In this document: in pieces, positions 1 through 64,000 of the stretch
How positions within the stretch are numbered: position 1 is the first letter of the stretch
How the letters are laid out: each line of letters starts with the position of its first letter
DNA from: Zooshikella harenae
Lineage (GTDB): Bacteria; Pseudomonadota; Gammaproteobacteria; Pseudomonadales; Zooshikellaceae
DNA: 64,000 nucleotides
Direction: 5' to 3'
NCBI RefSeq assembly: GCF_018837975.1
Contig: NZ_JAGSOY010000004.1
Location: forward strand, 1-64,000
Notes under the pieces: model-generated
The model's input: the letters and a program-made list of their open reading frames with translations, nothing else
Database searches by the model: none
What the model was told of the DNA's origin: nothing
Translations under genes and position numbers: made by a program

Positions 1-375
1 ATGTTGAAACAAGGCTTCAGACTGTCTTTTCATCTAGGTACATGGTATGGACCTGAGTTTGAAAAAATAGCAAAAAATCCAAATTTTCAACGCTTACTTT
101 ATTCCAATACCGATAATCAAAAACGCTTGCAAATGCTACTGCACAATCGCGTTGATGGTGTTTTAGGTGAAGTACTCTCACTTTTGCTGGATGCAAAAAA
201 AATAGGGGCAGTAGATAAAATAGCAGTCATTGATTGTCCACTACATGATAATGAAGTTCACTTTATTTTTAGTAAAAAAACCATACCAGAAGACTTTATC
301 CAGTCGTTTAACAAAGTATTAAAAGCATATAAAAATTCATCAGATTACCCAACATTTAACTACACACCCCAATAA
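1..375 (+). CDS. Periplasmic solute-binding protein, C-terminal part (partial)
   Basis: About 124 residues ending at a TAA at 373-375. The frame is open from the first base of the window, so the real start probably lies to the left; family members are about 240-270 residues. The visible part resembles the second lobe of family 3 (amino-acid type) solute-binding proteins: NRVDGVLGEVLSLLL is the hinge/second-lobe strand, followed by a C-terminal FSKKTIPEDFIQSFNKVLK helix. Many marine gammaproteobacteria carry stand-alone copies without ABC permease genes, so the ligand cannot be read from this. It converges on der, with a shared bidirectional terminator between them. Family call fairly safe; ligand unknown. 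Confidence 0.6.
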   Translation: MLKQGFRLSFHLGTWYGPEFEKIAKNPNFQRLLYSNTDNQKRLQMLLHNRVDGVLGEVLSLLLDAKKIGAVDKIAVIDCPLHDNEVHFIFSKKTIPEDFIQSFNKVLKAYKNSSDYPTFNYTPQ

Positions 376-414
376 AATAATGAATGAATTAATCTGCTAT
401 GCAACCACCACAGC

Positions 415-447
415 ATTAAAAAAGCTGCATACTGCAGCTTTTTTAAT
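415..447. terminator. Bidirectional rho-independent terminator
   Basis: A perfect 15-bp inverted repeat (415-429 with 433-447) with a 3-nt loop. The stem base is six A/T pairs, so either strand ends in a U-rich tail. It lies between the convergent solute-binding protein gene and der and can serve both. Confidence 0.85.
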
Positions 448-476
448 GTATATCCTTCGCTTTGGGTATAACTTTA

Positions 477-1997
477 TTATTTCTTTTTCTTCTTGCGCTT
501 TTTTTCTTGTTTTTTTACATGCTGAACCAGTCGTTTTTTCTTGGCAACTTGTCTATCAGAAAGTTTATTCTTTTTACCCGCAAAAGGATTCTCTCCTGTC
601 CTAAACTCAATCTGAATAGGTGATCCCACAATCTTTAATTCACGACGAAAAGTATTTTCCAAATACCGCTGGTAAGTTTGTGGTACTGCCGCCGTTTGGT
701 TTCCGTGAATAACAACAAGAGGGGGATTTAAGCCTCCTAAGTGTGCATAACGCAATTTAATACGATGACCATTAACCAAAGGAGGTTGGTGTTCCGCGAC
801 AGCATCTTCCAACAAGCGTGTCAGTCTATTACTGGACCAACGTGTTGTTGCCGCTTTATACGCTTCATTAACTGACTCGTAGAGATTGCCAACTCCACTA
901 CCATGCAATGCAGAAATAAAGTGAATTCTGGCAAAATTAGCAAACCCCAACCTATATTCAAGCTCGTCTTTGATATCTTGCTTAACGCGCTGCTCTAAGC
1001 CATCCCATTTATTCACGGCAATGACCAATGCTCGACCCGTTTCAATCACAAACCCTAATAAGTGAAGATCTTGCTCTACTAATCCTGTTCTAGCATCTAA
1101 CACTAAAATGACGACATTGGCATCACGAATAGCCTGTAAGGTTTTTACCACAGAAAATTTTTCAATAGACTCTGCCACACGTCCGCGGCGTCGTACCCCT
1201 GCCGTATCAATTAAGGTATATCGTTGCTCATTACGCTCAAAGGGAATATATACACTGTCTCGCGTAGTACCTGCATGGTCATAAACAACTACCCGCTCTT
1301 CACCCAGTAGCCTGTTTACCAGTGTTGATTTTCCTACATTGGGACGACCCACAATTGCAACCTTGGTTCCATGCTCACTTTCCAATTGAGATTTAGCCGA
1401 TGTTGACTGTTCAGCTAACTCAATAGAACCTTCTCCAGTGGGAATATCAAGTCCATCTGTAAGCAATGCTTCTTCTGACTCAAAGAGAGAAGTTTCAGTC
1501 TCAGGCCTGGGAAATAATTCCATTACCTGATTGATCATGCCTCTGACATTACGTCCATGGGCCGCAGCAATACCGACTGTCTCAGCGATACCTAATTGAT
1601 AAAACTCACTCTTTGCAACATCATCATCAATGCCATCAATCTTATTCACAATCAGAAATGTAGGCTTATTTCGGGTACGTAAATGCTGCCCAATCATCTC
1701 ATCAGCTGCGGTTAGCCCTACCCTGGCATCCACAAGGAATAGAACAGCATCTGCTTCTTCTATGGCTTGTAGTGATTGTTGAGCCATTGCTGCATCAATA
1801 CCCTCTTCATTGCCAGAAATACCACCAGTATCAATGACAATGTAATCCCGCTCCCCCAGTCTACCTTCCCCATACTGGCGGTCACGGGTGAGTCCTGAAT
1901 AGTTTGCAACTAAAGCATCCCGGGAACGGGTTAAACGATTAAATAATGTTGACTTACCAACATTAGGCCGACCGACAAGCGCGATAACTGGATTCAT
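477..1997 (-). CDS. der: Ribosome-assembly GTPase Der (EngA)
   Basis: Double-GTPase needed for 50S subunit maturation. Two G domains are visible, each with a P-loop GRPNVGKST (residues 9-17 and 217-225), DTGG/DTAG G3 motifs and NKID/NKWD G4 motifs, followed by the KH-like C-terminal domain. 506 residues, slightly longer than the usual 460-495; the excess is an acidic linker between the G domains and a very lysine-rich tail ([12 protein letters not shown]). ATG start at 1997. It is the last gene of the hisS-yfgM-bamB-der series but is separated from bamB by a terminator and 271 bp, so it probably has its own promoter. Identification is secure. Confidence 0.97.
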
Positions 1998-2217
1998 ACC
2001 ACAGAATACTCAACACAAGCAGATTGCTTAACTGTACGACTTAAGGGCAGTTCTGAAAGCCCTTGATTACACAGGTAAGCCACTACTTTATTTAATGATC
2101 AATACACTACTGCTTTGTAAAACTACTCTTCAACTCAAATCATTAGCATTCGAAATAGTCTTACAAAGCATATCCTCTGATACCTATCAGTAGGAAGCAA
2201 TTTCTACTACGAGTATA

Positions 2218-2256
2218 AACAAAACGGCTGCTTAACGAGTAAGCAGCCGTTTTGTT
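2218..2256 (-). terminator. Rho-independent terminator after bamB
   Basis: A 17-bp inverted repeat (2218-2234 with 2240-2256), GC-rich in the middle, loop of 5 nt. It starts 12 bp beyond the bamB stop, and on the minus strand the stem runs into a T-rich tail. It separates bamB from der. Confidence 0.8.
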
Positions 2257-2268
2257 CAAAATAACATA

Positions 2269-3453
2269 TTAGTCTTCTTCTTTTAAACCTACTTTCAACG
2301 CAGCCAACTCACCGCCTCGGCCATAGACAAAAAGCAACACACCATCGGACTGTGGAGCTACTTGAATACCATCTCCATCCACTTTAATTCGCCCAGCAAA
2401 TTGCCCATCTAACTGAGATAAAAAGTGCACGTAGCCTTCATAGTCTCCCACTGCAATGTAATTACTATGTGCAGCTGGTGGTGTCACTTTCCTATACTCA
2501 AGCTCAGTTTGAGTCCACTGAGTATCACCTGTCTCCTGATCCAATGCAGTAATATGCCCATCAGTACCAGACATGTACAAGTTGCCAAATCCTTGAGCTA
2601 AACCACCATAACTCGATGCTTCCTGTTGCCAAAGTAGGCCTCCACTTCGAGGATCCATAGCAACTGCATTCCCCTGAAAGCTTACGGCATAAAGTTTATT
2701 TTCACTGAGTAATAGAGGTCCATCAATATCAACCATTCGCTCTAATTCATTGCGCCCCTTAGGAACCGCTACCTTTTGCTTCCAAATCTGGAAACCTCTA
2801 TCGGCAACAAATGCTTTGACTTCACCATCAGCAAAACCACTGAATACAGCGCCAGACACAATCAGCGGAGTACTGGTACCTTGCAAACTTAAAATGGGCT
2901 GGCTACCCTCATAAATCCATACTTGCTCACCATTATTGATATCAAGCGCAATCAGCTTATCATCCTTAGTATGGACGACAACTACCGTACCATCAGTCGC
3001 TGCAGGTGCTAAAATCTCGCTACTTAACTGAGCTCGCCATAACTCGCTACCATCAGCTTGACTTAACGCAACCAGTTCACCTGACTGCGTACCAATAAAG
3101 ACTTTGTCATAACCAGCCGCAACACCACCCATTACTTTTTCATCAAGCTCAATTGACCAGTTTTCCTTGCCTGAGTCAGAGTTAAGTGAATACACTTCAC
3201 CATCAATGTCACAAACAAACAACTTGCCACCATCAATGGCAGGCACCAGTTTGACATAACGATGGCCATCAACACCGTCACCAATCTGTTTACTCCACAC
3301 TTCCTCGATATTGATGGTTTCCTCGAAATCAACCAGAGGCTTTGGCTCAAGCACAACCTCATCTTCTGAATCAAAGATACTGCATGCTGATAGCACCACA
3401 GCCATGCAGAGTGTCGTAGCTATTTTTAAAGATTGAGGTATATAGTGCTTCAT
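2269..3453 (-). CDS. bamB: Outer-membrane assembly lipoprotein BamB
   Basis: Beta-propeller lipoprotein of the BAM complex, which inserts beta-barrel proteins into the outer membrane. The N-terminus is a lipoprotein signal peptide with lipobox LSAC (Cys24), followed by acidic residues. The rest is a series of PQQ-type propeller blades (repeated GxxxALDxxxGxxxW patterns). 394 residues, normal length. The start is supported by an AGGAAGG ribosome site. The gene follows yfgM without a gap: the yfgM stop codon abuts the bamB ATG, so they are translated from one message. Secure. Confidence 0.95.
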   Translation of the reverse strand: MKHYIPQSLKIATTLCMAVVLSACSIFDSEDEVVLEPKPLVDFEETINIEEVWSKQIGDGVDGHRYVKLVPAIDGGKLFVCDIDGEVYSLNSDSGKENWSIELDEKVMGGVAAGYDKVFIGTQSGELVALSQADGSELWRAQLSSEILAPAATDGTVVVVHTKDDKLIALDINNGEQVWIYEGSQPILSLQGTSTPLIVSGAVFSGFADGEVKAFVADRGFQIWKQKVAVPKGRNELERMVDIDGPLLLSENKLYAVSFQGNAVAMDPRSGGLLWQQEASSYGGLAQGFGNLYMSGTDGHITALDQETGDTQWTQTELEYRKVTPPAAHSNYIAVGDYEGYVHFLSQLDGQFAGRIKVDGDGIQVAPQSDGVLLFVYGRGGELAALKVGLKEED

Positions 3454-4128
3454 CTACGCACCTTCCTTCGCGACAGCGATGTTATCAAGCTTAACTTGAA
3501 TGGTAGGGTCAACTTGCTCCGCTTTTTCACCTGCAGCAATTGCCTTGGTATACGCATCACGTGCTTCACTTAACTTGTTAAGTGCAATATAGAAGTCACC
3601 TTTCGCATGTTCATACGACATAAGGTAAGCTTTAGCATTTACATTTTTAATCAAGTCCAACGCTTGTTGAGCATTTTCAGCATTTTGTGCAAAAACAACC
3701 CGCGCCAGGCGGAGCTTCGCTAACAGTTCAATATTTTCTTCAGGCTTTTGATCTAATACCCATTGTAGTTCCTGTTGCGCTTTTTCCAGGTCTTCATCTT
3801 TAACACCCTGCTGTGCTCGCAAAAGGGCTCCAAATTGAGCATACGTTGAACTACTATAATCAGTTTTTAGCTTACCTACTAAATGATTAAAGGTAGATAA
3901 GTCATTTTCAGACAACGTACCAAATTGTCCTTTGTTAACGACATTAATAACATCTTGAAAAAGTGCAGAAGCCTCGGCTGCTTGGGCATCTTGGTAGTTA
4001 TTCCAGGCTTTGTAGCCAAAAACACCCGCAAGTGCTATAGCTAGCCCAACCACAATCGCAGACCCATTTTCTTTCCACCATTGCTTGATGACTTCAATTT
4101 GTTCTTCTTCAGTACGGTAACTATCCAC
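3454..4128 (-). CDS. yfgM: YfgM: TPR-like inner-membrane chaperone partner
   Basis: UPF0070 family. A short cytoplasmic N-terminus is followed by one transmembrane segment (about residues 23-43) and a periplasmic TPR-like helical domain. In E. coli YfgM associates with PpiD and the SecYEG translocon. The start codon is GTG (4126-4128) with a TAGGAG ribosome site upstream. 224 residues, usual size. It is directly followed by bamB; upstream is a 314-bp gap before hisS, which suggests a separate promoter for yfgM-bamB. Confidence 0.9.
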   Translation of the reverse strand: MDSYRTEEEQIEVIKQWWKENGSAIVVGLAIALAGVFGYKAWNNYQDAQAAEASALFQDVINVVNKGQFGTLSENDLSTFNHLVGKLKTDYSSSTYAQFGALLRAQQGVKDEDLEKAQQELQWVLDQKPEENIELLAKLRLARVVFAQNAENAQQALDLIKNVNAKAYLMSYEHAKGDFYIALNKLSEARDAYTKAIAAGEKAEQVDPTIQVKLDNIAVAKEGA

Positions 4129-4442
4129 CCTAAGCTCCTATAAAAAGTCTGCAAAAATCTGCAAAAATCCGCATGTTGCCTGCAAGGAACATCCTACGGC
4201 CAGCAAACCCGAAAAGCCCAAACCCGAAAAATCATGTGCTTTGGGTATGATGCGCTTAAGTAAAACGTATATGTTTAGAATTATTTGACCACAATGCCAC
4301 ACATTTTGTTAATCAGATTTTTATACTCCACATGAGGCATTTGGCATAAAAGCCCAGTTTTGTTAAAAGATCCTTAAAAATGACTAACAAAGACCTGTCA
4401 GGAGTCGAAGATAAAACCTGACAAGTTTCTTTATTTACAAGC
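4129..4442. other. Intergenic region between hisS and yfgM with short tandem repeats
   Basis: No gene seen. It holds a 10-bp tandem duplication (TCTGCAAAAA at 4148 and 4158) and a 15-bp spaced repeat of AAACCCGAAAA (4205 and 4220). Next to these is one half of the dispersed repeat family (GCTTTGGGTAT near 4238-4248). A weak hairpin with arms around CTGTCAGG and CCTGACAAG (about 4394-4424) may end hisS. The yfgM promoter should lie here; I could not fix it. Confidence 0.4.
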
Positions 4443-5729
4443 CTATTCTGCAAAAGACTGCTCAACAAACCAGGCTGTCGCATCAGACAGAGACATCACC
4501 TGCTGTGTACCTTCACCCCGTAATGGCTTGATGGCAACAGTACTTTCCTGAAGCTCATTTTCACCAATAATAATGGCCACCCGTGCGCCACTTTTATCCG
4601 CTTTTTTCATCTGACTCTTAAAGCTACCACCACCACAGTTCATCTGTAGTCGAATACCAGGGACTTGATTACGAATAGACTCTGCTACCTGGAAAGCATA
4701 TCCTGTAATATTTTCGCCTGCAGCAACCAAATAGGCATCAACATGGTTATAAACAGTCTCTGGCACAACCTTGAGGGTTTCCAAAAGCAGAATTAAACGC
4801 TCGATACCCATACCAAACCCAACAGCGGGTATTGACTTGCCGCCCAACTGCTCAACTAAGCCGTCATAGCGTCCACCACCACAGACTGTTCCTTGAGCGC
4901 CAAGTTCATCCGTAACCCACTCGAAAACAGTTTTCGTGTAATAATCCAACCCTCTTACCAGCTTTGGATTAACTTCAAATTCAATGCCTGCTGAAGATAG
5001 TAACGCTTTAAGCTGCTCAAAGTGCTGCTTTGATTCATCATCCAAATAGTCCAACAACATTGGGGCATCAGTCAGGATAGCCTGGGTTTCCGGATTTTTG
5101 CTATCCAACACACGCAGCGGGTTGGTATATAGACGTTTTTGACTATCCGCATCCAGCTTATCCTGGTGTTTTTCCAGATAAGCGATGAGTGCCTCTCGAT
5201 GGGCTTTCCGGCTTTCAGGTGTCCCTAATGAATTAAGCTGTAAAGACACAGCCTTATCAATACCCAACCTGCGCCAGAGTCGAGCAGTCAACATAATGAC
5301 CTCAGCATCAATATCGGGTCCCACCATACCAAAACACTCTAAGCCAAGCTGATGAAACTGGCGATAGCGTCCTTTTTGTGGCCGCTCATAGCGAAACATT
5401 GGACCCATATACCACAAACGCTGTACTTGGTTATGCAGTAACCCATGCTGAAGAGCTGCTCTTACCGCACCAGCAGTGCCTTCTGGACGTAGTGTTATGC
5501 TTTCATTATTACGATCCGCAAAGGTGTACATTTCTTTTTCAACAATATCCGTCACTTCACCAATAGAGCGTTTAAACAAATCTGTGTTTTCAACTAAAGG
5601 CATGCGCAACTCAGAATAGCCATAAGCGCTCAGCACCTCATGGATATGATGCTCCACATACTGCCATAAGGGACTTTGGCTAGGGAGAATATCATTCATT
5701 CCACGAATTGCTTGAATTTGTGTGGCCAA
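4443..5729 (-). CDS. hisS: Histidyl-tRNA synthetase
   Basis: Class II aminoacyl-tRNA synthetase charging tRNA-His. The class II motifs are visible: motif 1 near residues 40-60, motif 2 ([16 protein letters not shown]) and motif 3 (GFGMGIERL), plus the histidine-specific [14 protein letters not shown] segment and a C-terminal anticodon-binding domain. 428 residues, normal. The start matching the family N-terminus ([13 protein letters not shown]) is a TTG codon at 5727-5729 preceded by GGTAAAG; no better ATG exists upstream. It lies downstream of ispG behind a clear terminator. Confidence 0.96.
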
Positions 5730-5765
5730 CGCTCTTTACCTATCAATTAAAGTGACAAACTAAAA

Positions 5766-5789
5766 CCACGGTGTCTCTAGACACCGTGG
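5766..5789 (-). terminator. Rho-independent terminator after ispG
   Basis: An 11-bp GC-rich inverted repeat around a 2-base centre (5766-5776 with 5779-5789). On the minus strand it is followed by TTTTAGTTT. It lies between the ispG stop and the hisS start. Confidence 0.8.
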
Positions 5790-5872
5790 CCACATCATGA
5801 GTTAAGGGGAAATAGTTTACGGATTATTTATCAGACTTCCAGCACAGAGGCATACTCTTTTTATATCTCTTA

Positions 5873-6985
5873 CTAAACTTTGATGATGGTATTGGCCTCT
5901 TCAGCCTGGCGTTCAGCTATTTTTTCCCTAATTTTACGTTCCAGTTCATCAACCAAATCATTGTTGGTGACTTTATAGCTGGGCTTTCCATCTTCATAGA
6001 CAAGATTATTTGGCGTGCCACCCGTTAAACCTATATCAGCTTCACGCGCTTCACCAGGGCCATTTACAACACAACCAATCACTGCAACATCAAGCGGTGT
6101 TGTCACATCCTCAAGTCGAGTTTCGAGCTCATTCATGGTCTTGATGACATCAAAGTTTTGCCGCGAACAGCTTGGGCAGGCGACAAAGTTAATTCCTTTT
6201 GCTCTCAGCTTCAGACTTTTTAAAATATCAAAGCCCACTTTAATTTCTTGCACTGGATCAGCAGCTAACGAAACCCGCAGCGTGTCACCAATACCATCCA
6301 TCAATAACATACCCAGCCCAATGGATGACTTAACTGTCCCAGAACGAAATGCACCTGCTTCTGTGATGCCCAGGTGGAGAGGCTGCTCTATTTGCTCCGC
6401 CAATAGGCGATAAGCTGCTACTGTTGTAAAAACATCTGAAGCTTTAAGGCTTACTTTAAAATCCTGAAAGTCCAATCGATCTAATATCTCAATATGGCGT
6501 AAAGCTGACTCAACCAAAGCGGCTGGCGTTGGCTCACCATACTTTTTCTGTAATTCTTTTTCTAATGAGCCTGCGTTAACACCAATACGAATGGGAATAT
6601 TACGATCACGTGCAGCATCCACCACTGCGCGCACACGGTCTTCTCGTCCAATATTCCCAGGGTTTATTCTTAAACAATCAACACCGTATTCAGCCACTTT
6701 AAGCGCGATACGGTAATCAAAGTGAATATCAGCAACAAGAGGGACATTGACCTGTTGGTGAATAGCTGCAAATGCTTCTGCCGCATCCATAGAAGGTACA
6801 GAAACACGAACAATATCAGCACCAACCTCTTCCAGCTGCTTAATTTGTCCAACAGTAGCAGCCACGTCACAAGTTTCAGTATTCGTCATACTCTGGACAG
6901 AAATGGGTGCATCACCACCTACGGGTACATTACCCACCATAATCTGCCTAGATTTACGTCTTTTAATGGGAGATTCAACTTGCAT
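5873..6985 (-). CDS. ispG: 4-hydroxy-3-methylbut-2-enyl diphosphate synthase IspG
   Basis: Penultimate enzyme of the MEP isoprenoid pathway, a 4Fe-4S enzyme converting MEcPP to HMBPP. The TIM-barrel N-terminal domain begins [18 protein letters not shown]. The cluster ligands are visible in the C-terminal part: CPSCSRQNF gives two cysteines and CVVNGPGEA the third. 370 residues, normal. The start codon is 7 nt from the rodZ stop, so translation is probably coupled. It needs iron-sulfur clusters made by the isc operon found further upstream in the same block. Confidence 0.96.
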
Positions 6986-6991
6986 AGCGAT

Positions 6992-8029
6992 TTATTCTGA
7001 GTCCTGTCCTAGTACAAAGTGAGCTACATTTCCTCGTGAACGCCCCTCCAAACTCACGCTATTATCATTAAATTTCAATTGTTTAACAGCACTTACATTA
7101 CCTAATATAATTTTTATAGGGCCTGAGTGTGAAACACGCATCGAATTACCTGCCTGTTTCAAGCCAGCAGCCAACATTTTATTAGTTTTCGCATCACGAA
7201 TTTCTACCCAGCATTCATTTTTAAAAACTGCTTCGAGGGTATTTTCATTTATGACCATCGCCCCAGCTGATGAAACACTAGTATCTGCTGAAGGTGCATT
7301 AGCTTCGCTCTCTGCAGCCACCACCGGGTCACTGGCTAGCCCCCCGGTACTTCCTACAACGTTACTTTGTTCTTCAGTCTGCTCTAAGGGTGAACTAGTT
7401 TCTGTAGCAACAGAAACCTCTGGAGTGGATTGCTCTTCTTCAGCAAAATTTCCAACTGTTTCGGCCGAAAGCGCATGATCAGTAGCGACTTCTTCTGCAG
7501 GGTCAGGGATTAAATCTGAAACAACATTTTCACCATCAACTGTCTCAACCGTAATTTGCTCTGCCCCTGTATCCGCATCCAATGCAGCACTGTTTTGACG
7601 TTCTAACAGGTCATACCGCCACCAAACGATAGTCATAATCACAAGAACGATGATGACTAAGTAACTAAACCATTTAACTAGGGGGGTATGTGCAGCCGCT
7701 TGGGTTGATACTTTCTGGACGGGTTCTGGACAGTGGGCTTCTGGTTTTTTTCCTGTGTAAGAATCAAAGGCTTTAGCCACGTTATCACGATTCAAGCCTA
7801 CTCTTCTTGCATAGTTACAGACATAACCTCGTGCAAAGGTTAATCCAGGTAGTTGCTCAAAGTCATCCTGCTCAATCGCATCTACATAACTCACTGAAAT
7901 TTTCAGCTGATTGGCAATAACTTCTTGAGCTAAACCCTGCTCGAGGCGAGCCTGGCGCAATAAAGCACCAGGCGTTAAGACGGCTTGCTCTTGAGTGGTA
8001 ACTATTTCTTCTTTCTTAAGGTTTTTCAT
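6992..8029 (-). CDS. rodZ: Cytoskeletal membrane protein RodZ
   Basis: Links MreB to the membrane in rod-shape maintenance. Order of parts: cytoplasmic helix-turn-helix of the XRE type (about residues 20-85, LRQARLEQGLAQEVIANQLK), one transmembrane segment (about 118-138), a Ser/Thr/Glu-rich periplasmic linker, and the C-terminal DUF4115 domain (about 265-340). 345 residues. The start overlaps the end of pilW by 14 bp. RodZ between pilW and ispG is the usual gammaproteobacterial arrangement. Confidence 0.92.
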   Translation of the reverse strand: MKNLKKEEIVTTQEQAVLTPGALLRQARLEQGLAQEVIANQLKISVSYVDAIEQDDFEQLPGLTFARGYVCNYARRVGLNRDNVAKAFDSYTGKKPEAHCPEPVQKVSTQAAAHTPLVKWFSYLVIIVLVIMTIVWWRYDLLERQNSAALDADTGAEQITVETVDGENVVSDLIPDPAEEVATDHALSAETVGNFAEEEQSTPEVSVATETSSPLEQTEEQSNVVGSTGGLASDPVVAAESEANAPSADTSVSSAGAMVINENTLEAVFKNECWVEIRDAKTNKMLAAGLKQAGNSMRVSHSGPIKIILGNVSAVKQLKFNDNSVSLEGRSRGNVAHFVLGQDSE

Positions 8030-8783
8030 TCGCCATCATACCTTGATACTGCTTTAGTTCAGAAGAACCAGGATACATTTTCCGCAGTTGTAAGCCATAA
8101 CTGGCCATACGGTCATTATCATTGAAAGCCTTGGCTATTTGTATCCCTATTAGCAGTGAACGTGCATCTTGTGAGGCAAGTTGAGTAAATGCCTTATAAT
8201 GCTCTCGTGCTTCACTATAGTTAGACTGCTCATACAGCAGATTTGACAACTCCAGATGAGAACGAGATAACTCTTTGTTTAACCGTAATGCCCGGCGAAA
8301 GCTAGCTTCTGCTCCTTCTTTATCTTTAAGCTTCAACTGGGTTAAACCCAAGTTTTCAAAGCTACGACTCCGCTCAGTATAATCAGTATTATTAGCTGCT
8401 TTTTGGAAATATTCTGCAGCCTCTTGGTAACGTTCTATATCATACAAAAAAGCAGCATAGTTGTTATTGGTTTCAGCATTACTCCGATCTTCCCATAGGG
8501 CTTTTCGGAAATACTTTTCTGCCAGCTCAACTTCACCATCCTGGTGGTAAGTTAGCGCTAAAACACTCAAAGCCCTAGCAGAGCCACTGTCATATTTCAA
8601 CGCACGCTCTAGCTTTGCCCGAGCGTTTTCGATATCCCCCTGACGTAAATAGGCAATACCTAAATTCACATAACTTTCAGCCGCTTTTTCACGGTCAATA
8701 TCCTCTTTCCCCCCCGTACTAACACATCCTGTTAATTGCCATGCTAATAGTCCAGTAAACAATAACGCTTTGGCTTTTCTCAT
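8016..8783 (-). CDS. pilW: Type IV pilus biogenesis lipoprotein PilW/PilF
   Basis: Outer-membrane lipoprotein that helps the PilQ secretin multimerise. It has a short signal peptide with lipobox LTGC, followed by about six TPR motifs to the end. I place the start at the ATG at 8781-8783 because GGGGGAT lies just upstream and this start begins the signal peptide MRKAKALL. A longer frame from a TTG at 8807 would only add eight residues and bury the ribosome site. 255 residues. It overlaps rodZ by 14 bp, so the two are co-translated. Confidence 0.9.
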   Translation of the reverse strand: MRKAKALLFTGLLAWQLTGCVSTGGKEDIDREKAAESYVNLGIAYLRQGDIENARAKLERALKYDSGSARALSVLALTYHQDGEVELAEKYFRKALWEDRSNAETNNNYAAFLYDIERYQEAAEYFQKAANNTDYTERSRSFENLGLTQLKLKDKEGAEASFRRALRLNKELSRSHLELSNLLYEQSNYSEAREHYKAFTQLASQDARSLLIGIQIAKAFNDNDRMASYGLQLRKMYPGSSELKQYQGMMANEKP

Positions 8784-8843
8784 TTGATCCCCCAGATAAT
8801 AAGACAATTGCCATGTTGCTACTGTTATTTTTTATGATCTATC

Positions 8844-9971
8844 TCACACTGGCAACTGTTTCGTGTTAATTAACTGAGCTTGATGAAGATAACGTTGGCT
8901 ACGACGAGTCTTGTCCTGAACTTTTCCTGCTAACTGGCCACATGCAGCATCAATATCATCACCACGCGTTTTACGTACTGTCGTATTATAGCCAGCTGCC
9001 AGCAAAATCTCTTGAAAACGACGAATCGCATTATTGCTGGGTCGTTGATATGAGGACAAAGAAAAAGGGTTGAAAGGGATTAAATTTATTTTACAAGGAA
9101 TATCTTTTAAAAGCGTAATAAGTTCTTCAGCATGCTGTTGCTGGTCATTTACATCTTTAATAAGAGTGTACTCGATGGTAATCCGCCGCTTATCAGCGAG
9201 GCCATTCATATATTCCTGACAGGCAGGTAATAAAACCTCTAATGGATAGCGTTTATTAAGTGGCACTAGTTCATTGCGCAAGGCATTATTAGGGGCATGT
9301 AGAGATAAAGCTAAGGAAACATCAGTGTACTTGCCTAGCTCTTTTAACGCAGGTACAACACCTGAAGTACTTAATGTAACCCGACGCTTTGAAAGACCAA
9401 AACCAATGTCGTCCATCATTAAGTTCATGGATGCCACAACATTATCAAAATTCAGCAGCGGCTCCCCCATCCCCATCATAACAACATTAGTGATACTTCG
9501 GTCCTGTTTATGCGGAACATTATTAAACGATTTGGCAGCAATCCAAACTTGGCCAATAATTTCTGCTGCAGTTAAGTCAGAGTTAAACCCCTGCTTACCC
9601 GTTGAACAAAAACTACAGTCCAGCGCACAGCCTGCTTGAGAAGATACACAGAGCGTTCCTCGCCCACTTTCAGGAATAAACACTGTTTCTACACAGCTAC
9701 CACTAGCAACCTCAATAATCCACTTACGCGTACCATCAGTAGAGTAATCACAGCTGACAACTTTAGGGCCTCTGATCTCAGCGCACTGACTCATCTTTGA
9801 CCTTAACCCTTTACCCAGGTTGGTCATCTGCTCAAAATCATCCACGCCATAGTGGTAAATCCACTTCATAACCTGAGTTGCACGAAATTTTTTCTCACCA
9901 ATAGACTCGAAATACGCCTCTAACATCGGACGCGGCAAACCTAACAGGTTAACTTTTTGTGCATCACTCAT
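8844..9971 (-). CDS. rlmN: Dual-specificity 23S rRNA/tRNA adenine-C2 methyltransferase RlmN
   Basis: Radical-SAM enzyme that methylates A2503 of 23S rRNA and A37 of several tRNAs. The radical-SAM cysteines are in [15 protein letters not shown] (CxxxCxxC). The C-terminal [18 protein letters not shown] supplies the second catalytic cysteine; the other is Cys about 110 in SGSCVETV. I prefer the ATG at 9969-9971 ([12 protein letters not shown]) with AGGTAAG upstream; a TTG at 10010 would extend it by 13 residues into the ndk boundary. 375 residues. It is directly downstream of ndk. Confidence 0.95.
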
Positions 9972-10011
9972 CGTGAACTTACCTACAGTACAGACGTGGA
10001 CATCAATCAAA

Positions 10012-10443
10012 TTAGCGAGTACGAGGACATACTTCGTCGTTGTTGAAGAAGTAAGCTACTTCACGTGCTGCAGATGTTTCAGAATCAGACCCATGTACTG
10101 CATTCTCATCAATAGTTGATGCAAACTCAGCACGAATTGTGCCTGGTGCAGCGTCTTGAGGGTTAGTAGCTCCCATCAATTCACGGTTTTTAACAATGGC
10201 ATTCTCACCTTCTAAAGCAGAAACGACAACTGGACCAGAAGTCATAAACGCAACAAGATCGTTAAAGAAAGGACGCTCTTTGTGCTCAGCATAGAAGCCT
10301 TCAGCCTGTTCTTTGGACAAATGAAGCATTTTAGTAGCAACAATTTTCAGGCCTGCTTCTTCAAAACGGCTGAAAATTTTACCAATGACATTTTTAGAAA
10401 CAGCATCAGGCTTAATAATTGAGAGAGTACGTTCTACTGACAT
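10012..10443 (-). CDS. ndk: Nucleoside diphosphate kinase
   Basis: Balances NTP and dNTP pools by phosphate transfer from ATP through a phosphohistidine. The active-site histidine is in [16 protein letters not shown], with the catalytic-fold residues in [11 protein letters not shown] at the N-terminus. 143 residues, the standard length, starting [15 protein letters not shown] at 10443 with GTGGAG upstream. Upstream in-frame codons would add 17 residues not found in the family. Confidence 0.97.
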
Positions 10444-10499
10444 GTTTTTCTCCACAAAACCGAAACAGTTAATGGTAAATGGGTAATTGAACAATGCCC

Positions 10500-10568
10500 T
10501 ATACCCACCACTGAAATAACATCATTGGCAATGGGTATAATACACAAAACCCGCGGATTATACGCAGG
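10500..10568. promoter_or_regulatory. ndk leader: palindromic repeat and possible promoter
   Basis: Between iscX and ndk. A TATACCCA / TGGGTATA inverted repeat (10500-10507 with 10532-10539) belongs to the repeat family seen elsewhere in the window. Just upstream in the ndk direction is a TATAAT box (about 10555-10560, minus strand) inside a CCTGCG / CGCGGG near-palindrome. This would place the inverted repeat in the ndk 5' leader. No convincing -35 seen. Confidence 0.35.
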
Positions 10569-10612
10569 TTCTAGTAAAATAACAGCCTTTTAGCAGATGA
10601 AGCGTCCGTTAA

Positions 10613-10813
10613 TCAGTCAGCCTCTTCTATCCAAGCTGCTTGGATTGCTTCTAAAACTTTTTCGCCACAACGCTGTGAATCATCATCAAAGTCAGGTAGT
10701 GCCATCACCCAATTACGCAAGTCTACAAAGTTCACATAGCGCGGATCGACATCTTGATGCTGCTCTGCCAGTTCAATAGCAATATCATTTACATCAGTCC
10801 AGCACAAACTCAT
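10613..10813 (-). CDS. iscX: Iron-sulfur assembly protein IscX
   Basis: Small acidic protein of the ISC system that binds IscS and iron and modulates cluster assembly. 66 residues, the usual size. Family signatures are visible: W-TDVNDIAIELAE at the start, DLRNWVMALPDFDDD in the middle and a C-terminal AIQAAWIEE. It lies downstream of fdx at the end of the isc operon, as in other gammaproteobacteria. Confidence 0.95.
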   Translation of the reverse strand: MSLCWTDVNDIAIELAEQHQDVDPRYVNFVDLRNWVMALPDFDDDSQRCGEKVLEAIQAAWIEEAD

Positions 10814-10899
10814 TGATTATCTACCTCAAAGTAAAAGTAAAAAAGCTATCAGTCTTTTACAACATACAACCAAAGATAATTCTGTACAGGTAAAAGTCA

Positions 10900-11238
10900 C
10901 TAATGTCTTTCAGAAACCTGGTTAACCGTATACTTAGGAATTTCTACCACAAGATCCGATTCACCTACCACAGCCTGACAGCTCAAACGAGATTCAGGCT
11001 CCAGCCCCCATGCTTTATCCAGCATATCTTCTTCCAGATCATCCGCAGGCTCCATGGAAAAATAACCCTCGCGAACAACGACATGACATGTCGTACATGC
11101 ACAGGACTTTTCGCAGGCATGTTCTATCTCAATATCATGTCGTAATGCCACATCACATACAGACTCACCAGCATCTGCTTCAACAACAGCACCCTCAGGA
11201 CACAGCTCATCATGAGGTAAAAAAACTATTTGTGGCAT
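10900..11238 (-). CDS. fdx: ISC-system 2Fe-2S ferredoxin
   Basis: Adrenodoxin-type 2Fe-2S ferredoxin that supplies electrons for cluster assembly on IscU. The cluster ligands are visible in CEKSCACTTC, with the last Cys in RLSCQAVV. 112 residues, normal. Its start overlaps the hscA stop by one base, so the two are co-translated. Two upstream chaperone genes (hscA, hscB) and iscX downstream fix its role. Confidence 0.95.
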   Translation of the reverse strand: MPQIVFLPHDELCPEGAVVEADAGESVCDVALRHDIEIEHACEKSCACTTCHVVVREGYFSMEPADDLEEDMLDKAWGLEPESRLSCQAVVGESDLVVEIPKYTVNQVSERH

Positions 11239-13106
11239 TAACGTTGTTCCTCAGTATCAAAATCCGCGATCGAGTGACCTGACAATGCTTTACTAACAGC
11301 AGCATTCATCCTACGCGCAGCAAACTCATCCGTAATTTTGGCAGTTTGCTCAATTGCCTGTTTAATAGCTGCAGCATTTTCTCCTTGTGCTAATTGCCGC
11401 AGTTGAGCAACTTCACGATCGACATGCTGACGTTCTTCAGTATTCAACAAGTGTCCATCTTCAGCCAGCGCGGATGTAATGGCTTCCAGCAATCGCTCAG
11501 CTTCTACTTGTTGTTCTTTTAAGTTACGTTGGTCGGCATCATCCTGGGCATGCTGATAAGAATCCTGCAACATAGTAGAAATTAGCTGATCAGAAAGGCC
11601 ATAAGATGGTTTAACTTCAATGGTACTTTCAATTCCCGTACTTAACTCTTGAGCATTAACACTCAACAAACCATCAGCATCAACCTGAAATGTCACCCGA
11701 ACCTTGGCAGTACCTGCAGCCATAGGAGGTATACCAGATAAAACAAAGCGCGCCAAAGAGCGGTTATGCTCTACCAGCTCACGCTCCCCTTGCAGAACGT
11801 GAATAGACATTGCTGTTTGACCATCTTTATAAGTGGTAAACTCTTGCGCTCTCGCTATTGGGATTGTGGTATTTCGATGAATGACTTTTTCCATCAAGCC
11901 ACCCATCGTTTCTAACCCCAACGATAATGGAATTACATCAAGTAACAGCATATCATCAGAACGCTTGTTGCCTGCCAGTACATCAGCTTGGATAGCTGCC
12001 CCTAAAGCAACGACACGATCAGGATCAATGGAAATTAAAGGCTCTCTACACAGTAAAGAAGAAACAGCCTGCCGAACAGCAGGTACTCTTGTTGAGCCTC
12101 CTACCATGACTACTTCAGCAACTTCGTCAACTTTTAAGTCAGCATCTCGAAGTGCTCGCTTAACGGCACGTATTGTTTTTTGAATCAGAGGCTGAAATAA
12201 GTCATCACATGCCGTGCGCTGCAGCATGCCTGACCAATTAAGGAAATGAATTTCAACTTCATTACTATCCGTCAGAGCTTCTTTTGCCTTACATGCTGTT
12301 GAAAGGAGGGAGCGTTGTTCTGAAGTTGAAAGTGCTTCAGCATTAAGTCCAGCCTGCTCCATAATCCACTCAGCAATACAATGGTCAAAATCATCTCCAC
12401 CTAATGCTGAGTCGCCACCTGTCGCTAATACTTCAAAGACACCTTTTGACAAATGCAAAATGGAGATATCAAACGTTCCCCCACCTAAGTCATAAACAGC
12501 AATAACACCTTCCTGGCGCTGATCTAAGCCATAAGCAACTGCTGCCGCTGTTGGTTCATTTAATAATCTCAACACATGGATGCCTGCCAACCGAGCCGCG
12601 TCCTTAGTCGCCTGACGTTGAGCATCATCAAAGTAGGCCGGTACAGTAATAACAGCCCCCACTAAGTCGCCACTCAGACTAGCCTTACCTCTGGCAACAA
12701 GTACCTTTAAGATTTCAGCAGATACCTGAACAGGATTAACTTCACCTGCACATGTAAGCAAGTTAGGCATCCCACCATTATCAACAAATCGATAGGGACA
12801 GTAATTACCCTGCTGCTGAATATCATGAAGGCCTCGCCCCATCATTCGCTTAACTGAGATAATGGTATTTTCTGGGTCATCTGCCGCTTGTTGCTTGGCT
12901 TCAAGCCCTACTCGAACCCCATCAGCCTGATAATGAACGACTGAAGGGAGTATGTGATGGCCCTGCTCATCTGCAAGGGTTTTTGGCGAACCACTGTGAA
13001 CAGCCGCTACCAATGAGTTGGTTGTGCCTAAATCAATGCCTACTGCCAGCTTTCTTTGATGCGGCTTAGGACTTTGGCCTGGTTCGGATATTTGTAACAA
13101 CGCCAT
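11238..13106 (-). CDS. hscA: Fe-S chaperone HscA (Hsp70 class)
   Basis: ATP-dependent specialised Hsp70 that helps release clusters from IscU. The nucleotide-binding domain has [12 protein letters not shown], the GGGTFD motif ([13 protein letters not shown]) and GGSTRVPAV; the substrate-binding domain follows from about residue 390. 622 residues, typical. Its client motif LPPVK is present in IscU encoded in the same operon. Starts 24 bp after hscB. Confidence 0.97.
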
Positions 13107-13130
13107 CTTTAATCGTTTAACTTATTTGGG

Positions 13131-13676
13131 TTAAAAATCGTCTAAAAGCTCTGCTTCAAGCTCAGAGACCTGTTGTTGCAATTTTGTCAAAAAGTGCAAT
13201 TTCTGAACGATACCAACAGCTTGCTTTAGTGCTGCAGGATCTTTTTGATCCCAAAGGTTTGAAAAGGCTTGAAACAGATCTTTCAATCGCTCATCAACAG
13301 TTACCTGCAACTCTTGAAGGGCCACCTCAGTATCAATAGCAGAACGCACTTCTTCCAGCGCTTCACGCAGCGCCATTTGCTCCATCAAAAATTCACTGTC
13401 AAATACCGTCGTACTATCTAACTGAGGATCCGCCCCCTGTAACTTCAGTAAATACTCTGCCCGAAGTAAATCAGAGCGCAGTGCTTGATAGGCTTGGTTG
13501 ATATGTGCAGTACACTGGACGGCTAAACGTTGTTGCTGCTGAGACTTAGCGGCAAAATTATCAGGATGGAATGATCGCTGTAACGCTCGATATTTTTCTG
13601 CAAGATTTGCTTTATCGATAGCAAAGCTAGGAGCAAGCGCAAACAGCTCAAAGTAATTCTGCTTTAGCTCAAGCAT
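13131..13676 (-). CDS. hscB: Fe-S co-chaperone HscB (J-domain)
   Basis: J-domain protein that delivers IscU to HscA and stimulates its ATPase. The N-terminal J domain carries the essential HPD triad (SFHPDNFAAKSQQQ, about residues 37-39). The C-terminal helical domain that binds IscU fills the rest. 181 residues, close to the usual 171-175. Operon position between iscA and hscA is canonical. Confidence 0.95.
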   Translation of the reverse strand: MLELKQNYFELFALAPSFAIDKANLAEKYRALQRSFHPDNFAAKSQQQQRLAVQCTAHINQAYQALRSDLLRAEYLLKLQGADPQLDSTTVFDSEFLMEQMALREALEEVRSAIDTEVALQELQVTVDERLKDLFQAFSNLWDQKDPAALKQAVGIVQKLHFLTKLQQQVSELEAELLDDF

Positions 13677-13699
13677 TCGAGGGTCTCTTTACTACCTAG

Positions 13700-14023
13700 T
13701 TAAATTGAAAAGCTTTCACCACAACCACATTCGCCTTTAACGTTTGGGTTGTTAAACTTTAACCCTTCATTTAATCCTTCTTTGACAAAGTCAAGCTCAG
13801 TACCATCCAGGTAAACTAAACTTTTTGGGTCAACGTAGAGCTTAACGCCATCCTGCTCATACAGCTGATCCTCCGGAGCTGCATCATCAACAAACTCCAG
13901 CACATAAGCTAAACCTGAACAGCCCGTCGTTTTTACCCCTAAGCGAATACCATGACCCTTGCCACGATTAGCTATCTGTTGACTGATATGTTGGACGGCT
14001 GCAGTGGTCATTGTAATTGCCAT
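13700..14023 (-). CDS. iscA: Iron-sulfur assembly protein IscA
   Basis: A-type carrier passing iron or clusters to target enzymes. The three conserved cysteines are visible: TTGCSGLAY and the C-terminal CGCGESF. The start is the ATG at 14021-14023 ([13 protein letters not shown]) with AGAGGAG upstream, giving the standard 107 residues; a TTG seven codons earlier would include the ribosome site. Confidence 0.96.
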
Positions 14024-14100
14024 AAATGACTCCTCTAATAGCAATAATGCTGTAAAGGCAAGCGCTTTACAGCATCGTTCGCTTCAACTGTCAGTAGCGT

Positions 14101-14517
14101 TTAGCCAGCAGCAGTATTGTTAGTAATGTCAGACTCAGGTGATTGCTTGCTTTTATAGTCCTGAATAGCAGCTTTAATCGCATCTTCCGCTAACACAGAA
14201 CAGTGTATTTTTACAGGAGGTAATGCCAGCTCTTCTGCAATGATGGCATTCTTAATCTGCGCAGCTTCATCCAGCGTCTTACCTTTCATCCACTCAGTCG
14301 CTAGTGAGCTTGAAGCAATTGCAGAGCCACAACCATAGGTTTTAAATTTGGCATCTTCAATCACTCCTTGACCATTCACCTTAATCTGCAAACGCATGAC
14401 ATCACCACAAGCTGGTGCACCTACCATACCTGTACCTACTGCAGGGTCTGCGATATCCATTTTACCCACATTACGGGGGTTTTCGTAATGGTCTATGACT
14501 TTATCACTGTAAGCCAT
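14101..14517 (-). CDS. iscU: Fe-S cluster scaffold IscU
   Basis: Scaffold on which clusters are built from IscS sulfur. The three ligand cysteines are seen in APACGDVMRL, TYGCGSAIASSS and KIHCSVLAED. The HscA recognition sequence LPPVK is at about residues 99-103. 138 residues; the C-terminus is about ten residues longer than E. coli IscU and ends in a Ser/Asn/Thr-rich tail. Lies between iscS and iscA. Confidence 0.97.
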   Translation of the reverse strand: MAYSDKVIDHYENPRNVGKMDIADPAVGTGMVGAPACGDVMRLQIKVNGQGVIEDAKFKTYGCGSAIASSSLATEWMKGKTLDEAAQIKNAIIAEELALPPVKIHCSVLAEDAIKAAIQDYKSKQSPESDITNNTAAG

Positions 14518-14553
14518 TTGGTTAACTCCTCAGCACGAAATCAGGCAAATTTA

Positions 14554-15768
14554 TTAGTGGGCAACCCATTCAACCTTACTTAGGTCAACACCATCTTTAT
14601 ACATATCCCACAAAGGCGATAGCTCTCTTAACTTATCCACGGCGGTTCGCACTTTCTGAGCGGCATAATCAATTTCTTCTTCGGTTGTAAAGCGGCCAAA
14701 ACTGAAGCGAATAGAGCTATGCGCTAATTCATCAGACAGGCCAAGCGCTCTCAATACATAAGATGGCTCAAGGCTGGCAGAAGTACACGCCGAACCAGAA
14801 GAGACCGCCAGATCTTTCAGCGCCATAATTAATGATTCACCTTCAACAAAGTTAAAACTTACATTGAGGTTGCTAGCAACGCGCTGCTCGAAGCTACCAT
14901 TCACATATATTTCTTCCATGTCCTTAATCTGATCCCAGAAACGGTTACGCAACTTTAATAATTTAGCGTGTTCAGTTGCCATTTCTTCTTTAGCAATTCG
15001 AAAAGCCTCACCCATACCTACAATTTGATGAGTTGGTAAAGTACCTGAACGCATACCACGCTCATGACCACCACCATGGATCAGTGCTTCCAGACGTACT
15101 CTTGGCTTACGACGCACATATAACGCTCCAATACCTTTTGGGCCATAGCTTTTATGTCCGGAAAAAGACATCAAGTCGACCTTCATGCTTTCCAAGTCGA
15201 TAGACACTTTGCCTGAACTCTGCGCAGCATCCACATGGAAAATAATATTTTTACTACGCGTAATTTCGCCAATTGCCGCTATGTCATTAATCACGCCAAT
15301 CTCATTATTGACATGCATAATGGAGACTAAAATTGTGTCTTCACGAATAGCATCGGCTACGGTTTCAGGGTGAATAATACCGTCTTTATCAGGGTCCAGA
15401 TAAGTCACCTCAAACCCTTCACGTTCTAGCTGGCGGCAAGGATCAAGCACCGCTTTATGCTCTATACGAGAAGTAATAACGTGCTTACCTTTCTTGCCAT
15501 AAAAGTGAGCAACACCTTTGATAGCTAAGTTATCAGCCTCTGTAGCCCCAGAGGTCCAGACAATTTCACGAGGATCACAGTTAACCAGCTCCGCTACCTG
15601 CTTTCGCGCTAACTCCACAGCCTCTTCCGCTTTCCAACCAAAGGCATGCGATCGGGAAGCAGGATTTCCAAACACACCACCCACCGTCAAGTAATCAGCC
15701 ATTTTTTGGGCAACACGGGGATCTGCAGGTGTGGTCGCTGCATAGTCAAAGTAAATCGGAAGCTTCAT
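14554..15768 (-). CDS. iscS: Cysteine desulfurase IscS
   Basis: PLP enzyme that removes sulfur from cysteine for clusters, tRNA thiolation and other uses. The PLP lysine is in [12 protein letters not shown] and the mobile catalytic cysteine in [14 protein letters not shown]. 404 residues, the standard length, starting [19 protein letters not shown]. Follows iscR in the operon. Confidence 0.97.
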
Positions 15769-15815
15769 GAGGTTAACAACTCCAACAAAAAGGCTAATCT
15801 ATTCAATCAGGCAAA

Positions 15816-16325
15816 TTATATAATCTGTGACGTATTAATGCGCTCATCTTGCGAAGGATCTAGCGAAGGATGATCTTGTTTTATTTGCTGTTTTTCATCC
15901 TGACGTGAAGCTACAAAGCGTACTTCACGGCGCGCCACCAAATCTGCGAGACTGATATTACTCAAAAAGGAATGAATTTGGTTACTTAAATCGCACCACA
16001 AGTGATGAGTGAGGCAAATATCACCCCGTTGACAATCATTACTACCATGGCAACGAGTCGCATCAACCGTTTCATTAACGGCATCAACAACTTCTGCGAC
16101 ATAGATACCTGAACTTTCACGACTGAGACGATAACCGCCCCCAGGTCCTCGCACACTACTTACTAGCTGGCAACGACGTAGTTTGGCAAATAGCTGTTCA
16201 AGATAAGAAAGAGAAATACCCTGACGCTCAGAAATATCCGCTAATGCAACAGGGCCTTTTTCAGCATGCAGCGCTAGATCGAGCATTGCCGTAACGGCAT
16301 AGCGCCCTTTGGTGGTTAAACGCAT
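15816..16325 (-). CDS. iscR: Fe-S responsive repressor IscR
   Basis: Rrf2-family regulator that represses the isc operon when it holds a 2Fe-2S cluster. The winged helix is at the N-terminus ([17 protein letters not shown]). The three cluster cysteines are visible in [15 protein letters not shown]. 169 residues from the ATG at 16323-16325; codons upstream of it are not conserved in the family. It is the first gene of the operon, behind a promoter with tandem IscR-like sites. Confidence 0.96.
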
Positions 16326-16374
16326 AATATCAGTCTCTTTTATGCTGCAGTTCATTACAAAAGTCTTGCGACGT

Positions 16375-16403
16375 ATTATGCTTTAACCAAGTAAATCGAT
16401 CAA
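16375..16403 (-). promoter_or_regulatory. Sigma-70 promoter of the isc operon
   Basis: On the minus strand, TTGATC (16398-16403) and CATAAT (16375-16380) are separated by exactly 17 bp, about 50 bp upstream of the iscR ATG. The -35 lies inside the downstream one of the two tandem IscR-like sites, consistent with repression by occlusion. Confidence 0.65.
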
Positions 16404-16432
16404 GTATTTAACCCTATAATTTAGTCAAGTAT
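16385..16432 (-). promoter_or_regulatory. Two tandem IscR-like binding sites
   Basis: Two 23-bp sites in direct repeat with a 25-bp period: 16410-16432 and 16385-16407 (minus strand). Both begin ATACTTGA and end GGTT. The upstream one begins ATACTTGACT, matching the left half of the E. coli type 1 IscR motif. The right halves match less well. E. coli iscR also has two IscR sites over its promoter, so autoregulation is likely. Confidence 0.6.
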
Positions 16433-16457
16433 GTGTCTATCTAGTCAGTTATTATCT

Positions 16458-17306
16458 CTAACTTTCATACGTTTCTTTAATTTTTTCTTCCTGAGTAACT
16501 TGTTCCTCTACACAAGAAGCTGTCACCTCGGATTCATGAGCTTCCACCGGATGCTCACTGACACACTCAAAATCTTCTTCATTCAAAGTAGGCAGATTGT
16601 TATCACAGTAATCAACACCAAGGTCTTTCAATGCCTTACACATGACAACAATTTTATCGTCAACCGCCAGCATATGATCCAAAATACCTGTCATTGCCTT
16701 AGCTACTGGATCAGGCATGTCAGCCACACCATAAGCATCAAATCCCATCTTGTTAGCCATTGCCTGCCGTTTTGCATCCTCTTGGGACATTTCTGCATGC
16801 TTGATGATTCTACCTGGTATACCAACAACCGTTGCGCCATCTGGCACTTCCTTCGTTACAACCGCGTTTGAACCAACCTTAGCATTATCACCTACAGTAA
16901 AAGGCCCCAAAATTTTGGCACCAGCACCTACGACTACCCCATTACCCAAGGTTGGATGACGTTTACCCTTATTCCAGGTTGTACCACCAAGCGTTACTCC
17001 CTGATAAAGCGTAACATCATCACCAATTTCAGCTGTTTCACCGACAACAACCCCCATTCCATGATCGATAAAAAAACGACGGCCAATCTTAGCTGCAGGG
17101 TGTATTTCAATCCCCGTCATCCAGCGTCCAAAGTTAGAAATAAAACGGGCTAACCACTTGAAGCCTTTAACCCATAGCTTATGACTTAAACGGTGGAGCA
17201 ATATAGCATGCACGCCAGGATAATTGGTCAATACCTCAAAAGCATTGCGTGCTGCAGGGTCGCGATGAAAAACGCTGGCAATATCCTCTTTGACCCGTTC
17301 AAACAT
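16458..17306 (-). CDS. cysE: Serine O-acetyltransferase
   Basis: First step of cysteine synthesis: serine plus acetyl-CoA gives O-acetylserine. The left-handed beta-helix of hexapeptide repeats is visible from about residue 65 ([31 protein letters not shown]), including the catalytic Asp/His region DHGMG. 282 residues. The N-terminus is of the shorter type found next to iscR in many bacteria, and there is a long acidic C-terminal extension. I start at ATG 17306 with CAGGAG upstream. Position beside the isc operon links cysteine supply to sulfur use by IscS. Confidence 0.93.
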
Positions 17307-17402
17307 AACCACTCCTGTAAAAAATGATTGTGTAATCGTTCCTGGTTCAAGCCTCTGGCATCATTAATGTTTAGTTATTTAACAGCCAGTCCCTGACCAA
17401 AG

Positions 17403-18140
17403 TTATTTATTTTTTGCCTTATTTTGCGTCTGGCTTAAAATTCCACGCAAAATTTGCACTTCCTGCTGTTCTAAACGAGCACGTTGATATATTCGTCGAA
17501 GTTTAGTCATCATTGAGTGTGCTGAAGCACTTTTGAGAAAATTTATTTCTTGTAGAGTTTGCTCAAGGTGTTGATAAAAATGCTCTAGTTCAGCGCTGGT
17601 GGCCAGTGGTGTATCATGACCAGAAAAAGCTTCAATTACCTCGCTTTGACTAGCCTCCAGCACTTGCATTCTAATTTCATAAGTCATGACCTGAACTGCA
17701 GCACCAAGATTAAGCGAGCTGTATGTTTCATTGGCGGGAATATGGACATGTAGCTGACATAAAGCCAACTCATCATTTGTCAGACCATGCTCTTCTCGAC
17801 CAAATACCAGTGCAACCTCACCCTGCTGGGCTTCAACTAAAAGCTGTTGAACACATTCCCGAGGATTTACTAAAGGCCAAGGTACTTTACGCTGCCGAGC
17901 ACTGGTCCCAATGACCAACTGACAATCAGCCACAGCATCAGCTAAAGACTCAACCACTACTGCCTGCTGCAAGATATCATCTGCACCGGCGGCACGACTG
18001 GTAGCATAAGGGTGAGGAAATTCATCGGGAGAAACAAGCATCAGCTTTGTTAGCCCCATGGTTTTCATTGCTCGGGCAACAGCACCAATATTACCGGGAT
18101 GGGAAGTATTCACTAAAACAATACGAATGTGTTCTAACAC
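17403..18140 (-). CDS. trmJ: tRNA (Cm32/Um32) 2'-O-methyltransferase TrmJ
   Basis: SPOUT-class methyltransferase that modifies position 32 of several tRNAs. The N-terminal domain begins LEHIRIVLVNTSHPGNIGAVARAMKT-like residues; the SAM-binding knot follows (ALVFGREEHGLTNDE and SSLNLGAAVQVM). About 245 residues. No ATG is available: the GTG at 18138-18140 aligns with the E. coli start, and a TTG six codons upstream is possible. Divergent from suhB, as in Pseudomonas. Confidence 0.93.
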   Translation of the reverse strand: MLEHIRIVLVNTSHPGNIGAVARAMKTMGLTKLMLVSPDEFPHPYATSRAAGADDILQQAVVVESLADAVADCQLVIGTSARQRKVPWPLVNPRECVQQLLVEAQQGEVALVFGREEHGLTNDELALCQLHVHIPANETYSSLNLGAAVQVMTYEIRMQVLEASQSEVIEAFSGHDTPLATSAELEHFYQHLEQTLQEINFLKSASAHSMMTKLRRIYQRARLEQQEVQILRGILSQTQNKAKNK

Positions 18141-18550
18141 TGACCTTACTGACCTCAACTCACAAAAAAATTCAAACGCCTTTTAAAGTATACCCTTCAC
18201 AAATCGCTTTAAAGCTTTGCTATTCACCATTAAATACATAGCACTCTAAAGTGCAAGCTTTGAGGATATAAAATATGCAGGGTAGGAAAAAAACTCTCAT
18301 TTAGCAGGCTAATGCTACTTCTAAACTAGAGTTACTAATTACTAAGCATAATGATACCCACTAGTGTAACAAAACCGACGATTAGGCTCTATGTAACTTT
18401 CAGAAAGTAAAGTAGGACAAAGTTGCTTATGCTATATCCACATAACACTGCTCTCGTCAAAAATAAGTAGTCATGCGACTTATTGAACTGCAAAGTATTT
18501 GATATAGTTGGCACCTTATGTTCTTTAAAACCTCAGGTAGATGAGTCGCT
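18141..18550. other. Divergent trmJ-suhB intergenic region
   Basis: No gene seen. It must hold both promoters. At 18189-18208 lies TATACCCTTCACAAATCGCT, a member of the dispersed repeat family; its TTCACAAATCGCT core recurs at 43304-43316. A TTGAAC...TATAGT pair (about 18483-18509) could drive suhB but its spacing is short. Remainder is AT-rich with nothing recognisable. Confidence 0.4.
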
Positions 18551-19369
18551 ATGCAACCTATGCTCAACATTGCCCTGCGTGCAGCAAGAAGCGCAGGAGA
18601 AGTCATACTCCGTGGCTATGAACAATTAGACCGCTTAGAAGTGACTGAAAAAGGTCCCCACGATTTCGTTACTCAAATTGACACAGCTGCAGAACGAACC
18701 ATCATTAAAGCACTGCGCAAAGCTTACCCTGACCATAGTATCTTTGGTGAAGAATCTGGGCATAGGGAAGGTAAAGACAGTGGCAAAGATTATCTTTGGA
18801 TTATTGACCCCCTTGATGGCACCAGTAACTTTATACATGGTATCCCCCACTTTGCAGTATCCATTGCTTGCCAATACAGAGGCCGCATAGAACATGCTGT
18901 CGTACTTGACCCCATCCGTGGAGAGGAATTTACTGCCTCACGGGGTAAAGGTGCCCAACTCAATGGTCACCGCATTAGAGTAAGCAATAGAAAGCAAATG
19001 CATGACACCTTAATTGGTACTGGTATTCCCTTCCGTCAAGATCAAATGAAACATGCTGAAGCCTATTTTGGCATGATGAAAAGTATTGCTGAGAAAACAG
19101 CAGGTATTCGTCGTGGTGGAGCTGCTGCACTTGATCTTGCCTATGTTGCTGCAGGACGGCTTGATGGGTTTTGGGAGTACGGCCTTAATCAATATGACAT
19201 GGCAGCAGGTATTTTATTGATCCTTGAATCAGGTGGACTGATTGGTGACTTTAGTGGCTCTCACAGTTACTTTGACAGTGGCCAGGTAGTATGCGGCAAT
19301 CCAAAGTGCTTTAAATCACTTCTTCAGTTAATTCATCCCTACCTGACACCCGATATGAAAAAGGTCTAA
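18551..19369 (+). CDS. suhB: Inositol-1-monophosphatase SuhB
   Basis: Mg-dependent phosphatase of the IMPase family; in E. coli SuhB also joins the rRNA antitermination complex. The metal and catalytic motifs are visible: GEESG, WIIDPLDGTSNF, and the C-terminal GAAALDLAYVAAGRLDGFWE. 272 residues, start MQPMLNIALRAARSAG as in the family. Convergent with the downstream dehydrogenase gene. Confidence 0.95.
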   Translation: MQPMLNIALRAARSAGEVILRGYEQLDRLEVTEKGPHDFVTQIDTAAERTIIKALRKAYPDHSIFGEESGHREGKDSGKDYLWIIDPLDGTSNFIHGIPHFAVSIACQYRGRIEHAVVLDPIRGEEFTASRGKGAQLNGHRIRVSNRKQMHDTLIGTGIPFRQDQMKHAEAYFGMMKSIAEKTAGIRRGGAAALDLAYVAAGRLDGFWEYGLNQYDMAAGILLILESGGLIGDFSGSHSYFDSGQVVCGNPKCFKSLLQLIHPYLTPDMKKV

Positions 19370-19413
19370 ACGCTTTTCGTAATACCCTAGACAAATCACT
19401 TTTAGACTTTGTT

Positions 19414-19444
19414 GTCAGCTTTTTTCTTCATGATAAAAGCTGAC
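19414..19444. terminator. Bidirectional terminator
   Basis: A 10-bp inverted repeat, GTCAGCTTTT (19414-19423) with AAAAGCTGAC (19435-19444), loop 11 nt, with T runs on either strand. It lies between convergent suhB and the short-chain dehydrogenase gene. Confidence 0.7.
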
Positions 19445-19454
19445 TCCTAGCCTT

Positions 19455-20147
19455 TTACCAAGAAATTAACTGCCCATCGTAAGCGATAAAGCTACCAGAT
19501 TTTTCCAACGTATAATTATCCAATACTTGCTTAATACCTTTAATTGATGTTGGTGTATCTATAAGTGCATTTGGCCCACCCATCCGCGTTTTTACCCAAC
19601 CAGGGTGTATAATAGCGACCTTAATGCTATCGCCAGCCAAATCAATCGCTAAACTTTTTGCAGCCGCATTTAGTGCAGCTTTTGAGCTACGATAAATATA
19701 ACTACCACCACTGCTATTATCAGCAATGCTCCCCATTTTACTACTCATCAGTGCAATTTGTTTTAACTCACTTTGTTTTACCTGATCCAGAAAATATTTA
19801 ATAAAAATAAAAGGCGCTACACTATTTACATGCAACACATTAAGCCACTCCTCAGCAGAAATACCATTAAAGTGATATCCTTTAGGTCCATATGCACCTG
19901 CATTCATAAAAAGTAAATCAATTGTCTGCTGCTTATACTTTTTGGCTAGCGCTTGAACATCTTCTTCTTGAAGAATATCAACTTGCTCAATGCTAATACT
20001 TGGGTACTGCTCGGCCAGTGTTTTTAATTCATCAGCACTTTCAGGTTGACGACAACAAGCAATGACCTGCCAATTATCTCTAGCATAGTGTTTCACCAAC
20101 TCTAAACCCAACCCCCTGCTAGCGCCTGTTATCAGCATAGTTTTCAT
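19455..20147 (-). CDS. Short-chain dehydrogenase/reductase
   Basis: Classical-type SDR of 230 residues. Cofactor motif TGASRGLG at residues 6-13, the NAGAYGP motif in the middle, and the active-site YRSSKAAL (Tyr-x-x-x-Lys) near residue 150. The closest named relatives are the carbonyl-reductase-like (CsgA-type) SDRs, with unknown physiological substrate. I start at ATG 20147 (MKTMLITGAS); GTGGAG upstream is the ribosome site. It sits alone between suhB and secF, with terminators on both sides, so it is its own transcription unit. Confidence 0.88.
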   Translation of the reverse strand: MKTMLITGASRGLGLELVKHYARDNWQVIACCRQPESADELKTLAEQYPSISIEQVDILQEEDVQALAKKYKQQTIDLLFMNAGAYGPKGYHFNGISAEEWLNVLHVNSVAPFIFIKYFLDQVKQSELKQIALMSSKMGSIADNSSGGSYIYRSSKAALNAAAKSLAIDLAGDSIKVAIIHPGWVKTRMGGPNALIDTPTSIKGIKQVLDNYTLEKSGSFIAYDGQLISW

Positions 20148-20190
20148 ATTAAACTCCACTTACTAGACATTACCTGTCTTATTTTAGATT

Positions 20191-20220
20191 TAAAAAAAGC
20201 GGCAATTGCCGCTTTTTTTA
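20191..20220 (-). terminator. Rho-independent terminator after secF
   Basis: A perfect 30-bp palindrome: seven A, a GC-rich core GCGGCAATTGCCGC, seven T. It lies 32 bp after the secF stop and 43 bp upstream of the next minus-strand gene. Confidence 0.85.
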
Positions 20221-20252
20221 CAAAAGAATATTGAAGGCCCTGTCAACTTACT

Positions 20253-21167
20253 CTAAGGCATATCATCAACAATTTCTTCCTTCTCAGGTGGTAATAAGTC
20301 TTCCCTACTGATTTTCATTGCAATAAGCACATTTGCTGCAACATAAATAGAAGAGTATGTACCAATAACGACCCCAACAATCAGTGCAAGTGAAAAGCTT
20401 TGTAATGATTCACCCGCAAATAATGCTAATGCAATTAACACCAAAAGTGTTGTGATCGAAGTTATCAAGGTTCTGCCTAGCGTTTGTGTCAATGAGTAAT
20501 TAATCACTCCTACAGGTGTTGCTGAGTGCATAACACGAAAGTTCTCACGAATACGATCAGAGACCACAATCGTATCATTCAGCGAGTAACCAATGACGGC
20601 CAAAATAGCGGCAAGTACTGTTAAATCAAAGGTAAAGCCTGTGACGGCAAAAAAGCCCAAAGTGATAATCACATCGTGAATCAAGGCTAAAACAGCACCT
20701 AAAGCAAACTTTAACTGAAAGCGTAAGGCAATATAGACCAACACTACAGCTAAAGCCAACAGCATCGCTAGTCCACCTTTTTCCCGCAACTCCTCACCGA
20801 CTTGAGGTCCAACAAACTCCACACGGTGTAACTCAACGGGCCCAGCAGAAGCCTTTGATAAGACTTCTGCAACTTTGTCGCCTTGCTTGGGATTATCACC
20901 TGGCAAACGAACCAAAATATCCGTCGCTGATCCATACTCTTGCACAGTTGCCTGATCATAACCTGCTTCTTTTAATTGCTCACGGATATCATCAAGGCGA
21001 ATGGGTTTATTGTAGCCCAGCTCAATCAGCGTTCCGCCCGTAAAATCCAAACCATACTGCAGGTTATTTACAATCAGTGAGCCAATTGAACCAATTATTA
21101 GTGCTAACGAAAAAATAACCGCCACCACCCGAGCATTCATAAACTGAATGACACGATCATTGTTCAT
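20253..21167 (-). CDS. secF: Protein-export membrane protein SecF
   Basis: Partner of SecD in the accessory complex that uses the proton gradient to complete Sec translocation. Six transmembrane segments are visible, with the periplasmic P1 domain after the first (GLDFTGGTLIELGYNKPI). 304 residues from the ATG at 21165-21167, whose ribosome site AGGAT lies upstream; an in-frame ATG five codons earlier overlaps that site. Follows secD by 24 bp. Confidence 0.96.
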   Translation of the reverse strand: MNNDRVIQFMNARVVAVIFSLALIIGSIGSLIVNNLQYGLDFTGGTLIELGYNKPIRLDDIREQLKEAGYDQATVQEYGSATDILVRLPGDNPKQGDKVAEVLSKASAGPVELHRVEFVGPQVGEELREKGGLAMLLALAVVLVYIALRFQLKFALGAVLALIHDVIITLGFFAVTGFTFDLTVLAAILAVIGYSLNDTIVVSDRIRENFRVMHSATPVGVINYSLTQTLGRTLITSITTLLVLIALALFAGESLQSFSLALIVGVVIGTYSSIYVAANVLIAMKISREDLLPPEKEEIVDDMP

Positions 21168-21191
21168 AGTAGTTATCCTCATGCTGGCTGA

Positions 21192-23054
21192 TTAAATCCA
21201 TAGTTTGTTCAACTGCTTACCACCAAGGAACATATTGACCATCGCACGCGAGAACAAAACCGCGGTAAATAGCGAGGTCACAATCCCTATCGCCAAGGTT
21301 ACCGCAAAACCCTGTACAGGCCCTGTACCAACAGAGAGTAAAATAATGGCTACAATAAATGTCGTAATATTCGCGTCGAGGATTGCCACAAATGCTCGGT
21401 TATATCCCTCATGAATTGCTTGTTGAGGGGAAAGCCCTTGTACCAGCTCTTCTTTAATCCTTGAGAAAATAAGCACATTAGCATCGACGGCCATCCCCAC
21501 CGTTAACACAATTCCTGCGATACCAGGCAAAGTCAATGTGGCTGAAAACATCGATAAAACAGCTATGAGTAAAACAAGGTTAAACGTCAATGCAATATTG
21601 GCAAAGACACCAAACACTTTGTAGTACACCAGCATAAAGACTAGTACCAGTGCAAACCCTACGGCAACAGATTGAAAGCCCATTTCAATATTAGCTTTTC
21701 CTAAACTTGGACCAATCGTACGTTCTTCTACAAAGTACATGGGAGCCGCTAGTGCACCTGCCCGAAGTAGCAGCGCTAACTCAGAAGACTCAGCAACACT
21801 ATCTAACCCAGTAATTCGAAACTGCGTATTAAGTGCACTCTGCACTGTTGCCAAACTTATAATATGCTTTTCTTCCCGGAAAGACTGCTTCATTTCAGTC
21901 ACTTCTTTGCCATTAACGACCTTCGTAACTTCTTTGGGAGGAAGAGGCTTTTGCTCAATAAAGACAACTGCCATGCGGCGTCCAATATTATAGCGCGTTG
22001 CCCGGTTCATTAGATCTCCACCATTACCATTTAAGGTAATATTGACTTGTGGCCGACCATTTTCATCAAAGCTGGCAGACGCATCAGAAACGAGATCACC
22101 AGTTAAAATAACTTCGCGCTCTACATTGGCAGGTGGATTTTTATCATCCCTAAACCGAAACTGCTCAGTTGCAGTTGAGTCAGCTTTCGCTTCCATACGA
22201 AACTCAAGGTTTGCCGTTTTTCCGATAATATTTTTGGCTTGAGCAGTATCTTGAACACCAGGCAACTCAACAACGATTCTATTCCTACCTTGTCGCTGAA
22301 CTAATGGCTCAGACACACCTAGCTCATTGACCCTATTGCGAAGAGATGTCAAATTTTGCTTTATCGCATAATCTTCAATTTCCATTAACCTAGCTTCAGC
22401 AAAGTTATAAGCCAGTAGATACTTATCACCGTCATCAACTACATGAGTCGTCAGCTCATTATGTTCAGCTTTAACCATACGCTCAGCTTTATCACGGTCA
22501 GCTGCAGAGCGAAATGCCAACTGATGTGTTTTGTCATTCAAGATAGGCGCATTTCGATAGCGAATACCTTCTTTACGCAACATTGTACGTATTTCACTAT
22601 CCAGTACTTTTAAACGAGACTCCACAGCTTTATTCATATCCACTTCAAGTAAGAAGTGAACACCACCACTTAAATCCAAGCCCAACTTCATTGGCTCTGC
22701 ACCAATAGACGAAAGCCATTCTGGGGTTGTGGGTGCTAAGTTCAAAGCGACAATATAATCCATGCCTAACTGGTCATGGAGAAAAGACTTCGCCATCGCC
22801 TGATTATCCATTTCGGTCAGACGAACAAGTAAATTGTTGTCTCCGAGTTCAACAGCTTTGAAGGGGATTTTTGCTTCTTCAAGAATTTGCTTGGTCCGCT
22901 CAACTAACTGTTCATTGACAGTTACTGAGCGGCTATTGCTACGAATTTGTATGGCTGGATCAGCGGGATATAAATTTGGTAATGCATAAATACCGCCTAC
23001 CACAATAACAAACACAATAAGCAAGTACTTCCACAGTGGGTACTTATTGAGCAT
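21192..23054 (-). CDS. secD: Protein-export membrane protein SecD
   Basis: Large subunit of SecDF. One N-terminal membrane segment, a big periplasmic region (DLSGGVHFLLEVDM marks its start), then five C-terminal membrane segments with the conserved GIVLTVGMAVDANVLIFSRIKEEL. 620 residues starting MLNKYPLWKYLLIV at 23054; upstream in-frame codons are not family-like. Operon yajC-secD-secF is canonical. Confidence 0.96.
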   Translation of the reverse strand: MLNKYPLWKYLLIVFVIVVGGIYALPNLYPADPAIQIRSNSRSVTVNEQLVERTKQILEEAKIPFKAVELGDNNLLVRLTEMDNQAMAKSFLHDQLGMDYIVALNLAPTTPEWLSSIGAEPMKLGLDLSGGVHFLLEVDMNKAVESRLKVLDSEIRTMLRKEGIRYRNAPILNDKTHQLAFRSAADRDKAERMVKAEHNELTTHVVDDGDKYLLAYNFAEARLMEIEDYAIKQNLTSLRNRVNELGVSEPLVQRQGRNRIVVELPGVQDTAQAKNIIGKTANLEFRMEAKADSTATEQFRFRDDKNPPANVEREVILTGDLVSDASASFDENGRPQVNITLNGNGGDLMNRATRYNIGRRMAVVFIEQKPLPPKEVTKVVNGKEVTEMKQSFREEKHIISLATVQSALNTQFRITGLDSVAESSELALLLRAGALAAPMYFVEERTIGPSLGKANIEMGFQSVAVGFALVLVFMLVYYKVFGVFANIALTFNLVLLIAVLSMFSATLTLPGIAGIVLTVGMAVDANVLIFSRIKEELVQGLSPQQAIHEGYNRAFVAILDANITTFIVAIILLSVGTGPVQGFAVTLAIGIVTSLFTAVLFSRAMVNMFLGGKQLNKLWI

Positions 23055-23139
23055 GGCTGTGCCCTGTTCCTTTTGGTTAACAAACATGTCAGGGCACACA
23101 ACACTAATCAGTTATTACACAAGCCCTGACGAGTGATGA

Positions 23140-23472
23140 TTAAATGGCTTTGATAGTACCTTTAGGCAAACTAGCCACAATTGCAGCCTTTTGGAAATTA
23201 AGCTGGGTATTATCATTAACTTGTAGTGTGATAAATTCATCAGACACTTTGGTGATCTTGCCAATAATGCCACCATTTGTTACCACCTCATCTCCTTTCT
23301 GGAGCTGAGATAACATTTGCTTATGCTCTTTTGCCTTTTTCTGTTGCGGTCTGATTAAAAGAAAATAAAAGATGGCGAAAAAGCCAACCATCATTAACGT
23401 TGTCACCCAACTACCACCAGCAGGCTGACCCGCTGCAGCATCTGCAAATGCTTGTTCAATAAACAAACTCAT
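23140..23472 (-). CDS. yajC: Preprotein translocase subunit YajC
   Basis: Small membrane protein bound to SecDF. One transmembrane segment (about residues 22-42), then FLLIRPQQKKAKEHKQML, the family signature, and a small soluble domain. 110 residues. Sits between tgt and secD as in most gammaproteobacteria. Confidence 0.96.
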   Translation of the reverse strand: MSLFIEQAFADAAAGQPAGGSWVTTLMMVGFFAIFYFLLIRPQQKKAKEHKQMLSQLQKGDEVVTNGGIIGKITKVSDEFITLQVNDNTQLNFQKAAIVASLPKGTIKAI

Positions 23473-23543
23473 GCAATAAACTCCTCAACATTCACTATGT
23501 CAAAACCAAAAAAAACTAGCCAAATCATGCCAAACCGAAGCAA

Positions 23544-24713
<1,170 letters not shown>

Positions 24714-24721
24714 TCAACAGT

Positions 24722-25756
24722 TTACGCATTTCTGCGGCTTAACAGCATAGCATCACCATAGCTAAAAAAACGATATTGCTCTGCTACCGCTATTTGATAG
24801 CCTTGCATGATGTGCTCAAAGCCTGCAAATGCAGATACTAACATCAGCAGTGTTGATTCTGGCAGATGAAAGTTAGTAACCATTAGGTCAACACATTGAA
24901 ACTGATAGCCAGGGTAAATAAAAATATCAGTTTCCCCATGGTAAGGCTGAATATGCCCTGAACGTGCTGCCGTTTCTAACGACCTTACTGTTGTAGTTCC
25001 CACAGCTATCACTCGTCCGCCTCGGGCTTTTGTTGCTGTTATTTGGTCACAAACAGTTTGGCTTACTTCAAGGTACTCACTGTGCATTTTGTGCTCAGCA
25101 AGTGTTTCAACCCTAACAGGTTGAAATGTCCCTGCTCCTACATGAAGGGTCACAAAGGCTTTTTCAACCCCCTTGGCCGTTAATTTGTCGAACAGAGCCT
25201 GATCGAAGTGTAAACCAGCCGTTGGTGCCGCCACTGCTCCAGCAGCTCGGCTATATACTGTTTGGTAACGATCTCGATCAATTTGCGCATCATCACGATC
25301 AATATAAGGTGGTAGCGGGATATGCCCAATCTTATCCAACAGAGTTAATACAGGCTGATCCCCAAAAAAACGGAGTAAAAAAAGATCACCTTCCCTTCGC
25401 TCCATTTCAGCTTGTATACCTTCATCAAAACAGAGTCGTGTTCCTGGCTTAGGTGCCTTACTTGCGCGCACATGCGCTAACACTGATTGCTGATCGTCCA
25501 GAATACGCTCAACTAATACCTCAACTTTGCCCCCCGTGGCTTTGGCACCATAGAGCCTTGCAGGGATAACTTTTGTATCATTCAGTACAAGTAAGTCTCC
25601 AGGCTGCATGTGGTCAGCAATATCAATGAATGACTTATGTTCAATTGAACCAGAGTTACCATCAAGCACCAAGAGACGGCTTGCAGAACGCTGGTCTGTA
25701 GGGTAGCGAGCAATCTGCTCTGCAGGTAATTCAAAACTGAAATCTTTAACGCGCAT
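24722..25756 (-). CDS. queA: S-adenosylmethionine:tRNA ribosyltransferase-isomerase
   Basis: Adds the cyclopentane-diol precursor from SAM to preQ1 in tRNA to form epoxyqueuosine. Family signatures: N-terminal [29 protein letters not shown], the region [14 protein letters not shown], and [13 protein letters not shown]. 344 residues from the ATG at 25754-25756. Immediately upstream of tgt in the same direction, and 200 bp from the divergent tRNA-Leu gene. Confidence 0.95.
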
Positions 25757-25910
25757 AGTATTCAATTAAACCGCAAAAAGCGGCTATTTTAACGGAAATA
25801 GTTTTTTGAGACATTAACTTTATCAAGACACTCGACGTACAGCACTGTTTAAATTCTAAACAGGCAACTGATTTAATTTGCTTTTTCTGTCTTCCCTTAA
25901 TTTAAAAGCA

Positions 25911-25938
25911 TTGACCTTCGCAATAGGTTTGCTATACT
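25911..25938 (+). promoter_or_regulatory. Sigma-70 promoter of tRNA-Leu
   Basis: TTGACC (25911-25916) and TATACT (25933-25938), spacer 16 bp, 14 bp before the tRNA. It is followed by a GC-rich GCGCCGC discriminator region, as is usual for stable-RNA promoters. Confidence 0.7.
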
Positions 25939-25952
25939 GCGCCGCACGTTTA

Positions 25953-26039
25953 GCCCGGGTGGCGAAATTGGTAGACGCAGGGGATTCAAAATCCCCCGCC
26001 TTTGCGGGTGTGTCGGTTCGAGTCCGACCCCGGGCACCA
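25953..26039 (+). tRNA. tRNA-Leu (CAA)
   Basis: 87-nt class II tRNA with CCA encoded. The acceptor stem GCCCGGG pairs with CCCGGGC. The anticodon stem GGGGA/TCCCC encloses TTCAAAA with anticodon CAA, which reads UUG codons. There is a long variable arm (CGCCTTTGCGGG region) and a standard T arm GGTTCGAGTCC. In Pseudomonas too a tRNA-Leu follows queA, so the position is ancestral. Confidence 0.95.
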
Positions 26040-26082
26040 TCGCCAAATACTTAATACCCCTGATCTCTTATTAGTTCAACTC

Positions 26083-26108
26083 AGCTTTTTTTCTTTAAAA
26101 AGCTTTTA
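26083..26108 (+). terminator. Possible terminator of tRNA-Leu
   Basis: Inverted repeat AGCTTTTT (26083-26090) with AAAAAGCT (26097-26104), followed by TTT. The stem is short and AT-rich, so only moderately convincing. Confidence 0.4.
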
Positions 26109-26234
26109 GCTATCTGCCATTAAAAGATCCTTTATCAGTCAACTTCTCTCTCTTTAAGTGTCAGTGTCCTCACCCTTCATTATTGAAAATTCAGCTAAGA
26201 ATGATCTAAGAGCTTTACTCTCTCTTTGCACATT

Positions 26235-26263
26235 TTGACACGCCTCAGATAACGAAATAAAAC
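26235..26263 (+). promoter_or_regulatory. Possible promoter for the small ORF at 26361
   Basis: Perfect -35 TTGACA (26235-26240), 17-bp spacer, and a 4/6 -10 box TAAAAC (26258-26263). It is about 100 bp upstream of the ATG of the 50-residue frame that follows. Confidence 0.3.
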
Positions 26264-26360
26264 CCTTAGTATCAACCTCTAATACCTCATTTAACACAGT
26301 TTAACCTTTATCTCTCATCCATTAATCTCCTTTTCAACATTCACCAAAGGAGGTTTTCAG

Positions 26361-26513
26361 ATGTTTTCAACACTCTCATATTTTCCAGAACTCCCGCATT
26401 TAATCAATTACCCCCAGACATTGTCGCCATTATGTAATACAGGTTTTCTGTTATTCTCTGGATTAGCTTTGCTTGGCATTACAGCACTTTCAATAGCGAT
26501 AATAAAACAGTAA
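26361..26513 (+). CDS. Small single-pass membrane protein (50 aa), unknown
   Basis: Reading frame of 50 codons plus TAA. It begins MFSTLSYFPELPHLINYPQT and is followed by a hydrophobic run (about residues 28-48, GFLLFSGLALLGITALSIAI) ending IKQ. The ATG is preceded by AAAGGAGG (26347-26354), one of the strongest ribosome sites in the window, at ideal spacing. The predicted topology is one membrane span with a very short charged C-terminus. I do not recognise the family. It lies between tRNA-Leu and a decayed chemoreceptor, in DNA that is otherwise non-coding. The strong Shine-Dalgarno is the main evidence; conservation would have to confirm it. Confidence 0.5.
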   Translation: MFSTLSYFPELPHLINYPQTLSPLCNTGFLLFSGLALLGITALSIAIIKQ

Positions 26514-26948
26514 TCGACAATAAATACATTTACCTAAGTGGATGGTATTACGCATTAAAGAATCACACTATGTAACTATTGACGTATCTAATTAGCGTAC
26601 TAATTTTATTATTAAGCTGTCTTAATAAGGATATTAATTATAGCCACTCTCAAATGGATAATTATTTCTTTGTGATATTAGTATAAATTTCGCCTTTATT
26701 TTTATTGAGTCACACCATGGAAAGCATCGAAAACTAGCGTTACAAATAATATGTTTAATGCGGCAATAAAGGGTAAAGGTCATCAATCATTAACCAACTT
26801 TCCCCCACTCTATTAAAATAACAATATCAGATAGTTATTTTAACCCATTACTCTTTCTTTCAAGCTTTTTACTTTGTATTTACACAGCACATATTTATTT
26901 TCCAACCTTTCCACACATTTTTTGTCAAAAACAGACACTGAAAAATAG
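26514..26948. other. AT-rich non-coding stretch
   Basis: 435 bp between the small ORF and the chemoreceptor remnant. No frame of plausible length, no RNA signature and no strong inverted repeat seen. Confidence 0.5.
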
Positions 26949-28310
26949 TTATTGCAAAGTAAACTTATTCACGAGTTGTCTTAACGTTTTGACAATATCA
27001 TACAACGCCGATGATACATCAGAAGTATGCGCGGCTTCCTGAGCTGTACTGATACTTTCCTGCTTCATACTGCTAACATGCTCAGCCATATTGATAGCCA
27101 CTTTATTCTACACTTCTGCAGTTACCTGATTGTTTAATACAGAAATTACGGAAATCTGCTTTGCAATCTGTTCCAGTGTATCACTGTTTTTTTTCAACCT
27201 GCTCCACAGTCAAGCTAACCAGTGAACTGGACTCTTCCATTGATACTGTAATTGATGAGATTCGTTACTGTAAGCCCTACATGCTGCTATCTCTTTGGCT
27301 GAACCCTGGTTTTTGGCCGCAAAAGCCCTTACCTCCTCAGCCACAACGGCAAAACCACGACCGGACTCTCCAGCACGAGCAGCTTCAATTGCTGCATTTA
27401 ATGCTAATAAGTTATTCTGATAGATGGCCTAAATCCTCAATTTCTGCCTGCAACTTGCTTACTCAACGATTCTTGCTCAACAGCAGCAGCCTGAGTCTGC
27501 CTCGCCAACTGTGAGACTTGGTCATCATTATCATCCAGTTGCTCTGTAGTCGAAGTCACTTTATACCCAAGCCTGCTTGAAAAGACTCAAGCAAACGGTT
27601 TATAGCAGCTCCCAACATACCAATTTCATCACAACCATGCCGTTTAACTCGCTCATTGAGTAATGCTTTTTCAGCAATCACTATTACTTGCTCAGCCTGT
27701 AATTTCAGTGTTCGTATAATATTACAGTGGATTAAAAACACGATAAGTAGTAAGCCCACACCAAAAAGTACACATAACCAAGCTGTTGCATTCAACACAT
27801 GTTGCTGAACCTGCCCATACAGGCTTGCCAGAGAATAAGTCACTCTAACAGCCCCCAATACAGTTCCTTCCTCAACAGAATGACAGCCTGAACAATTATG
27901 AAGTTTGTGCGACCACAGGCTTAATGACGAGCTCGCTCACCTTGATGTTGATTAATAAGCAACTTGTAGCTAACCAGCAATGCCTTTTTTATCAAGTGCA
28001 TCTTTAATTGCTTCAGAGCGTTGTCCTGCTCCAAATTGCTTATTTAAGCTCGGTGATCGGATCAGCCTGGCATCCACAATATTTGGTTGTTGCAAAATAC
28101 GCTCTTGTAACAACTGACGGTTATTGATAGTTCCCATGACCATCATCATGTTCAGACTATCGAAATAACTATCAGCAGCCTGTAGCGCTTGTTGCTGTAC
28201 AAGCGCTTCACCCAGTTTTTTTCTGTAAGTTAGTCAGCCAAAGAGTAGCCACAAGTACAATCATAAAACCCCCACCGATCTATCTCCCTGCTACATAGCC
28301 CATTTAACAT
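26949..28310 (-). pseudogene. Decayed methyl-accepting chemotaxis protein with haem-c-type sensor motif
   Basis: Reading the minus strand through several frameshifts and stops recovers a chemoreceptor. The start is near 28310, then a first membrane segment (IVLVATLWLTN). A periplasmic sensor follows with NRQLLQERILQQPNIVDARL, PSLNKQFGAGQRSEAIKDAL and KPVVAQTS. Next is NCSGCHSVEEGTVLGAVRVT (CxxCH, covalent haem signature) and a second membrane segment plus HAMP (27556-27858). The signalling hairpin [20 protein letters not shown] (about 27345-27415) precedes an end at Leu-Gln-stop at 26949. At least four disruptions are needed, and the signalling domain is shorter than normal, so internal deletion is also likely. 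Family call is firm; function is lost. Confidence 0.8.
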
Positions 28311-28875
28311 TTCTTATACTTAGACGTTTGCTACTCCTTGCAAAAGGTCAACTTGAACCCAAAAAAGGTAAGTCATTGCTTTACCTCAGTTTGATTAACG
28401 CTAACCACAACCCATAGTGCGAACGACTGCTAGCCTCTTTCTCTTCCAACTCTGCATTAAAAGTAGAATTAACAATACTCTCTGTCTAATTTTGAGTGAG
28501 CTTACCATTTAGTGTAAAAATATTAATAATAAAAAAGCACCTGTAAATTCAAACTTAATTACAGCCAACATACGCTTTAAACATACTAACAATCGAAATA
28601 TAGTGAAGAATGAAAATACGAAAGAAGCTAAAAGATACGCCTAGTTAAACTGTGAATCAGGCACACTTTTAAGGTTATCATTTACAGTACAATTAGTTCA
28701 CATAGATAGCATAGACTCTGTCACTCGAGTGGTGGAAATTTTATCCAACAAGCATTTTTTCTTTCGACAAGATAGTGTTTTCCTAAATGCATAGTCGACA
28801 TTCAGCACAGTTTTCATGCTTATTTGATAAAACATATTTCAAGCATCAACATAATAGGCGATAAAGATAACTTCT
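28311..28875. other. Non-coding or heavily decayed region upstream of the chemoreceptor remnant
   Basis: No intact gene. On the minus strand short hydrophobic and charged fragments can be read (for example LKIRQRVLLIL near 28490-28520 and FNAELEEKEASSRSHYGLWL near 28425-28490). They may be remains of a second membrane sensor, but the frames are broken and I cannot name it. Confidence 0.3.
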
Positions 28876-29049
28876 ATGGAAAGCAAAAAAACAGTTTCCA
28901 ACAAGGAATCAAAAGCTAACTACCACGAAGATCAAGTTTGTTTTCGGCATGGTATTTACCGAGCACAGCCCCCAAATAAAACAACTAACAAAAATCCTAC
29001 TTTTATTAACACTATTATCAGATCTGTTACAAATTGGCTAAAAAAATAA
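28876..29049 (+). CDS. Possible small basic protein (57 aa), unknown
   Basis: Frame of 57 codons from ATG 28876 to TAA 29047-29049, starting MESKKTVSNKESKANYHEDQ. It contains CFRHGIYRAQPPNKTTNKNP and ends with an amphipathic TIIRSVTNWLKK. Predicted strongly basic. The ribosome site is weak. No family recognised. It lies in otherwise empty AT-rich DNA, so it may be spurious. Confidence 0.25.
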   Translation: MESKKTVSNKESKANYHEDQVCFRHGIYRAQPPNKTTNKNPTFINTIIRSVTNWLKK

Positions 29050-29280
29050 AGTTAACCGCTTAAATTTGAAATATCTCACAAATATTTTTTTCTTACTGAC
29101 CTTACTAATTACATACAGACATCTACAATTAACAAAAAATAACTCTATACTTGTAATAAAATAGCTTTTCAAGACTTTATTCACGTTATTTATGCGACAA
29201 TTCGTTATCATTAATCTGGACCATTTGAAATAAAAACACTAATTTTTAACACAATCCAACTTCGAAATTGCGCATAAATC

Positions 29281-29700
29281 ATGGAACATTCAGAATTACT
29301 CAGCACATTTAAAGCGATTATTGGTAACAGCTACTCCGGCTGGCATGATGAAAATATGTATGCCGCAGCCCGGTTTCTACAAAATTTGTCTCCAGAAGAT
29401 AGAGACTTTTTAGCTAATACTATTTTAAATAAACCTAAATACTGGCAAGAGCGTATTGCAAAAGTAATGCATCAAGCCACTTACAACGAACGCATCACAA
29501 TCCTTACACGACTTCTTCATTCGCAATATCTTGACGTAGCCCTCATTGCTGCATCTGCTTTGGAAAAAGCACAAGCTGTGCTTGAAGAAGATGAGAAAAA
29601 ACGGGTAGCTGAAATTCTAAGTGGCTTACATTTACACCCACACCATATGGGCTACTATTCTCAGCTTGAAGGTTTCCTAGAACGCCTCGAAAGAGCCTAA
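29281..29700 (+). CDS. Hypothetical helical protein (139 aa)
   Basis: Intact 139-residue frame, all-helical in appearance, with a repeat-like pattern (RFLQNLSPEDRDFLANTILN, ERITILTRLLHSQYLDVALI, AAsALEKAQAVLEEDEKKRV) suggestive of HEAT-type repeats. Low cysteine content, no signal peptide or membrane segment, so cytoplasmic. The C-terminus carries LHLHPHH. No ribosome site is obvious. It stands alone, with a converging KilA-N-like gene downstream. Family not recognised and no function proposed. Confidence 0.5.
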   Translation: MEHSELLSTFKAIIGNSYSGWHDENMYAAARFLQNLSPEDRDFLANTILNKPKYWQERIAKVMHQATYNERITILTRLLHSQYLDVALIAASALEKAQAVLEEDEKKRVAEILSGLHLHPHHMGYYSQLEGFLERLERA

Positions 29701-29809
29701 GGTTCTTTCGAGGGAATTAGGCAATAGAATAGTCACTGCAAAGAAGCAGGAATTAGGAGTAATGTCAGTCTTGAACAGTTAACACTTTAAGACCATTACC
29801 AATAATTGC

Positions 29810-30214
29810 CTAACTAATTAGCACTCGCTCTTTTTCTACTGCAGCAATAAATGCATGTGCGGCTTCAACGGGGTCAGTCACTTCTTTTGCTGTATGTCCC
29901 CTTGCATGGTCAAACTCTAGTAGCAGATTAATGACTTCAATGCCATATTCTGCATCTACCCAACTAGCATACATTTGAGCTAGCTCACTTTTGGCGTAAG
30001 AAAGACCTTCACAGGAGCTTACCAGACTATCTACACTTGTTGACATCTCTAAGCTCATTTCTATTAAAGTCTGCTGAGTCGCTTTTTCTTGCAGCCAGCA
30101 GGACGGAGACAGGTTAGTGTCAACACCTGATGCCAGCCATAAATCATCTAAACAAACTCCCTGCTCATTCACTCTAATGGGTATATTTCTTAAACTAAGC
30201 ATCAATGTGTCCAT
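29810..30214 (-). CDS. KilA-N domain protein (134 aa)
   Basis: Small protein whose middle resembles the KilA-N DNA-binding domain of phage and large DNA viruses. It starts with a beta-rich IPIRVNEQGVCLDDLWLASG. It continues with SPSCWLQEKATQQTLIEM and the characteristic SELAQMYASWVDAEYGIEVI helix. The glycine-rich part usually before that helix is degenerate (SSCEGLSYAK). No second domain follows, so it is either a short form or a remnant of a phage gene. The ATG at 30212-30214 has GAAAGG just upstream. Together with the tRNA gene and decayed DNA it hints at a past insertion zone. Confidence 0.55.
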   Translation of the reverse strand: MDTLMLSLRNIPIRVNEQGVCLDDLWLASGVDTNLSPSCWLQEKATQQTLIEMSLEMSTSVDSLVSSCEGLSYAKSELAQMYASWVDAEYGIEVINLLLEFDHARGHTAKEVTDPVEAAHAFIAAVEKERVLIS

Positions 30215-30659
30215 AACCTTTCGTCACAACAATAAAGTGATACGATTAAAATAATAAACTTGTTTTATTTCAAGTGTTACACACCATCCAAATTATCTGC
30301 ATACTATTTAATCACTGGCGATGTGATTACAAATCAACACACAACACATAAAATTTGTTAATATAGTCGACTTGGGGTTAACCATAAAAGTAAGCCCTCC
30401 TTTTTTATTTCTGAGGTGCTTTTAGCAAAGAAAGCGGCTACTTCCCCATTTTGAGTGCCACTTGAGCTTGAGAGCCATTTAAAAAGTAACATAGATTCTG
30501 CAAGTAGGGTTAAAACGTCTTTACCTGCATAAAATGCACTCACTAAAGCGGTTAGATTTTTAACGGGTCTGTAAGACGCTTAAAGCCTAAAAGTACTATT
30601 TGGTGGGTATACACAACAGGTAATGCTAATAACAACCACTAGAAAGTTAGTTAATATCT
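30215..30659. other. Intergenic region KilA-N / RDD gene
   Basis: 445 bp with no confident gene. A 61-codon minus-strand frame (30358-30543, GTG start) has hydrophobic stretches but no ribosome site or recognisable family. A small inverted repeat AATCAC-N7-GTGATT lies at about 30310-30328, upstream of the KilA-N gene. Confidence 0.35.
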
Positions 30660-31139
30660 ATGGATAAAACGACAACCACTCTACCTTCCGCCCCACTATG
30701 GCGACGTATTGCTGCTATGTTTTATGATACGTTGTTACTTCTTGCCTTGACCCTGCTAACGACTGGCCTGTACTTGTTTGCTCTCGTACTCATTTTGGGG
30801 GCAGAAGAGGTTAAAATTAGATCTGCACAAAATGCCTTTGACCCGCTATTAGCCTCAATCCTCTTATTTGTCTTATTTGGCTTTTTCGCCAAATTCTGGA
30901 CCGTCAGCGGTCAAACATTAGGCATGCAAGTTTGGCGCGTGAGAGTGCAAAATGTAGATGGCACAATGATTCGTTTAAATCAGTGTTTGCTTCGTTTTAT
31001 GATAGGAATGGTCTCTCTTGGCCTAGGAGGCTTAGGCTTTTGGTGGATGCTAATTGATAAAGACAAAAAAACATGGCATGACCGTTACTCCATGTCAAAT
31101 GTTGTATTATTACCTCCTAAGCCTAAAAAAAGGTCATAA
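30660..31139 (+). CDS. RDD family membrane protein
   Basis: Three hydrophobic segments with the family pattern: N-terminal LWRRIAAMFYDTLLLLALTLL (Arg and Asp giving the RDD name), a second segment near residues 55-75, and a third after the GQTLGMQVWRVRV motif. It ends DKDKKTWHDRYSMSNVVLLP, also typical. 159 residues. RDD proteins are inner-membrane proteins, some proposed as Na+/H+ antiporters; the role here is unknown. In Pseudomonas a similar gene sits between queA/tRNA-Leu and lptG. Confidence 0.85.
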   Translation: MDKTTTTLPSAPLWRRIAAMFYDTLLLLALTLLTTGLYLFALVLILGAEEVKIRSAQNAFDPLLASILLFVLFGFFAKFWTVSGQTLGMQVWRVRVQNVDGTMIRLNQCLLRFMIGMVSLGLGGLGFWWMLIDKDKKTWHDRYSMSNVVLLPPKPKKRS

Positions 31140-31259
31140 GCGAATTAGCACACTCTGCTATCCCCTAACACAATATCTTAGATTTCAGAATATAAATATA
31201 CCTTAGCCCCGACACTGAAACCTGTGGGGCAAGGCCAATGTGTGTTTATGAGCTGAAAC

Positions 31260-32324
31260 TTAACCCGCTCGACGTAAGAGAACACCCCCAACCAATATAC
31301 AAATTATGATCGGTGCTAAAATGGCAAGTAATGGGTGAAAGCCAAAAACTAGGCTAGATGGCCCCAATAAGTCCTGCAAAATACTAAACACTAGACCAAC
31401 AACAACGCCAGTAAAAACCCTCAGCCCCATTGTCACTGTTCGCAAAGGACCAAAAATAAATGAGATACCAATAAGGACTAAAGCAATCACTGCCAGAGGC
31501 TGCATAACCTTACGCCAAAACGCCAGCTCATATTCACCAGCATTTAGCCCTTGCGCGTTAAGATAAGCAACATAGGTATAAAGTCCTTGTATGGCCAAAT
31601 CATCGGGCTTAACAACGACAACATTTAGCAGTTCTCTGGAAAGTGAAGTATTCCACTCCAGCCTTGGGAGTGTAACTGTGGTAACTTGGTCATTCTCAAA
31701 CTTATTCAGGGTTATATTCTGCAGAACCCAGTGATCACCCTGATAAATAGCTTGCTCAGCGAAACTAGATTCAAGCAACTCTCGCTGTTTATTAAACTTC
31801 ATCCGTGTAACACCGTGTAACTTACCATTAGGTTCAACGGCATTAAAACGCATGAACTCATTCCCTTCTCTATGCCAAAGTCCCTGCTGAGTAAAGCTTT
31901 GTTCTCCATCACCACTACGCGCAATTGCACGCCCACTATCAGCCAGCTGCTCAGTCAAAGGTGCAACATATTCACCAATCGCTAAACCTACACAAATAAT
32001 AAGCAATGTTGGCTTTAACACTGCGACTAATATTCGCGTTAGCGACACACCTGCTGCTCGCATTACTACCAGTTCACTATTACTGGCCAATGCACCTAAA
32101 CCAACCAAACAACCAATCATGGCTGAAAAGGGAATAAACTGATAAATGCGTTTTGGAATCGTCAACAGCGTATATTCCAACACTTCAGCCATTTGATAGT
32201 CTGCACGCATACTTTCTAACTGTGCGACAAAGCCAAACAATGTATCCAGCGCCACAATAATGAGTAAAACGACCAGCACAGCACCAAGCACATGACGACC
32301 AATATAACGATCTAAACGACGCAC
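31260..32324 (-). CDS. lptG: LPS transport permease LptG
   Basis: Inner-membrane subunit of LptB2FG, which extracts lipopolysaccharide for export to the outer membrane. Six membrane segments flank a periplasmic beta-jellyroll domain (about residues 130-260). 354 residues, usual length. GTG start at 32322-32324, four bases after the lptF stop, so the two are coupled. In most LPS-producing gammaproteobacteria lptF and lptG are adjacent as here. Confidence 0.94.
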   Translation of the reverse strand: MRRLDRYIGRHVLGAVLVVLLIIVALDTLFGFVAQLESMRADYQMAEVLEYTLLTIPKRIYQFIPFSAMIGCLVGLGALASNSELVVMRAAGVSLTRILVAVLKPTLLIICVGLAIGEYVAPLTEQLADSGRAIARSGDGEQSFTQQGLWHREGNEFMRFNAVEPNGKLHGVTRMKFNKQRELLESSFAEQAIYQGDHWVLQNITLNKFENDQVTTVTLPRLEWNTSLSRELLNVVVVKPDDLAIQGLYTYVAYLNAQGLNAGEYELAFWRKVMQPLAVIALVLIGISFIFGPLRTVTMGLRVFTGVVVGLVFSILQDLLGPSSLVFGFHPLLAILAPIIICILVGGVLLRRAG

Positions 32325-32328
32325 TGGC

Positions 32329-33441
32329 TTAACCCTCCTGCGCTACGGGCTGTGTTTTGCGCTTAAAAATATGTGGCAAGTTATCCTTGCTAAGAAGCAG
32401 CCAGGCAACACCAATGAAGATAAGGTGTGCAGGCCATAATACGGGGAAAGCATTCACTTTGCCGTCTTCAATTGCTCCTTTTAACCCAATCAGTATCGCA
32501 AGATAAAGCAAGTAAATTAACACCGCAGGCAATAGCTTTAAAAAGCGTCCTTGTCGGGGATTCACTTTACTGAGAGGAACAGCCAGCAAGGTAATGACCA
32601 ATACAATAATAGGCAGTGAAAGACGCCACTGTAATTCAGCCTGATGTTCTGGCTTATCAGAATGCCATAAGACACTTGTTGCAATTGCTTTTTCTTTCGG
32701 GCTTTCTTTTGTTACTTTACTTTCAGGCATCTTGATGCCGTACACCTTATACTTGGTCACTCTATAATCAGGCTGACCTGGCGTACCATCATAACGATAC
32801 CCATTATGCAGCATTAAATAACGCGAGCCTGTTGCCTCATCTATTTGCTGAGAACCCTCCTCAGCGACTAAAACCGTCAAGCGTCGTTTAGTATCATCAG
32901 GATTACTGTGTGAAATAAACACATTCCGCATACGCTGGCGGTCATCAAACAACTCTTCTGTATACGTCACACGTCCAGCACCTTCTTGCCCCTGAAAACG
33001 GCCAGGCACTAAGGTTTCAAATTCTGTCATGGCATCCTGTTGAGCAAAAATATTCTCAACATGGTTTGCCCCCCAAGGGCTAACCACAATGCCCATAAAC
33101 CCAACCAGGATAGCAATAAGCGTTGCTGGTATCAGGGTTAACTTAAGTATCTGGTTTTGACTAACCCCACAAGCAGTTAATATAGCCATCTCGCTTTCCA
33201 CGTACAGACGACCATACGCGAGCAATATGCCTAAAAATAAACCTAGGGGGATAATTAGTTCTAAAAAGCCTGGCAGCCGGTAGCCCATAATGGCAAACAA
33301 AAAATCCGCCCGTAACTGCCCAGTGGCAGCTTCGCTCAAATAACGGATAAAGCGACCACTCATAATAATTAGCAGTAGTACACCACTGACGGCTGCCATT
33401 GTGTAGACAACTTCTTTTGCCAAATACCGAAAAATAATCAA
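32329..33441 (-). CDS. lptF: LPS transport permease LptF
   Basis: Partner of LptG in the LPS-extracting ABC transporter. Begins with a membrane segment (YLAKEVVYTMAAVSGVLLLIIM), has a central jellyroll with GRFQGQEGAGRVTYTEE, then three C-terminal membrane segments. 370 residues. The start is a TTG at 33439-33441 with AGGAAAGGG upstream; no suitable ATG lies nearby. Divergent from pepA across 600 bp. Confidence 0.94.
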   Translation of the reverse strand: MIIFRYLAKEVVYTMAAVSGVLLLIIMSGRFIRYLSEAATGQLRADFLFAIMGYRLPGFLELIIPLGLFLGILLAYGRLYVESEMAILTACGVSQNQILKLTLIPATLIAILVGFMGIVVSPWGANHVENIFAQQDAMTEFETLVPGRFQGQEGAGRVTYTEELFDDRQRMRNVFISHSNPDDTKRRLTVLVAEEGSQQIDEATGSRYLMLHNGYRYDGTPGQPDYRVTKYKVYGIKMPESKVTKESPKEKAIATSVLWHSDKPEHQAELQWRLSLPIIVLVITLLAVPLSKVNPRQGRFLKLLPAVLIYLLYLAILIGLKGAIEDGKVNAFPVLWPAHLIFIGVAWLLLSKDNLPHIFKRKTQPVAQEG

Positions 33442-34043
33442 CGGCTGACGCCCTTTCCTATAGCCAATTCTAAAACCAGAAAGCCCAAAACTGCATAATG
33501 TGTAGTACAGTCATCCAAAATAAAAGGACAAATAGTACTGACTTAGCCACTCAGCGCATCATCACTAAAGCACTGAGCGTGAGACCACAAAGAACAACAA
33601 AAGTTACGTTTTTCAACTAGTTTACCCTCCCTCAACCAGACGAAACAGTGCATACACCGATTCACTCTTTTAGCTAAAGGCATGTATATTTGTGAACTAA
33701 GGAAACTAACTGATACACTAAGTCGCCAGAAGTGTGAATGTTTTTGCAGCATTGTTCAATACAAAACATAAGAAATCTCATCACTCTTCGTTCATTATCT
33801 GCAAAACTAATCACACCTACGCACTTTTAACATGCCCCATAGAGGATGGTTTAAAGGAGGCTAGCCAAACTCAGGCTAGAAAAATAGTACAACCAAATCA
33901 TCAAGTGTGCTGACGTTGCTACTCGTCGTTATGTTGAAGCAACTGAGTTCATTTATGTAGCTACGCGCACGTACTCTCCTCACATAAAACCAATCATGAC
34001 GGGGATACACCCTGTGTACTGACTTATCAATAATGGAGTATTC
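33442..34043. other. Divergent lptF-pepA intergenic region
   Basis: 602 bp without a convincing gene. A 69-codon minus-strand frame (33543-33752) lacks a ribosome site and any familiar motif. An inverted repeat CTAGCC / GGCTAG with a 7-nt loop lies at about 33861-33879. Promoters for lptF and pepA must be here but I could not fix them. Confidence 0.4.
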
Positions 34044-35540
34044 ATGGACTTCGTTACTAAATCCACTCACCCAAGCGAGCAATCGACAGACTGCTTAATT
34101 ACTGCAGTTTTCGCAAATCAAACGTTATCTACAACGGGTGAAGCACTGGACCAAGCAAGTGAAGGTTATTTAAGCCAAGTATTAAAACAAGGAGATATAA
34201 CAGGTAAATCAGGAGAAGTACTCCTACTACCACATGTTCCAAATGCTAACGCAAAGCGAGTATTACTGGTGGGTGCTGGTAAAGCAGAATCCTTAACCCC
34301 TAAAAAGTTCTTATCAATCGTCAACAGTGCAATCAGCTGCCTTTTGAATACAGCAAGTAAAAATGCTGTGATCACGTTAGCAGAAGATTTATCTGTTGGT
34401 GATCACGATAATTACTGGAAAGCACGACAAATTATTCAGGCTATTGGCCAGCAGCATTATTCGTTTGATCAGTTTAAAACAGATAAAAAAGCCTTAAAAA
34501 AATACGCGCTGACCAAAGTGACTTTCTGCCACAGCGAAAAAGATGAACAGCAAAGCCTGAAAAAAGCCTGTCAACATGGCAAAGCCCTCATCAATGGTAT
34601 TTATAAAGCCAAAGACTTAGGCAACCTTCCAGCCAATGTTTGTACACCACGTTACCTAGCAAAAGAAGCAAAAGCGTTAGAGAAAGACTTTAATAACGTT
34701 AAAGCAACAGCATTAACAGAAAAAGAGATAAAAGCGTTAAATATGGGTGCCTTTCTGTCTGTCACGGCTGGCACAGAAGAACCCCCTCGCCTTATTGTCG
34801 TGGAATATAATGGTGGTAAAAAAAGCCAAGCCCCTTATGTGCTAGTCGGTAAAGGTATTACCTTTGATAGTGGGGGGATCAGCTTAAAGCCTGCTGCCAA
34901 CATGGATGAGATGAAGTACGACATGTGTGGTGCTGCTAGTGTAATGGGCACATTACGTACTATTGTTGAGCTGCAGTTACCTATTAATGTTGTCGGCATC
35001 ATTGTTGCGGCAGAAAACCTTCCCAGTGGAAAAGCCACTAAACCAGGTGATATTGTCACCTCAATGTCAGGCCTTACCATTGAAATCCTGAATACCGATG
35101 CCGAAGGCCGCTTGGTACTTTGTGATGCACTAACATACGCTGAACGCTATAAGCCTGCAGCCGTTATTGACATTGCTACACTGACTGGTGCTTGCGTTGT
35201 GGCGTTAGGTGCACATACCTCAGCCCTCTGCAGTAATAATGATAAACTTGCCAACCAGCTACTTAATGCCAGTCAAAGTGCCTATGATCGGGCTTGGCAG
35301 CTTCCTCTTTGGGAAGATTATCAGGAGCAGCTTGATAGTCCATTTGCAGATATGGCTAACATTGGAGGACCCAAAGCAGGCACAATCACTGCGGCTTGCT
35401 TCTTGTCTCGCTTTACCAAAAGCTACCCTTGGGCACATTTAGATATCGCAGGTGTTGCTTGGACTGGAGGAGAGAAAAAAAATGCCTCTGGACGACCTGT
35501 TCCTTTGTTAACCCAGTATCTCATTGACCAAGCCAACTAA
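34044..35540 (+). CDS. pepA: Leucyl aminopeptidase PepA
   Basis: Family M17 aminopeptidase with two metal ions, hexameric and cytoplasmic; in some bacteria also a DNA-binding cofactor for site-specific recombination. The catalytic signature NTDAEGRLVLCDAL is present, with metal ligands in GKGITFDSGGISLKP. 498 residues, normal. ATG at 34044 with TGGAG upstream. Divergent from lptF and upstream of holC, a conserved arrangement. Confidence 0.96.
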   Translation: MDFVTKSTHPSEQSTDCLITAVFANQTLSTTGEALDQASEGYLSQVLKQGDITGKSGEVLLLPHVPNANAKRVLLVGAGKAESLTPKKFLSIVNSAISCLLNTASKNAVITLAEDLSVGDHDNYWKARQIIQAIGQQHYSFDQFKTDKKALKKYALTKVTFCHSEKDEQQSLKKACQHGKALINGIYKAKDLGNLPANVCTPRYLAKEAKALEKDFNNVKATALTEKEIKALNMGAFLSVTAGTEEPPRLIVVEYNGGKKSQAPYVLVGKGITFDSGGISLKPAANMDEMKYDMCGAASVMGTLRTIVELQLPINVVGIIVAAENLPSGKATKPGDIVTSMSGLTIEILNTDAEGRLVLCDALTYAERYKPAAVIDIATLTGACVVALGAHTSALCSNNDKLANQLLNASQSAYDRAWQLPLWEDYQEQLDSPFADMANIGGPKAGTITAACFLSRFTKSYPWAHLDIAGVAWTGGEKKNASGRPVPLLTQYLIDQAN

Positions 35541-35596
35541 CCTTTTAACTTAGCAAAATGGCTATTTTGGCTTTGAATCACTAAACTATACATCAC

Positions 35597-35634
35597 GTAT
35601 ACCCAAAGCAAACTTCTCATGCTTCTGGGTATAC
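35597..35634. repeat. Palindromic repeat after pepA (ATACCC/GGGTAT family)
   Basis: GTATACCCAAAGCA (35597-35610) is followed by a 9-nt loop and TGCTTCTGGGTATAC (35620-35634), an inverted repeat with one bulge. The ATACCCAAAGC sequence recurs on the minus strand near 465-475 and near 4240. It may also serve as a pepA terminator, but no T run follows. Confidence 0.55.
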
Positions 35635-35730
35635 GGATGGTAGAAACTAACTCGAATAAAGCATTTCGAGCCTATCTATTCTTTCTATCAGCCGATCTTT
35701 CCTTGCCACATACGAGTAGTAATAGTTTTT

Positions 35731-36180
35731 ATGCCTCGAGTTGACTTTTATATCGTCCAAGGCACCACACAAGATGCCCAATGGCAATTCGCTTGCCGAC
35801 TTATTGAAAAAGCCTACAAAATGGGGCACCACATTTATATACATTTAAATACTCAAGCTGATGCCCAACTTTTTGACCAACTTCTGTGGTCTTTCCGTGC
35901 TGATAGCTTTATCCCACACCAAGTTCTTGACGAGGAAAAAACAAGTTATCCCAATAATAAAGTGGCTATTGGCTGGCAAGGCCCACCTCATCCCCCTTAT
36001 GATGTTTTAATCAATTTAGCCAACACGATTCCTGAAGCATTATCACATTTTAACCGTGTCTCAGAAATCGTTTATGGTCATGAAGAAAGTCGCAAAAACT
36101 CTCGTAAGAACTTCATGATTTATCGTGAAAGTGGTTATCCTTTGCACACACATGACTTACGAAAAACGATGCGAGAATGA
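35731..36180 (+). CDS. holC: DNA polymerase III chi subunit
   Basis: Clamp-loader accessory subunit that contacts SSB. The start MPRVDFYIVQGTTQDAQWQFACRL and the following KAYKMGHHIYIHLNTQADAQ, LLWSFRADSFIPHQV match the chi family. 149 residues, normal. Weak ribosome site. Its stop overlaps the start of the next gene (ATGA), showing coupling. Confidence 0.92.
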   Translation: MPRVDFYIVQGTTQDAQWQFACRLIEKAYKMGHHIYIHLNTQADAQLFDQLLWSFRADSFIPHQVLDEEKTSYPNNKVAIGWQGPPHPPYDVLINLANTIPEALSHFNRVSEIVYGHEESRKNSRKNFMIYRESGYPLHTHDLRKTMRE

Positions 36181-36824
36181 CTAAGCTCAAACCATCCAGA
36201 GAAAAAACAGAAGCCTTAATTCATGACCTAGAGTCAATAAAGAGCCTTTTGGATGATGAACAACCCACTTTTACTCAAACACCAAGCACACCAGCATTCA
36301 ATCTTGTCAGTGCGAATGGTGAAATAGACAGTTTGGGTAACGCTGGCAAAACAGACAATACTGGTGAAACAGATCTCTTTTTTGTATCTGAGAGCTTAGT
36401 GTTTGATGATGATGGCGCATCGGTTCAGCGCTATGATGACAAGATCCCTACATTAGAAGATATTGCAGAAACTGATTTACAAACAGATCAGCAAGAAGTA
36501 CCTGAGTTACAAGAAATACCGACGCTAAATGGCTCAACAAACCCTTTTCTTCCTGTTGAGACTTTGGATAAACTTAGCAACCTCAAATCCACCAAGCTTC
36601 AGCAAGAAGCAGAACAACATAAACAGGCTATTTTTACTGAAGTGTCACAAGCAGAATCATTAAATCAAGCTAAAAAAAATAAACTGAAACGCGCTCTAGA
36701 GTTAGAGAGTGAGCTTATTTTACAAGAAATTATTGATGAATATATTCCGCAAATAGAAGCTGAGTTTCATAAGCGCTTACGTTCTGAAATACAGCAGATT
36801 GTTAACCGGTTTATGGATAATTAG
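36177..36824 (+). CDS. Conserved hypothetical protein between holC and valS
   Basis: 215 residues, overlapping holC by four bases. The N-terminal half is acidic and low in complexity (DDEQPTFTQTPSTPAFN, many Thr/Asp/Glu), and the C-terminal half is helical and coiled-coil-like (KLQQEAEQHKQAIFTEVSQA, ELESELILQEIIDEYIPQIE). It ends RLRSEIQQIVNRFMDN. No signal peptide. A gene of the same kind sits at this place in Pseudomonas (holC-hyp-valS), so it is ancestral. The function is not known to me. Confidence 0.8.
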   Translation: MTKLKPSREKTEALIHDLESIKSLLDDEQPTFTQTPSTPAFNLVSANGEIDSLGNAGKTDNTGETDLFFVSESLVFDDDGASVQRYDDKIPTLEDIAETDLQTDQQEVPELQEIPTLNGSTNPFLPVETLDKLSNLKSTKLQQEAEQHKQAIFTEVSQAESLNQAKKNKLKRALELESELILQEIIDEYIPQIEAEFHKRLRSEIQQIVNRFMDN

Positions 36825-37149
36825 GTCAACTCAATCTTATCTCTCCGGTTTCGGAGTATTACTTACATTCTATTTGCACTAATCTAATTACTTTATTATG
36901 CTCAACACACTTTGGTTTTACTAAGCCATTGTATTTAATAATTAACCCGATAAGCTATTCCACTCCATTTCCTGTGTATATACCCACAATCTTTTCTAGC
37001 TGAGGGAGATGGGTATCGTCATGTGGAGATGACCAAACACGCTACACTAAATAAGTTCCCATCTCTGCACAAAACTGGCACGCAAACCATTACCCTATGT
37101 ATAATCATCGGTTTGCATTTCTGGAAAAACGGTGAGTTTAGACACAACC
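36825..37149. other. Intergenic region before valS
   Basis: 325 bp with no gene seen. Contains a member of the repeat family: ATACCCA (36980-36986) facing TGGGTAT (37010-37016). Upstream promoter for valS presumably lies between it and the start; no clear box. Confidence 0.4.
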
Positions 37150-40008
37150 ATGGAAAAGACCTACCAACCACACGAGATTGAGCGCTCTTGGTATCAGTAC
37201 TGGGAGGAGAAAAACTACTTTGCACCCAGTGGTGAGGGTACATCCTATACCATTATGATCCCCCCCCCCAATGTCACAGGTTCACTGCATATGGGTCATG
37301 CCTTTCAGCAGTCCATTATGGATGCGCTGACACGCTATCGCCGTATGCAAGGTTACAATTCGTTGTGGCAAGTAGGTACAGACCACGCAGGTATTGCCAC
37401 GCAAATGGTGGTGGAACGCAAGCTTGCGGCAGAAGAAAGTAAATCCCGCCATGACCTTGGTAGAGATGCATTTATTGAAAAAGTGTGGGAATGGAAAGAA
37501 CAGTCGGGTAATACCATCACACAACAGATGCGCCGTTTGGGTAATTCCGTTGATTGGGAAACTGAACGTTTTACTATGGATGATGGCTTTTACAATGCCG
37601 TACAAGAAATCTTCATCCGTCTTCATGATGACGGTTTAATTTATCGTGGTAAACGACTGGTCAATTGGGACCCCAAATTACACACGGCCATTTCAGACCT
37701 TGAAGTTGAGTCTACTGAAGAGCAAGGCAGCCTGTGGCATTTCCGTTACCCGTTAGTAGATGGTGCGAAAACATTAGATGGCAGCGACTTTATTGTAGTA
37801 GCCACTACCCGTCCAGAAACCATGCTGGGTGATACTGCAGTTGCCGTAAACCCTAAAGATGACCGTTATCAGCACCTTATTGGCCAGTATGTTGAGTTAC
37901 CCGTCATTGGTCGTCGTATTCCTATTGTTGCTGATGACTATGTTGACCGCGAATTTGGGACTGGTTGTGTAAAAATCACCCCCGCTCATGACTTTAATGA
38001 CTACGAAGTAGGTAAGCGCCACCAGCTACCGCTGATTAATGTCATGACGATTAATGCTAACATTCGTGAACTTGCTGAAGTCTTTAACCTAGATGGTACG
38101 GTTAATACAACCGTCAGCAATGTCATTCCAGAACAATATCATGGTCTTGACCGCTTCAGTGCCCGCAAAAAGATTGTTAAAGAATTTGATAACCTGGGCT
38201 TTTTAGAAAAAATCGAGCCCCACTCTCTTAAAACCCCACGGGGTGACCGCTCTGGTGAAGTGATCGAGCCACTACTCACAGATCAGTGGTTTGTGAAAAT
38301 CAAACCGTTGGCTGAGCCTGCAATAAAAGCGGTTGAAGATGGCGATATCCAGTTCGTACCCAAACAGTATGAAAATATGTACTTCTCCTGGATGCGTGAC
38401 ATTCAGGATTGGTGTATTTCCCGTCAACTGTGGTGGGGTCACCGCATTCCTGCCTGGTACGACAATAATGGCAATGTCTATGTGGGCCGCTCTGAAGAAG
38501 AGGTTCGCAGTAAATATAAGCTGGCTGATGACCTAGCGTTAAGCCAGGACAATGATGTACTGGATACTTGGTTCTCCTCAGCATTATGGACCTTTGGTAC
38601 CCTTGGCTGGCCAGAAAACACCAAACGTCTTCAGACATTCCACCCAACTGATGTCTTAGTGACTGGTTTTGACATCATTTTCTTCTGGGTTGCCAGAATG
38701 ATTATGATGACAATGCACTTTATGAAAGACGAACAAGGAAATCCGCAGGTTCCCTTTAAAACAGTCTATGTCACAGGCTTAATTCGTGATGAAAACGGTC
38801 AAAAAATGTCGAAGACCAAAGGCAATGTATTAGATCCTTTGGACATGATTGACGGCATCAGCCTAAAAGACCTGCTTAATAAGCGTACTGGCAATATGAT
38901 GCAGCCACAACTTGCAGCGCGTATCAAGCAAAGTACACAAACACAATTCCCTGAAGGTATTGCGGCTCATGGCACAGATGCACTGCGCTATACGCTGTTC
39001 TCTCTTGCTTCAACAGGCCGTGACATCAACTGGGATATGAAGCGATTAGAAGGCTACCGCAATTTCTGTAACAAACTTTGGAATGCGGCACGTTATGTAT
39101 TAATGAATACTGAAGGCCAAGACTGTCGTCAAAATGGTGGTGAAGTTGACTACAGCCTAGCTGACCGTTGGATTGTTACTAAGCTTCAGCATACCGAAAA
39201 AGCAGTTTGTGATGCGATTGAGTCCTACCGCTTTGATTTAGCCAGCCAAGCATTGTATGAGTTTATCTGGAATGAATATTGCGACTGGTATTTAGAACTT
39301 TCAAAACCCGTACTATGGGATGAACATGCTACAGAAGAACAGCTTCGTGGTACACGCTATACCTTAGTACGTGTGCTGGAGGCAATCCTTCGCTTAGCGC
39401 ATCCTTTCATGCCATTTATCACTGAGGAAATTTGGCAACAAGTACGCTCACTGGCAGGCAAAGAAGGCGACACTATCATGCTACAGCCTTACCCCGCTTG
39501 CGATCCCAACAATATTGATGAAGCTGCTGTTGCTGAGTTGGAATGGGTAAAAGGTATCGTTGTTGCCATTCGTACCATTCGCAGTGAGATGAATATTAAG
39601 CCAAGCGCAGAAATTAATGTGCTGCTTAATAACACCACTGAACTGGATTCAAAACGTTTAGCAAACAATTATACCTTCCTCAAACGTCTGGCTAAATTGG
39701 CTGATATACAAATTTTACCTGCTGAAAGTAAAGCACCTGACATGGTTGCAACAAAACTAGTAGGAGATTTAGAAGTACTTGTTAGCATGGCTGACCTCGT
39801 TGATAAAACCGCTGAAATTGCTCGCTTACAAAAAGAAATTGATAAGCTTACCAAAGAGCAAACTCGGTTAAACAACAAATTAACCAATGATAACTTTATT
39901 AGCAAAGCCCCTGCCGTTGTTGTTGAAAAAGAGCAAAATAAACTGAAGGAAGTTGAAAATGCTCTGCAGAAATTCGCTGAGCAGCTCAACAAAATGCAAC
40001 AGTTGTAG
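37150..40008 (+). CDS. valS: Valyl-tRNA synthetase
   Basis: Class I enzyme charging tRNA-Val, with an editing domain. The HIGH-type motif is [15 protein letters not shown] (about residues 40-54), the KMSKS loop is [14 protein letters not shown], and a C-terminal coiled-coil arm ([20 protein letters not shown]) is present. About 952 residues from the ATG at 37150 ([18 protein letters not shown]), which matches the family; a GTG six codons upstream is possible. Normal length. Confidence 0.97.
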
Positions 40009-40048
40009 ATTTCTATTAAAAATTAGCCTTTTAAGTGGCTAGTCAAAA

Positions 40049-40080
40049 ATTTAAAAGGCAGCAAAAGCTGCCTTTTAAAT
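40049..40080. terminator. Bidirectional rho-independent terminator
   Basis: 14-bp inverted repeat (40049-40062 with 40067-40080), AAAA loop, with a GGCAGC/GCTGCC core flanked by A and T runs. Between the convergent valS and the lipoprotein gene. Confidence 0.85.
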
Positions 40081-40116
40081 ATCTGTAATTATTTGTCAAA
40101 CTGCCTCATATAACTA

Positions 40117-40524
40117 CTATTCATTCGTCTCAAGCAATTTCAAACCTGCAGATGGAATGCTATCAATCAAGTATATATAGTTTTTGCCCTTCTCAAAAAT
40201 CACATTAGTTTCTCTATAAAAAGGTATTGGTGCTAAAAAAATAGGCTGAAATGATTTGACACCCAGCTTGTGCTGGCCAGCAGATGCAAGAAAGCTGTAG
40301 GTTTCACCTCTAGCCAAAGTTACAATATGTTTATCATCATAATAAAATCGACCATCTAACCCTCCTCCGATAAAACTTGCATTACGCTTTATTGTGACTT
40401 TTACTCCATTCACCTTATTTACTTCTGGTGGTGACGAAACTATATTTTCCCGACTCACAGGATGATAAGAGGAAGCACAAGCTTGTAATAGTAAGGTGCA
40501 AGCAATAATAACTATTTTTTTCAT
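40117..40524 (-). CDS. Small lipoprotein, unknown
   Basis: 135 residues from ATG 40524. Lipoprotein signal peptide MKKIVIIACTLLLQACASS with lipobox LQAC. The mature part has a beta-rich appearance (GVKVTIKRNASFIGGGLDGRFYYDDKHIVTLARG), resembling proteins with a small conserved beta-sandwich (DUF2846-like). It ends with FEKGKNYIYLIDSIPSAGLKLLE. Codons upstream of Met are not part of the signal. Divergent function unknown; it follows the TrmB-like regulator on the same strand with 59 bp between. Confidence 0.7.
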   Translation of the reverse strand: MKKIVIIACTLLLQACASSYHPVSRENIVSSPPEVNKVNGVKVTIKRNASFIGGGLDGRFYYDDKHIVTLARGETYSFLASAGQHKLGVKSFQPIFLAPIPFYRETNVIFEKGKNYIYLIDSIPSAGLKLLETNE

Positions 40525-40583
40525 TCTACTAACTACATATTTGACGTTAAAAAAACAGAACCTGAATTTAATGAAAATAATCG

Positions 40584-41330
40584 TTATAGCAACCGCCATA
40601 ATGTATTAAACGATAATTTTAGCGCCTGACTGATTGCAGCTGACTCAATAACAACAGCGGTAGGGTAGTTGCCTTCCTGCAACGATATCATGGCACATTT
40701 AGGTGGGTAAATAGCGACATAGCTTGCTTGCCCTCCAATATCGCCATCATCAATCCATTTTCGTTCAGAGAGTGGTGCATCTTCTCCCCCTTCGCCAATG
40801 GCAATGGCTCTAACGCGAATATTGCGTTTTACACGTTGTAATGTGTAATTCGGAAAGGGGCGATAAAGATATTTACGGATGGCTTTTGAAGAGTAAACAT
40901 CGTAGCTTCTTGATTCACTTTTATCAGCAGTATTCAAGATATCTTTTAATACTCTCTCTATCCCTTCATCCCCTTCATAGTATTTAACTTGCGGGGAGCC
41001 TGTATCAGAACGAAGACGATTTAAGTCAGGAATCACATCATTGACCAGCTGTCGTGTTGCTGATCGAAGATTTTCCTGTTTATCATTCGCCAGCTCTAAA
41101 AGCTTATCTGGTGGTTCCGCACAAAAATGACGTCGTTTACCTTTTGGGTAAAAGCTAACTACGCCACGCTTTAGTAAATTTTTAAGAATTTCATGTGTAG
41201 TACCACGGTTGATACCTGATTGGTCTGCAATATCGCGAATAGAAGCTGTACCTAGCGTCAACAACGCACAATAGATATCCACTTCACGATCTTCAAAGTC
41301 TAGCTGTGCCAATACCTGTTTTATATTCAT
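40584..41330 (-). CDS. TrmB-like transcriptional regulator
   Basis: 248 residues from ATG 41330. The N-terminal TrmB-type winged helix is clear: VDIYCALLTLGTASIRDIADQSGINRGTTHEILKNLLKRGVV. A charged linker and a C-terminal effector-like domain (about 115-248) follow. That domain contains YYEGDEGIERVLKDIL, typical for the TrmB/phospholipase-D-like sensor fold. TrmB proteins are best known as sugar-responsive regulators in archaea. The gene is divergent from glmS, and two matching inverted repeats lie between them, one touching its own start. This suggests it regulates itself and glmS, with an amino-sugar signal as inference only. Confidence 0.8.
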   Translation of the reverse strand: MNIKQVLAQLDFEDREVDIYCALLTLGTASIRDIADQSGINRGTTHEILKNLLKRGVVSFYPKGKRRHFCAEPPDKLLELANDKQENLRSATRQLVNDVIPDLNRLRSDTGSPQVKYYEGDEGIERVLKDILNTADKSESRSYDVYSSKAIRKYLYRPFPNYTLQRVKRNIRVRAIAIGEGGEDAPLSERKWIDDGDIGGQASYVAIYPPKCAMISLQEGNYPTAVVIESAAISQALKLSFNTLWRLL

Positions 41331-41332
41331 AT

Positions 41333-41353
41333 TTGTCAATTTTCTGCTGACAA
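41333..41353. promoter_or_regulatory. Operator candidate 1: TTGTCA-N9-TGACAA
   Basis: Inverted repeat of 6-bp arms with a 9-bp spacer, only two bases upstream of the regulator's ATG (minus strand). The same design occurs again at 41404-41424, so it is likely a binding site for the TrmB-like protein, used for autoregulation. Confidence 0.55.
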
Positions 41354-41403
41354 TTGCTCTATTCGTTAAATTATCGGTTATATATCATCCTTCGGCAATA
41401 CTA

Positions 41404-41424
41404 ATGTCAGTAAAGGAATGACAA
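41404..41424. promoter_or_regulatory. Operator candidate 2: ATGTCA-N9-TGACAA
   Basis: Second copy of the inverted repeat with the same 9-bp spacer. It spans the glmS ribosome site (AAGGAA) and ends three bases before the glmS ATG. The centres of the two copies are 71 bp apart, close to seven helical turns, which would allow looping. Confidence 0.55.
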
Positions 41425-41427
41425 TCA

Positions 41428-43263
41428 ATGTGTGGTGTATTTGGTTATATTGGTAAAGACAACGCAGTAACAACGGTTGTACAAGGTTTACAACGATTAG
41501 AATATCGAGGCTACGACTCTTGGGGCTTAGCTATCCCGATAGAAAATAACATTGAGGTTTATAAAACACTTGATCCACTCTATACAGCAGATACAGTCCC
41601 CATCGACTTCAAAAGTACAATCGCGCTAGGCCACACTCGTTGGGCGACACATGGCGCAGTCAATATGACCAATTGCCATCCCCATGTATCGACATCCAAA
41701 CAATTTGCGTTGGTACACAATGGTATTGTTGAAAACTATCAGACACTTAAAGCACAACTTAAATCACAAAATGTCAGTTTAATCAGTGACACTGACACAG
41801 AAGTCATTGTCCGCCTGATTGAACTAGAGCTCAGCAAAATGAAGCAAATCGATGAGTTCTGTGAAGAAAGCCCACTAACCGCCGATGACTATCAGGAAGC
41901 ATTTGGCCGCGTATTTAAAGTACTTAAAGGACGTAATACGCTAGTGTTGATTTGTGCAAACCTAAATTTACTACTTGGCATACGGAATGGTTCACCACTG
42001 ATAGTGGGTATTACCTCAGATGCCTCCAATAACCATGATAGTTATAAAGAGCTTTTTATAGCTTCTGACTATTATTCATTTGCCAAGCATACTAATACTT
42101 GTCTACTCCTTGATAACTGGCAAATGATTCGCTGCGAACAAAACAATGTAAGCATTATTGACTTAAAAACCAATCAGACAATACCGAGCAATTGGCAAGA
42201 ATTTGAACGTCATACATTAGAACTCTCACGAGAGGGCTTTTCCCACTTTATGTTAAAGGAAATTCAAGAACAGTGGTCAACCATAACCAGGGCTACAGCC
42301 ATTGATCCTCTGGCACTTGAAAATCTGATCCATGCAATGAATCAAGCGAAAAATATTTATATAACAGGGGCTGGTGCAGCTTTTTTTATTGGTGAGCAAA
42401 TTGCCTCCATTTTGCGGGAAATAGCAAATATTTTTGTCATCCCTGTTCCTGCTTATGAGGCAAAAAGTTATTTACCGACCATGCAAGCAGGTGATGTTCT
42501 CATTGCAATCAGCCAAAGTGGTGAAACTGCAGATACACTCAACTTTATTGAACAAGCCAAACAAAAAGATGTACTGATTGCGAGTGTCGTTAATATGCCT
42601 GGAGCTATGATGTCACGCCTTTCTGACTTTCCTTTTTTAAGTTATGCCGGTCCTGAGGTTTGTGTATTATCGACAAAAAGCAGCACCTCTCAGTTAGCAT
42701 TTGGCTATTTACTCGCACAAACAATTGTCGACCAATATGAATCAGCTAAATACAACATTGACCGACTCTCACACCAACTCAGTCACTATTTTACTGATGA
42801 TAACCTGCAAAACATCGCTGATCTCGCTAAAACAGTTACTGGTGAACATATTTATTTATTAGGCAACCAGCAATTTATAGGTGCCAGCAAAATTGGTGCG
42901 CTTAATATTAAAGAAGCCAGCTATGTTCATGCCGAAGCCTTTGCTGCGGGTGAATTAAAACATGGTGTCATTGCACTTATTGAAAAAGGAACTCCCGTCA
43001 TTTGTTTTATGAATAAGCGAAATGAAACCTATATGACGGCTATTGCATCTGAGGTAAAAGCACGTGGTGGTATGATCATTGGCATCAGCGAACAACCCAA
43101 TGAGCTTTTTGATCATATGATCCGCCTCCCCTCACCTGATAATCCTGCAAATGTAATAAGCCATATCATACCCTGCCAGTTACTGGCCTATTACCTGGCA
43201 ACTCAAAGAGGATTAAACCCAGATAAACCACGAAACCTTGCAAAAAGTGTAACTGTCATATAA
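41428..43263 (+). CDS. glmS: Glutamine-fructose-6-phosphate aminotransferase
   Basis: Makes glucosamine-6-phosphate for peptidoglycan and LPS. The N-terminal class II glutaminase begins MCGVFGYIG with the nucleophile Cys2. Two SIS sugar-binding domains follow (ISQSGETADTLNF and the C-terminal pair), and the end LAKSVTVI is canonical. 611 residues, normal. AAGGAA ribosome site. Whether this is the only glmS in the genome cannot be seen; many relatives keep glmS next to the atp operon, so this may be a second or relocated copy. Confidence 0.95.
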   Translation: MCGVFGYIGKDNAVTTVVQGLQRLEYRGYDSWGLAIPIENNIEVYKTLDPLYTADTVPIDFKSTIALGHTRWATHGAVNMTNCHPHVSTSKQFALVHNGIVENYQTLKAQLKSQNVSLISDTDTEVIVRLIELELSKMKQIDEFCEESPLTADDYQEAFGRVFKVLKGRNTLVLICANLNLLLGIRNGSPLIVGITSDASNNHDSYKELFIASDYYSFAKHTNTCLLLDNWQMIRCEQNNVSIIDLKTNQTIPSNWQEFERHTLELSREGFSHFMLKEIQEQWSTITRATAIDPLALENLIHAMNQAKNIYITGAGAAFFIGEQIASILREIANIFVIPVPAYEAKSYLPTMQAGDVLIAISQSGETADTLNFIEQAKQKDVLIASVVNMPGAMMSRLSDFPFLSYAGPEVCVLSTKSSTSQLAFGYLLAQTIVDQYESAKYNIDRLSHQLSHYFTDDNLQNIADLAKTVTGEHIYLLGNQQFIGASKIGALNIKEASYVHAEAFAAGELKHGVIALIEKGTPVICFMNKRNETYMTAIASEVKARGGMIIGISEQPNELFDHMIRLPSPDNPANVISHIIPCQLLAYYLATQRGLNPDKPRNLAKSVTVI

Positions 43264-43276
43264 AACAATAAATATA

Positions 43277-43335
43277 ATACCCTTCGAAGTGGGTATCTTA
43301 GCTTTCACAAATCGCTAAATGAATCTCGAAGGGTA
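43277..43335. repeat. Palindromic repeat after glmS (ATACCC/GGGTAT family)
   Basis: Contains ATACCC (43277-43282) facing GGGTAT (43291-43296) and, at a larger scale, TACCCTTCGA (43278-43287) facing TCGAAGGGTA (43326-43335). The inside includes TTCACAAATCGCT (43304-43316), shared with the copy at 18189. Nested hairpins; may act as glmS terminator. Confidence 0.6.
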
Positions 43336-43356
43336 CATAACAAACTGTAGTACAGT

Positions 43357-43626
43357 ATGAAAAATGAACGATCAACAATACAAAACTGGTTCGTTTACCT
43401 TATCGACTCTGATGCAGGTCTTTACTGTGGCATTACCACTGATGTTAAACGACGTTTTAGTGAGCATCAATCGGGGAAAGGCGCTAAATTTTTTCGCCGT
43501 GCAGCCCCCAAGCAAGTCGTTTATATAGAACGTCACACTAATCGTACAAACGCTAGCCGACGTGAAAATCAAATAAAGCGTCTAACCCGTAAAGAAAAGT
43601 TACAGCTAATTGCAGACTCAAAATAG
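43357..43626 (+). CDS. GIY-YIG nuclease family protein (YhbQ type)
   Basis: 89 residues. The compact GIY-YIG domain is complete: FVYLIDSDAGLYCGITTDVKRRF supplies the GIY (here VYL) and YCG triads, then the catalytic Arg (VKRRFSEHQ), GKGAKFFRRAAP, and the Glu in RRENQIKRLTRKEK. Belongs to the UPF0213 group, small stand-alone members whose E. coli form YhbQ acts on DNA. Stands between glmS and a membrane-bound hydrolase gene. Confidence 0.88.
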   Translation: MKNERSTIQNWFVYLIDSDAGLYCGITTDVKRRFSEHQSGKGAKFFRRAAPKQVVYIERHTNRTNASRRENQIKRLTRKEKLQLIADSK

Positions 43627-43729
43627 CACGACGCCAACAATTACGGTTACGTCATAATTCATCACAATCAATCCATGATTCTGCCAGACTTCTATGTTTC
43701 ACTTTCCCCTCTCGAGGAGATTTGGCTTC

Positions 43730-44239
43730 ATGTTCATTGCACATTTACCTGCAGGTTACCTCATATCAAAATATTGGGTATCCAAATTCAATGAAAATAA
43801 AGATAACGGTAAGTTATTGCTAGCTATCGGACTATTTAGCAGCATACTGCCAGATCTTGACCTTATTTATTTTTACTGGATAGATAATCAACTGCATTCC
43901 CACCATACTTATTGGAGTCAAATTCCAGTTTTCTGGCTAGGTCTTTTTTTAGTTTTGCTACTTATCTCAACAGTCACACAAAAACAGATAATAAAACATA
44001 TAATAGTTATAGCTGCCTCATGCATTATACTTCACCTTATATTAGATACTGTTGTCGGTGATATTTTATGGTTATATCCTTTTAATAATATCCCTTATGC
44101 CTTATTTCATATTAATCCAAAATATAGATGGTGGGTGCTTAACTTTTTTCTTCACTGGTCATTTCTATTTGAAATCGGAATTATCCTTGTTGCGTGGCAA
44201 CGGTTTTTGAACACCAGAAAAATTGTACGAAGTGAGTGA
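43730..44239 (+). CDS. YdjM-like membrane-bound metal-dependent hydrolase family protein
   Basis: Four to five membrane segments. Begins MFIAHLPAGYLISKYW and has the family pattern LFSSILPDLDLIYFYWIDNQLHSHHTYW (conserved Asp and His residues near residues 45-65) and a second HLILDTVVGDILWLYP. 169 residues from ATG 43730, which has GAGGAG upstream; an ATG 36 bases earlier is less likely. Family members are annotated inner-membrane hydrolases but the substrate is unknown. Confidence 0.7.
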   Translation: MFIAHLPAGYLISKYWVSKFNENKDNGKLLLAIGLFSSILPDLDLIYFYWIDNQLHSHHTYWSQIPVFWLGLFLVLLLISTVTQKQIIKHIIVIAASCIILHLILDTVVGDILWLYPFNNIPYALFHINPKYRWWVLNFFLHWSFLFEIGIILVAWQRFLNTRKIVRSE

Positions 44240-44342
44240 GTTTGCGTGAACATTTTTAGGGACTCGAAAAAACAAAGTTTGTGCTCAAAAAAATTACACC
44301 TCCGTTTAAAGTGTCTTATAAAAACCACAAAATCATCATTCA

Positions 44343-45482
44343 TTACTCTAAAGATAAAGGATTATCTGCCCTAACACCTCTCAAACAAGGCAACGTATTT
44401 GGTGATTCCGCGTTCGAGGCATGATAATGATATACCTTGAATGGAAAATCTTTAGTAATCCCCACATGTCCACGACACTGATCTAAATCTAAAGGCTCTT
44501 GCCCATTTATATCTAGATGGGCATAAATAGGATAACCATCCATAGCGAAACCTATGAGTGTGTTAACAGTTTGAGGCACATACAGACAGCGTACATCATG
44601 TATGTTATGTGTTAGCAGCACATTATTAATGGTTTCAGGAAACATATGGAAATGATAAAAACCCGATGGATCCTGATGACCTCCGCAAGGATCTACCGCA
44701 GGTAGATCACCTACTGGGCCTTTGCTGCCATCAGGCATTTTAGGTCCATTAACAATAGAAGGCGCAGGTCCATTAATGGGTACACCATACAGTGAAACTC
44801 CCACTAGACTTAATACATTATCAATAGGACTTGGTTCTTTCCGTAGAGTAGGATTCGCAGGTATTAAATATTTTAACTTCAATTTATAATCAGGGTCAGC
44901 CTCTAAACAATATTTCTTTGTTCTATTTCTTTGGTTAACAACATCATTTGGATGAGCAATACGTACCTTGCCTCTGTCATCGACAATATCAAATCCATCC
45001 GTTTCCATTGCCATCAATAATTTATGATTAATCGGCTGCAACCCCGGATTACTCACACCATCATAATCATAAATACCTCCAGTCTGATCAACGCTTTTAG
45101 GACAATAAGGTCCTTCTGGTAATGGGTTGCTTATAAAAACGAGCTCAATACAAGTCGCTATTTTATTTGTCTCTAAGTTACAGTCTTTAAAGCCAAAAGA
45201 AATAGGGCTGGAAAAGTACTTAAAATCACTTGGGCTCATCAAATATGAAAGCGTAGGCTCACTTTCTGAGTGGCATAAGTTCGGCAAGATAGTAAAAACT
45301 ATTAAGGGCACCTCTAAAAATAGTGATTTTTTTGTAAGAGCAAGGAAGCACTGCACGGAGGACCGCAGTGTATAAGGAATACATGAGGATCCAAGTACAG
45401 CGCTGACACAGCTATCACGAAAAAAGTGCATTTTTAGAGATACCCTTAATGGAAATAATGACTTTAATTGAGGTCCTAACAT
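44343..45482 (-). CDS. Secreted YHYH-domain protein with a transposon-interrupted signal peptide
   Basis: The conserved part (about residues 110-379) is the YHYH domain: DPCGGHQDPSGFYHFHMFPE, IGFAMDGYPIYAH, then LDQCRGHVGITKDFPFKVYH-YH and a Cys near the end. Other members are secreted and of unknown function. Residues 1-12 (MLGPQLKSLFPL) and 61 on (IVFTILPNLCHSESEP) would make a normal signal peptide if joined. Residues 13-60 come from a 140-bp MITE plus one TTAA copy, 144 bp or 48 codons, without a stop. Whether the interrupted leader still exports the protein is unclear. Confidence 0.75.
   Translation of the reverse strand: MLGPQLKSLFPLRVSLKMHFFRDSCVSAVLGSSCIPYTLRSSVQCFLALTKKSLFLEVPLIVFTILPNLCHSESEPTLSYLMSPSDFKYFSSPISFGFKDCNLETNKIATCIELVFISNPLPEGPYCPKSVDQTGGIYDYDGVSNPGLQPINHKLLMAMETDGFDIVDDRGKVRIAHPNDVVNQRNRTKKYCLEADPDYKLKLKYLIPANPTLRKEPSPIDNVLSLVGVSLYGVPINGPAPSIVNGPKMPDGSKGPVGDLPAVDPCGGHQDPSGFYHFHMFPETINNVLLTHNIHDVRCLYVPQTVNTLIGFAMDGYPIYAHLDINGQEPLDLDQCRGHVGITKDFPFKVYHYHASNAESPNTLPCLRGVRADNPLSLE
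45306..45445. mobile_element. 140-bp MITE inside the YHYH-protein signal peptide
   Basis: Terminal inverted repeats GGGCACCTCTAAAAATAG (from 45306) and, on the other strand, GGGTATCTCTAAAAATGC (from 45445); they go on to match in a T run. Flanked by TTAA on both sides (45302-45305, 45446-45449), a 4-bp target duplication. No transposase frame inside. The termini and palindromic TTAA target suggest mobilisation by an IS5-group transposase, which is inference. Confidence 0.75.
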
Positions 45483-45523
45483 AAATATTGTTTCAGCCGA
45501 ATAAGTTAAATAAGTACGAGTAA

Positions 45524-45649
45524 TATACCCATAACGAAGGGTTTTTAGGGGCAGCCGTCAAGTGATGAAGCCTCAGGAGCTTATATTAATAAGTGACTGG
45601 GGTGAAGAACGCTGACAACAAACCCTAAAAATGATTCGTGAAGGGTATA
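45524..45649. repeat. 126-bp element with 27-bp inverted arms (ATACCC/GGGTAT family)
   Basis: Outer arms 45524-45550 and 45623-45649 match at 22 of 27 positions: both run TATACCC-N5-GAA-N3-TTTTTAGGG. The sequence GAATCATTTTTAGGGTTTGT (minus strand, part of 45617-45637) recurs almost exactly at 56267 and in a diverged form at 45964. No coding frame inside. Confidence 0.65.
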
Positions 45650-46085
45650 GAATAGTTTTATGTATTTTCATCACTTTTACTCTAGTACCGTTTCATGACA
45701 AGCAAAAAACAACCTTACTAAGAATTAAACCCTAACACATAAAAAACTGTCGCAAATCATCGCAAAAAATACAAAAATATATTAACTCAACCACTTTTAT
45801 CTTCATTAAAAATCTTTAATTATAAATATGACAACTACATCAGCTATACTATTTATAGTTATATATTTATGAAAATATACTCTTACCGAAGGAGTATTAA
45901 TAATTGTTAAGATAAAAGCCAGTATGCAGCCTAATAATTGCTTAAAATGTACCTTTCACTAACCATTTTTTAGCGTTTGTTATGGGCATATCGCAAATAC
46001 TGCAACAACAACATGCCCCACCAAAAATCATTTTCTGTGGCGATATATTGAACTAAAATCAGTATTTTCACTGGAAGTTTAGTAA
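45650..46085. other. Non-coding region with a diverged repeat copy
   Basis: 436 bp of AT-rich DNA. At 45964-45991 is a diverged copy of the same core (CATTTTTTAGCGTTTGTTAT followed by GGGCATAT). An ATACTC / GAGTAT inverted repeat lies at about 45877-45897. No gene seen. Confidence 0.4.
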
Positions 46086-46884
46086 ATGAATACTCATACA
46101 TCGGCTGGACCCACTACCCTATTTTTATCTCATGGTGGCGGTCCTATGCCACTTTTAGGCGATGAAAGCCACCAAGAAATGGTACACAACTGCGGGAACC
46201 CTGCTAAAACCCTCTGCAATTTTGCTTATTAGTGCTCATTGGGAAGAAAGCCAACCAACTATTACGAGTGGCAAAACACCTTCTTTAATCTATGACTACT
46301 ACGGATTCCCAGAAGAGTCATATCGTATTCAATACCCTGCTATTGGGGATCCTCAATTAGCTCACACTATTTACCAGCAACTAAAAAAAGATGGTATAAA
46401 CGCAAAGCTGGATGCACAAAGAGGATTTGATCATGGGCTATTTGTTCCCTTAAAGATCATGTATCCAGAAGCTGATATTCCTTGTATCCAGTTATCTCTT
46501 ATGAATAACCTCAACCCTGCTGAGCATATCAAATTAGGCGAATCCATAGCCAAGATAGCAAATGACGACTTACTGATTATCGGTTCAGGATTTTCATTCC
46601 ACAATATGAAAGCTTTTTACTCAGAAAGAACCCGTGATATCAAAACAAAAAATGAGGCCTTTGAAACATGGCTTATCGATACATGTTCAAATAAGGCTCT
46701 TTCTGAACAACAAAGAACCATGCGTTTGGAAAACTGGGAACAAGCACCTCATGCTAGATTCTGTCACCCAAGAGAAGAACACTTATTACCACTACATGTG
46801 TGTTATGGTGTGGCCAAACGAGCATGTGCACAATATTTCGAGTTATCTATTCTAAACAAAAAGGCAAGCATTTATTGTTGGTAA
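46086..46884 (+). pseudogene. DODA-type extradiol ring-cleavage dioxygenase, frameshifted
   Basis: LigB/DODA (YgiD) family: single-metal enzymes acting on catecholic compounds such as DOPA. The N-terminal piece from ATG 46086 (TTLFLSHGGGPMPLLGDESH) carries the first metal histidine. The rest is one frame over, readable from about 46190 (TLLKPSAILLISAHWEESQP, then GFDHGLFVPLKIMYPEADIP, IGSGFSFHNM, the other metal and acid residues) to 46884. A single extra base near 46165-46200 explains the shift. The downstream frame alone has an ATG at 46162 but lacks the first histidine, so it would be inactive. A sequencing error is possible. Confidence 0.7.
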
Positions 46885-47008
46885 GATGAATACATGTGGT
46901 CTTTTCAACTCACTATTATCTGGCAATAAAGCCATTAAATGCAACTTTCTTGCTACATCATGGTCAAATTGTTCACTTATTGTCCAACAACTCACTCTAC
47001 ACATTAAT

Positions 47009-47404
47009 ATGCTGGTAACAATAGCAAGGTTTTCATTTCCCTACGAAGCCCAAATTGCTTGGGCAAAACTTGATGCAGAGGGTATTCCTGCCTTTATTGC
47101 TGACGAGCATACGATTAATATGCAATGGCTTTATTCAAATGCCTTAGGTGGAGTACGTTTACAGGTACCAGAAGAGTACGCTGAACAAGCACAACGTATA
47201 TTAAGCGAGAATAGAGCACATGATTTAGTTACACAGGAGGGCAGTAGTAGTTTACCTTGCCCTCAATGTGGTAGCTCTGACACTGAATATTACCAATACG
47301 GAAAACGTTGTGCTTTTCTTGTGTTCTTATGTATTGATTTTCCACTTTATCCCGTTAAACATGGCATAAAATGTAACCATTGTGGATATAAAACAAAGTT
47401 ATAA
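47009..47404 (+). CDS. DUF2007 domain protein with zinc ribbon
   Basis: 132 residues from ATG 47009. The N-terminal half is the small alpha-beta DUF2007 fold (IARFSFPYEAQIAWAKLDAEGIPAFIAD...LQVPEEYAEQAQRIL), thought to bind a signal ligand. The C-terminal half has a zinc-ribbon-like pair of CxxC motifs (CPQCGSSD and CNHCGYKT) with a hydrophobic patch between. A longer frame from 46886 would add 41 unrelated residues and overlap the dioxygenase end. Function unknown. Confidence 0.7.
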   Translation: MLVTIARFSFPYEAQIAWAKLDAEGIPAFIADEHTINMQWLYSNALGGVRLQVPEEYAEQAQRILSENRAHDLVTQEGSSSLPCPQCGSSDTEYYQYGKRCAFLVFLCIDFPLYPVKHGIKCNHCGYKTKL

Positions 47405-47440
47405 ATTAGTCTATACTCTTTAAATACAACAACTTTTACG

Positions 47441-48280
47441 CTACTCCCGATACTTCTGACAAGTGTCTGAGTCATACAACCAAAGCATTTGTCCAAACAT
47501 CCCCCGCACACACTCTATACTCATGTTGGTGTTAAGCGTCATTTCTCCTGCTTGACCATCTTTACTTACTTCAACTGTCCACTGAGTCTGTACATTAAAA
47601 AATGAATCCCAGCTTTTCCCATCCATTAATAAATCTAAAAACTTTGCTTCTACTCCAGGTAGCGTCGTGAGCTTAAATGGAATTGTTTGGCTGACACTCA
47701 CATTTTCTTTGGGAGAATATCCACGAAAATTGAACAATAATGAGGAAGGTATGTATTCACCATTCCGACTTCTTACTTTACAGTCAATGTCCCTTGAAAC
47801 ACTACATACTGCTTGTGCTTTTCCATGGTTATCGACCTCAATATTCTGAACGTTATAGAGCGTCTTTGATGCCTTAGCATAAACAGGGGAAAGTGACAGC
47901 CCAAGCTGTTGGGCTTCAGCTTGGAGTTGTTTCATATTACTTGCTTTAGCATTAGGTGATAAAATACCAAAGATACGTAAATACGTTTTCCCTTTAAATA
48001 AGCCACTTGACTTCATTTCCTTATCAATTGTTATACTTGGTTCACTTCCTCTTACTTCAATACCTCCTTGTTTTGAAACAAACCATATAAGACTTTGGTC
48101 AGTTGAGTCCGCAAAGAGGTAAAAGTTATCCTGCATATCCTTACTGAAATAATGAGAAATATCATTATCTAACGGACTAACTGGCTTTGCAGATAATGAA
48201 GAGGTAGAAATGATAGAAAAAGTAGATACTGAAAATAGTCCTAAATATTTTAGCCATTTATTGATTATTTTTACTAACAT
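47441..48280 (-). CDS. Secreted hypothetical protein
   Basis: 279 residues from ATG 48280 with AGGGA upstream. Sec-type signal peptide MLVKIINKWLKYLGLFSVSTFSIISTSSLSAKP, cut probably after LSA. The mature part is beta-rich and has six cysteines, including CSVSRDIDCKV and the C-terminal CVRGMFGQMLWLYDSDTC, likely disulfide-bonded in the periplasm. No known domain recognised. An ATG six codons earlier is possible. It is not in an obvious operon. Confidence 0.6.
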   Translation of the reverse strand: MLVKIINKWLKYLGLFSVSTFSIISTSSLSAKPVSPLDNDISHYFSKDMQDNFYLFADSTDQSLIWFVSKQGGIEVRGSEPSITIDKEMKSSGLFKGKTYLRIFGILSPNAKASNMKQLQAEAQQLGLSLSPVYAKASKTLYNVQNIEVDNHGKAQAVCSVSRDIDCKVRSRNGEYIPSSLLFNFRGYSPKENVSVSQTIPFKLTTLPGVEAKFLDLLMDGKSWDSFFNVQTQWTVEVSKDGQAGEMTLNTNMSIECVRGMFGQMLWLYDSDTCQKYRE

Positions 48281-48470
48281 ATATGTTTTCCCTAACATAA
48301 ATACTATTGAGCTTTACCTATAATAAAGAGCATACCTCACTATAATGGTATAAATCACACTAGTTAGTTTTTAACCAATAAACAACTGTAATATTGTATT
48401 AATTATTCCTTTAATACTTAGATTTCAATACATATAAATACATGTATTAATACTCTAAATATTAGCGTTC

Positions 48471-48497
48471 GTGTAAGGAAAATCCTTTTTCTTACAC
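48471..48497. repeat. Inverted repeat downstream of the FabF-like gene
   Basis: GTGTAAG (48471-48477) and CTTACAC (48491-48497) with a 13-nt centre that is itself AT/GC palindromic (GGAAAATCC). Lies in the 277-bp gap between the secreted protein gene and fabF-like gene; may end the latter's transcript, but the T-rich tail is on the plus strand. Nothing else seen in this gap. Confidence 0.35.
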
Positions 48498-48575
48498 ATT
48501 TATTTATCAATTACCTGCCAAACAGTCAGTACTTTTGACTTGTGTAAAGACATGTAAAAACAAGCATAAAATCAC

Positions 48576-49841
48576 TTAATTCCAATGACGAAAGACCACA
48601 CTTGCATTCACACCACCGAAACCAAAGCCATTAGACATAGCATACTCAATTTGCATAGCGCGTGATGAACAACTCACCAAATCAATACCTGCCGCGGCCG
48701 AATCTGGATCTTCTAAATTAAGTGTGGCTGGTGCTGTTTGGTTACGTAAAGCAAGTATTGTATAAATAGCTTCTAACCCACCAGCCGCACCCAATAAGTG
48801 TCCTGTTGAAGATTTTGTAGCACTCACCGCAACCTGTCGATTATTGCCAAATACTGATTTAATCGCTTCTATTTCACCTTTATCGCCAACAGGCGTTGAT
48901 GTTGCGTGTGCATTTATGTGTTGAATTTGTTCAGGCTTTAAGCCCGCCTGAGACAACGCCAACTTCATAGCTCTGGCTGCACCTCTACCATCTTCAGGAC
49001 CAGCTGTCATATGGTATGCATCAGCGGTTGTACCATAACCCACCAGCTCCGCTATCGGCTTGGCCCCACGCGCAAGTGCATGATCAAGGTCTTCAATGAC
49101 TAACATACCCGCACCTTCTCCCATAACAAAGCCATCACGCAACTTATCAAAAGGACGAGATGCTCGTTCTGGCGTATCATTGAATGATGTAGAAAGTGCA
49201 CGCGCAGCAGCGAAACCTGCCAGACTTACTTTATCAATACAAGCTTCTGTACCACCACATATAGCAATATCGGCTTCATTCATTGCAATCATCCTAGCAG
49301 CGTCTCCCACAGCCTGGACGCCTGCTGCGCAAGCTGTTACAGGTGTTCCTATTGGTCCTGTAAATCCATACTTAATAGTGATGTGCCCCGCTGCCAGGTT
49401 AGAAAGAAACGAAGGTATCGTAAAAGGTGAAAGCCGTTTAGGTCCACGATGATCAACCGTTCGTACCGCTCCTGCAATAGCAGGAAAACCACCAACACCA
49501 GACGCTATTACTGTGGCTGTACGTTCCTTCTCTTGTGAAGTTAATGGTTCCCACCCTGCCATAGACAATGCCTCTTGAGCAGCGGCAAGTCCAAAAAGAA
49601 TAAAGCGATCCATTTTTCGCTGTTCTTTAGGTGATGCTACGAGATCAGGATTAAATCCAGCGATGCTGTCTTCCGTAATATCAGGTACCACACCTGCAAC
49701 TTTTACTGGAAGATCATTAACCATATCACCAGGTAAATAGCTTACGCCTGATTTCCCCTGTAAAAGCCGAGACCAACTAGTTTCAACGCCACATCCAAGT
49801 GGTGATACCAGACCCATGCCAGTTACAACAATTCTTTGCAT
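48576..49841 (-). CDS. Beta-ketoacyl-ACP synthase II-like protein (FabF family)
   Basis: Condensing enzyme. The active-site cysteine is in PVTACAAGVQAVGDA, the two histidines in INAHATSTPVGD and KSSTGHLLGAAGG, and the C-terminal NGFGFGGVNASVVF loop is intact. 421 residues from ATG 49841 with AGAAG upstream. The main fabF normally sits in the fab cluster with acpP; this copy stands beside an HxlR regulator, so it is probably a second, conditionally used KAS. Secondary-metabolite genes are absent here. Confidence 0.88.
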   Translation of the reverse strand: MQRIVVTGMGLVSPLGCGVETSWSRLLQGKSGVSYLPGDMVNDLPVKVAGVVPDITEDSIAGFNPDLVASPKEQRKMDRFILFGLAAAQEALSMAGWEPLTSQEKERTATVIASGVGGFPAIAGAVRTVDHRGPKRLSPFTIPSFLSNLAAGHITIKYGFTGPIGTPVTACAAGVQAVGDAARMIAMNEADIAICGGTEACIDKVSLAGFAAARALSTSFNDTPERASRPFDKLRDGFVMGEGAGMLVIEDLDHALARGAKPIAELVGYGTTADAYHMTAGPEDGRGAARAMKLALSQAGLKPEQIQHINAHATSTPVGDKGEIEAIKSVFGNNRQVAVSATKSSTGHLLGAAGGLEAIYTILALRNQTAPATLNLEDPDSAAAGIDLVSCSSRAMQIEYAMSNGFGFGGVNASVVFRHWN

Positions 49842-49904
49842 ACGCAACTTCTACCTTACAGTTAATGAATGGTTATAGATCTCACCAGATGCTGGAGAGC
49901 CATA

Positions 49905-50420
49905 TTAGTCTGTCTGTGTAGGGTTCTTTGATTGAAGAGTTTTAAGCAGTCCAATTCGCTGCAACGTTTGCTCTGTGGCTGCAGGTCCTGGAAGTAATAC
50001 GGTGTTTTCAGGGGTAATACGTTCGCCAGTGTCAGCATCAACGACAATAGCCTGTCGTACTTCACCTGTCGCACGATTGCCCAAATGCATCGCGATTTGG
50101 TCTGATGGTAGATGACGATTTCCCCAGGCAAAAAGAGCGATAGCAACAGGATAAAAATCCCGCCCTTTGGACGTTAAAATATATTCATAACGTGGGGGAC
50201 GCTCCATATATTGATGTCGCTCAAACAGCCCTTCACTCGTCAAATGTTTTAAACGACGAGAAAGGATATTAGTGGATACTCCAAGACTTTGCTGAAACTC
50301 ATCAAAACGTTTCAAGCCTTGAAAGGCATCACGTAATATCAAAATACTCCACCAGTCGCCAACACTTTCTAGCGCACGGGCTGCGGGACATTCAAATGAA
50401 AGAAAGCTTGTTCGTTGCAT
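49905..50420 (-). CDS. HxlR-family transcriptional regulator
   Basis: 171 residues. The HxlR winged helix is at the N-terminus: CPAARALESVGDWWSILILRDAFQGLKRFDEFQQSLGVSTNILSRRLKHL read in overlapping parts, with the single Cys (Cys11) that is redox-active in some relatives. A longer C-terminal part follows (ALFAWGNRHLPSDQIAMHLG). Located 63 bp upstream of the FabF-like gene in the same direction, so likely one transcript. Confidence 0.88.
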   Translation of the reverse strand: MQRTSFLSFECPAARALESVGDWWSILILRDAFQGLKRFDEFQQSLGVSTNILSRRLKHLTSEGLFERHQYMERPPRYEYILTSKGRDFYPVAIALFAWGNRHLPSDQIAMHLGNRATGEVRQAIVVDADTGERITPENTVLLPGPAATEQTLQRIGLLKTLQSKNPTQTD

Positions 50421-50498
50421 CCCAAAATCATAGCCAAGTAACTTCTATTATGCAAGTTACTATAACAAACTGTAAATGATGTATTTGCAAATCACTAT

Positions 50499-51497
50499 TT
50501 ATTGAGACTTTACGAGATGAGCAAAACCATGCTGAGTCAAACTACCTTCCATTATTTTAATCACATGTTTTGTCACAGTCTGTGGTATTACATCTGACGC
50601 TGTTTTATTTGACAGTATCAAGTCAGAAAAATGGGCTGCTTCAAATTGAAAGCCACCTCCAGCAATGGGTTCATTAATCGTAAACGAATTTCCTTGCCAT
50701 TGAATACTAATCTTTTTCGGATTCCACCATTTATCGTGAATCACTATTTCAAGATCAGGTCCTTTGATTATTGCCTCTCGAGGTAAATGAGACACTATTG
50801 ATGCAGTAAGCTTGCCCTGTATTGGCGAATTAAATTTAAACTCTGCATGCTCATCAACACCAATGTTGTAATATGTTGATAATAAACGGCTTGAGGGTAA
50901 AGGCAACTGCCCAGTTAATTGGTAGGCTAAATTACAATAAAACCACAACAGATAAACACCAATATCAAGAGTAACTCCACCACTAAGCGATTGATTAAAA
51001 ATCCAATGATTTTCATTAAATTCAAGCTGACTACCGTTAGAGGCTTCAATTGAATGGATTTGAATACCATTCTTTTTTAAAAAATCGAGTAGTTGTTGAT
51101 AAGCGGGAAATGTTACTGTTTTCATGGCTTCAAGACATAAACAGTTTTTTGCTTTGGCTAAAGCGGTAAGTTCATCCCACTCTTTTTCATTAATGGTTGC
51201 CGGTTTTTCTATTAATACATGCTTACCTTTTTCCAAGAAAATTGTTGCAAGCGATTTATGAAAAGGATGAATACTGGCGACATACACGACATCTATGGCA
51301 GGGTCTTCCGCCAACTCAAGATAAGAATACCCATTATTACACCCATACTGTTGAGCAAAAGACTCAGCTTGTTTTATATTCCGAGATGCAACAGCAACCA
51401 GTTGTGCATTAGGCGTATGTTGCGTTAAATCCTGTGCAAAACGATGAGCAATACTGCCCAGTCCAGCAATGCCCCATTTCACGCTTGTGCTCTGCAT
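50499..51497 (-). CDS. Gfo/Idh/MocA-family oxidoreductase
   Basis: 332 residues. The N-terminal Rossmann fold starts VKWGIAGLGSIAHRFAQDL and contains the family motif HVLIEKPATI with the conserved EKP. The C-terminal alpha-beta domain follows (LSGGVTLDIGVYLLWFYCNLAYQ). These enzymes are mostly NAD(P)-dependent dehydrogenases of sugars, inositols or cyclic diols. The closest in pattern are dihydrodiol/deoxysugar types; the substrate cannot be told. It stands alone, 163 bp downstream of the Y RNA. Confidence 0.87.
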   Translation of the reverse strand: MQSTSVKWGIAGLGSIAHRFAQDLTQHTPNAQLVAVASRNIKQAESFAQQYGCNNGYSYLELAEDPAIDVVYVASIHPFHKSLATIFLEKGKHVLIEKPATINEKEWDELTALAKAKNCLCLEAMKTVTFPAYQQLLDFLKKNGIQIHSIEASNGSQLEFNENHWIFNQSLSGGVTLDIGVYLLWFYCNLAYQLTGQLPLPSSRLLSTYYNIGVDEHAEFKFNSPIQGKLTASIVSHLPREAIIKGPDLEIVIHDKWWNPKKISIQWQGNSFTINEPIAGGGFQFEAAHFSDLILSNKTASDVIPQTVTKHVIKIMEGSLTQHGFAHLVKSQ

Positions 51498-51660
51498 AAT
51501 TAGATTACTCTTTTGTAGCCATACCTAAGACATACAAAATAATATACAGGTCGTTAGCGATTTAACAAAGCAATAAGAGGTGCGGTGACAAAAAGTGTTG
51601 AAACACGTTTTGTTTTAAGCAATGTAGTTTCAACTGCATTCACCGCAGTGTGTATATTGA

Positions 51661-51795
51661 CGACAAAAAAGAATGAGACATTCCTGCTCTACCATTGAGC
51701 TACTATCTATTATTGAGATAGGCAGGACTCGAACCTGCAACCCGGACATTAACAATGTAGTCCCATAGGCATTCGCCAATGTGGCCCGTCGTATA
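51661..51795 (-). ncRNA. Y RNA with permuted tRNA-like module (YrlA type)
   Basis: About 130 nt transcribed from the minus strand, 194 bp downstream of the Ro60 gene. Read 5' to 3', a TTGTTAA-containing arm comes first (AAC at 51751-51753 on the plus strand). A T-arm follows (GCAGG-TTCGAGT-CCTGC, 51722-51738), then an acceptor-like helix CTATCT/AGATAG closed by a 7-nt loop (51703-51721). A D-arm comes last (GCTC-AATGGTA-GAGC, 51686-51700). The flanks pair as GAATG (51770-51774) with CATTC (51671-51675), then TTTTTT. This order, T-arm before D-arm with the ends in a common stem, is that of the tRNA mimic of bacterial YrlA RNAs, which bind Ro60 (Rsr). A TATAAT lies at 51810-51815. Confidence 0.75.
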
Positions 51796-51914
51796 GCGTG
51801 TAGTTATAAATTATATGCAACAAGTTTTTTTACGAGACAGCATATACTCTAAATGTAGTCTCACAATGCATTTGCATTATTAATTAATCTACACACATTA
51901 CTTTGGGCTAAATA

Positions 51915-51975
51915 GGTCAACAAGAAATGATTAAGATAGATATCGTGGAAGGATGTAATCTTAATCGGCATTTGA
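51915..51975 (-). ncRNA. Second candidate Y RNA or rsr 3' hairpin
   Basis: Between the Ro60 stop and the first Y RNA. On the minus strand GGTCAA (51970-51975) pairs with TTGACC (51915-51920), then GATTAAGAT (51958-51966) with ATCTTAATC (51929-51937); the apical loop is about 20 nt. GGTCAAATG and TTGACC resemble the two conserved strands of the Ro-binding helix of Y RNAs. In Salmonella rsr is followed by yrlB and yrlA, the order seen here. It could also be just a terminator-like hairpin of rsr. Confidence 0.35.
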
Positions 51976-51988
51976 CCAGATGAGACAG

Positions 51989-53548
51989 TTACAATTCTAC
52001 CTGATTAATTTCATTTAGCCAACTGTTTGGTTCACCTTTTATAAAAGAATTTAAAACATTAAATACATTATCAGAAAATCCTCCAACATTTAAAATATCA
52101 GCTCGCTCCACTGCTTGTGAATAGCTATTGGGTACTACATCAATACAAACCATTTTTGCATTTGGACTACGTCGCTTTAACAACTCCCATTGCTGCATAA
52201 CAGCTGTACCAGAGGAATAAGCATAGCGAGATGTCGTATCTATCCATGATTCATTATCACTGATATAAACCACAGTATCTGCGTTTACATGCTTTTTCTT
52301 CATTGCTATCAAAGGCGCAGCACAGTTTGTACCTCCTCCTCCAAGCTGAGCTAAACGTGTAGCATTCGTTAACACAGAATCACGAGGATTTAATTTAACT
52401 TTATGTATATCTGTAGCAAATGGAATAACCTCTGCTTCTGGGTTTTTAGCTAAAATAGCAGCAGCCACTAATGCAGCAACGTCAATACAACGTACTTTAC
52501 TTGATGAACCTGGTCGATAACCTGTTACGGACTGCGTCATCGAACCACTCGTATCCGGTAGTACATACACTTTACCAGTAATAACAGGAACATTTTCCAA
52601 AGCAATTTCCATAGCATCTTGCAAAGCATCCATTATTTTATTTGGCATATCATCAACAGCCATATAATAGGCAGCCATCAACTGATATGGAAAAACACGG
52701 GCTTTTTTTATTGCGCGCTCATCACGTAAACGTTCAGCAATTAAATGTACAAGCTCTTTATTTTTAAACACATCATGCCGTGCAAATGTATTCAAATTCA
52801 TACGTGTCATTTGCCAACTCGCCTGGCGCGCAATTTCCTGCCAGTGCTTTGTATTTAAATCAAGCGCAGTTAACAAACGAAAGTCAACATTAGGCAAATT
52901 ATCTGTTGGTTTAACCTTAAACAGCTCATAATCTTTCACAATTTGTGGTAAATATTCTGCACTATAAGGTTTATCAATCAGGTAACCATAAAATGCTTCT
53001 CGCATTTTATTCGCAGGCTTTGGCCGTACCATTTTAATTACATCGCTCAAAGACGGTGTATTTCCTACTGAATCTTTAAATAATGCAGCTTCGCCACGCT
53101 GATTAATCCACTGCTGAACCAATCGTTTTGGCAGCGTACCTAACGATTGACGCCCCGTTACACCTGAACGAATTATTTGGATAAAATTACGTAGCATTCG
53201 GCCATTATCGATGACTCGATTAAATACTTTGGGTAATAATTCTGGCGCTTCAATTGATAGCAATGCGGTTAATAATGCCGGCATATCTTTCATATGCCCT
53301 TTTTCTCGCGTATAAATCGCCAACTTAGCAAGAAACGCTGGTGAAACCTGGGTTTCTAATTCTAGCACCTTATCTAACTGCTCTTGAGCACCAACGTAAT
53401 AGGTATTATTAAAACAACCTGTAATCGCATATTGCGCCAAAGCATGTTCAGCCGTTAATTGATAGGCCAGCCCACCAACACGATTCGTAGTATCTGCTAC
53501 TTGAACAGTACAGTTTCGTTGATTTTGAAATAATGTGTTATTTGCCAT
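51989..53548 (-). CDS. rsr: Ro60 orthologue Rsr (TROVE plus vWA)
   Basis: RNA-binding ring protein of Ro ribonucleoproteins. 519 residues: the N-terminal TROVE domain of HEAT-like helices (about 20-320, for example LAKLAIYTREKGHMKDMPAL and QIIRSGVTGRQSLG) is followed by a vWA domain with an intact MIDAS motif DTSGS (332-336), threonine in GGGGTNC and Asp in YISDNES. In Deinococcus and Salmonella the protein binds Y RNAs that gate access of exonucleases such as PNPase or tether Rsr to them; it acts in RNA decay after stress. Here it is followed by one clear and one possible Y RNA. No rtcB is in the window. Confidence 0.93.
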   Translation of the reverse strand: MANNTLFQNQRNCTVQVADTTNRVGGLAYQLTAEHALAQYAITGCFNNTYYVGAQEQLDKVLELETQVSPAFLAKLAIYTREKGHMKDMPALLTALLSIEAPELLPKVFNRVIDNGRMLRNFIQIIRSGVTGRQSLGTLPKRLVQQWINQRGEAALFKDSVGNTPSLSDVIKMVRPKPANKMREAFYGYLIDKPYSAEYLPQIVKDYELFKVKPTDNLPNVDFRLLTALDLNTKHWQEIARQASWQMTRMNLNTFARHDVFKNKELVHLIAERLRDERAIKKARVFPYQLMAAYYMAVDDMPNKIMDALQDAMEIALENVPVITGKVYVLPDTSGSMTQSVTGYRPGSSSKVRCIDVAALVAAAILAKNPEAEVIPFATDIHKVKLNPRDSVLTNATRLAQLGGGGTNCAAPLIAMKKKHVNADTVVYISDNESWIDTTSRYAYSSGTAVMQQWELLKRRSPNAKMVCIDVVPNSYSQAVERADILNVGGFSDNVFNVLNSFIKGEPNSWLNEINQVEL

Positions 53549-53896
53549 GGGCTTTTCTCATTTTTTTAATCTTTACAACAGGAAAGGTCTAAACCTTCTC
53601 CTTTAATGTCCTCCCTATCTCAACAGCATTCAGTGTGCCAAGTTAGCCGAAACACCTAAAATTTATATAACCAATTGATTTTAAATGACTACCCTCTACT
53701 TTATTCACTCCCCCTCTTGCTTAACTCAACAGCCATACTATCTATAAAAATATTTTTATATTTATATAGATAAACAACATATTTCAACTAAACAACTTAT
53801 CTACAGTTGCTGCACTTCAATGATCATCTACACTTTTGGTAAAGGCTTGCCCTATAAAATCTGGGCTAAATGAATGCGTGTGTTGAGGTTAACAGC
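53549..53896. other. Divergent rsr-comFB intergenic region
   Basis: 348 bp, AT-rich. Should hold the rsr and comFB promoters; no strong boxes, no sigma-54 sequence seen beside rsr. No gene. Confidence 0.4.
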
Positions 53897-54193
53897 ATGG
53901 CTTTGCAAGAAGAGTTTCATAACTATTATGAAACAATGGTCGTAGACTACATTACACAGGAATATCGTAATCAAGCAGAGATGGATGAGATGATTGTCGA
54001 TGTGGCTTGTGTTGCTCTCAATCACCTTCCTCCTCGATACATTCATCATGATATCGATATGGCTTATTACCTTTCACCAAAAGAACGTAAAGAGATGGAG
54101 AAAAAAGTTCGGGATGCGGTAGAAGATGCGATTCAGTTCGTCTATAAGCGTCGAAATAAAGAAGCTGAAGAACAATCCGCATCGGCCTCATGA
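53897..54193 (+). CDS. ComFB-family protein
   Basis: 98 residues from ATG 53897 with GAGG upstream. The late-competence ComFB signature is visible: VDVACVALNHLPPRYIHHDIDMAYYLS (read in two parts), with a helical N-terminus (EEFHNYYETMVVDYI). It lacks the zinc cysteines of the Bacillus protein. In cyanobacteria and others ComFB proteins bind c-di-GMP; that has not been shown for this type. C-terminal tail charged. Divergent from rsr but no functional link is known. Confidence 0.75.
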   Translation: MALQEEFHNYYETMVVDYITQEYRNQAEMDEMIVDVACVALNHLPPRYIHHDIDMAYYLSPKERKEMEKKVRDAVEDAIQFVYKRRNKEAEEQSASAS

Positions 54194-54302
54194 TGTTCAG
54201 CACTCGGCAAACGCCATGAGGCAATTCACTTTTAGCTAGCTTGGCCTGTCTCTAAGCCATTAAGGTTAAGGTATCCCGTACCTTTCCCCCTATTGATCCA
54301 TA

Positions 54303-55811
54303 CTACCCCTGTTTCGCCAGAATTTTTTCCTGCCAGATTTTAGGGCCTGTTTGATGCACAGAAACACCTTTACTATCAACCGCAACAGTCACAGGCATAT
54401 CCTCAACTTCAAACTCATAAATAGCCTCCATACCTAGCTCAGGAAAGGCGACCACTTCGGCTTTTTTAATCGCTTTAGATACTAAATAAGCCGCACCGCC
54501 CACAGCTATTAGATAAATTGCCTGGTGCTTACGAATCGCATCAATAGCGATAGGCCCCCGCTCAGCTTTACCAATCATGCCAATTAAGCCTGTTTCAGCA
54601 AGCATGGTCTCAGTGAACTTATCCATTCGGGTCGACGTTGTAGGACCCGCAGGACCAACCGCTTCATCACGCACAGGGTCCACAGGACCTACGTAGTAAA
54701 TAAAACGATTGCGCAGATCTACAGGCAGTTTTTCGCCTTTTGCCAGCATTTCTGTCATTTTCTTATGGGCTGCATCACGTCCAGTAAGCATTTTACCTGA
54801 GAGTAAAACCGTTTCACCGGGTTGCCAGTCTTTAATATCTTCAGCTGTTAACGTATCCAAATTAACTCGACGGGCCTGAGGACCAACATCCCAAGTAATA
54901 TTTGGCCACTCTTCCAGCTTAGGTGGCTGTTGTAGTGCAGGTCCTTCACCCTTTAACGTAAAGTGAGCATGACGGGTCGCCGCACAATTAGGAATCATGC
55001 ACACGGGTAATGAGGCAGCATGCGTCGGATAGTCCATAATTTTAATATCCAATACCGTTGTTAAGCCTCCTAATCCTTGAGCTCCGATACCCAGACTGTT
55101 TATGGCATCCATAATTTCCAGCCGTAATGCTTCAATACGGTTTTGTGGCCCACGTGCTCGCAGCTCATGAATATCAATGGGTGCCATTAGTGACTCTTTA
55201 GCTAATACAGCTGCTTTCTCTGCTGTACCACCAATACCAATACCCAGCATACCTGGAGGACACCATCCTGCACCCATCGTCGGTACCGTTTTCACTACCC
55301 AATCAACAATACTGTCACTGGGATTCAACATTGCCATCTTGGTTTTATTTTCTGAACCACCGCCTTTTGCGGCAACATGGACTTCCACAGCATCACCAGG
55401 CACCACCTGCATATGAATAACCGCAGGTGTATTGTCCCGTGTATTTACCCGTTTGCCCGCAGGGTCAGCTAGAATCGATGCACGCAGTACATTATCAGGA
55501 TGCGTGTAAGCCTGACGCACACCTTCATTGACCATATCTTCAACGCTAAGTGTTGCATCCCACTGAACATTCATTCCAATCTTTAGAAAAACTGTCACGA
55601 TGCCTGTGTCCTGACAGATAGGTCGATGTCCCTCGGCACAGAGCCTTGAGTTAATCAAAATCTGAGCAAGCGCATCTTTTGCAGCCTCTGATGCTTCTCG
55701 TTGATAGGCTTCATGAACAGCCTGAATAAAGTCGATGGGGTGATAATAAGAAATATACTGCAATGCATCTGCAACACTGGCGATAAAGTCTTCTTGACGG
55801 ATGATGGTCAT
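54303..55811 (-). CDS. fumA: Class I fumarate hydratase (4Fe-4S)
   Basis: TCA-cycle enzyme converting fumarate and malate, of the oxygen-sensitive iron-sulfur class. The three cluster cysteines are in CQDTGIVTVFLKIG, MIPNCAATRH and MGAGWCPPGM. N-terminal Fum_A-type alpha domain and C-terminal beta domain (from about 320, ENTVLLSGKMLTGRDAAHKK-like) are fused. 502 residues from ATG 55811 with AGGAG upstream. The symbol is by class; fumB-type members cannot be told apart. Confidence 0.92.
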   Translation of the reverse strand: MTIIRQEDFIASVADALQYISYYHPIDFIQAVHEAYQREASEAAKDALAQILINSRLCAEGHRPICQDTGIVTVFLKIGMNVQWDATLSVEDMVNEGVRQAYTHPDNVLRASILADPAGKRVNTRDNTPAVIHMQVVPGDAVEVHVAAKGGGSENKTKMAMLNPSDSIVDWVVKTVPTMGAGWCPPGMLGIGIGGTAEKAAVLAKESLMAPIDIHELRARGPQNRIEALRLEIMDAINSLGIGAQGLGGLTTVLDIKIMDYPTHAASLPVCMIPNCAATRHAHFTLKGEGPALQQPPKLEEWPNITWDVGPQARRVNLDTLTAEDIKDWQPGETVLLSGKMLTGRDAAHKKMTEMLAKGEKLPVDLRNRFIYYVGPVDPVRDEAVGPAGPTTSTRMDKFTETMLAETGLIGMIGKAERGPIAIDAIRKHQAIYLIAVGGAAYLVSKAIKKAEVVAFPELGMEAIYEFEVEDMPVTVAVDSKGVSVHQTGPKIWQEKILAKQG

Positions 55812-56377
55812 GCGGATACATACTCCTCTTGTATGCAAGATGCCGACAACCTACTGACCTACCAAGACAACAAAAACAGGAAGAGCATCAATCCAACCGC
55901 TTTTACTTGTCGTAGCTAAGCTCATGACCTTTGGCGACACCTTATAGGCTAGTTAGGCTAGGCCGTAAATAGAGTTGCCTTTCTAATGAGGCTTACTCCA
56001 GTCTCTAAGGATCTATTTCAACAAGCACCTGTTGTGACCAATTCCACTTGATACGATTAAGCCACTACACGTTAGTTTTCTTCTCTTACTCAGGCTAATT
56101 CACCTTCGTAATATTATTCGCCCGAAATAGTAACATATTTTTCATAACAGGCAGCACTTCCCCCTTTACAGCTTTGACATCTCCAGGTAATTTCAAATTA
56201 GCTTAAGACCAGATATACCCCGCTATAGTGAAATCGAGCAAAAGTGGAAGGTATGCTCTTTCTCTCGAATCATTTTCAGGGTTTGTTATGGGTATATTAA
56301 ATAGAAAAAATACAACAAGTAGCGCAGGGTCTTGGCTGTAGTTACACAGCGCTTATTACACATATTGGTTTAAAGCG
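55812..56377. other. Intergenic region with a repeat-family copy
   Basis: 566 bp between divergent fumarase and the reductase gene; no gene recognised. At 56267-56296 lies GAATCATTTTCAGGGTTTGT followed by TATGGGTATA, nearly the same as the core of the 126-bp element at 45524. A TATACCCC half lies at 56213-56220, giving an ATACCC...GGGTAT pair about 80 bp long. Confidence 0.5.
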
Positions 56378-57349
56378 ATGCCAATTATTCAATTCAAGGA
56401 TCAGAACATTCATTGTGACAAGCAGCAAATACTGCTGGACAAATTACTTGCAGCAGGCTGTTCAATTCCCTTTTCTTGCCGGGCAGGTCTTTGTCATAGC
56501 TGTTTAATGTATGCTACAGCCGGAGCCCCCCCAAAAGCGGCCCAGCAAGGGCTGAACCAAGAGCAATTGCAGAACAATGGCTTTCTCGCCTGCCAATGTC
56601 ACCCTGAAGCAGACTTAGTCGTACGCCTGCCCTGTCGCCATCAGGATGCTATGCCTGCAATTATCACATCAGTCACGGCCTTGAATCAGGTCGTTAAACA
56701 GGTGAAGATTTCACCCTCAAAATTAATTGACTACCGCCCAGGACAGCTGATTAAGCTTTCCCACCAGGGACATGAACGCACCTATACCCTGGTGAGTCAC
56801 CCTGAGCAGGACCAAGAACTTCTTATTCATGTACAACGAATTGCTGGCGGTAATGTCAGCCAATGGCTTTGCGAAAGTGCCGTAGCAGGAGATACTGTCA
56901 CCCTGAGTGACTTACAGGGAGATTGCTATTATCAACAAACAAACCCTCATACTCCTCTGGTATTTATTGCAGCCGAAGTGGGTTTAGGTGCTATGCTCGG
57001 CATTGTTAGCGATGCGCTTTGGCATCAACATCGTGGTCCTATCCTGTTAATCCACCACGTGCCTAATACGGCCGACCTTTTTTTACAAGACACATTGCGG
57101 GAGCTATGCCGACAACATCATCAGCTTTCATATCAAACAATTGTGGGAAGCTGGACGGCAGATACGTTAAACCAACTTACTAACCTACAACGAAGTCACT
57201 TTTTTTTCGCTGGTGCAACACCGCGTATCATAGAATATTGGTCTACATTACAACAACTTAGTATTCCTCTCGCGCAGTGTTCTGTTATCTCATTTGACCT
57301 GGAAGAGGTCTCCAACCAAGCGGTTGACATTCTAGGTCTATCTTTCTAA
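56378..57349 (+). CDS. Ferredoxin-NAD(P) reductase-like electron-transfer protein
   Basis: 323 residues. N-terminal plant-type 2Fe-2S domain with ligands CRAGLCHSC and a later Cys in LACQCHPE. It is followed by an FAD-binding domain (RTYTLVSHPEQD, an RxYT flavin motif) and an NAD(P)-binding part (FIAAEVGLGAMLGI, in place of the usual G-T-G-I-A-P). This is the layout of reductase components of oxygenases and of flavodoxin/ferredoxin-type reductases. No oxygenase gene lies beside it; the partner is unknown. Ends with a hydrophobic VDILGLSF. Confidence 0.82.
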   Translation: MPIIQFKDQNIHCDKQQILLDKLLAAGCSIPFSCRAGLCHSCLMYATAGAPPKAAQQGLNQEQLQNNGFLACQCHPEADLVVRLPCRHQDAMPAIITSVTALNQVVKQVKISPSKLIDYRPGQLIKLSHQGHERTYTLVSHPEQDQELLIHVQRIAGGNVSQWLCESAVAGDTVTLSDLQGDCYYQQTNPHTPLVFIAAEVGLGAMLGIVSDALWHQHRGPILLIHHVPNTADLFLQDTLRELCRQHHQLSYQTIVGSWTADTLNQLTNLQRSHFFFAGATPRIIEYWSTLQQLSIPLAQCSVISFDLEEVSNQAVDILGLSF

Positions 57350-57494
57350 GCTTGATTTCAAACAACCGTTTTAATTAAGTTTGTCTCCGCAAAATAACTC
57401 AATAACAAATACTGCCAAGGTCACTAAAACCTATAATATGCCCCTCAATAAGGGCTATAAAATGCATGTGTACCTACCTTTAAGGAGTTAACCT

Positions 57495-58253
57495 GTGAAT
57501 GAAGTTCTAACTGAGCAAGACAATGGATGCCTCATTCTGCAAATTAACCGACCTGAGAAAAAAAATGCCCTGACCCACCCAATGTACACCCAACTCACTG
57601 AGGCTATACTGGCTGCTGACGAAGATGAGTCCATTAAAACCCTTTTGCTTACAGGCAATGCAGAGTGCTTTACCAGTGGCAATGACATTAAAGATTTTAT
57701 GCTAAATCCCCCCCAAGGGAGTGACAGCCCCGTTTTTCAATTTTTACAAGCACTCGTCAATCTACAAAAACCATTAATTGCCGCAGTCAATGGTAATGCA
57801 GTGGGTATCGGTACGACACTTTTGCTCCACTGCGACTTCGTTTATGTAGGGCAAAATGCTATTTTTCAATTACCTTTTGTTAATTTAGGTTTGTGTCCAG
57901 AAGCGGCTGCAAGCTTTTTATTACCCAAGCTGGCAGGTCATAGGATAGCGGCAGAAATATTAATGCTAGGCCAGCCTTTTGACTGCCACAAAGCCAAAGA
58001 AGCAGGCTTGGTCAATCAAATAATTGATGATCCAGCACAAACATTGAATATTGCAAAACAAACAGCCCATCAACTTGGCAAACAGCCTACACAAGCCGTT
58101 CTACTTACCAAAAAATTAATGAAACAGCATATAAAATCGACTGTACAAGATGTTATGCAACAAGAAGGAACGTTATTTGTTGAACGGCTAAAAAGCCCTG
58201 AAGCACATGCAGCCTTTAGTGCATTTTTCAATAAAACAACACAGAAAAAATAA
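57495..58253 (+). CDS. Enoyl-CoA hydratase/isomerase family protein
   Basis: 252 residues with a GTG start (57495) behind a perfect TAAGGAG. Crotonase fold: first oxyanion-hole segment NAECFTSGNDIKDF, second AAVNGNAVGIGTTLLLHCDF. The catalytic position after VNLGLCPEAAASFLLP has Glu, and the C-terminus ends FFNKTTQKK. Closest to the ECI/DECI-type enoyl-CoA isomerases or broad hydratases of fatty-acid breakdown. Lies in the same direction as the preceding reductase. Confidence 0.85.
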   Translation: MNEVLTEQDNGCLILQINRPEKKNALTHPMYTQLTEAILAADEDESIKTLLLTGNAECFTSGNDIKDFMLNPPQGSDSPVFQFLQALVNLQKPLIAAVNGNAVGIGTTLLLHCDFVYVGQNAIFQLPFVNLGLCPEAAASFLLPKLAGHRIAAEILMLGQPFDCHKAKEAGLVNQIIDDPAQTLNIAKQTAHQLGKQPTQAVLLTKKLMKQHIKSTVQDVMQQEGTLFVERLKSPEAHAAFSAFFNKTTQKK

Positions 58254-58258
58254 TCGCC

Positions 58259-58278
58259 TGGACCTGTTTACAGGTCCA
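58259..58278. terminator. Terminator-like hairpin
   Basis: TGGACCTG / CAGGTCCA inverted repeat around TTTA (58259-58278), between convergent genes. On the minus strand it is followed by an ATTTTTT run; on the plus strand by CTCTTA. Confidence 0.55.
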
Positions 58279-58307
58279 CTCTTATCGCTATCAGTTAAGT
58301 CGGCAGC

Positions 58308-58538
58308 TTAATTATCTGTTTCATCACAAAGCATCGTCGCTTCAAGAATGCATACCTGATGCGTTATTTGTAAACGTTCCTGAACTAAACGCTCTAATAA
58401 TGTTTCATCACCAATAATATGTCGGTTGTTGATAATACACAGATTATCGGCATTATCACGTTTTATTTGATAAGGTAACTCAAGAACTTCGTATGTTTTT
58501 AGGCCCGCAGCCATAAAACTAATTCGATACAATGGCAT
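58308..58538 (-). CDS. Small hypothetical protein (76 aa)
   Basis: Starts MPLYRISFMAAGLKTYEVLELPYQIKRD. The first third is beta-like and the last third is helical (LLERLVQERLQITHQVCILEATMLCDE). Cytoplasmic; no membrane segment or known domain. Weak ribosome site. Convergent with the enoyl-CoA hydratase gene; it has a start ATG and an intact frame, so it is probably real. Family not recognised. Confidence 0.5.
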   Translation of the reverse strand: MPLYRISFMAAGLKTYEVLELPYQIKRDNADNLCIINNRHIIGDETLLERLVQERLQITHQVCILEATMLCDETDN

Positions 58539-58690
58539 ATTCTAAATCAGCATCTTTGTATATGATGTATTCATACCCTCAGTGAAGGATATAATGTTTT
58601 AACCGCTGTCAATGTAGCATAATACCTATACGCTTGCAGTATAATTCAGTTGCGGTAGGATTTATTTTCTCGAAAAAGAAAGGACTTTCT

Positions 58691-59248
58691 ATGGCTCTTA
58701 CTCCCTCTTCAATGTTGCCACTAGGCACAAAAGCCCCTAACTTCAATCTATTTAATACCATTAATCAACAATACCTATCTTTAAATCAAGTCAAAAAAGA
58801 TGCAGGACTGTTGGTTATGTTTATTTGTAACCATTGCCCTTATGTCAAACATATTTTAGAGGGACTCATCACTTTAGGGCATGACTATCTTGATAAAGAA
58901 ATTGGCATTGTGGCTATTTGCTCAAATGATGCAATAACTCATCCAGATGATAGCCCTGAAAAGATGCAACAACTGGCCAACAAAAAACAATTTCCGTTCC
59001 CTTATTTACACGACGAAAGTCAACAGGTCGCACGAGCTTACCACGCAGAGTGTACACCAGACTTTTTTTTGTTTGACCATAATCTAAGCTGTGTGTATCG
59101 AGGCCAATTTGATGGCGCTCGTCCTGGCAATTCAACACCTATCACAGGACAAGATCTCCGAGCAGCAATGGATGCATTACTGAGCAATACCTCCATTAGT
59201 TCTGAACAAAAACCGAGTATCGGTTGTAATATCAAATGGAAAAACTAA
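58691..59248 (+). CDS. Thioredoxin-like (AhpC/TSA-type) protein
   Basis: 185 residues from ATG 58691 with AAAGGA upstream. Thioredoxin fold beginning PLGTKAPNFNLFN; the active site is CNHCPYVKH (Cys-x-x-Cys), then IVAICSNDAITHPDDSP and the cis-Pro region CTPDFFLFD. This group (thioredoxin family with NHCPY) acts as an oxidoreductase of unknown client. No signal peptide, so cytoplasmic. The 19 codons upstream of Met in the same frame are not family-like. Confidence 0.82.
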   Translation: MALTPSSMLPLGTKAPNFNLFNTINQQYLSLNQVKKDAGLLVMFICNHCPYVKHILEGLITLGHDYLDKEIGIVAICSNDAITHPDDSPEKMQQLANKKQFPFPYLHDESQQVARAYHAECTPDFFLFDHNLSCVYRGQFDGARPGNSTPITGQDLRAAMDALLSNTSISSEQKPSIGCNIKWKN

Positions 59249-59301
59249 CCCTGCTAATGTGAAGCCTGTTATTTCACATTATCAATGCTAGTGGAGTTGC
59301 A

Positions 59302-60279
59302 ATGACCTTATCCCTGGACCTATCTATTATCGATTTTTTTCAATCGCTGCCTTCAGCGATGGTCAGTGGGTTAAGCTGGCTTTCCATACTCGGCTATGGT
59401 GAGGCCTATGTCTTAATCCTTGTACTTTTAATTTGGCGAAATCATCACCAGCAGGCACTGCCTTTATTATTACTATTACTCTTTAGTAGTGCACTTAACA
59501 GCTTACTTAAATTACTCATTGCGGCACCACGGCCCTATTGGCTCAACCCAGAACTTCTCCTCAACTTGCCTGATACCGCTTTTGGTATGCCTTCAGGACA
59601 CGCTCTTAGTGCAACTGTGTTTTGGTTCGGATTAGCGCTATGGATACGGCATTGGCTATTTTGGCTAGTGGCTGTTGTTCTCGTGCTGTTAACAGCGATT
59701 TCTCGTATCACACTGGGCGTCCACTTTCCTTCCCAAACCCTGGCAGGTATTCTTCTTGGCCTGATATGCCTTGGACTTTTCCCGCAGCTAAAAAGCCTGT
59801 GCCAGAATAGCACCTCAAACCACCGCTTTTTAGTACTTCTTGTGCCAATCACTTTTTTACTTGTCATCGCCATGAACTACCGATTGATAAACCCTCCTCC
59901 TTTTTTATCAGGCACACTTTCTCTTTATCATCAAACCTTTATAGACATTACTCATAGCCCATGGTCATTGAAAGGGTTAATGAGAGACTGCTGTCTGCTT
60001 GCTGGACTTATTTTGGGCTATCACACGTTAATGTCTACAAGGCCAAATACAACATTCATCATCAGCTTTCCTTATATTCTTCTGGGGTTAGGAATTGGCC
60101 TCATATATTGGGTAAGCAGCGGTATACTTATTAAAGGCTTGCTGACGGAAGAGTGGCCATACCTGCTGGCACAAAGTTTACGAGGTATTTTACTTGGATA
60201 TGGTATCAGCTATTGGATACCCTCATTTTGTATAGGTAGAGCTAATCGACAATTAAGTGCTCGTATTATTGATTGTTAA
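59302..60279 (+). CDS. PAP2-family membrane phosphatase
   Basis: 325 residues with about nine membrane segments. The three phosphatase motifs are complete: LKLLIAAPRPYW (KxxxxxxRP), MPSGHALSATVFW (PSGH) and SRITLGVHFPSQTLAGI (SRxxxxxHxxxD-type, with Gln for Asp). Family members dephosphorylate undecaprenyl-PP or phosphatidic acid. The extra C-terminal membrane segments beyond residue 165 are not typical of E. coli PgpB. Strong GTGGAG start at 59302. Confidence 0.85.
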   Translation: MTLSLDLSIIDFFQSLPSAMVSGLSWLSILGYGEAYVLILVLLIWRNHHQQALPLLLLLLFSSALNSLLKLLIAAPRPYWLNPELLLNLPDTAFGMPSGHALSATVFWFGLALWIRHWLFWLVAVVLVLLTAISRITLGVHFPSQTLAGILLGLICLGLFPQLKSLCQNSTSNHRFLVLLVPITFLLVIAMNYRLINPPPFLSGTLSLYHQTFIDITHSPWSLKGLMRDCCLLAGLILGYHTLMSTRPNTTFIISFPYILLGLGIGLIYWVSSGILIKGLLTEEWPYLLAQSLRGILLGYGISYWIPSFCIGRANRQLSARIIDC

Positions 60280-60486
60280 TACATAATTAGGAGTTAAGTC
60301 ATAGCAGTTAGACTTAACTAGTGAGATGATCTTGACCTTAGACCAGTGAAGTCATTGTGGAGGAGCCTTACAGCTACTGATGTAAGTAGCAAATATCATC
60401 CTCACAAAGAAGGATATACCCGTAGCAAGGTGTATAAACTCAAAACTGGTCTACTTTACTCCACTCATGGTTTAGGTAGGTGTGTT
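60280..60486. other. mgsA upstream region
   Basis: 207 bp. A CTTACA-N8-TGTAAG inverted repeat (60367-60386) could be an operator. At about 60413-60432 is ATATACCCGTAGCAAGGTGT, a half-copy of the ATACCC repeat. The frame continues upstream of mgsA to 60346 but lacks family similarity. Confidence 0.35.
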
Positions 60487-60942
60487 ATGCAGTATAAAAA
60501 CGCCGAAATGGATCAAAATAAAAAGATAGCTTTAGTTGCTCATGATAATAAAAAACAAGAGCTTATTAATTGGATAAGCAAAAACTTACAACAACTGAGT
60601 CAGCATAAATTATTTGCCACTGGTACAACAGGTGCACTTATTGAATCAGAACTCAATTTACCTGTTCATAAACTGATTAGTGGTCCTCTGGGTGGAGATC
60701 AGCAAATTGGCGCTAAAATCACTACCGGTGAAATTGACGTTTTGATTTTTTTCTGGGACCCCTTTGAGCCAATGCCTCATGATCCAGATGTTAAAGCTCT
60801 GTTACGTATTGCTGCAGTTTGGAATATCCCCATAGCCTGTAATCTGACTTCTGCAGACTTTTTAATCAGCTCACCACTTATGGAAGAGAAATACGAGCGA
60901 AGTATTCCTGATTATGAGCAATACCTTGCATCAAGAAATTAG
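60487..60942 (+). CDS. mgsA: Methylglyoxal synthase
   Basis: Converts dihydroxyacetone phosphate to methylglyoxal when phosphate is limiting. 151 residues starting [20 protein letters not shown] at 60487 with TAGGTAGG upstream. Family motifs: [22 protein letters not shown], and the catalytic aspartates in [23 protein letters not shown], and [14 protein letters not shown]. Normal length. It is followed by a PPK2 gene, also phosphate-linked. Confidence 0.95.
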
Positions 60943-61084
60943 CACCCTCACCTAACAGTAAATACTCACTTACATCCAATTATTGCAGATACGTGCTTGC
61001 GGGCTTGAGTTGTTAAACTAAATTTATCAAAGAGTCCAACCATTATTGGCCAGGAACATGTGGTTTGAGTGCAATGACAGTAGA

Positions 61085-61125
61085 TTTTCCTCAGCGAGTC
61101 ATTAAATGATTCGCTAGGAGGAAAA
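61085..61125. repeat. 41-bp near-palindrome between mgsA and ppk2
   Basis: TTTTCCTCAGCGAGTCATT (61085-61103) faces AATGATTCGCTAGGAGGAAAA, a stem with only a two-base insertion and one mismatch. It is not followed by a T run. No gene in the 287 bp here. Could be a structured RNA, a transposon relic or an mgsA terminator-like element. Confidence 0.45.
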
Positions 61126-61229
61126 GCCACATAACCAAAAGCTTGGCTGGCCCGGTAAGGGTAGACACGAAGGAAAGCCCACTTCAAAGTGATTTGTGTG
61201 AGTAGAATATGGTGTAAGTGAGAGCCTTT

Positions 61230-62039
61230 ATGTTGGATATTGCCTACTTCAATCCCCCCGTTCAAGGTGATCTTGACTTAAAGGCATATGATCCAAATTA
61301 CACATTCAATGCCGACAAAACCCTTCTCAAGAAAGAAACTGAGCAGTTGCACCATGAGTTAAGTGCTTTACAGCAATGTATGCTTGCTGAAAAAAAAGCC
61401 TCTCTGTTACTTTTGTTTCAAGGGCTAGATTCTGCAGGGAAGGCTCACTCCATTAAACATGTTTTTTATGGACTCAACCCCCAAGGTCTTGCGGTTCATG
61501 ACTTTCAAAGTACAGTGTTAAGTAGAGCTCATGATTTTTTATATCGGTTTCATCAGCGAGTACCTGCTTTAGGTCATATTGCTGTATTTAGCCGCAGTTA
61601 TTATGACGATATTATTCATGAACTCGAAATAACAACACAGCCACCAGACAATTTACAATTACTTAAACAGTCTCAACATATCAATAACTTTGAACAACTG
61701 CTTAGTGACAACCATACCTTGGTTATCAAGTTTTATTTACATATCAGTAAACAAGAACATCGACGACGCTTGATCCAACGTTTAGGAGACCCAGAAAAAC
61801 ATTGGATGTTAGATCAGCATGACCAGGTTATTCAAAAAAACTGGAACCTATCAATCCAGGGCTGTCAGCACATTATTATGCACACCCATTGCCTCGCAAG
61901 CCCTTGGTATATTGTTCCTGCTAATCACCCCTGGTTTAGAGACTGGCTGATCATTAGTATCCTCCACCAGGCACTATCTCAATTAGCGCCGCAATACCCT
62001 CGCCCTACACTACCTTTTACTGAGGATGACCTACCTTAA
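61230..62039 (+). CDS. PPK2-family polyphosphate kinase
   Basis: 269 residues from ATG 61230; a GTG four codons earlier is possible. PPK2 layout: Walker A QGLDSAGKAHSIKHVF, the lid region NPQGLAVHDFQSTVLSRAHD (DFLYR), Walker B with IAVFSRSYYDDII. This follows the class that moves phosphate between polyphosphate and nucleotides (NPQG...HDFLxR). The Walker A is unusual: after GK, Ala-His replaces the usual Asp-Gly; the RSxYD site has Tyr for His. Activity may be altered. Follows mgsA, another enzyme tied to phosphate status. Confidence 0.8.
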   Translation: MLDIAYFNPPVQGDLDLKAYDPNYTFNADKTLLKKETEQLHHELSALQQCMLAEKKASLLLLFQGLDSAGKAHSIKHVFYGLNPQGLAVHDFQSTVLSRAHDFLYRFHQRVPALGHIAVFSRSYYDDIIHELEITTQPPDNLQLLKQSQHINNFEQLLSDNHTLVIKFYLHISKQEHRRRLIQRLGDPEKHWMLDQHDQVIQKNWNLSIQGCQHIIMHTHCLASPWYIVPANHPWFRDWLIISILHQALSQLAPQYPRPTLPFTEDDLP

Positions 62040-62066
62040 TTTATCCAGCAGATAGGTGAAAAAGAA

Positions 62067-63137
62067 TTAAACCACTTTTATATGCCAAGGCTCATAACGG
62101 ACACCATAATGGTTATCCAGCGTATAGCGAATATTAACATAGCCAAGGTCCTGCAATTTTTTAAATACATCAGTTTCAGCAAAATCCTTAGTGAAATTAC
62201 GTTTACCCAAGCCTTGACAGCCAACATCAAAGTCACCAATAGCATGATAGGAATGCCCAGGTGGTGCTAACGATCGTGAAGCTTGAGACAAATTCCCTTT
62301 GGCATGAACAGCCTTCGCCATAAATAAATGCAGCTGTTTCATGACGCCACGAATGCCAGAGGTAAGAACCAGTGAGTCACCCACTTCAGAACGCACTTTG
62401 TCATAGAGCTTATGCGCTTCTCCATGAAACAGAAAATGCCCTGTTCCAGGGATTTTACTGATTTCTTTTTCAGGAACTTCTGCAGAAAGTTGAGTAATTA
62501 TTTTTTCACCAAAAAAACCATATTTTTTTGCTTCTGCAGAAAAAATTTCATCGATAAAATCAAGCTGTTCCTTTGGAAATGCTCCTCGCTTTGAATACCG
62601 TGCATAGGTTTTCAGCATAGTATCCAAATTAATAATATTAAAATTACCATGCCCAACAATACGTTGTGCCTCTGTAAGGCTGGCTAATGTTGACTTTAGA
62701 AGCTCATATCTTTGCTCAGAAAGTACAACATCGCCTTCGTGATAAGTATCAAAATTATCAATTTTAGCTTGGTAACTTTGAGCAACATTTGCGGATGAAG
62801 CTTTTGGGGTTTCCAGAAAGTTCAGTTGTTGAGGCTGCACATAAGATAACTGCTCTGGCTGTGCAAACTCACCAGTAGTCAGCGTATCAATAGCAAAATA
62901 CTCGTGACTTTTCCCCTCAGGAACCACCAAAGCGTCTTTGGTCGTTGTTGGTTGAGTGGCTATGGTCTCAATAATTGTTTGCGGGATATCTTCCAGGTCA
63001 GTTAGAACAATCGGTTGCTCACCAGGCAATACCGCTTGATGCTTTGCCTGCTTCGCTAACTGTCCCCACATAAACGCACATGATACGGTTACGGTTGAGC
63101 CTGCTAACACCCCTTCAAGAAAGACTCTTCGTTTCAC
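62067..63137 (-). CDS. M15-family peptidase (VanY/DacB-like), exported
   Basis: 356 residues with GTG start (63135-63137). The N-terminus MKRRVFLEGVLAGSTVTVSCAFMWGQ is a signal or anchor with an RR pair, possibly a Tat-type. Then an 150-residue linker with PTTTKD repeats. The catalytic M15 domain is at the C-terminus: LTSGIRGVMKQLHLF, APPGHSYHAIGDFDVGCQG (His and Asp zinc ligands), and GVRYEPWHI (catalytic Glu and third ligand His). Such enzymes trim peptidoglycan stem peptides. Convergent with ppk2. Confidence 0.85.
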   Translation of the reverse strand: MKRRVFLEGVLAGSTVTVSCAFMWGQLAKQAKHQAVLPGEQPIVLTDLEDIPQTIIETIATQPTTTKDALVVPEGKSHEYFAIDTLTTGEFAQPEQLSYVQPQQLNFLETPKASSANVAQSYQAKIDNFDTYHEGDVVLSEQRYELLKSTLASLTEAQRIVGHGNFNIINLDTMLKTYARYSKRGAFPKEQLDFIDEIFSAEAKKYGFFGEKIITQLSAEVPEKEISKIPGTGHFLFHGEAHKLYDKVRSEVGDSLVLTSGIRGVMKQLHLFMAKAVHAKGNLSQASRSLAPPGHSYHAIGDFDVGCQGLGKRNFTKDFAETDVFKKLQDLGYVNIRYTLDNHYGVRYEPWHIKVV

Positions 63138-63478
63138 AACTGATGAATCCCGTTTTCAAGTGTTGTGTATTGTTTTTATTTACTGGCATTAAAATATGCC
63201 AAATTCACTACTATCCAGTGTAGCTAATAAAACAGAAAAAGGATGAAAGTGATTTATAAAACCACATAAAAACATACGTTTTTAGCAGTTATTCTTAAAA
63301 TCATCTCTAAAAACACTAGCATAATCAGTATACGACACTAAATGCAAGTAATTCGATTCGCATAGTGGAGGCTATTTCGGCCAGCGTATCATTGAATCTA
63401 TTTGCTATACCGCTATCTGTAATACCGCTAGTTTCCCGTAAAACGTTGTTCAACAATCAATAGCTTTCGTCCTAAACG
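63138..63478. other. Intergenic region
   Basis: 341 bp between the M15 gene and the GST-like gene, both minus. AT-rich, no gene. Should hold the M15 promoter. Nothing notable. Confidence 0.4.
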
Positions 63479-64000
63479 CTAATCCCCATCAGGGTAGTAG
63501 CGTTGATTTATTCGCTCACAGTATTCAATAAGAACAGGTAATGACTGAGCATGTTGCTGCAGTGGAGAGGGAAATTTAGTGCACAGAGTCCCAACCAGAA
63601 AAGCATGAGCAACAGCATCATATACTGTTGGTTCCTCCCCCAACACAAATGACGATCCAGTCAATAAATCAGCAACGGTTGTTAAGTCTCGACAGCCCAG
63701 CTGATAAATAACATCAGGCTTATGACGACCTAAGCCTTGAGCAAGCAACTGTCGTTTAACATGTCCTCGAGTCATAAGCGAGATAAAACTCCCAACCCCT
63801 GGAGGCATATTTTCCATTAATAAACTTTTTATCACTGGCCAGTTTGTTTTATCAACCCAACGACTATACATCAATATCCAGTAATAATGCTCCTCCAGCA
63901 TACGGCACATCATGTAGCCATGAGCTAACGCTTTAACAGACAACCCATGCTTTATATCCAGTGAAAACCGATCAACCAAGTAATCAATAATCAAGTAAGA
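63479..64000 (-). CDS. GST-like protein (FAXC/metaxin type), 5' part missing
   Basis: The frame is open to the window edge, so the N-terminus lies beyond 64000. The visible 173 or so residues are the GST C-terminal domain: SYLIIDYLVDRFSLD (end of the thioredoxin-like half), then all-helical LSVKALAHGYMMCRMLEEHYYWILMYSRW (in parts), and LLTGSSFVLGEEPTVYDAVAHAFLVG. This matches the failed-axon-connections/metaxin-like GST group found in marine bacteria. Function unknown. Confidence 0.7.
   Translation of the reverse strand, partial: SYLIIDYLVDRFSLDIKHGLSVKALAHGYMMCRMLEEHYYWILMYSRWVDKTNWPVIKSLLMENMPPGVGSFISLMTRGHVKRQLLAQGLGRHKPDVIYQLGCRDLTTVADLLTGSSFVLGEEPTVYDAVAHAFLVGTLCTKFPSPLQQHAQSLPVLIEYCERINQRYYPDGD

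Follow-up and report, generated by a model that had tools for sequence, protein, structure and literature searches.

One Rsr and a tandem array of four predicted Y RNAs form a probable RtcR-induced Ro ribonucleoprotein cluster in Zooshikella harenae

We analysed a stretch of 64,000 nucleotides from the genome of Zooshikella harenae (hereafter the window) and found that it carries a gene for a Ro60-family protein, Rsr, followed on the same strand by a tandem array of four Y RNA structures. The locus is real and of a known kind, and we think it likely that it is an RtcR-induced Ro ribonucleoprotein (RNP) cluster of one Rsr with four Y RNAs. What is new here is the number and mix of the Y RNAs, the uncoupling of rsr from rtcBA with the regulatory switch apparently kept, and the missing rtcA. 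An earlier note on this DNA, made from the letters alone, had described rsr and a Y RNA with a permuted tRNA-like module; its overall interpretation is supported, and it was incomplete and wrong in some details, which are given below. The coordinates of all features are collected in Table 1.

Table 1. Features of the rsr locus, in window coordinates
Feature	Position	Strand	Basis
rsr, Ro60-family protein, 519 aa	51989..53548	(-)	ORF, Pfam, predicted fold
Y1, short Y RNA, 63 nt; helix 1 GGUCAA/UUGACC	51915..51977	(-)	scanner, R1, unconstrained fold
Y2, short Y RNA, 63 nt; helix 1 AUGCAA/UUGCAU	51815..51877	(-)	scanner, R1, unconstrained fold
Y3, YrlA-type Y RNA with permuted tRNA-like module; helix 1 AUUGGCGA/UCGUCAAU	51656..51780	(-)	Rfam RF02553, scanner, R1
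T-arm of Y3, 5 bp, 7-nt loop UUCGAGU	51722..51738	(-)	fold and Rfam alignment
Acceptor-like hairpin of Y3, 6 bp, 7-nt loop	51703..51721	(-)	fold and Rfam alignment
D-arm of Y3, 4 bp, loop AAUGGUA	51686..51700	(-)	fold and Rfam alignment
Y4, short Y RNA, 67 nt; helix 1 UGCGGUGA/UCACCGCA	51581..51647	(-)	scanner, R1, unconstrained fold
Predicted sigma54-type -24/-12 promoter, TGGCAC-N5-ATGC, 92 nt before rsr start	53625..53640	(-)	score 14 of 15
Two imperfect TATCT-N5-GATA palindromes, 20 nt apart, candidate RtcR enhancer	53739..53772 (53739-53752, 53759-53772)	(.)	motif search

A Ro60-family protein with an intact MIDAS

The ORF listing gives rsr as a complete reading frame for a full-length Ro60/Rsr protein. 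This protein matches the Pfam models vWA_Ro60 (56.5 bits, cut-off 27.7) and TROVE (34.7 bits, cut-off 23), the latter match being limited to residues 233-303; in a six-frame search of the genome the TROVE model reached 22.2 bits at rsr, slightly below its cut-off. D332, S334, S336, T407 and D431, which we take to be the expected MIDAS residues, are invariant in 26 of 26 Rsr sequences. A structure model built from 26 sequences (pLDDT 84, pTM 0.80) has the Ro60 ring fold: it superimposes on 1yvp with a TM score of 0.73, showing the Ro60 fold across almost its whole length, and on 2i91 with a Z score of 29.4 at 3.4 A over 467 residues. The nearest solved relatives by sequence are Rsr of Deinococcus radiodurans (2nvo), two TROVE entries (9l5y and 9kop) and vertebrate Ro60. 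With both Pfam matches above their cut-offs, the conserved MIDAS residues and the Ro60 fold, the TROVE-vWA protein with an intact MIDAS that the earlier note had recognized is confirmed. The NCBIfam Rsr equivalog model NF041674 gives the protein 91.3 bits, far from its cut-off of 900; judged by its sequence, Rsr of the window is related to, yet no equivalog of, the proteins behind that model.

A YrlA-type Y RNA with a permuted tRNA-like module

The RNA that had been noticed previously is the third of the array, Y3. It starts approximately 209 nt past the rsr stop codon, and not 194 bp downstream of the gene as had been stated. The search with a YrlA covariance model that the earlier note had proposed placed a match at 51654-51779 (-) to the full Rfam model (RF02553; 69.7 bits, E 6.4e-14), just 0.7 bits above the gathering cut-off of 69 and with the loop that follows helix 2 enlarged by a long insert, so that a YrlA-type Y RNA does lie downstream of rsr. 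Both the fold and the Rfam alignment have the T-arm first, then the acceptor-like hairpin with its 7-nt loop, then the D-arm, which is the permuted order described before. The ends, which had been given as paired GAATG/CATTC, pair instead as AUUGGCGA/UCGUCAAU, and AAUGC is unpaired in the Rfam consensus. Y3 is also found at 42.3 bits (E 1.3e-10) by R1, a covariance model that we made from 30 short units, with Y1, Y2 and Y4 included and Y3 outside the training set.

The T-arm and D-arm of Y3 are tRNA-like, and related units at two loci (L008 and L009) give sub-threshold tmRNA matches, as might be expected if Y3 were a decayed tRNA or tmRNA. We rejected this reading as exceedingly improbable, given that Y3 has a full-length match to Rfam YrlA and a permuted arm order and is called neither tRNA nor tmRNA by ARAGORN; moreover, it carries the Y core.

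Three short Y RNAs in the same array

The number of Y RNAs behind rsr is four: Y3 stands as the one previously described, and Y1, Y2 and Y4 had been missed. All four lie within the same 400 nt 3' of rsr (51581-51977 (-)). The Y RNA core runs in the order helix 1, AAUGC, helix 2, UACA, a variable part, helix 2', UUGU and helix 1', and a scanner for this core found four matches on the two strands of the 64-kb window, all 3' of rsr and with scores of 14-16. Run on 1000 kb of random sequence from a Markov model with the local composition, the same scanner found six matches, 0 of them at a score of at least 11. The sequence of helix 1 is different in each of the four units and is paired in all of them. 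The helices of Y1, Y2 and Y4 are uninterrupted, none of the invariant motifs is missing, and in an unconstrained fold the three units adopt the two-helix form with AAUGC, UACA and UUGU and no tRNA module, that is, the form of a short Y RNA. R1 scores them at 51.9, 47.5 and 63.0 bits, respectively, all three being in its training set.

The short units resemble the known YrlB in being short and two-helix, whereas the Rfam YrlB model (RF02565) rejects all three: Y1 reaches 22 bits against a gathering cut-off of 97, and Y2 and Y4 have no Rfam match at E<=1. R1 finds both these units and an enterobacterial YrlB (43.2 bits; 105.5 bits with Rfam for the same YrlB), and the short units therefore share the YrlB architecture. 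When run on two enterobacterial YrlA copies, one of them adjoining that YrlB, R1 found neither, and it thus misses some full-size units. Over the genome of Z. harenae itself R1 found no unit outside the cluster, a null result that is weak because scoring covered only 150 of the 1491 candidates and did not list even Y3.

The earlier note had named two findings that would refute it: no score with a YrlA model, and no covariation in the T-arm, D-arm and closing helices among relatives. Across the 30 short units (alignment A2) both sides change in 14 of 16 pairs, a covariation that is partly built in, since the units were picked by a scanner that demands pairing. We therefore turned to a fairer test with a sequence-only model, R2, run on 57 loci that contributed nothing to its training; some of these loci are closely related to ones used in training, and most of the 103 matches span the 5' part only. 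In these matches 89.6% of 442 cells pair, compared with 73.3% (sd 1.4) in shuffled alignments and at most 52.6% when the matches are slid out of register. Both sides change in 10 of 13 pairs against 6.4 in shuffles (0 of 500 shuffles as high), and the count of further pair types does not exceed that of the shuffles (24 versus 22.4; 126 of 500 as high). Across relatives, the helices that close the Y RNA core hence covary. With the YrlA score above its gathering cut-off, both checks came out in favour of the note, the second as far as these core helices are concerned.

Y RNA arrays at related rsr loci

For comparison we assembled 86 loci, namely the window, five others and 80 named loci with rsr; these last came from searching species genomes and are the best 80 of the 553 matches listed. 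Among the listed loci the scanner gave 200 matches at a score of at least 11 in the 124 kb directly 3' of rsr and 26 elsewhere in 1967 kb, with none antisense to rsr. The 26 sit in nine listed loci, all on the rsr strand; these units lie upstream of rsr in L033, L034, L036, L045, L074, L083 and L088, and approximately 3 kb downstream of it in L043 and L051. On the scanner background, the related loci and the held-out covariation we rejected the idea that the short units are chance hairpins.

Joining model and scanner matches gave 308 units in 85 of the listed loci. One model match, at 12705 of L024 on the strand opposite rsr, is probably false and is kept in the totals of 263 and 308, and some very long scanner matches may also be wrong. 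Array sizes were counted wherever 1 kb or more of 3' flank was available, which was so in 82 of the listed loci, the window among them: at least two units are present in 74 of the 82, at least four in 39 and none in 2, the largest array has eight units, and a short unit is present in 62. The closest named Rsr among the matches listed (67%) is that of Hahella sp. HN01 (L029), which has an array of six units and, over 6 kb on the downstream side, no match to RtcB; its mix of units differs from that of the window, and its contig starts 134 nt before rsr. In 11 of these loci that were chosen by hand, several of them for their large arrays, the joined set holds 61 units, whereas Rfam, applied with its own cut-offs, finds 5. 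Since 56 of 61 units were missed in this sample, array sizes have probably been under-recorded. None of the titles returned by a full-text literature search concerns bacterial arrays with three or more Y RNAs, a result at the level of titles; such arrays may already be in the literature.

The same loci bear on whether Y3 alone works and Y1, Y2 and Y4 are decayed copies left after loss of the tRNA module. Rfam reports Y3 alone, and decay is known in the family: in a genome of the family (G002), rsr is reduced to a C-terminal piece of 60 aa (68% identical, one in-frame stop), followed by a relic in which, by eye, the 5' half of Y3 is joined to the 3' half of Y4 (27.7 bits). Yet an intact Y1 also follows this rsr piece in G002, and helix 1 of that Y1 is preserved by a two-sided change (U-A to C-G relative to Y1 of the window). 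The uninterrupted helices and invariant motifs of Y1, Y2 and Y4, the frequency of short units among the listed loci, the covariation of the core helices in held-out loci and the shortness of the known YrlB likewise argue against decay, and we regard it as improbable.

Several further loci are of note in their own right. Myxococcus phage Mx1 (L019 3001-4650) encodes a full-length Rsr that is 48.5% identical to Rsr of the window, and neither the scanner nor R1 found a Y core match in that locus. Two unverified GenBank 'phage' contigs (L145 and L146) contain yrlB, yrlA and the last part of rsr, and they resemble enterobacterial DNA. In a Calditrichia MAG, two tRNA genes identified by Rfam lie within the Y RNA array (L059 7910-7983 and 8144-8220).

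Classes of units and their order along the arrays

The units were divided into classes by length, with the cuts made after the data had been seen; 261 of the 308 units fall into three bins and 47 outside them. In the listed loci, units of <=90 nt (n=101) have the T-loop motif in 1 case and the D-arm motif in 0, those of 92-105 nt (n=41) have the T-loop motif in 27 and the D-arm motif in 0, and those of 115-145 nt (n=119) have the T motif in 105 and the D motif in 97. Of 12 units of 92-105 nt that were inspected, most form a T-arm together with an acceptor-like hairpin. This middle class looks like half a tRNA mimic; it occurs in L030, L044, L060, L069, L072, L076, L103 and others, with none in the window.

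The classes tend to follow an order. Along the listed arrays short units precede middle units in 41 of 43 pairs, short precede full units in 121 of 147, and middle precede full in 60 of 77, each count exceeding the largest of 2000 within-array shuffles. After thinning to 58 loci with less than 75% Rsr identity, the counts were 20/22 (short-middle), 74/98 (short-full) and 34/44 (middle-full), with 1, 0 and 4 of 2000 shuffles as high; thinning at 68% left 42 loci and counts of 17/19, 58/78 and 29/37, with 6, 1 and 9 of 2000 shuffles as high, respectively. The window, with its order short, short, full, short, fits this trend at the start and breaks it at the end. The yrlB-yrlA order reported for Salmonella (PMC9879122) agrees with short before full.

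A predicted sigma54-type promoter before rsr, with RtcR and RtcB elsewhere in the genome

The usual layout among the listed loci is a divergent rtcR, followed by rsr, the Y RNAs, rtcB and rtcA, and within the DNA examined RtcB lies near rsr in 69 of 85 listed loci, RtcR in 62 and RtcA in 47. The ORF listing of the window holds no rtcR, rtcB or rtcA around rsr, so rtcBA do not share its operon. The earlier note had drawn attention to an rsr locus without rtcB; this is true of the window, while RtcB and RtcR are both encoded elsewhere in the genome. There are two RtcB genes, on contigs C328 and C1, the second of which (L022 6737-7867, on C1) is of the PRK09588/TIGR03073 kind. RtcR lies beside sbcDC and scores 789 with its NCBIfam equivalog model (cut-off 650). 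RtcR was found in 5/5 genomes of the family examined, and RtcA in 0/5, Z. harenae included, by a search that was positive in its controls, E. coli and four archaea. In an observation apart from these, three rsr loci of Massilia (L048, L056 and L065, at approximately 3860-4090 (-)) have tandem glycine riboswitches just past rtcR.

The predicted promoter upstream of rsr is the only sigma54-type site in the window with a score of at least 14; in 1925 kb of related loci there are 52 such sites on both strands, rsr promoters included. A sigma54-type site with a score of at least 11 precedes rsr in 66 of 83 listed loci, some at implausible distances from the gene. Two features expected of an RtcR regulon member thus come together here, the predicted sigma54-type promoter of rsr and, in the same genome, a gene for RtcR. 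The search gave no good site before sbcD (best 8 of 15), rtcR (10) or the second rtcB (11). Between 51400 and 53900 we found nothing clear in the way of sigma70-like promoters (12 versus 8.7 expected) or terminator-like sites (5 versus 2.1 expected).

Each of the two palindromes upstream of rsr has one mismatch. Similar elements precede rtcB: in 5/5 family genomes there is TTGGCATG plus a -12-like element, in which Z. harenae (G000) and a congener (G001) have GT where GC is usual. TATCT-N5-GATA occurs once before rtcB in these two genomes and twice in G002, G003 and G004, the pairs in these 3/5 genomes being 20-21 nt apart. Palindromes as good as those of rsr occur at 29 sites in 177 kb of family DNA, and single palindromes are not enriched in the window over shuffled sequence (16 versus 14.4), so that the argument is one of the pair, its spacing and its place. 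We read these motifs as a single RtcR regulon divided between two sites in the genome, with rsr uncoupled from rtcBA and the RtcR/sigma54 switch apparently kept. The mismatch in each rsr palindrome, the lone palindrome before rtcB in two of the five genomes and the GT variant of the -12-like element weigh against this reading.

The absence of an RtcA match bears on how such a switch is thrown. In Salmonella, RtcR is reported to bind tRNA fragments that end in a 2',3'-cyclic phosphate, with RtcA promoting induction (PMC7790460), and in E. coli RtcA and RtcB are reported to bind RtcR and to be both required for its action (PMC9650030), a requirement that counts against RtcR control in a genome with no RtcA match. 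A family with RtcR and RtcB and no RtcA is therefore informative: having RtcR, RtcB and, here, Rsr with no detectable RtcA, it offers a natural test of whether the RtcR signal needs RtcA in order to be made or passed on.

A proposed working of the cluster and comparison with known systems

If the locus is an RtcR-induced Ro RNP cluster, RtcR would probably switch the operon on through sigma54 as RNAs with 2',3'-cyclic phosphate ends accumulate, and the four Y RNAs would probably be expressed as one transcript and processed from the array. The rsr operon would be the Ro half of an RNA-repair regulon, with rtcB elsewhere and rtcA not found. Each Y RNA is predicted to bind the outside of the Rsr ring via its two-helix core. 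In Deinococcus and Salmonella, the Y RNA is reported to bind Rsr through its lower stem, to gate the ring and to connect it with PNPase (PMC8394870, PMC4726728). By analogy, Y3 would likely be a tether, whose tRNA-like module would hold Rsr to an exonuclease such as PNPase, and Y1, Y2 and Y4 would likely be gates or a reserve on the ring, where they might also serve as stabilisers or competitors. As a single ring protein is accompanied here by three short Y RNAs and a tRNA mimic, gating and tethering could be genetically separable in one organism.

The comparable locus of Salmonella Typhimurium is described as rsr-yrlB-yrlA-rtcB-rtcA with a divergent rtcR (PMC9879122, PMC7790460). Both systems have Rsr, a short Y RNA followed by a tRNA-mimic Y RNA, and a sigma54 promoter, predicted in Z. 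harenae, with RtcR. They differ in that Z. harenae has four Y RNAs (short, short, tRNA mimic, short) where Salmonella has two, and in that here rtcR and rtcB are non-adjacent and no rtcA was found. With the RYPER system of D. radiodurans (PMC8394870, PMC4726728), the cluster shares the ring fold (2nvo, Z 23.6) and a Y RNA, whereas the two Rsr proteins are approximately 20% identical in the structural alignment, there are several Y RNAs here, and PNPase is a putative partner in Z. harenae.

More tentatively, and as a possibility to which we give clearly less weight than to the RtcR-induced cluster itself, the Ro proteins of this clade may use a graded, ordered kit of Y RNAs, running from short units without a tRNA module through an approximately 100-nt half-tRNA mimic to a full tRNA mimic, with the kit, in the family of Z. 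harenae, split from rtcBA and induced by an RtcA-independent RtcR. Were this so, swapping the Y RNA would give one ring different partners.

The segment that carries rsr and its neighbours

The congener G001 aligns to the window as far as 47396 and resumes at 53815, with 85 nt in between; therefore a segment of approximately 6.4 kb that includes rsr was either inserted here or lost from the congener, its junctions having been inspected by eye only. The segment (47397-53814) contains a hypothetical gene, a beta-ketoacyl-ACP synthase, a small MarR/HxlR-like regulator, a GFO/IDH/MocA oxidoreductase, the Y array and rsr. An Rsr match is present in 2/56 genomes of the order and in 8/369 sampled genomes of the class, own genome included in both counts and some matches in the latter being weak; the second genome of the order is G002 with its C-terminal piece. 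That the congener lacks exactly this segment, and that Rsr is found in so few relatives of the order, could mean that rsr and its array are the cargo of a mobile segment and are expressed without RtcR. We consider this unlikely. The neighbours in the segment resemble everyday genes of metabolism and regulation, none of the scanned proteins is a recombinase, and the remnant in G002 allows for loss instead of gain; in addition, a sigma54-type site and a palindrome pair precede rsr, and RtcR is present in every family genome examined.

A defence island was also considered and rejected, as PADLOC matched neither Rsr nor four neighbouring proteins of the 6.4-kb segment. RtcR itself matches the RtcR models of PADLOC and, weakly, three other entries. 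Divergent from rsr lies a ComFB-domain gene (53870-54193), which in G001, in the absence of rsr, stands next to a fumarase gene.
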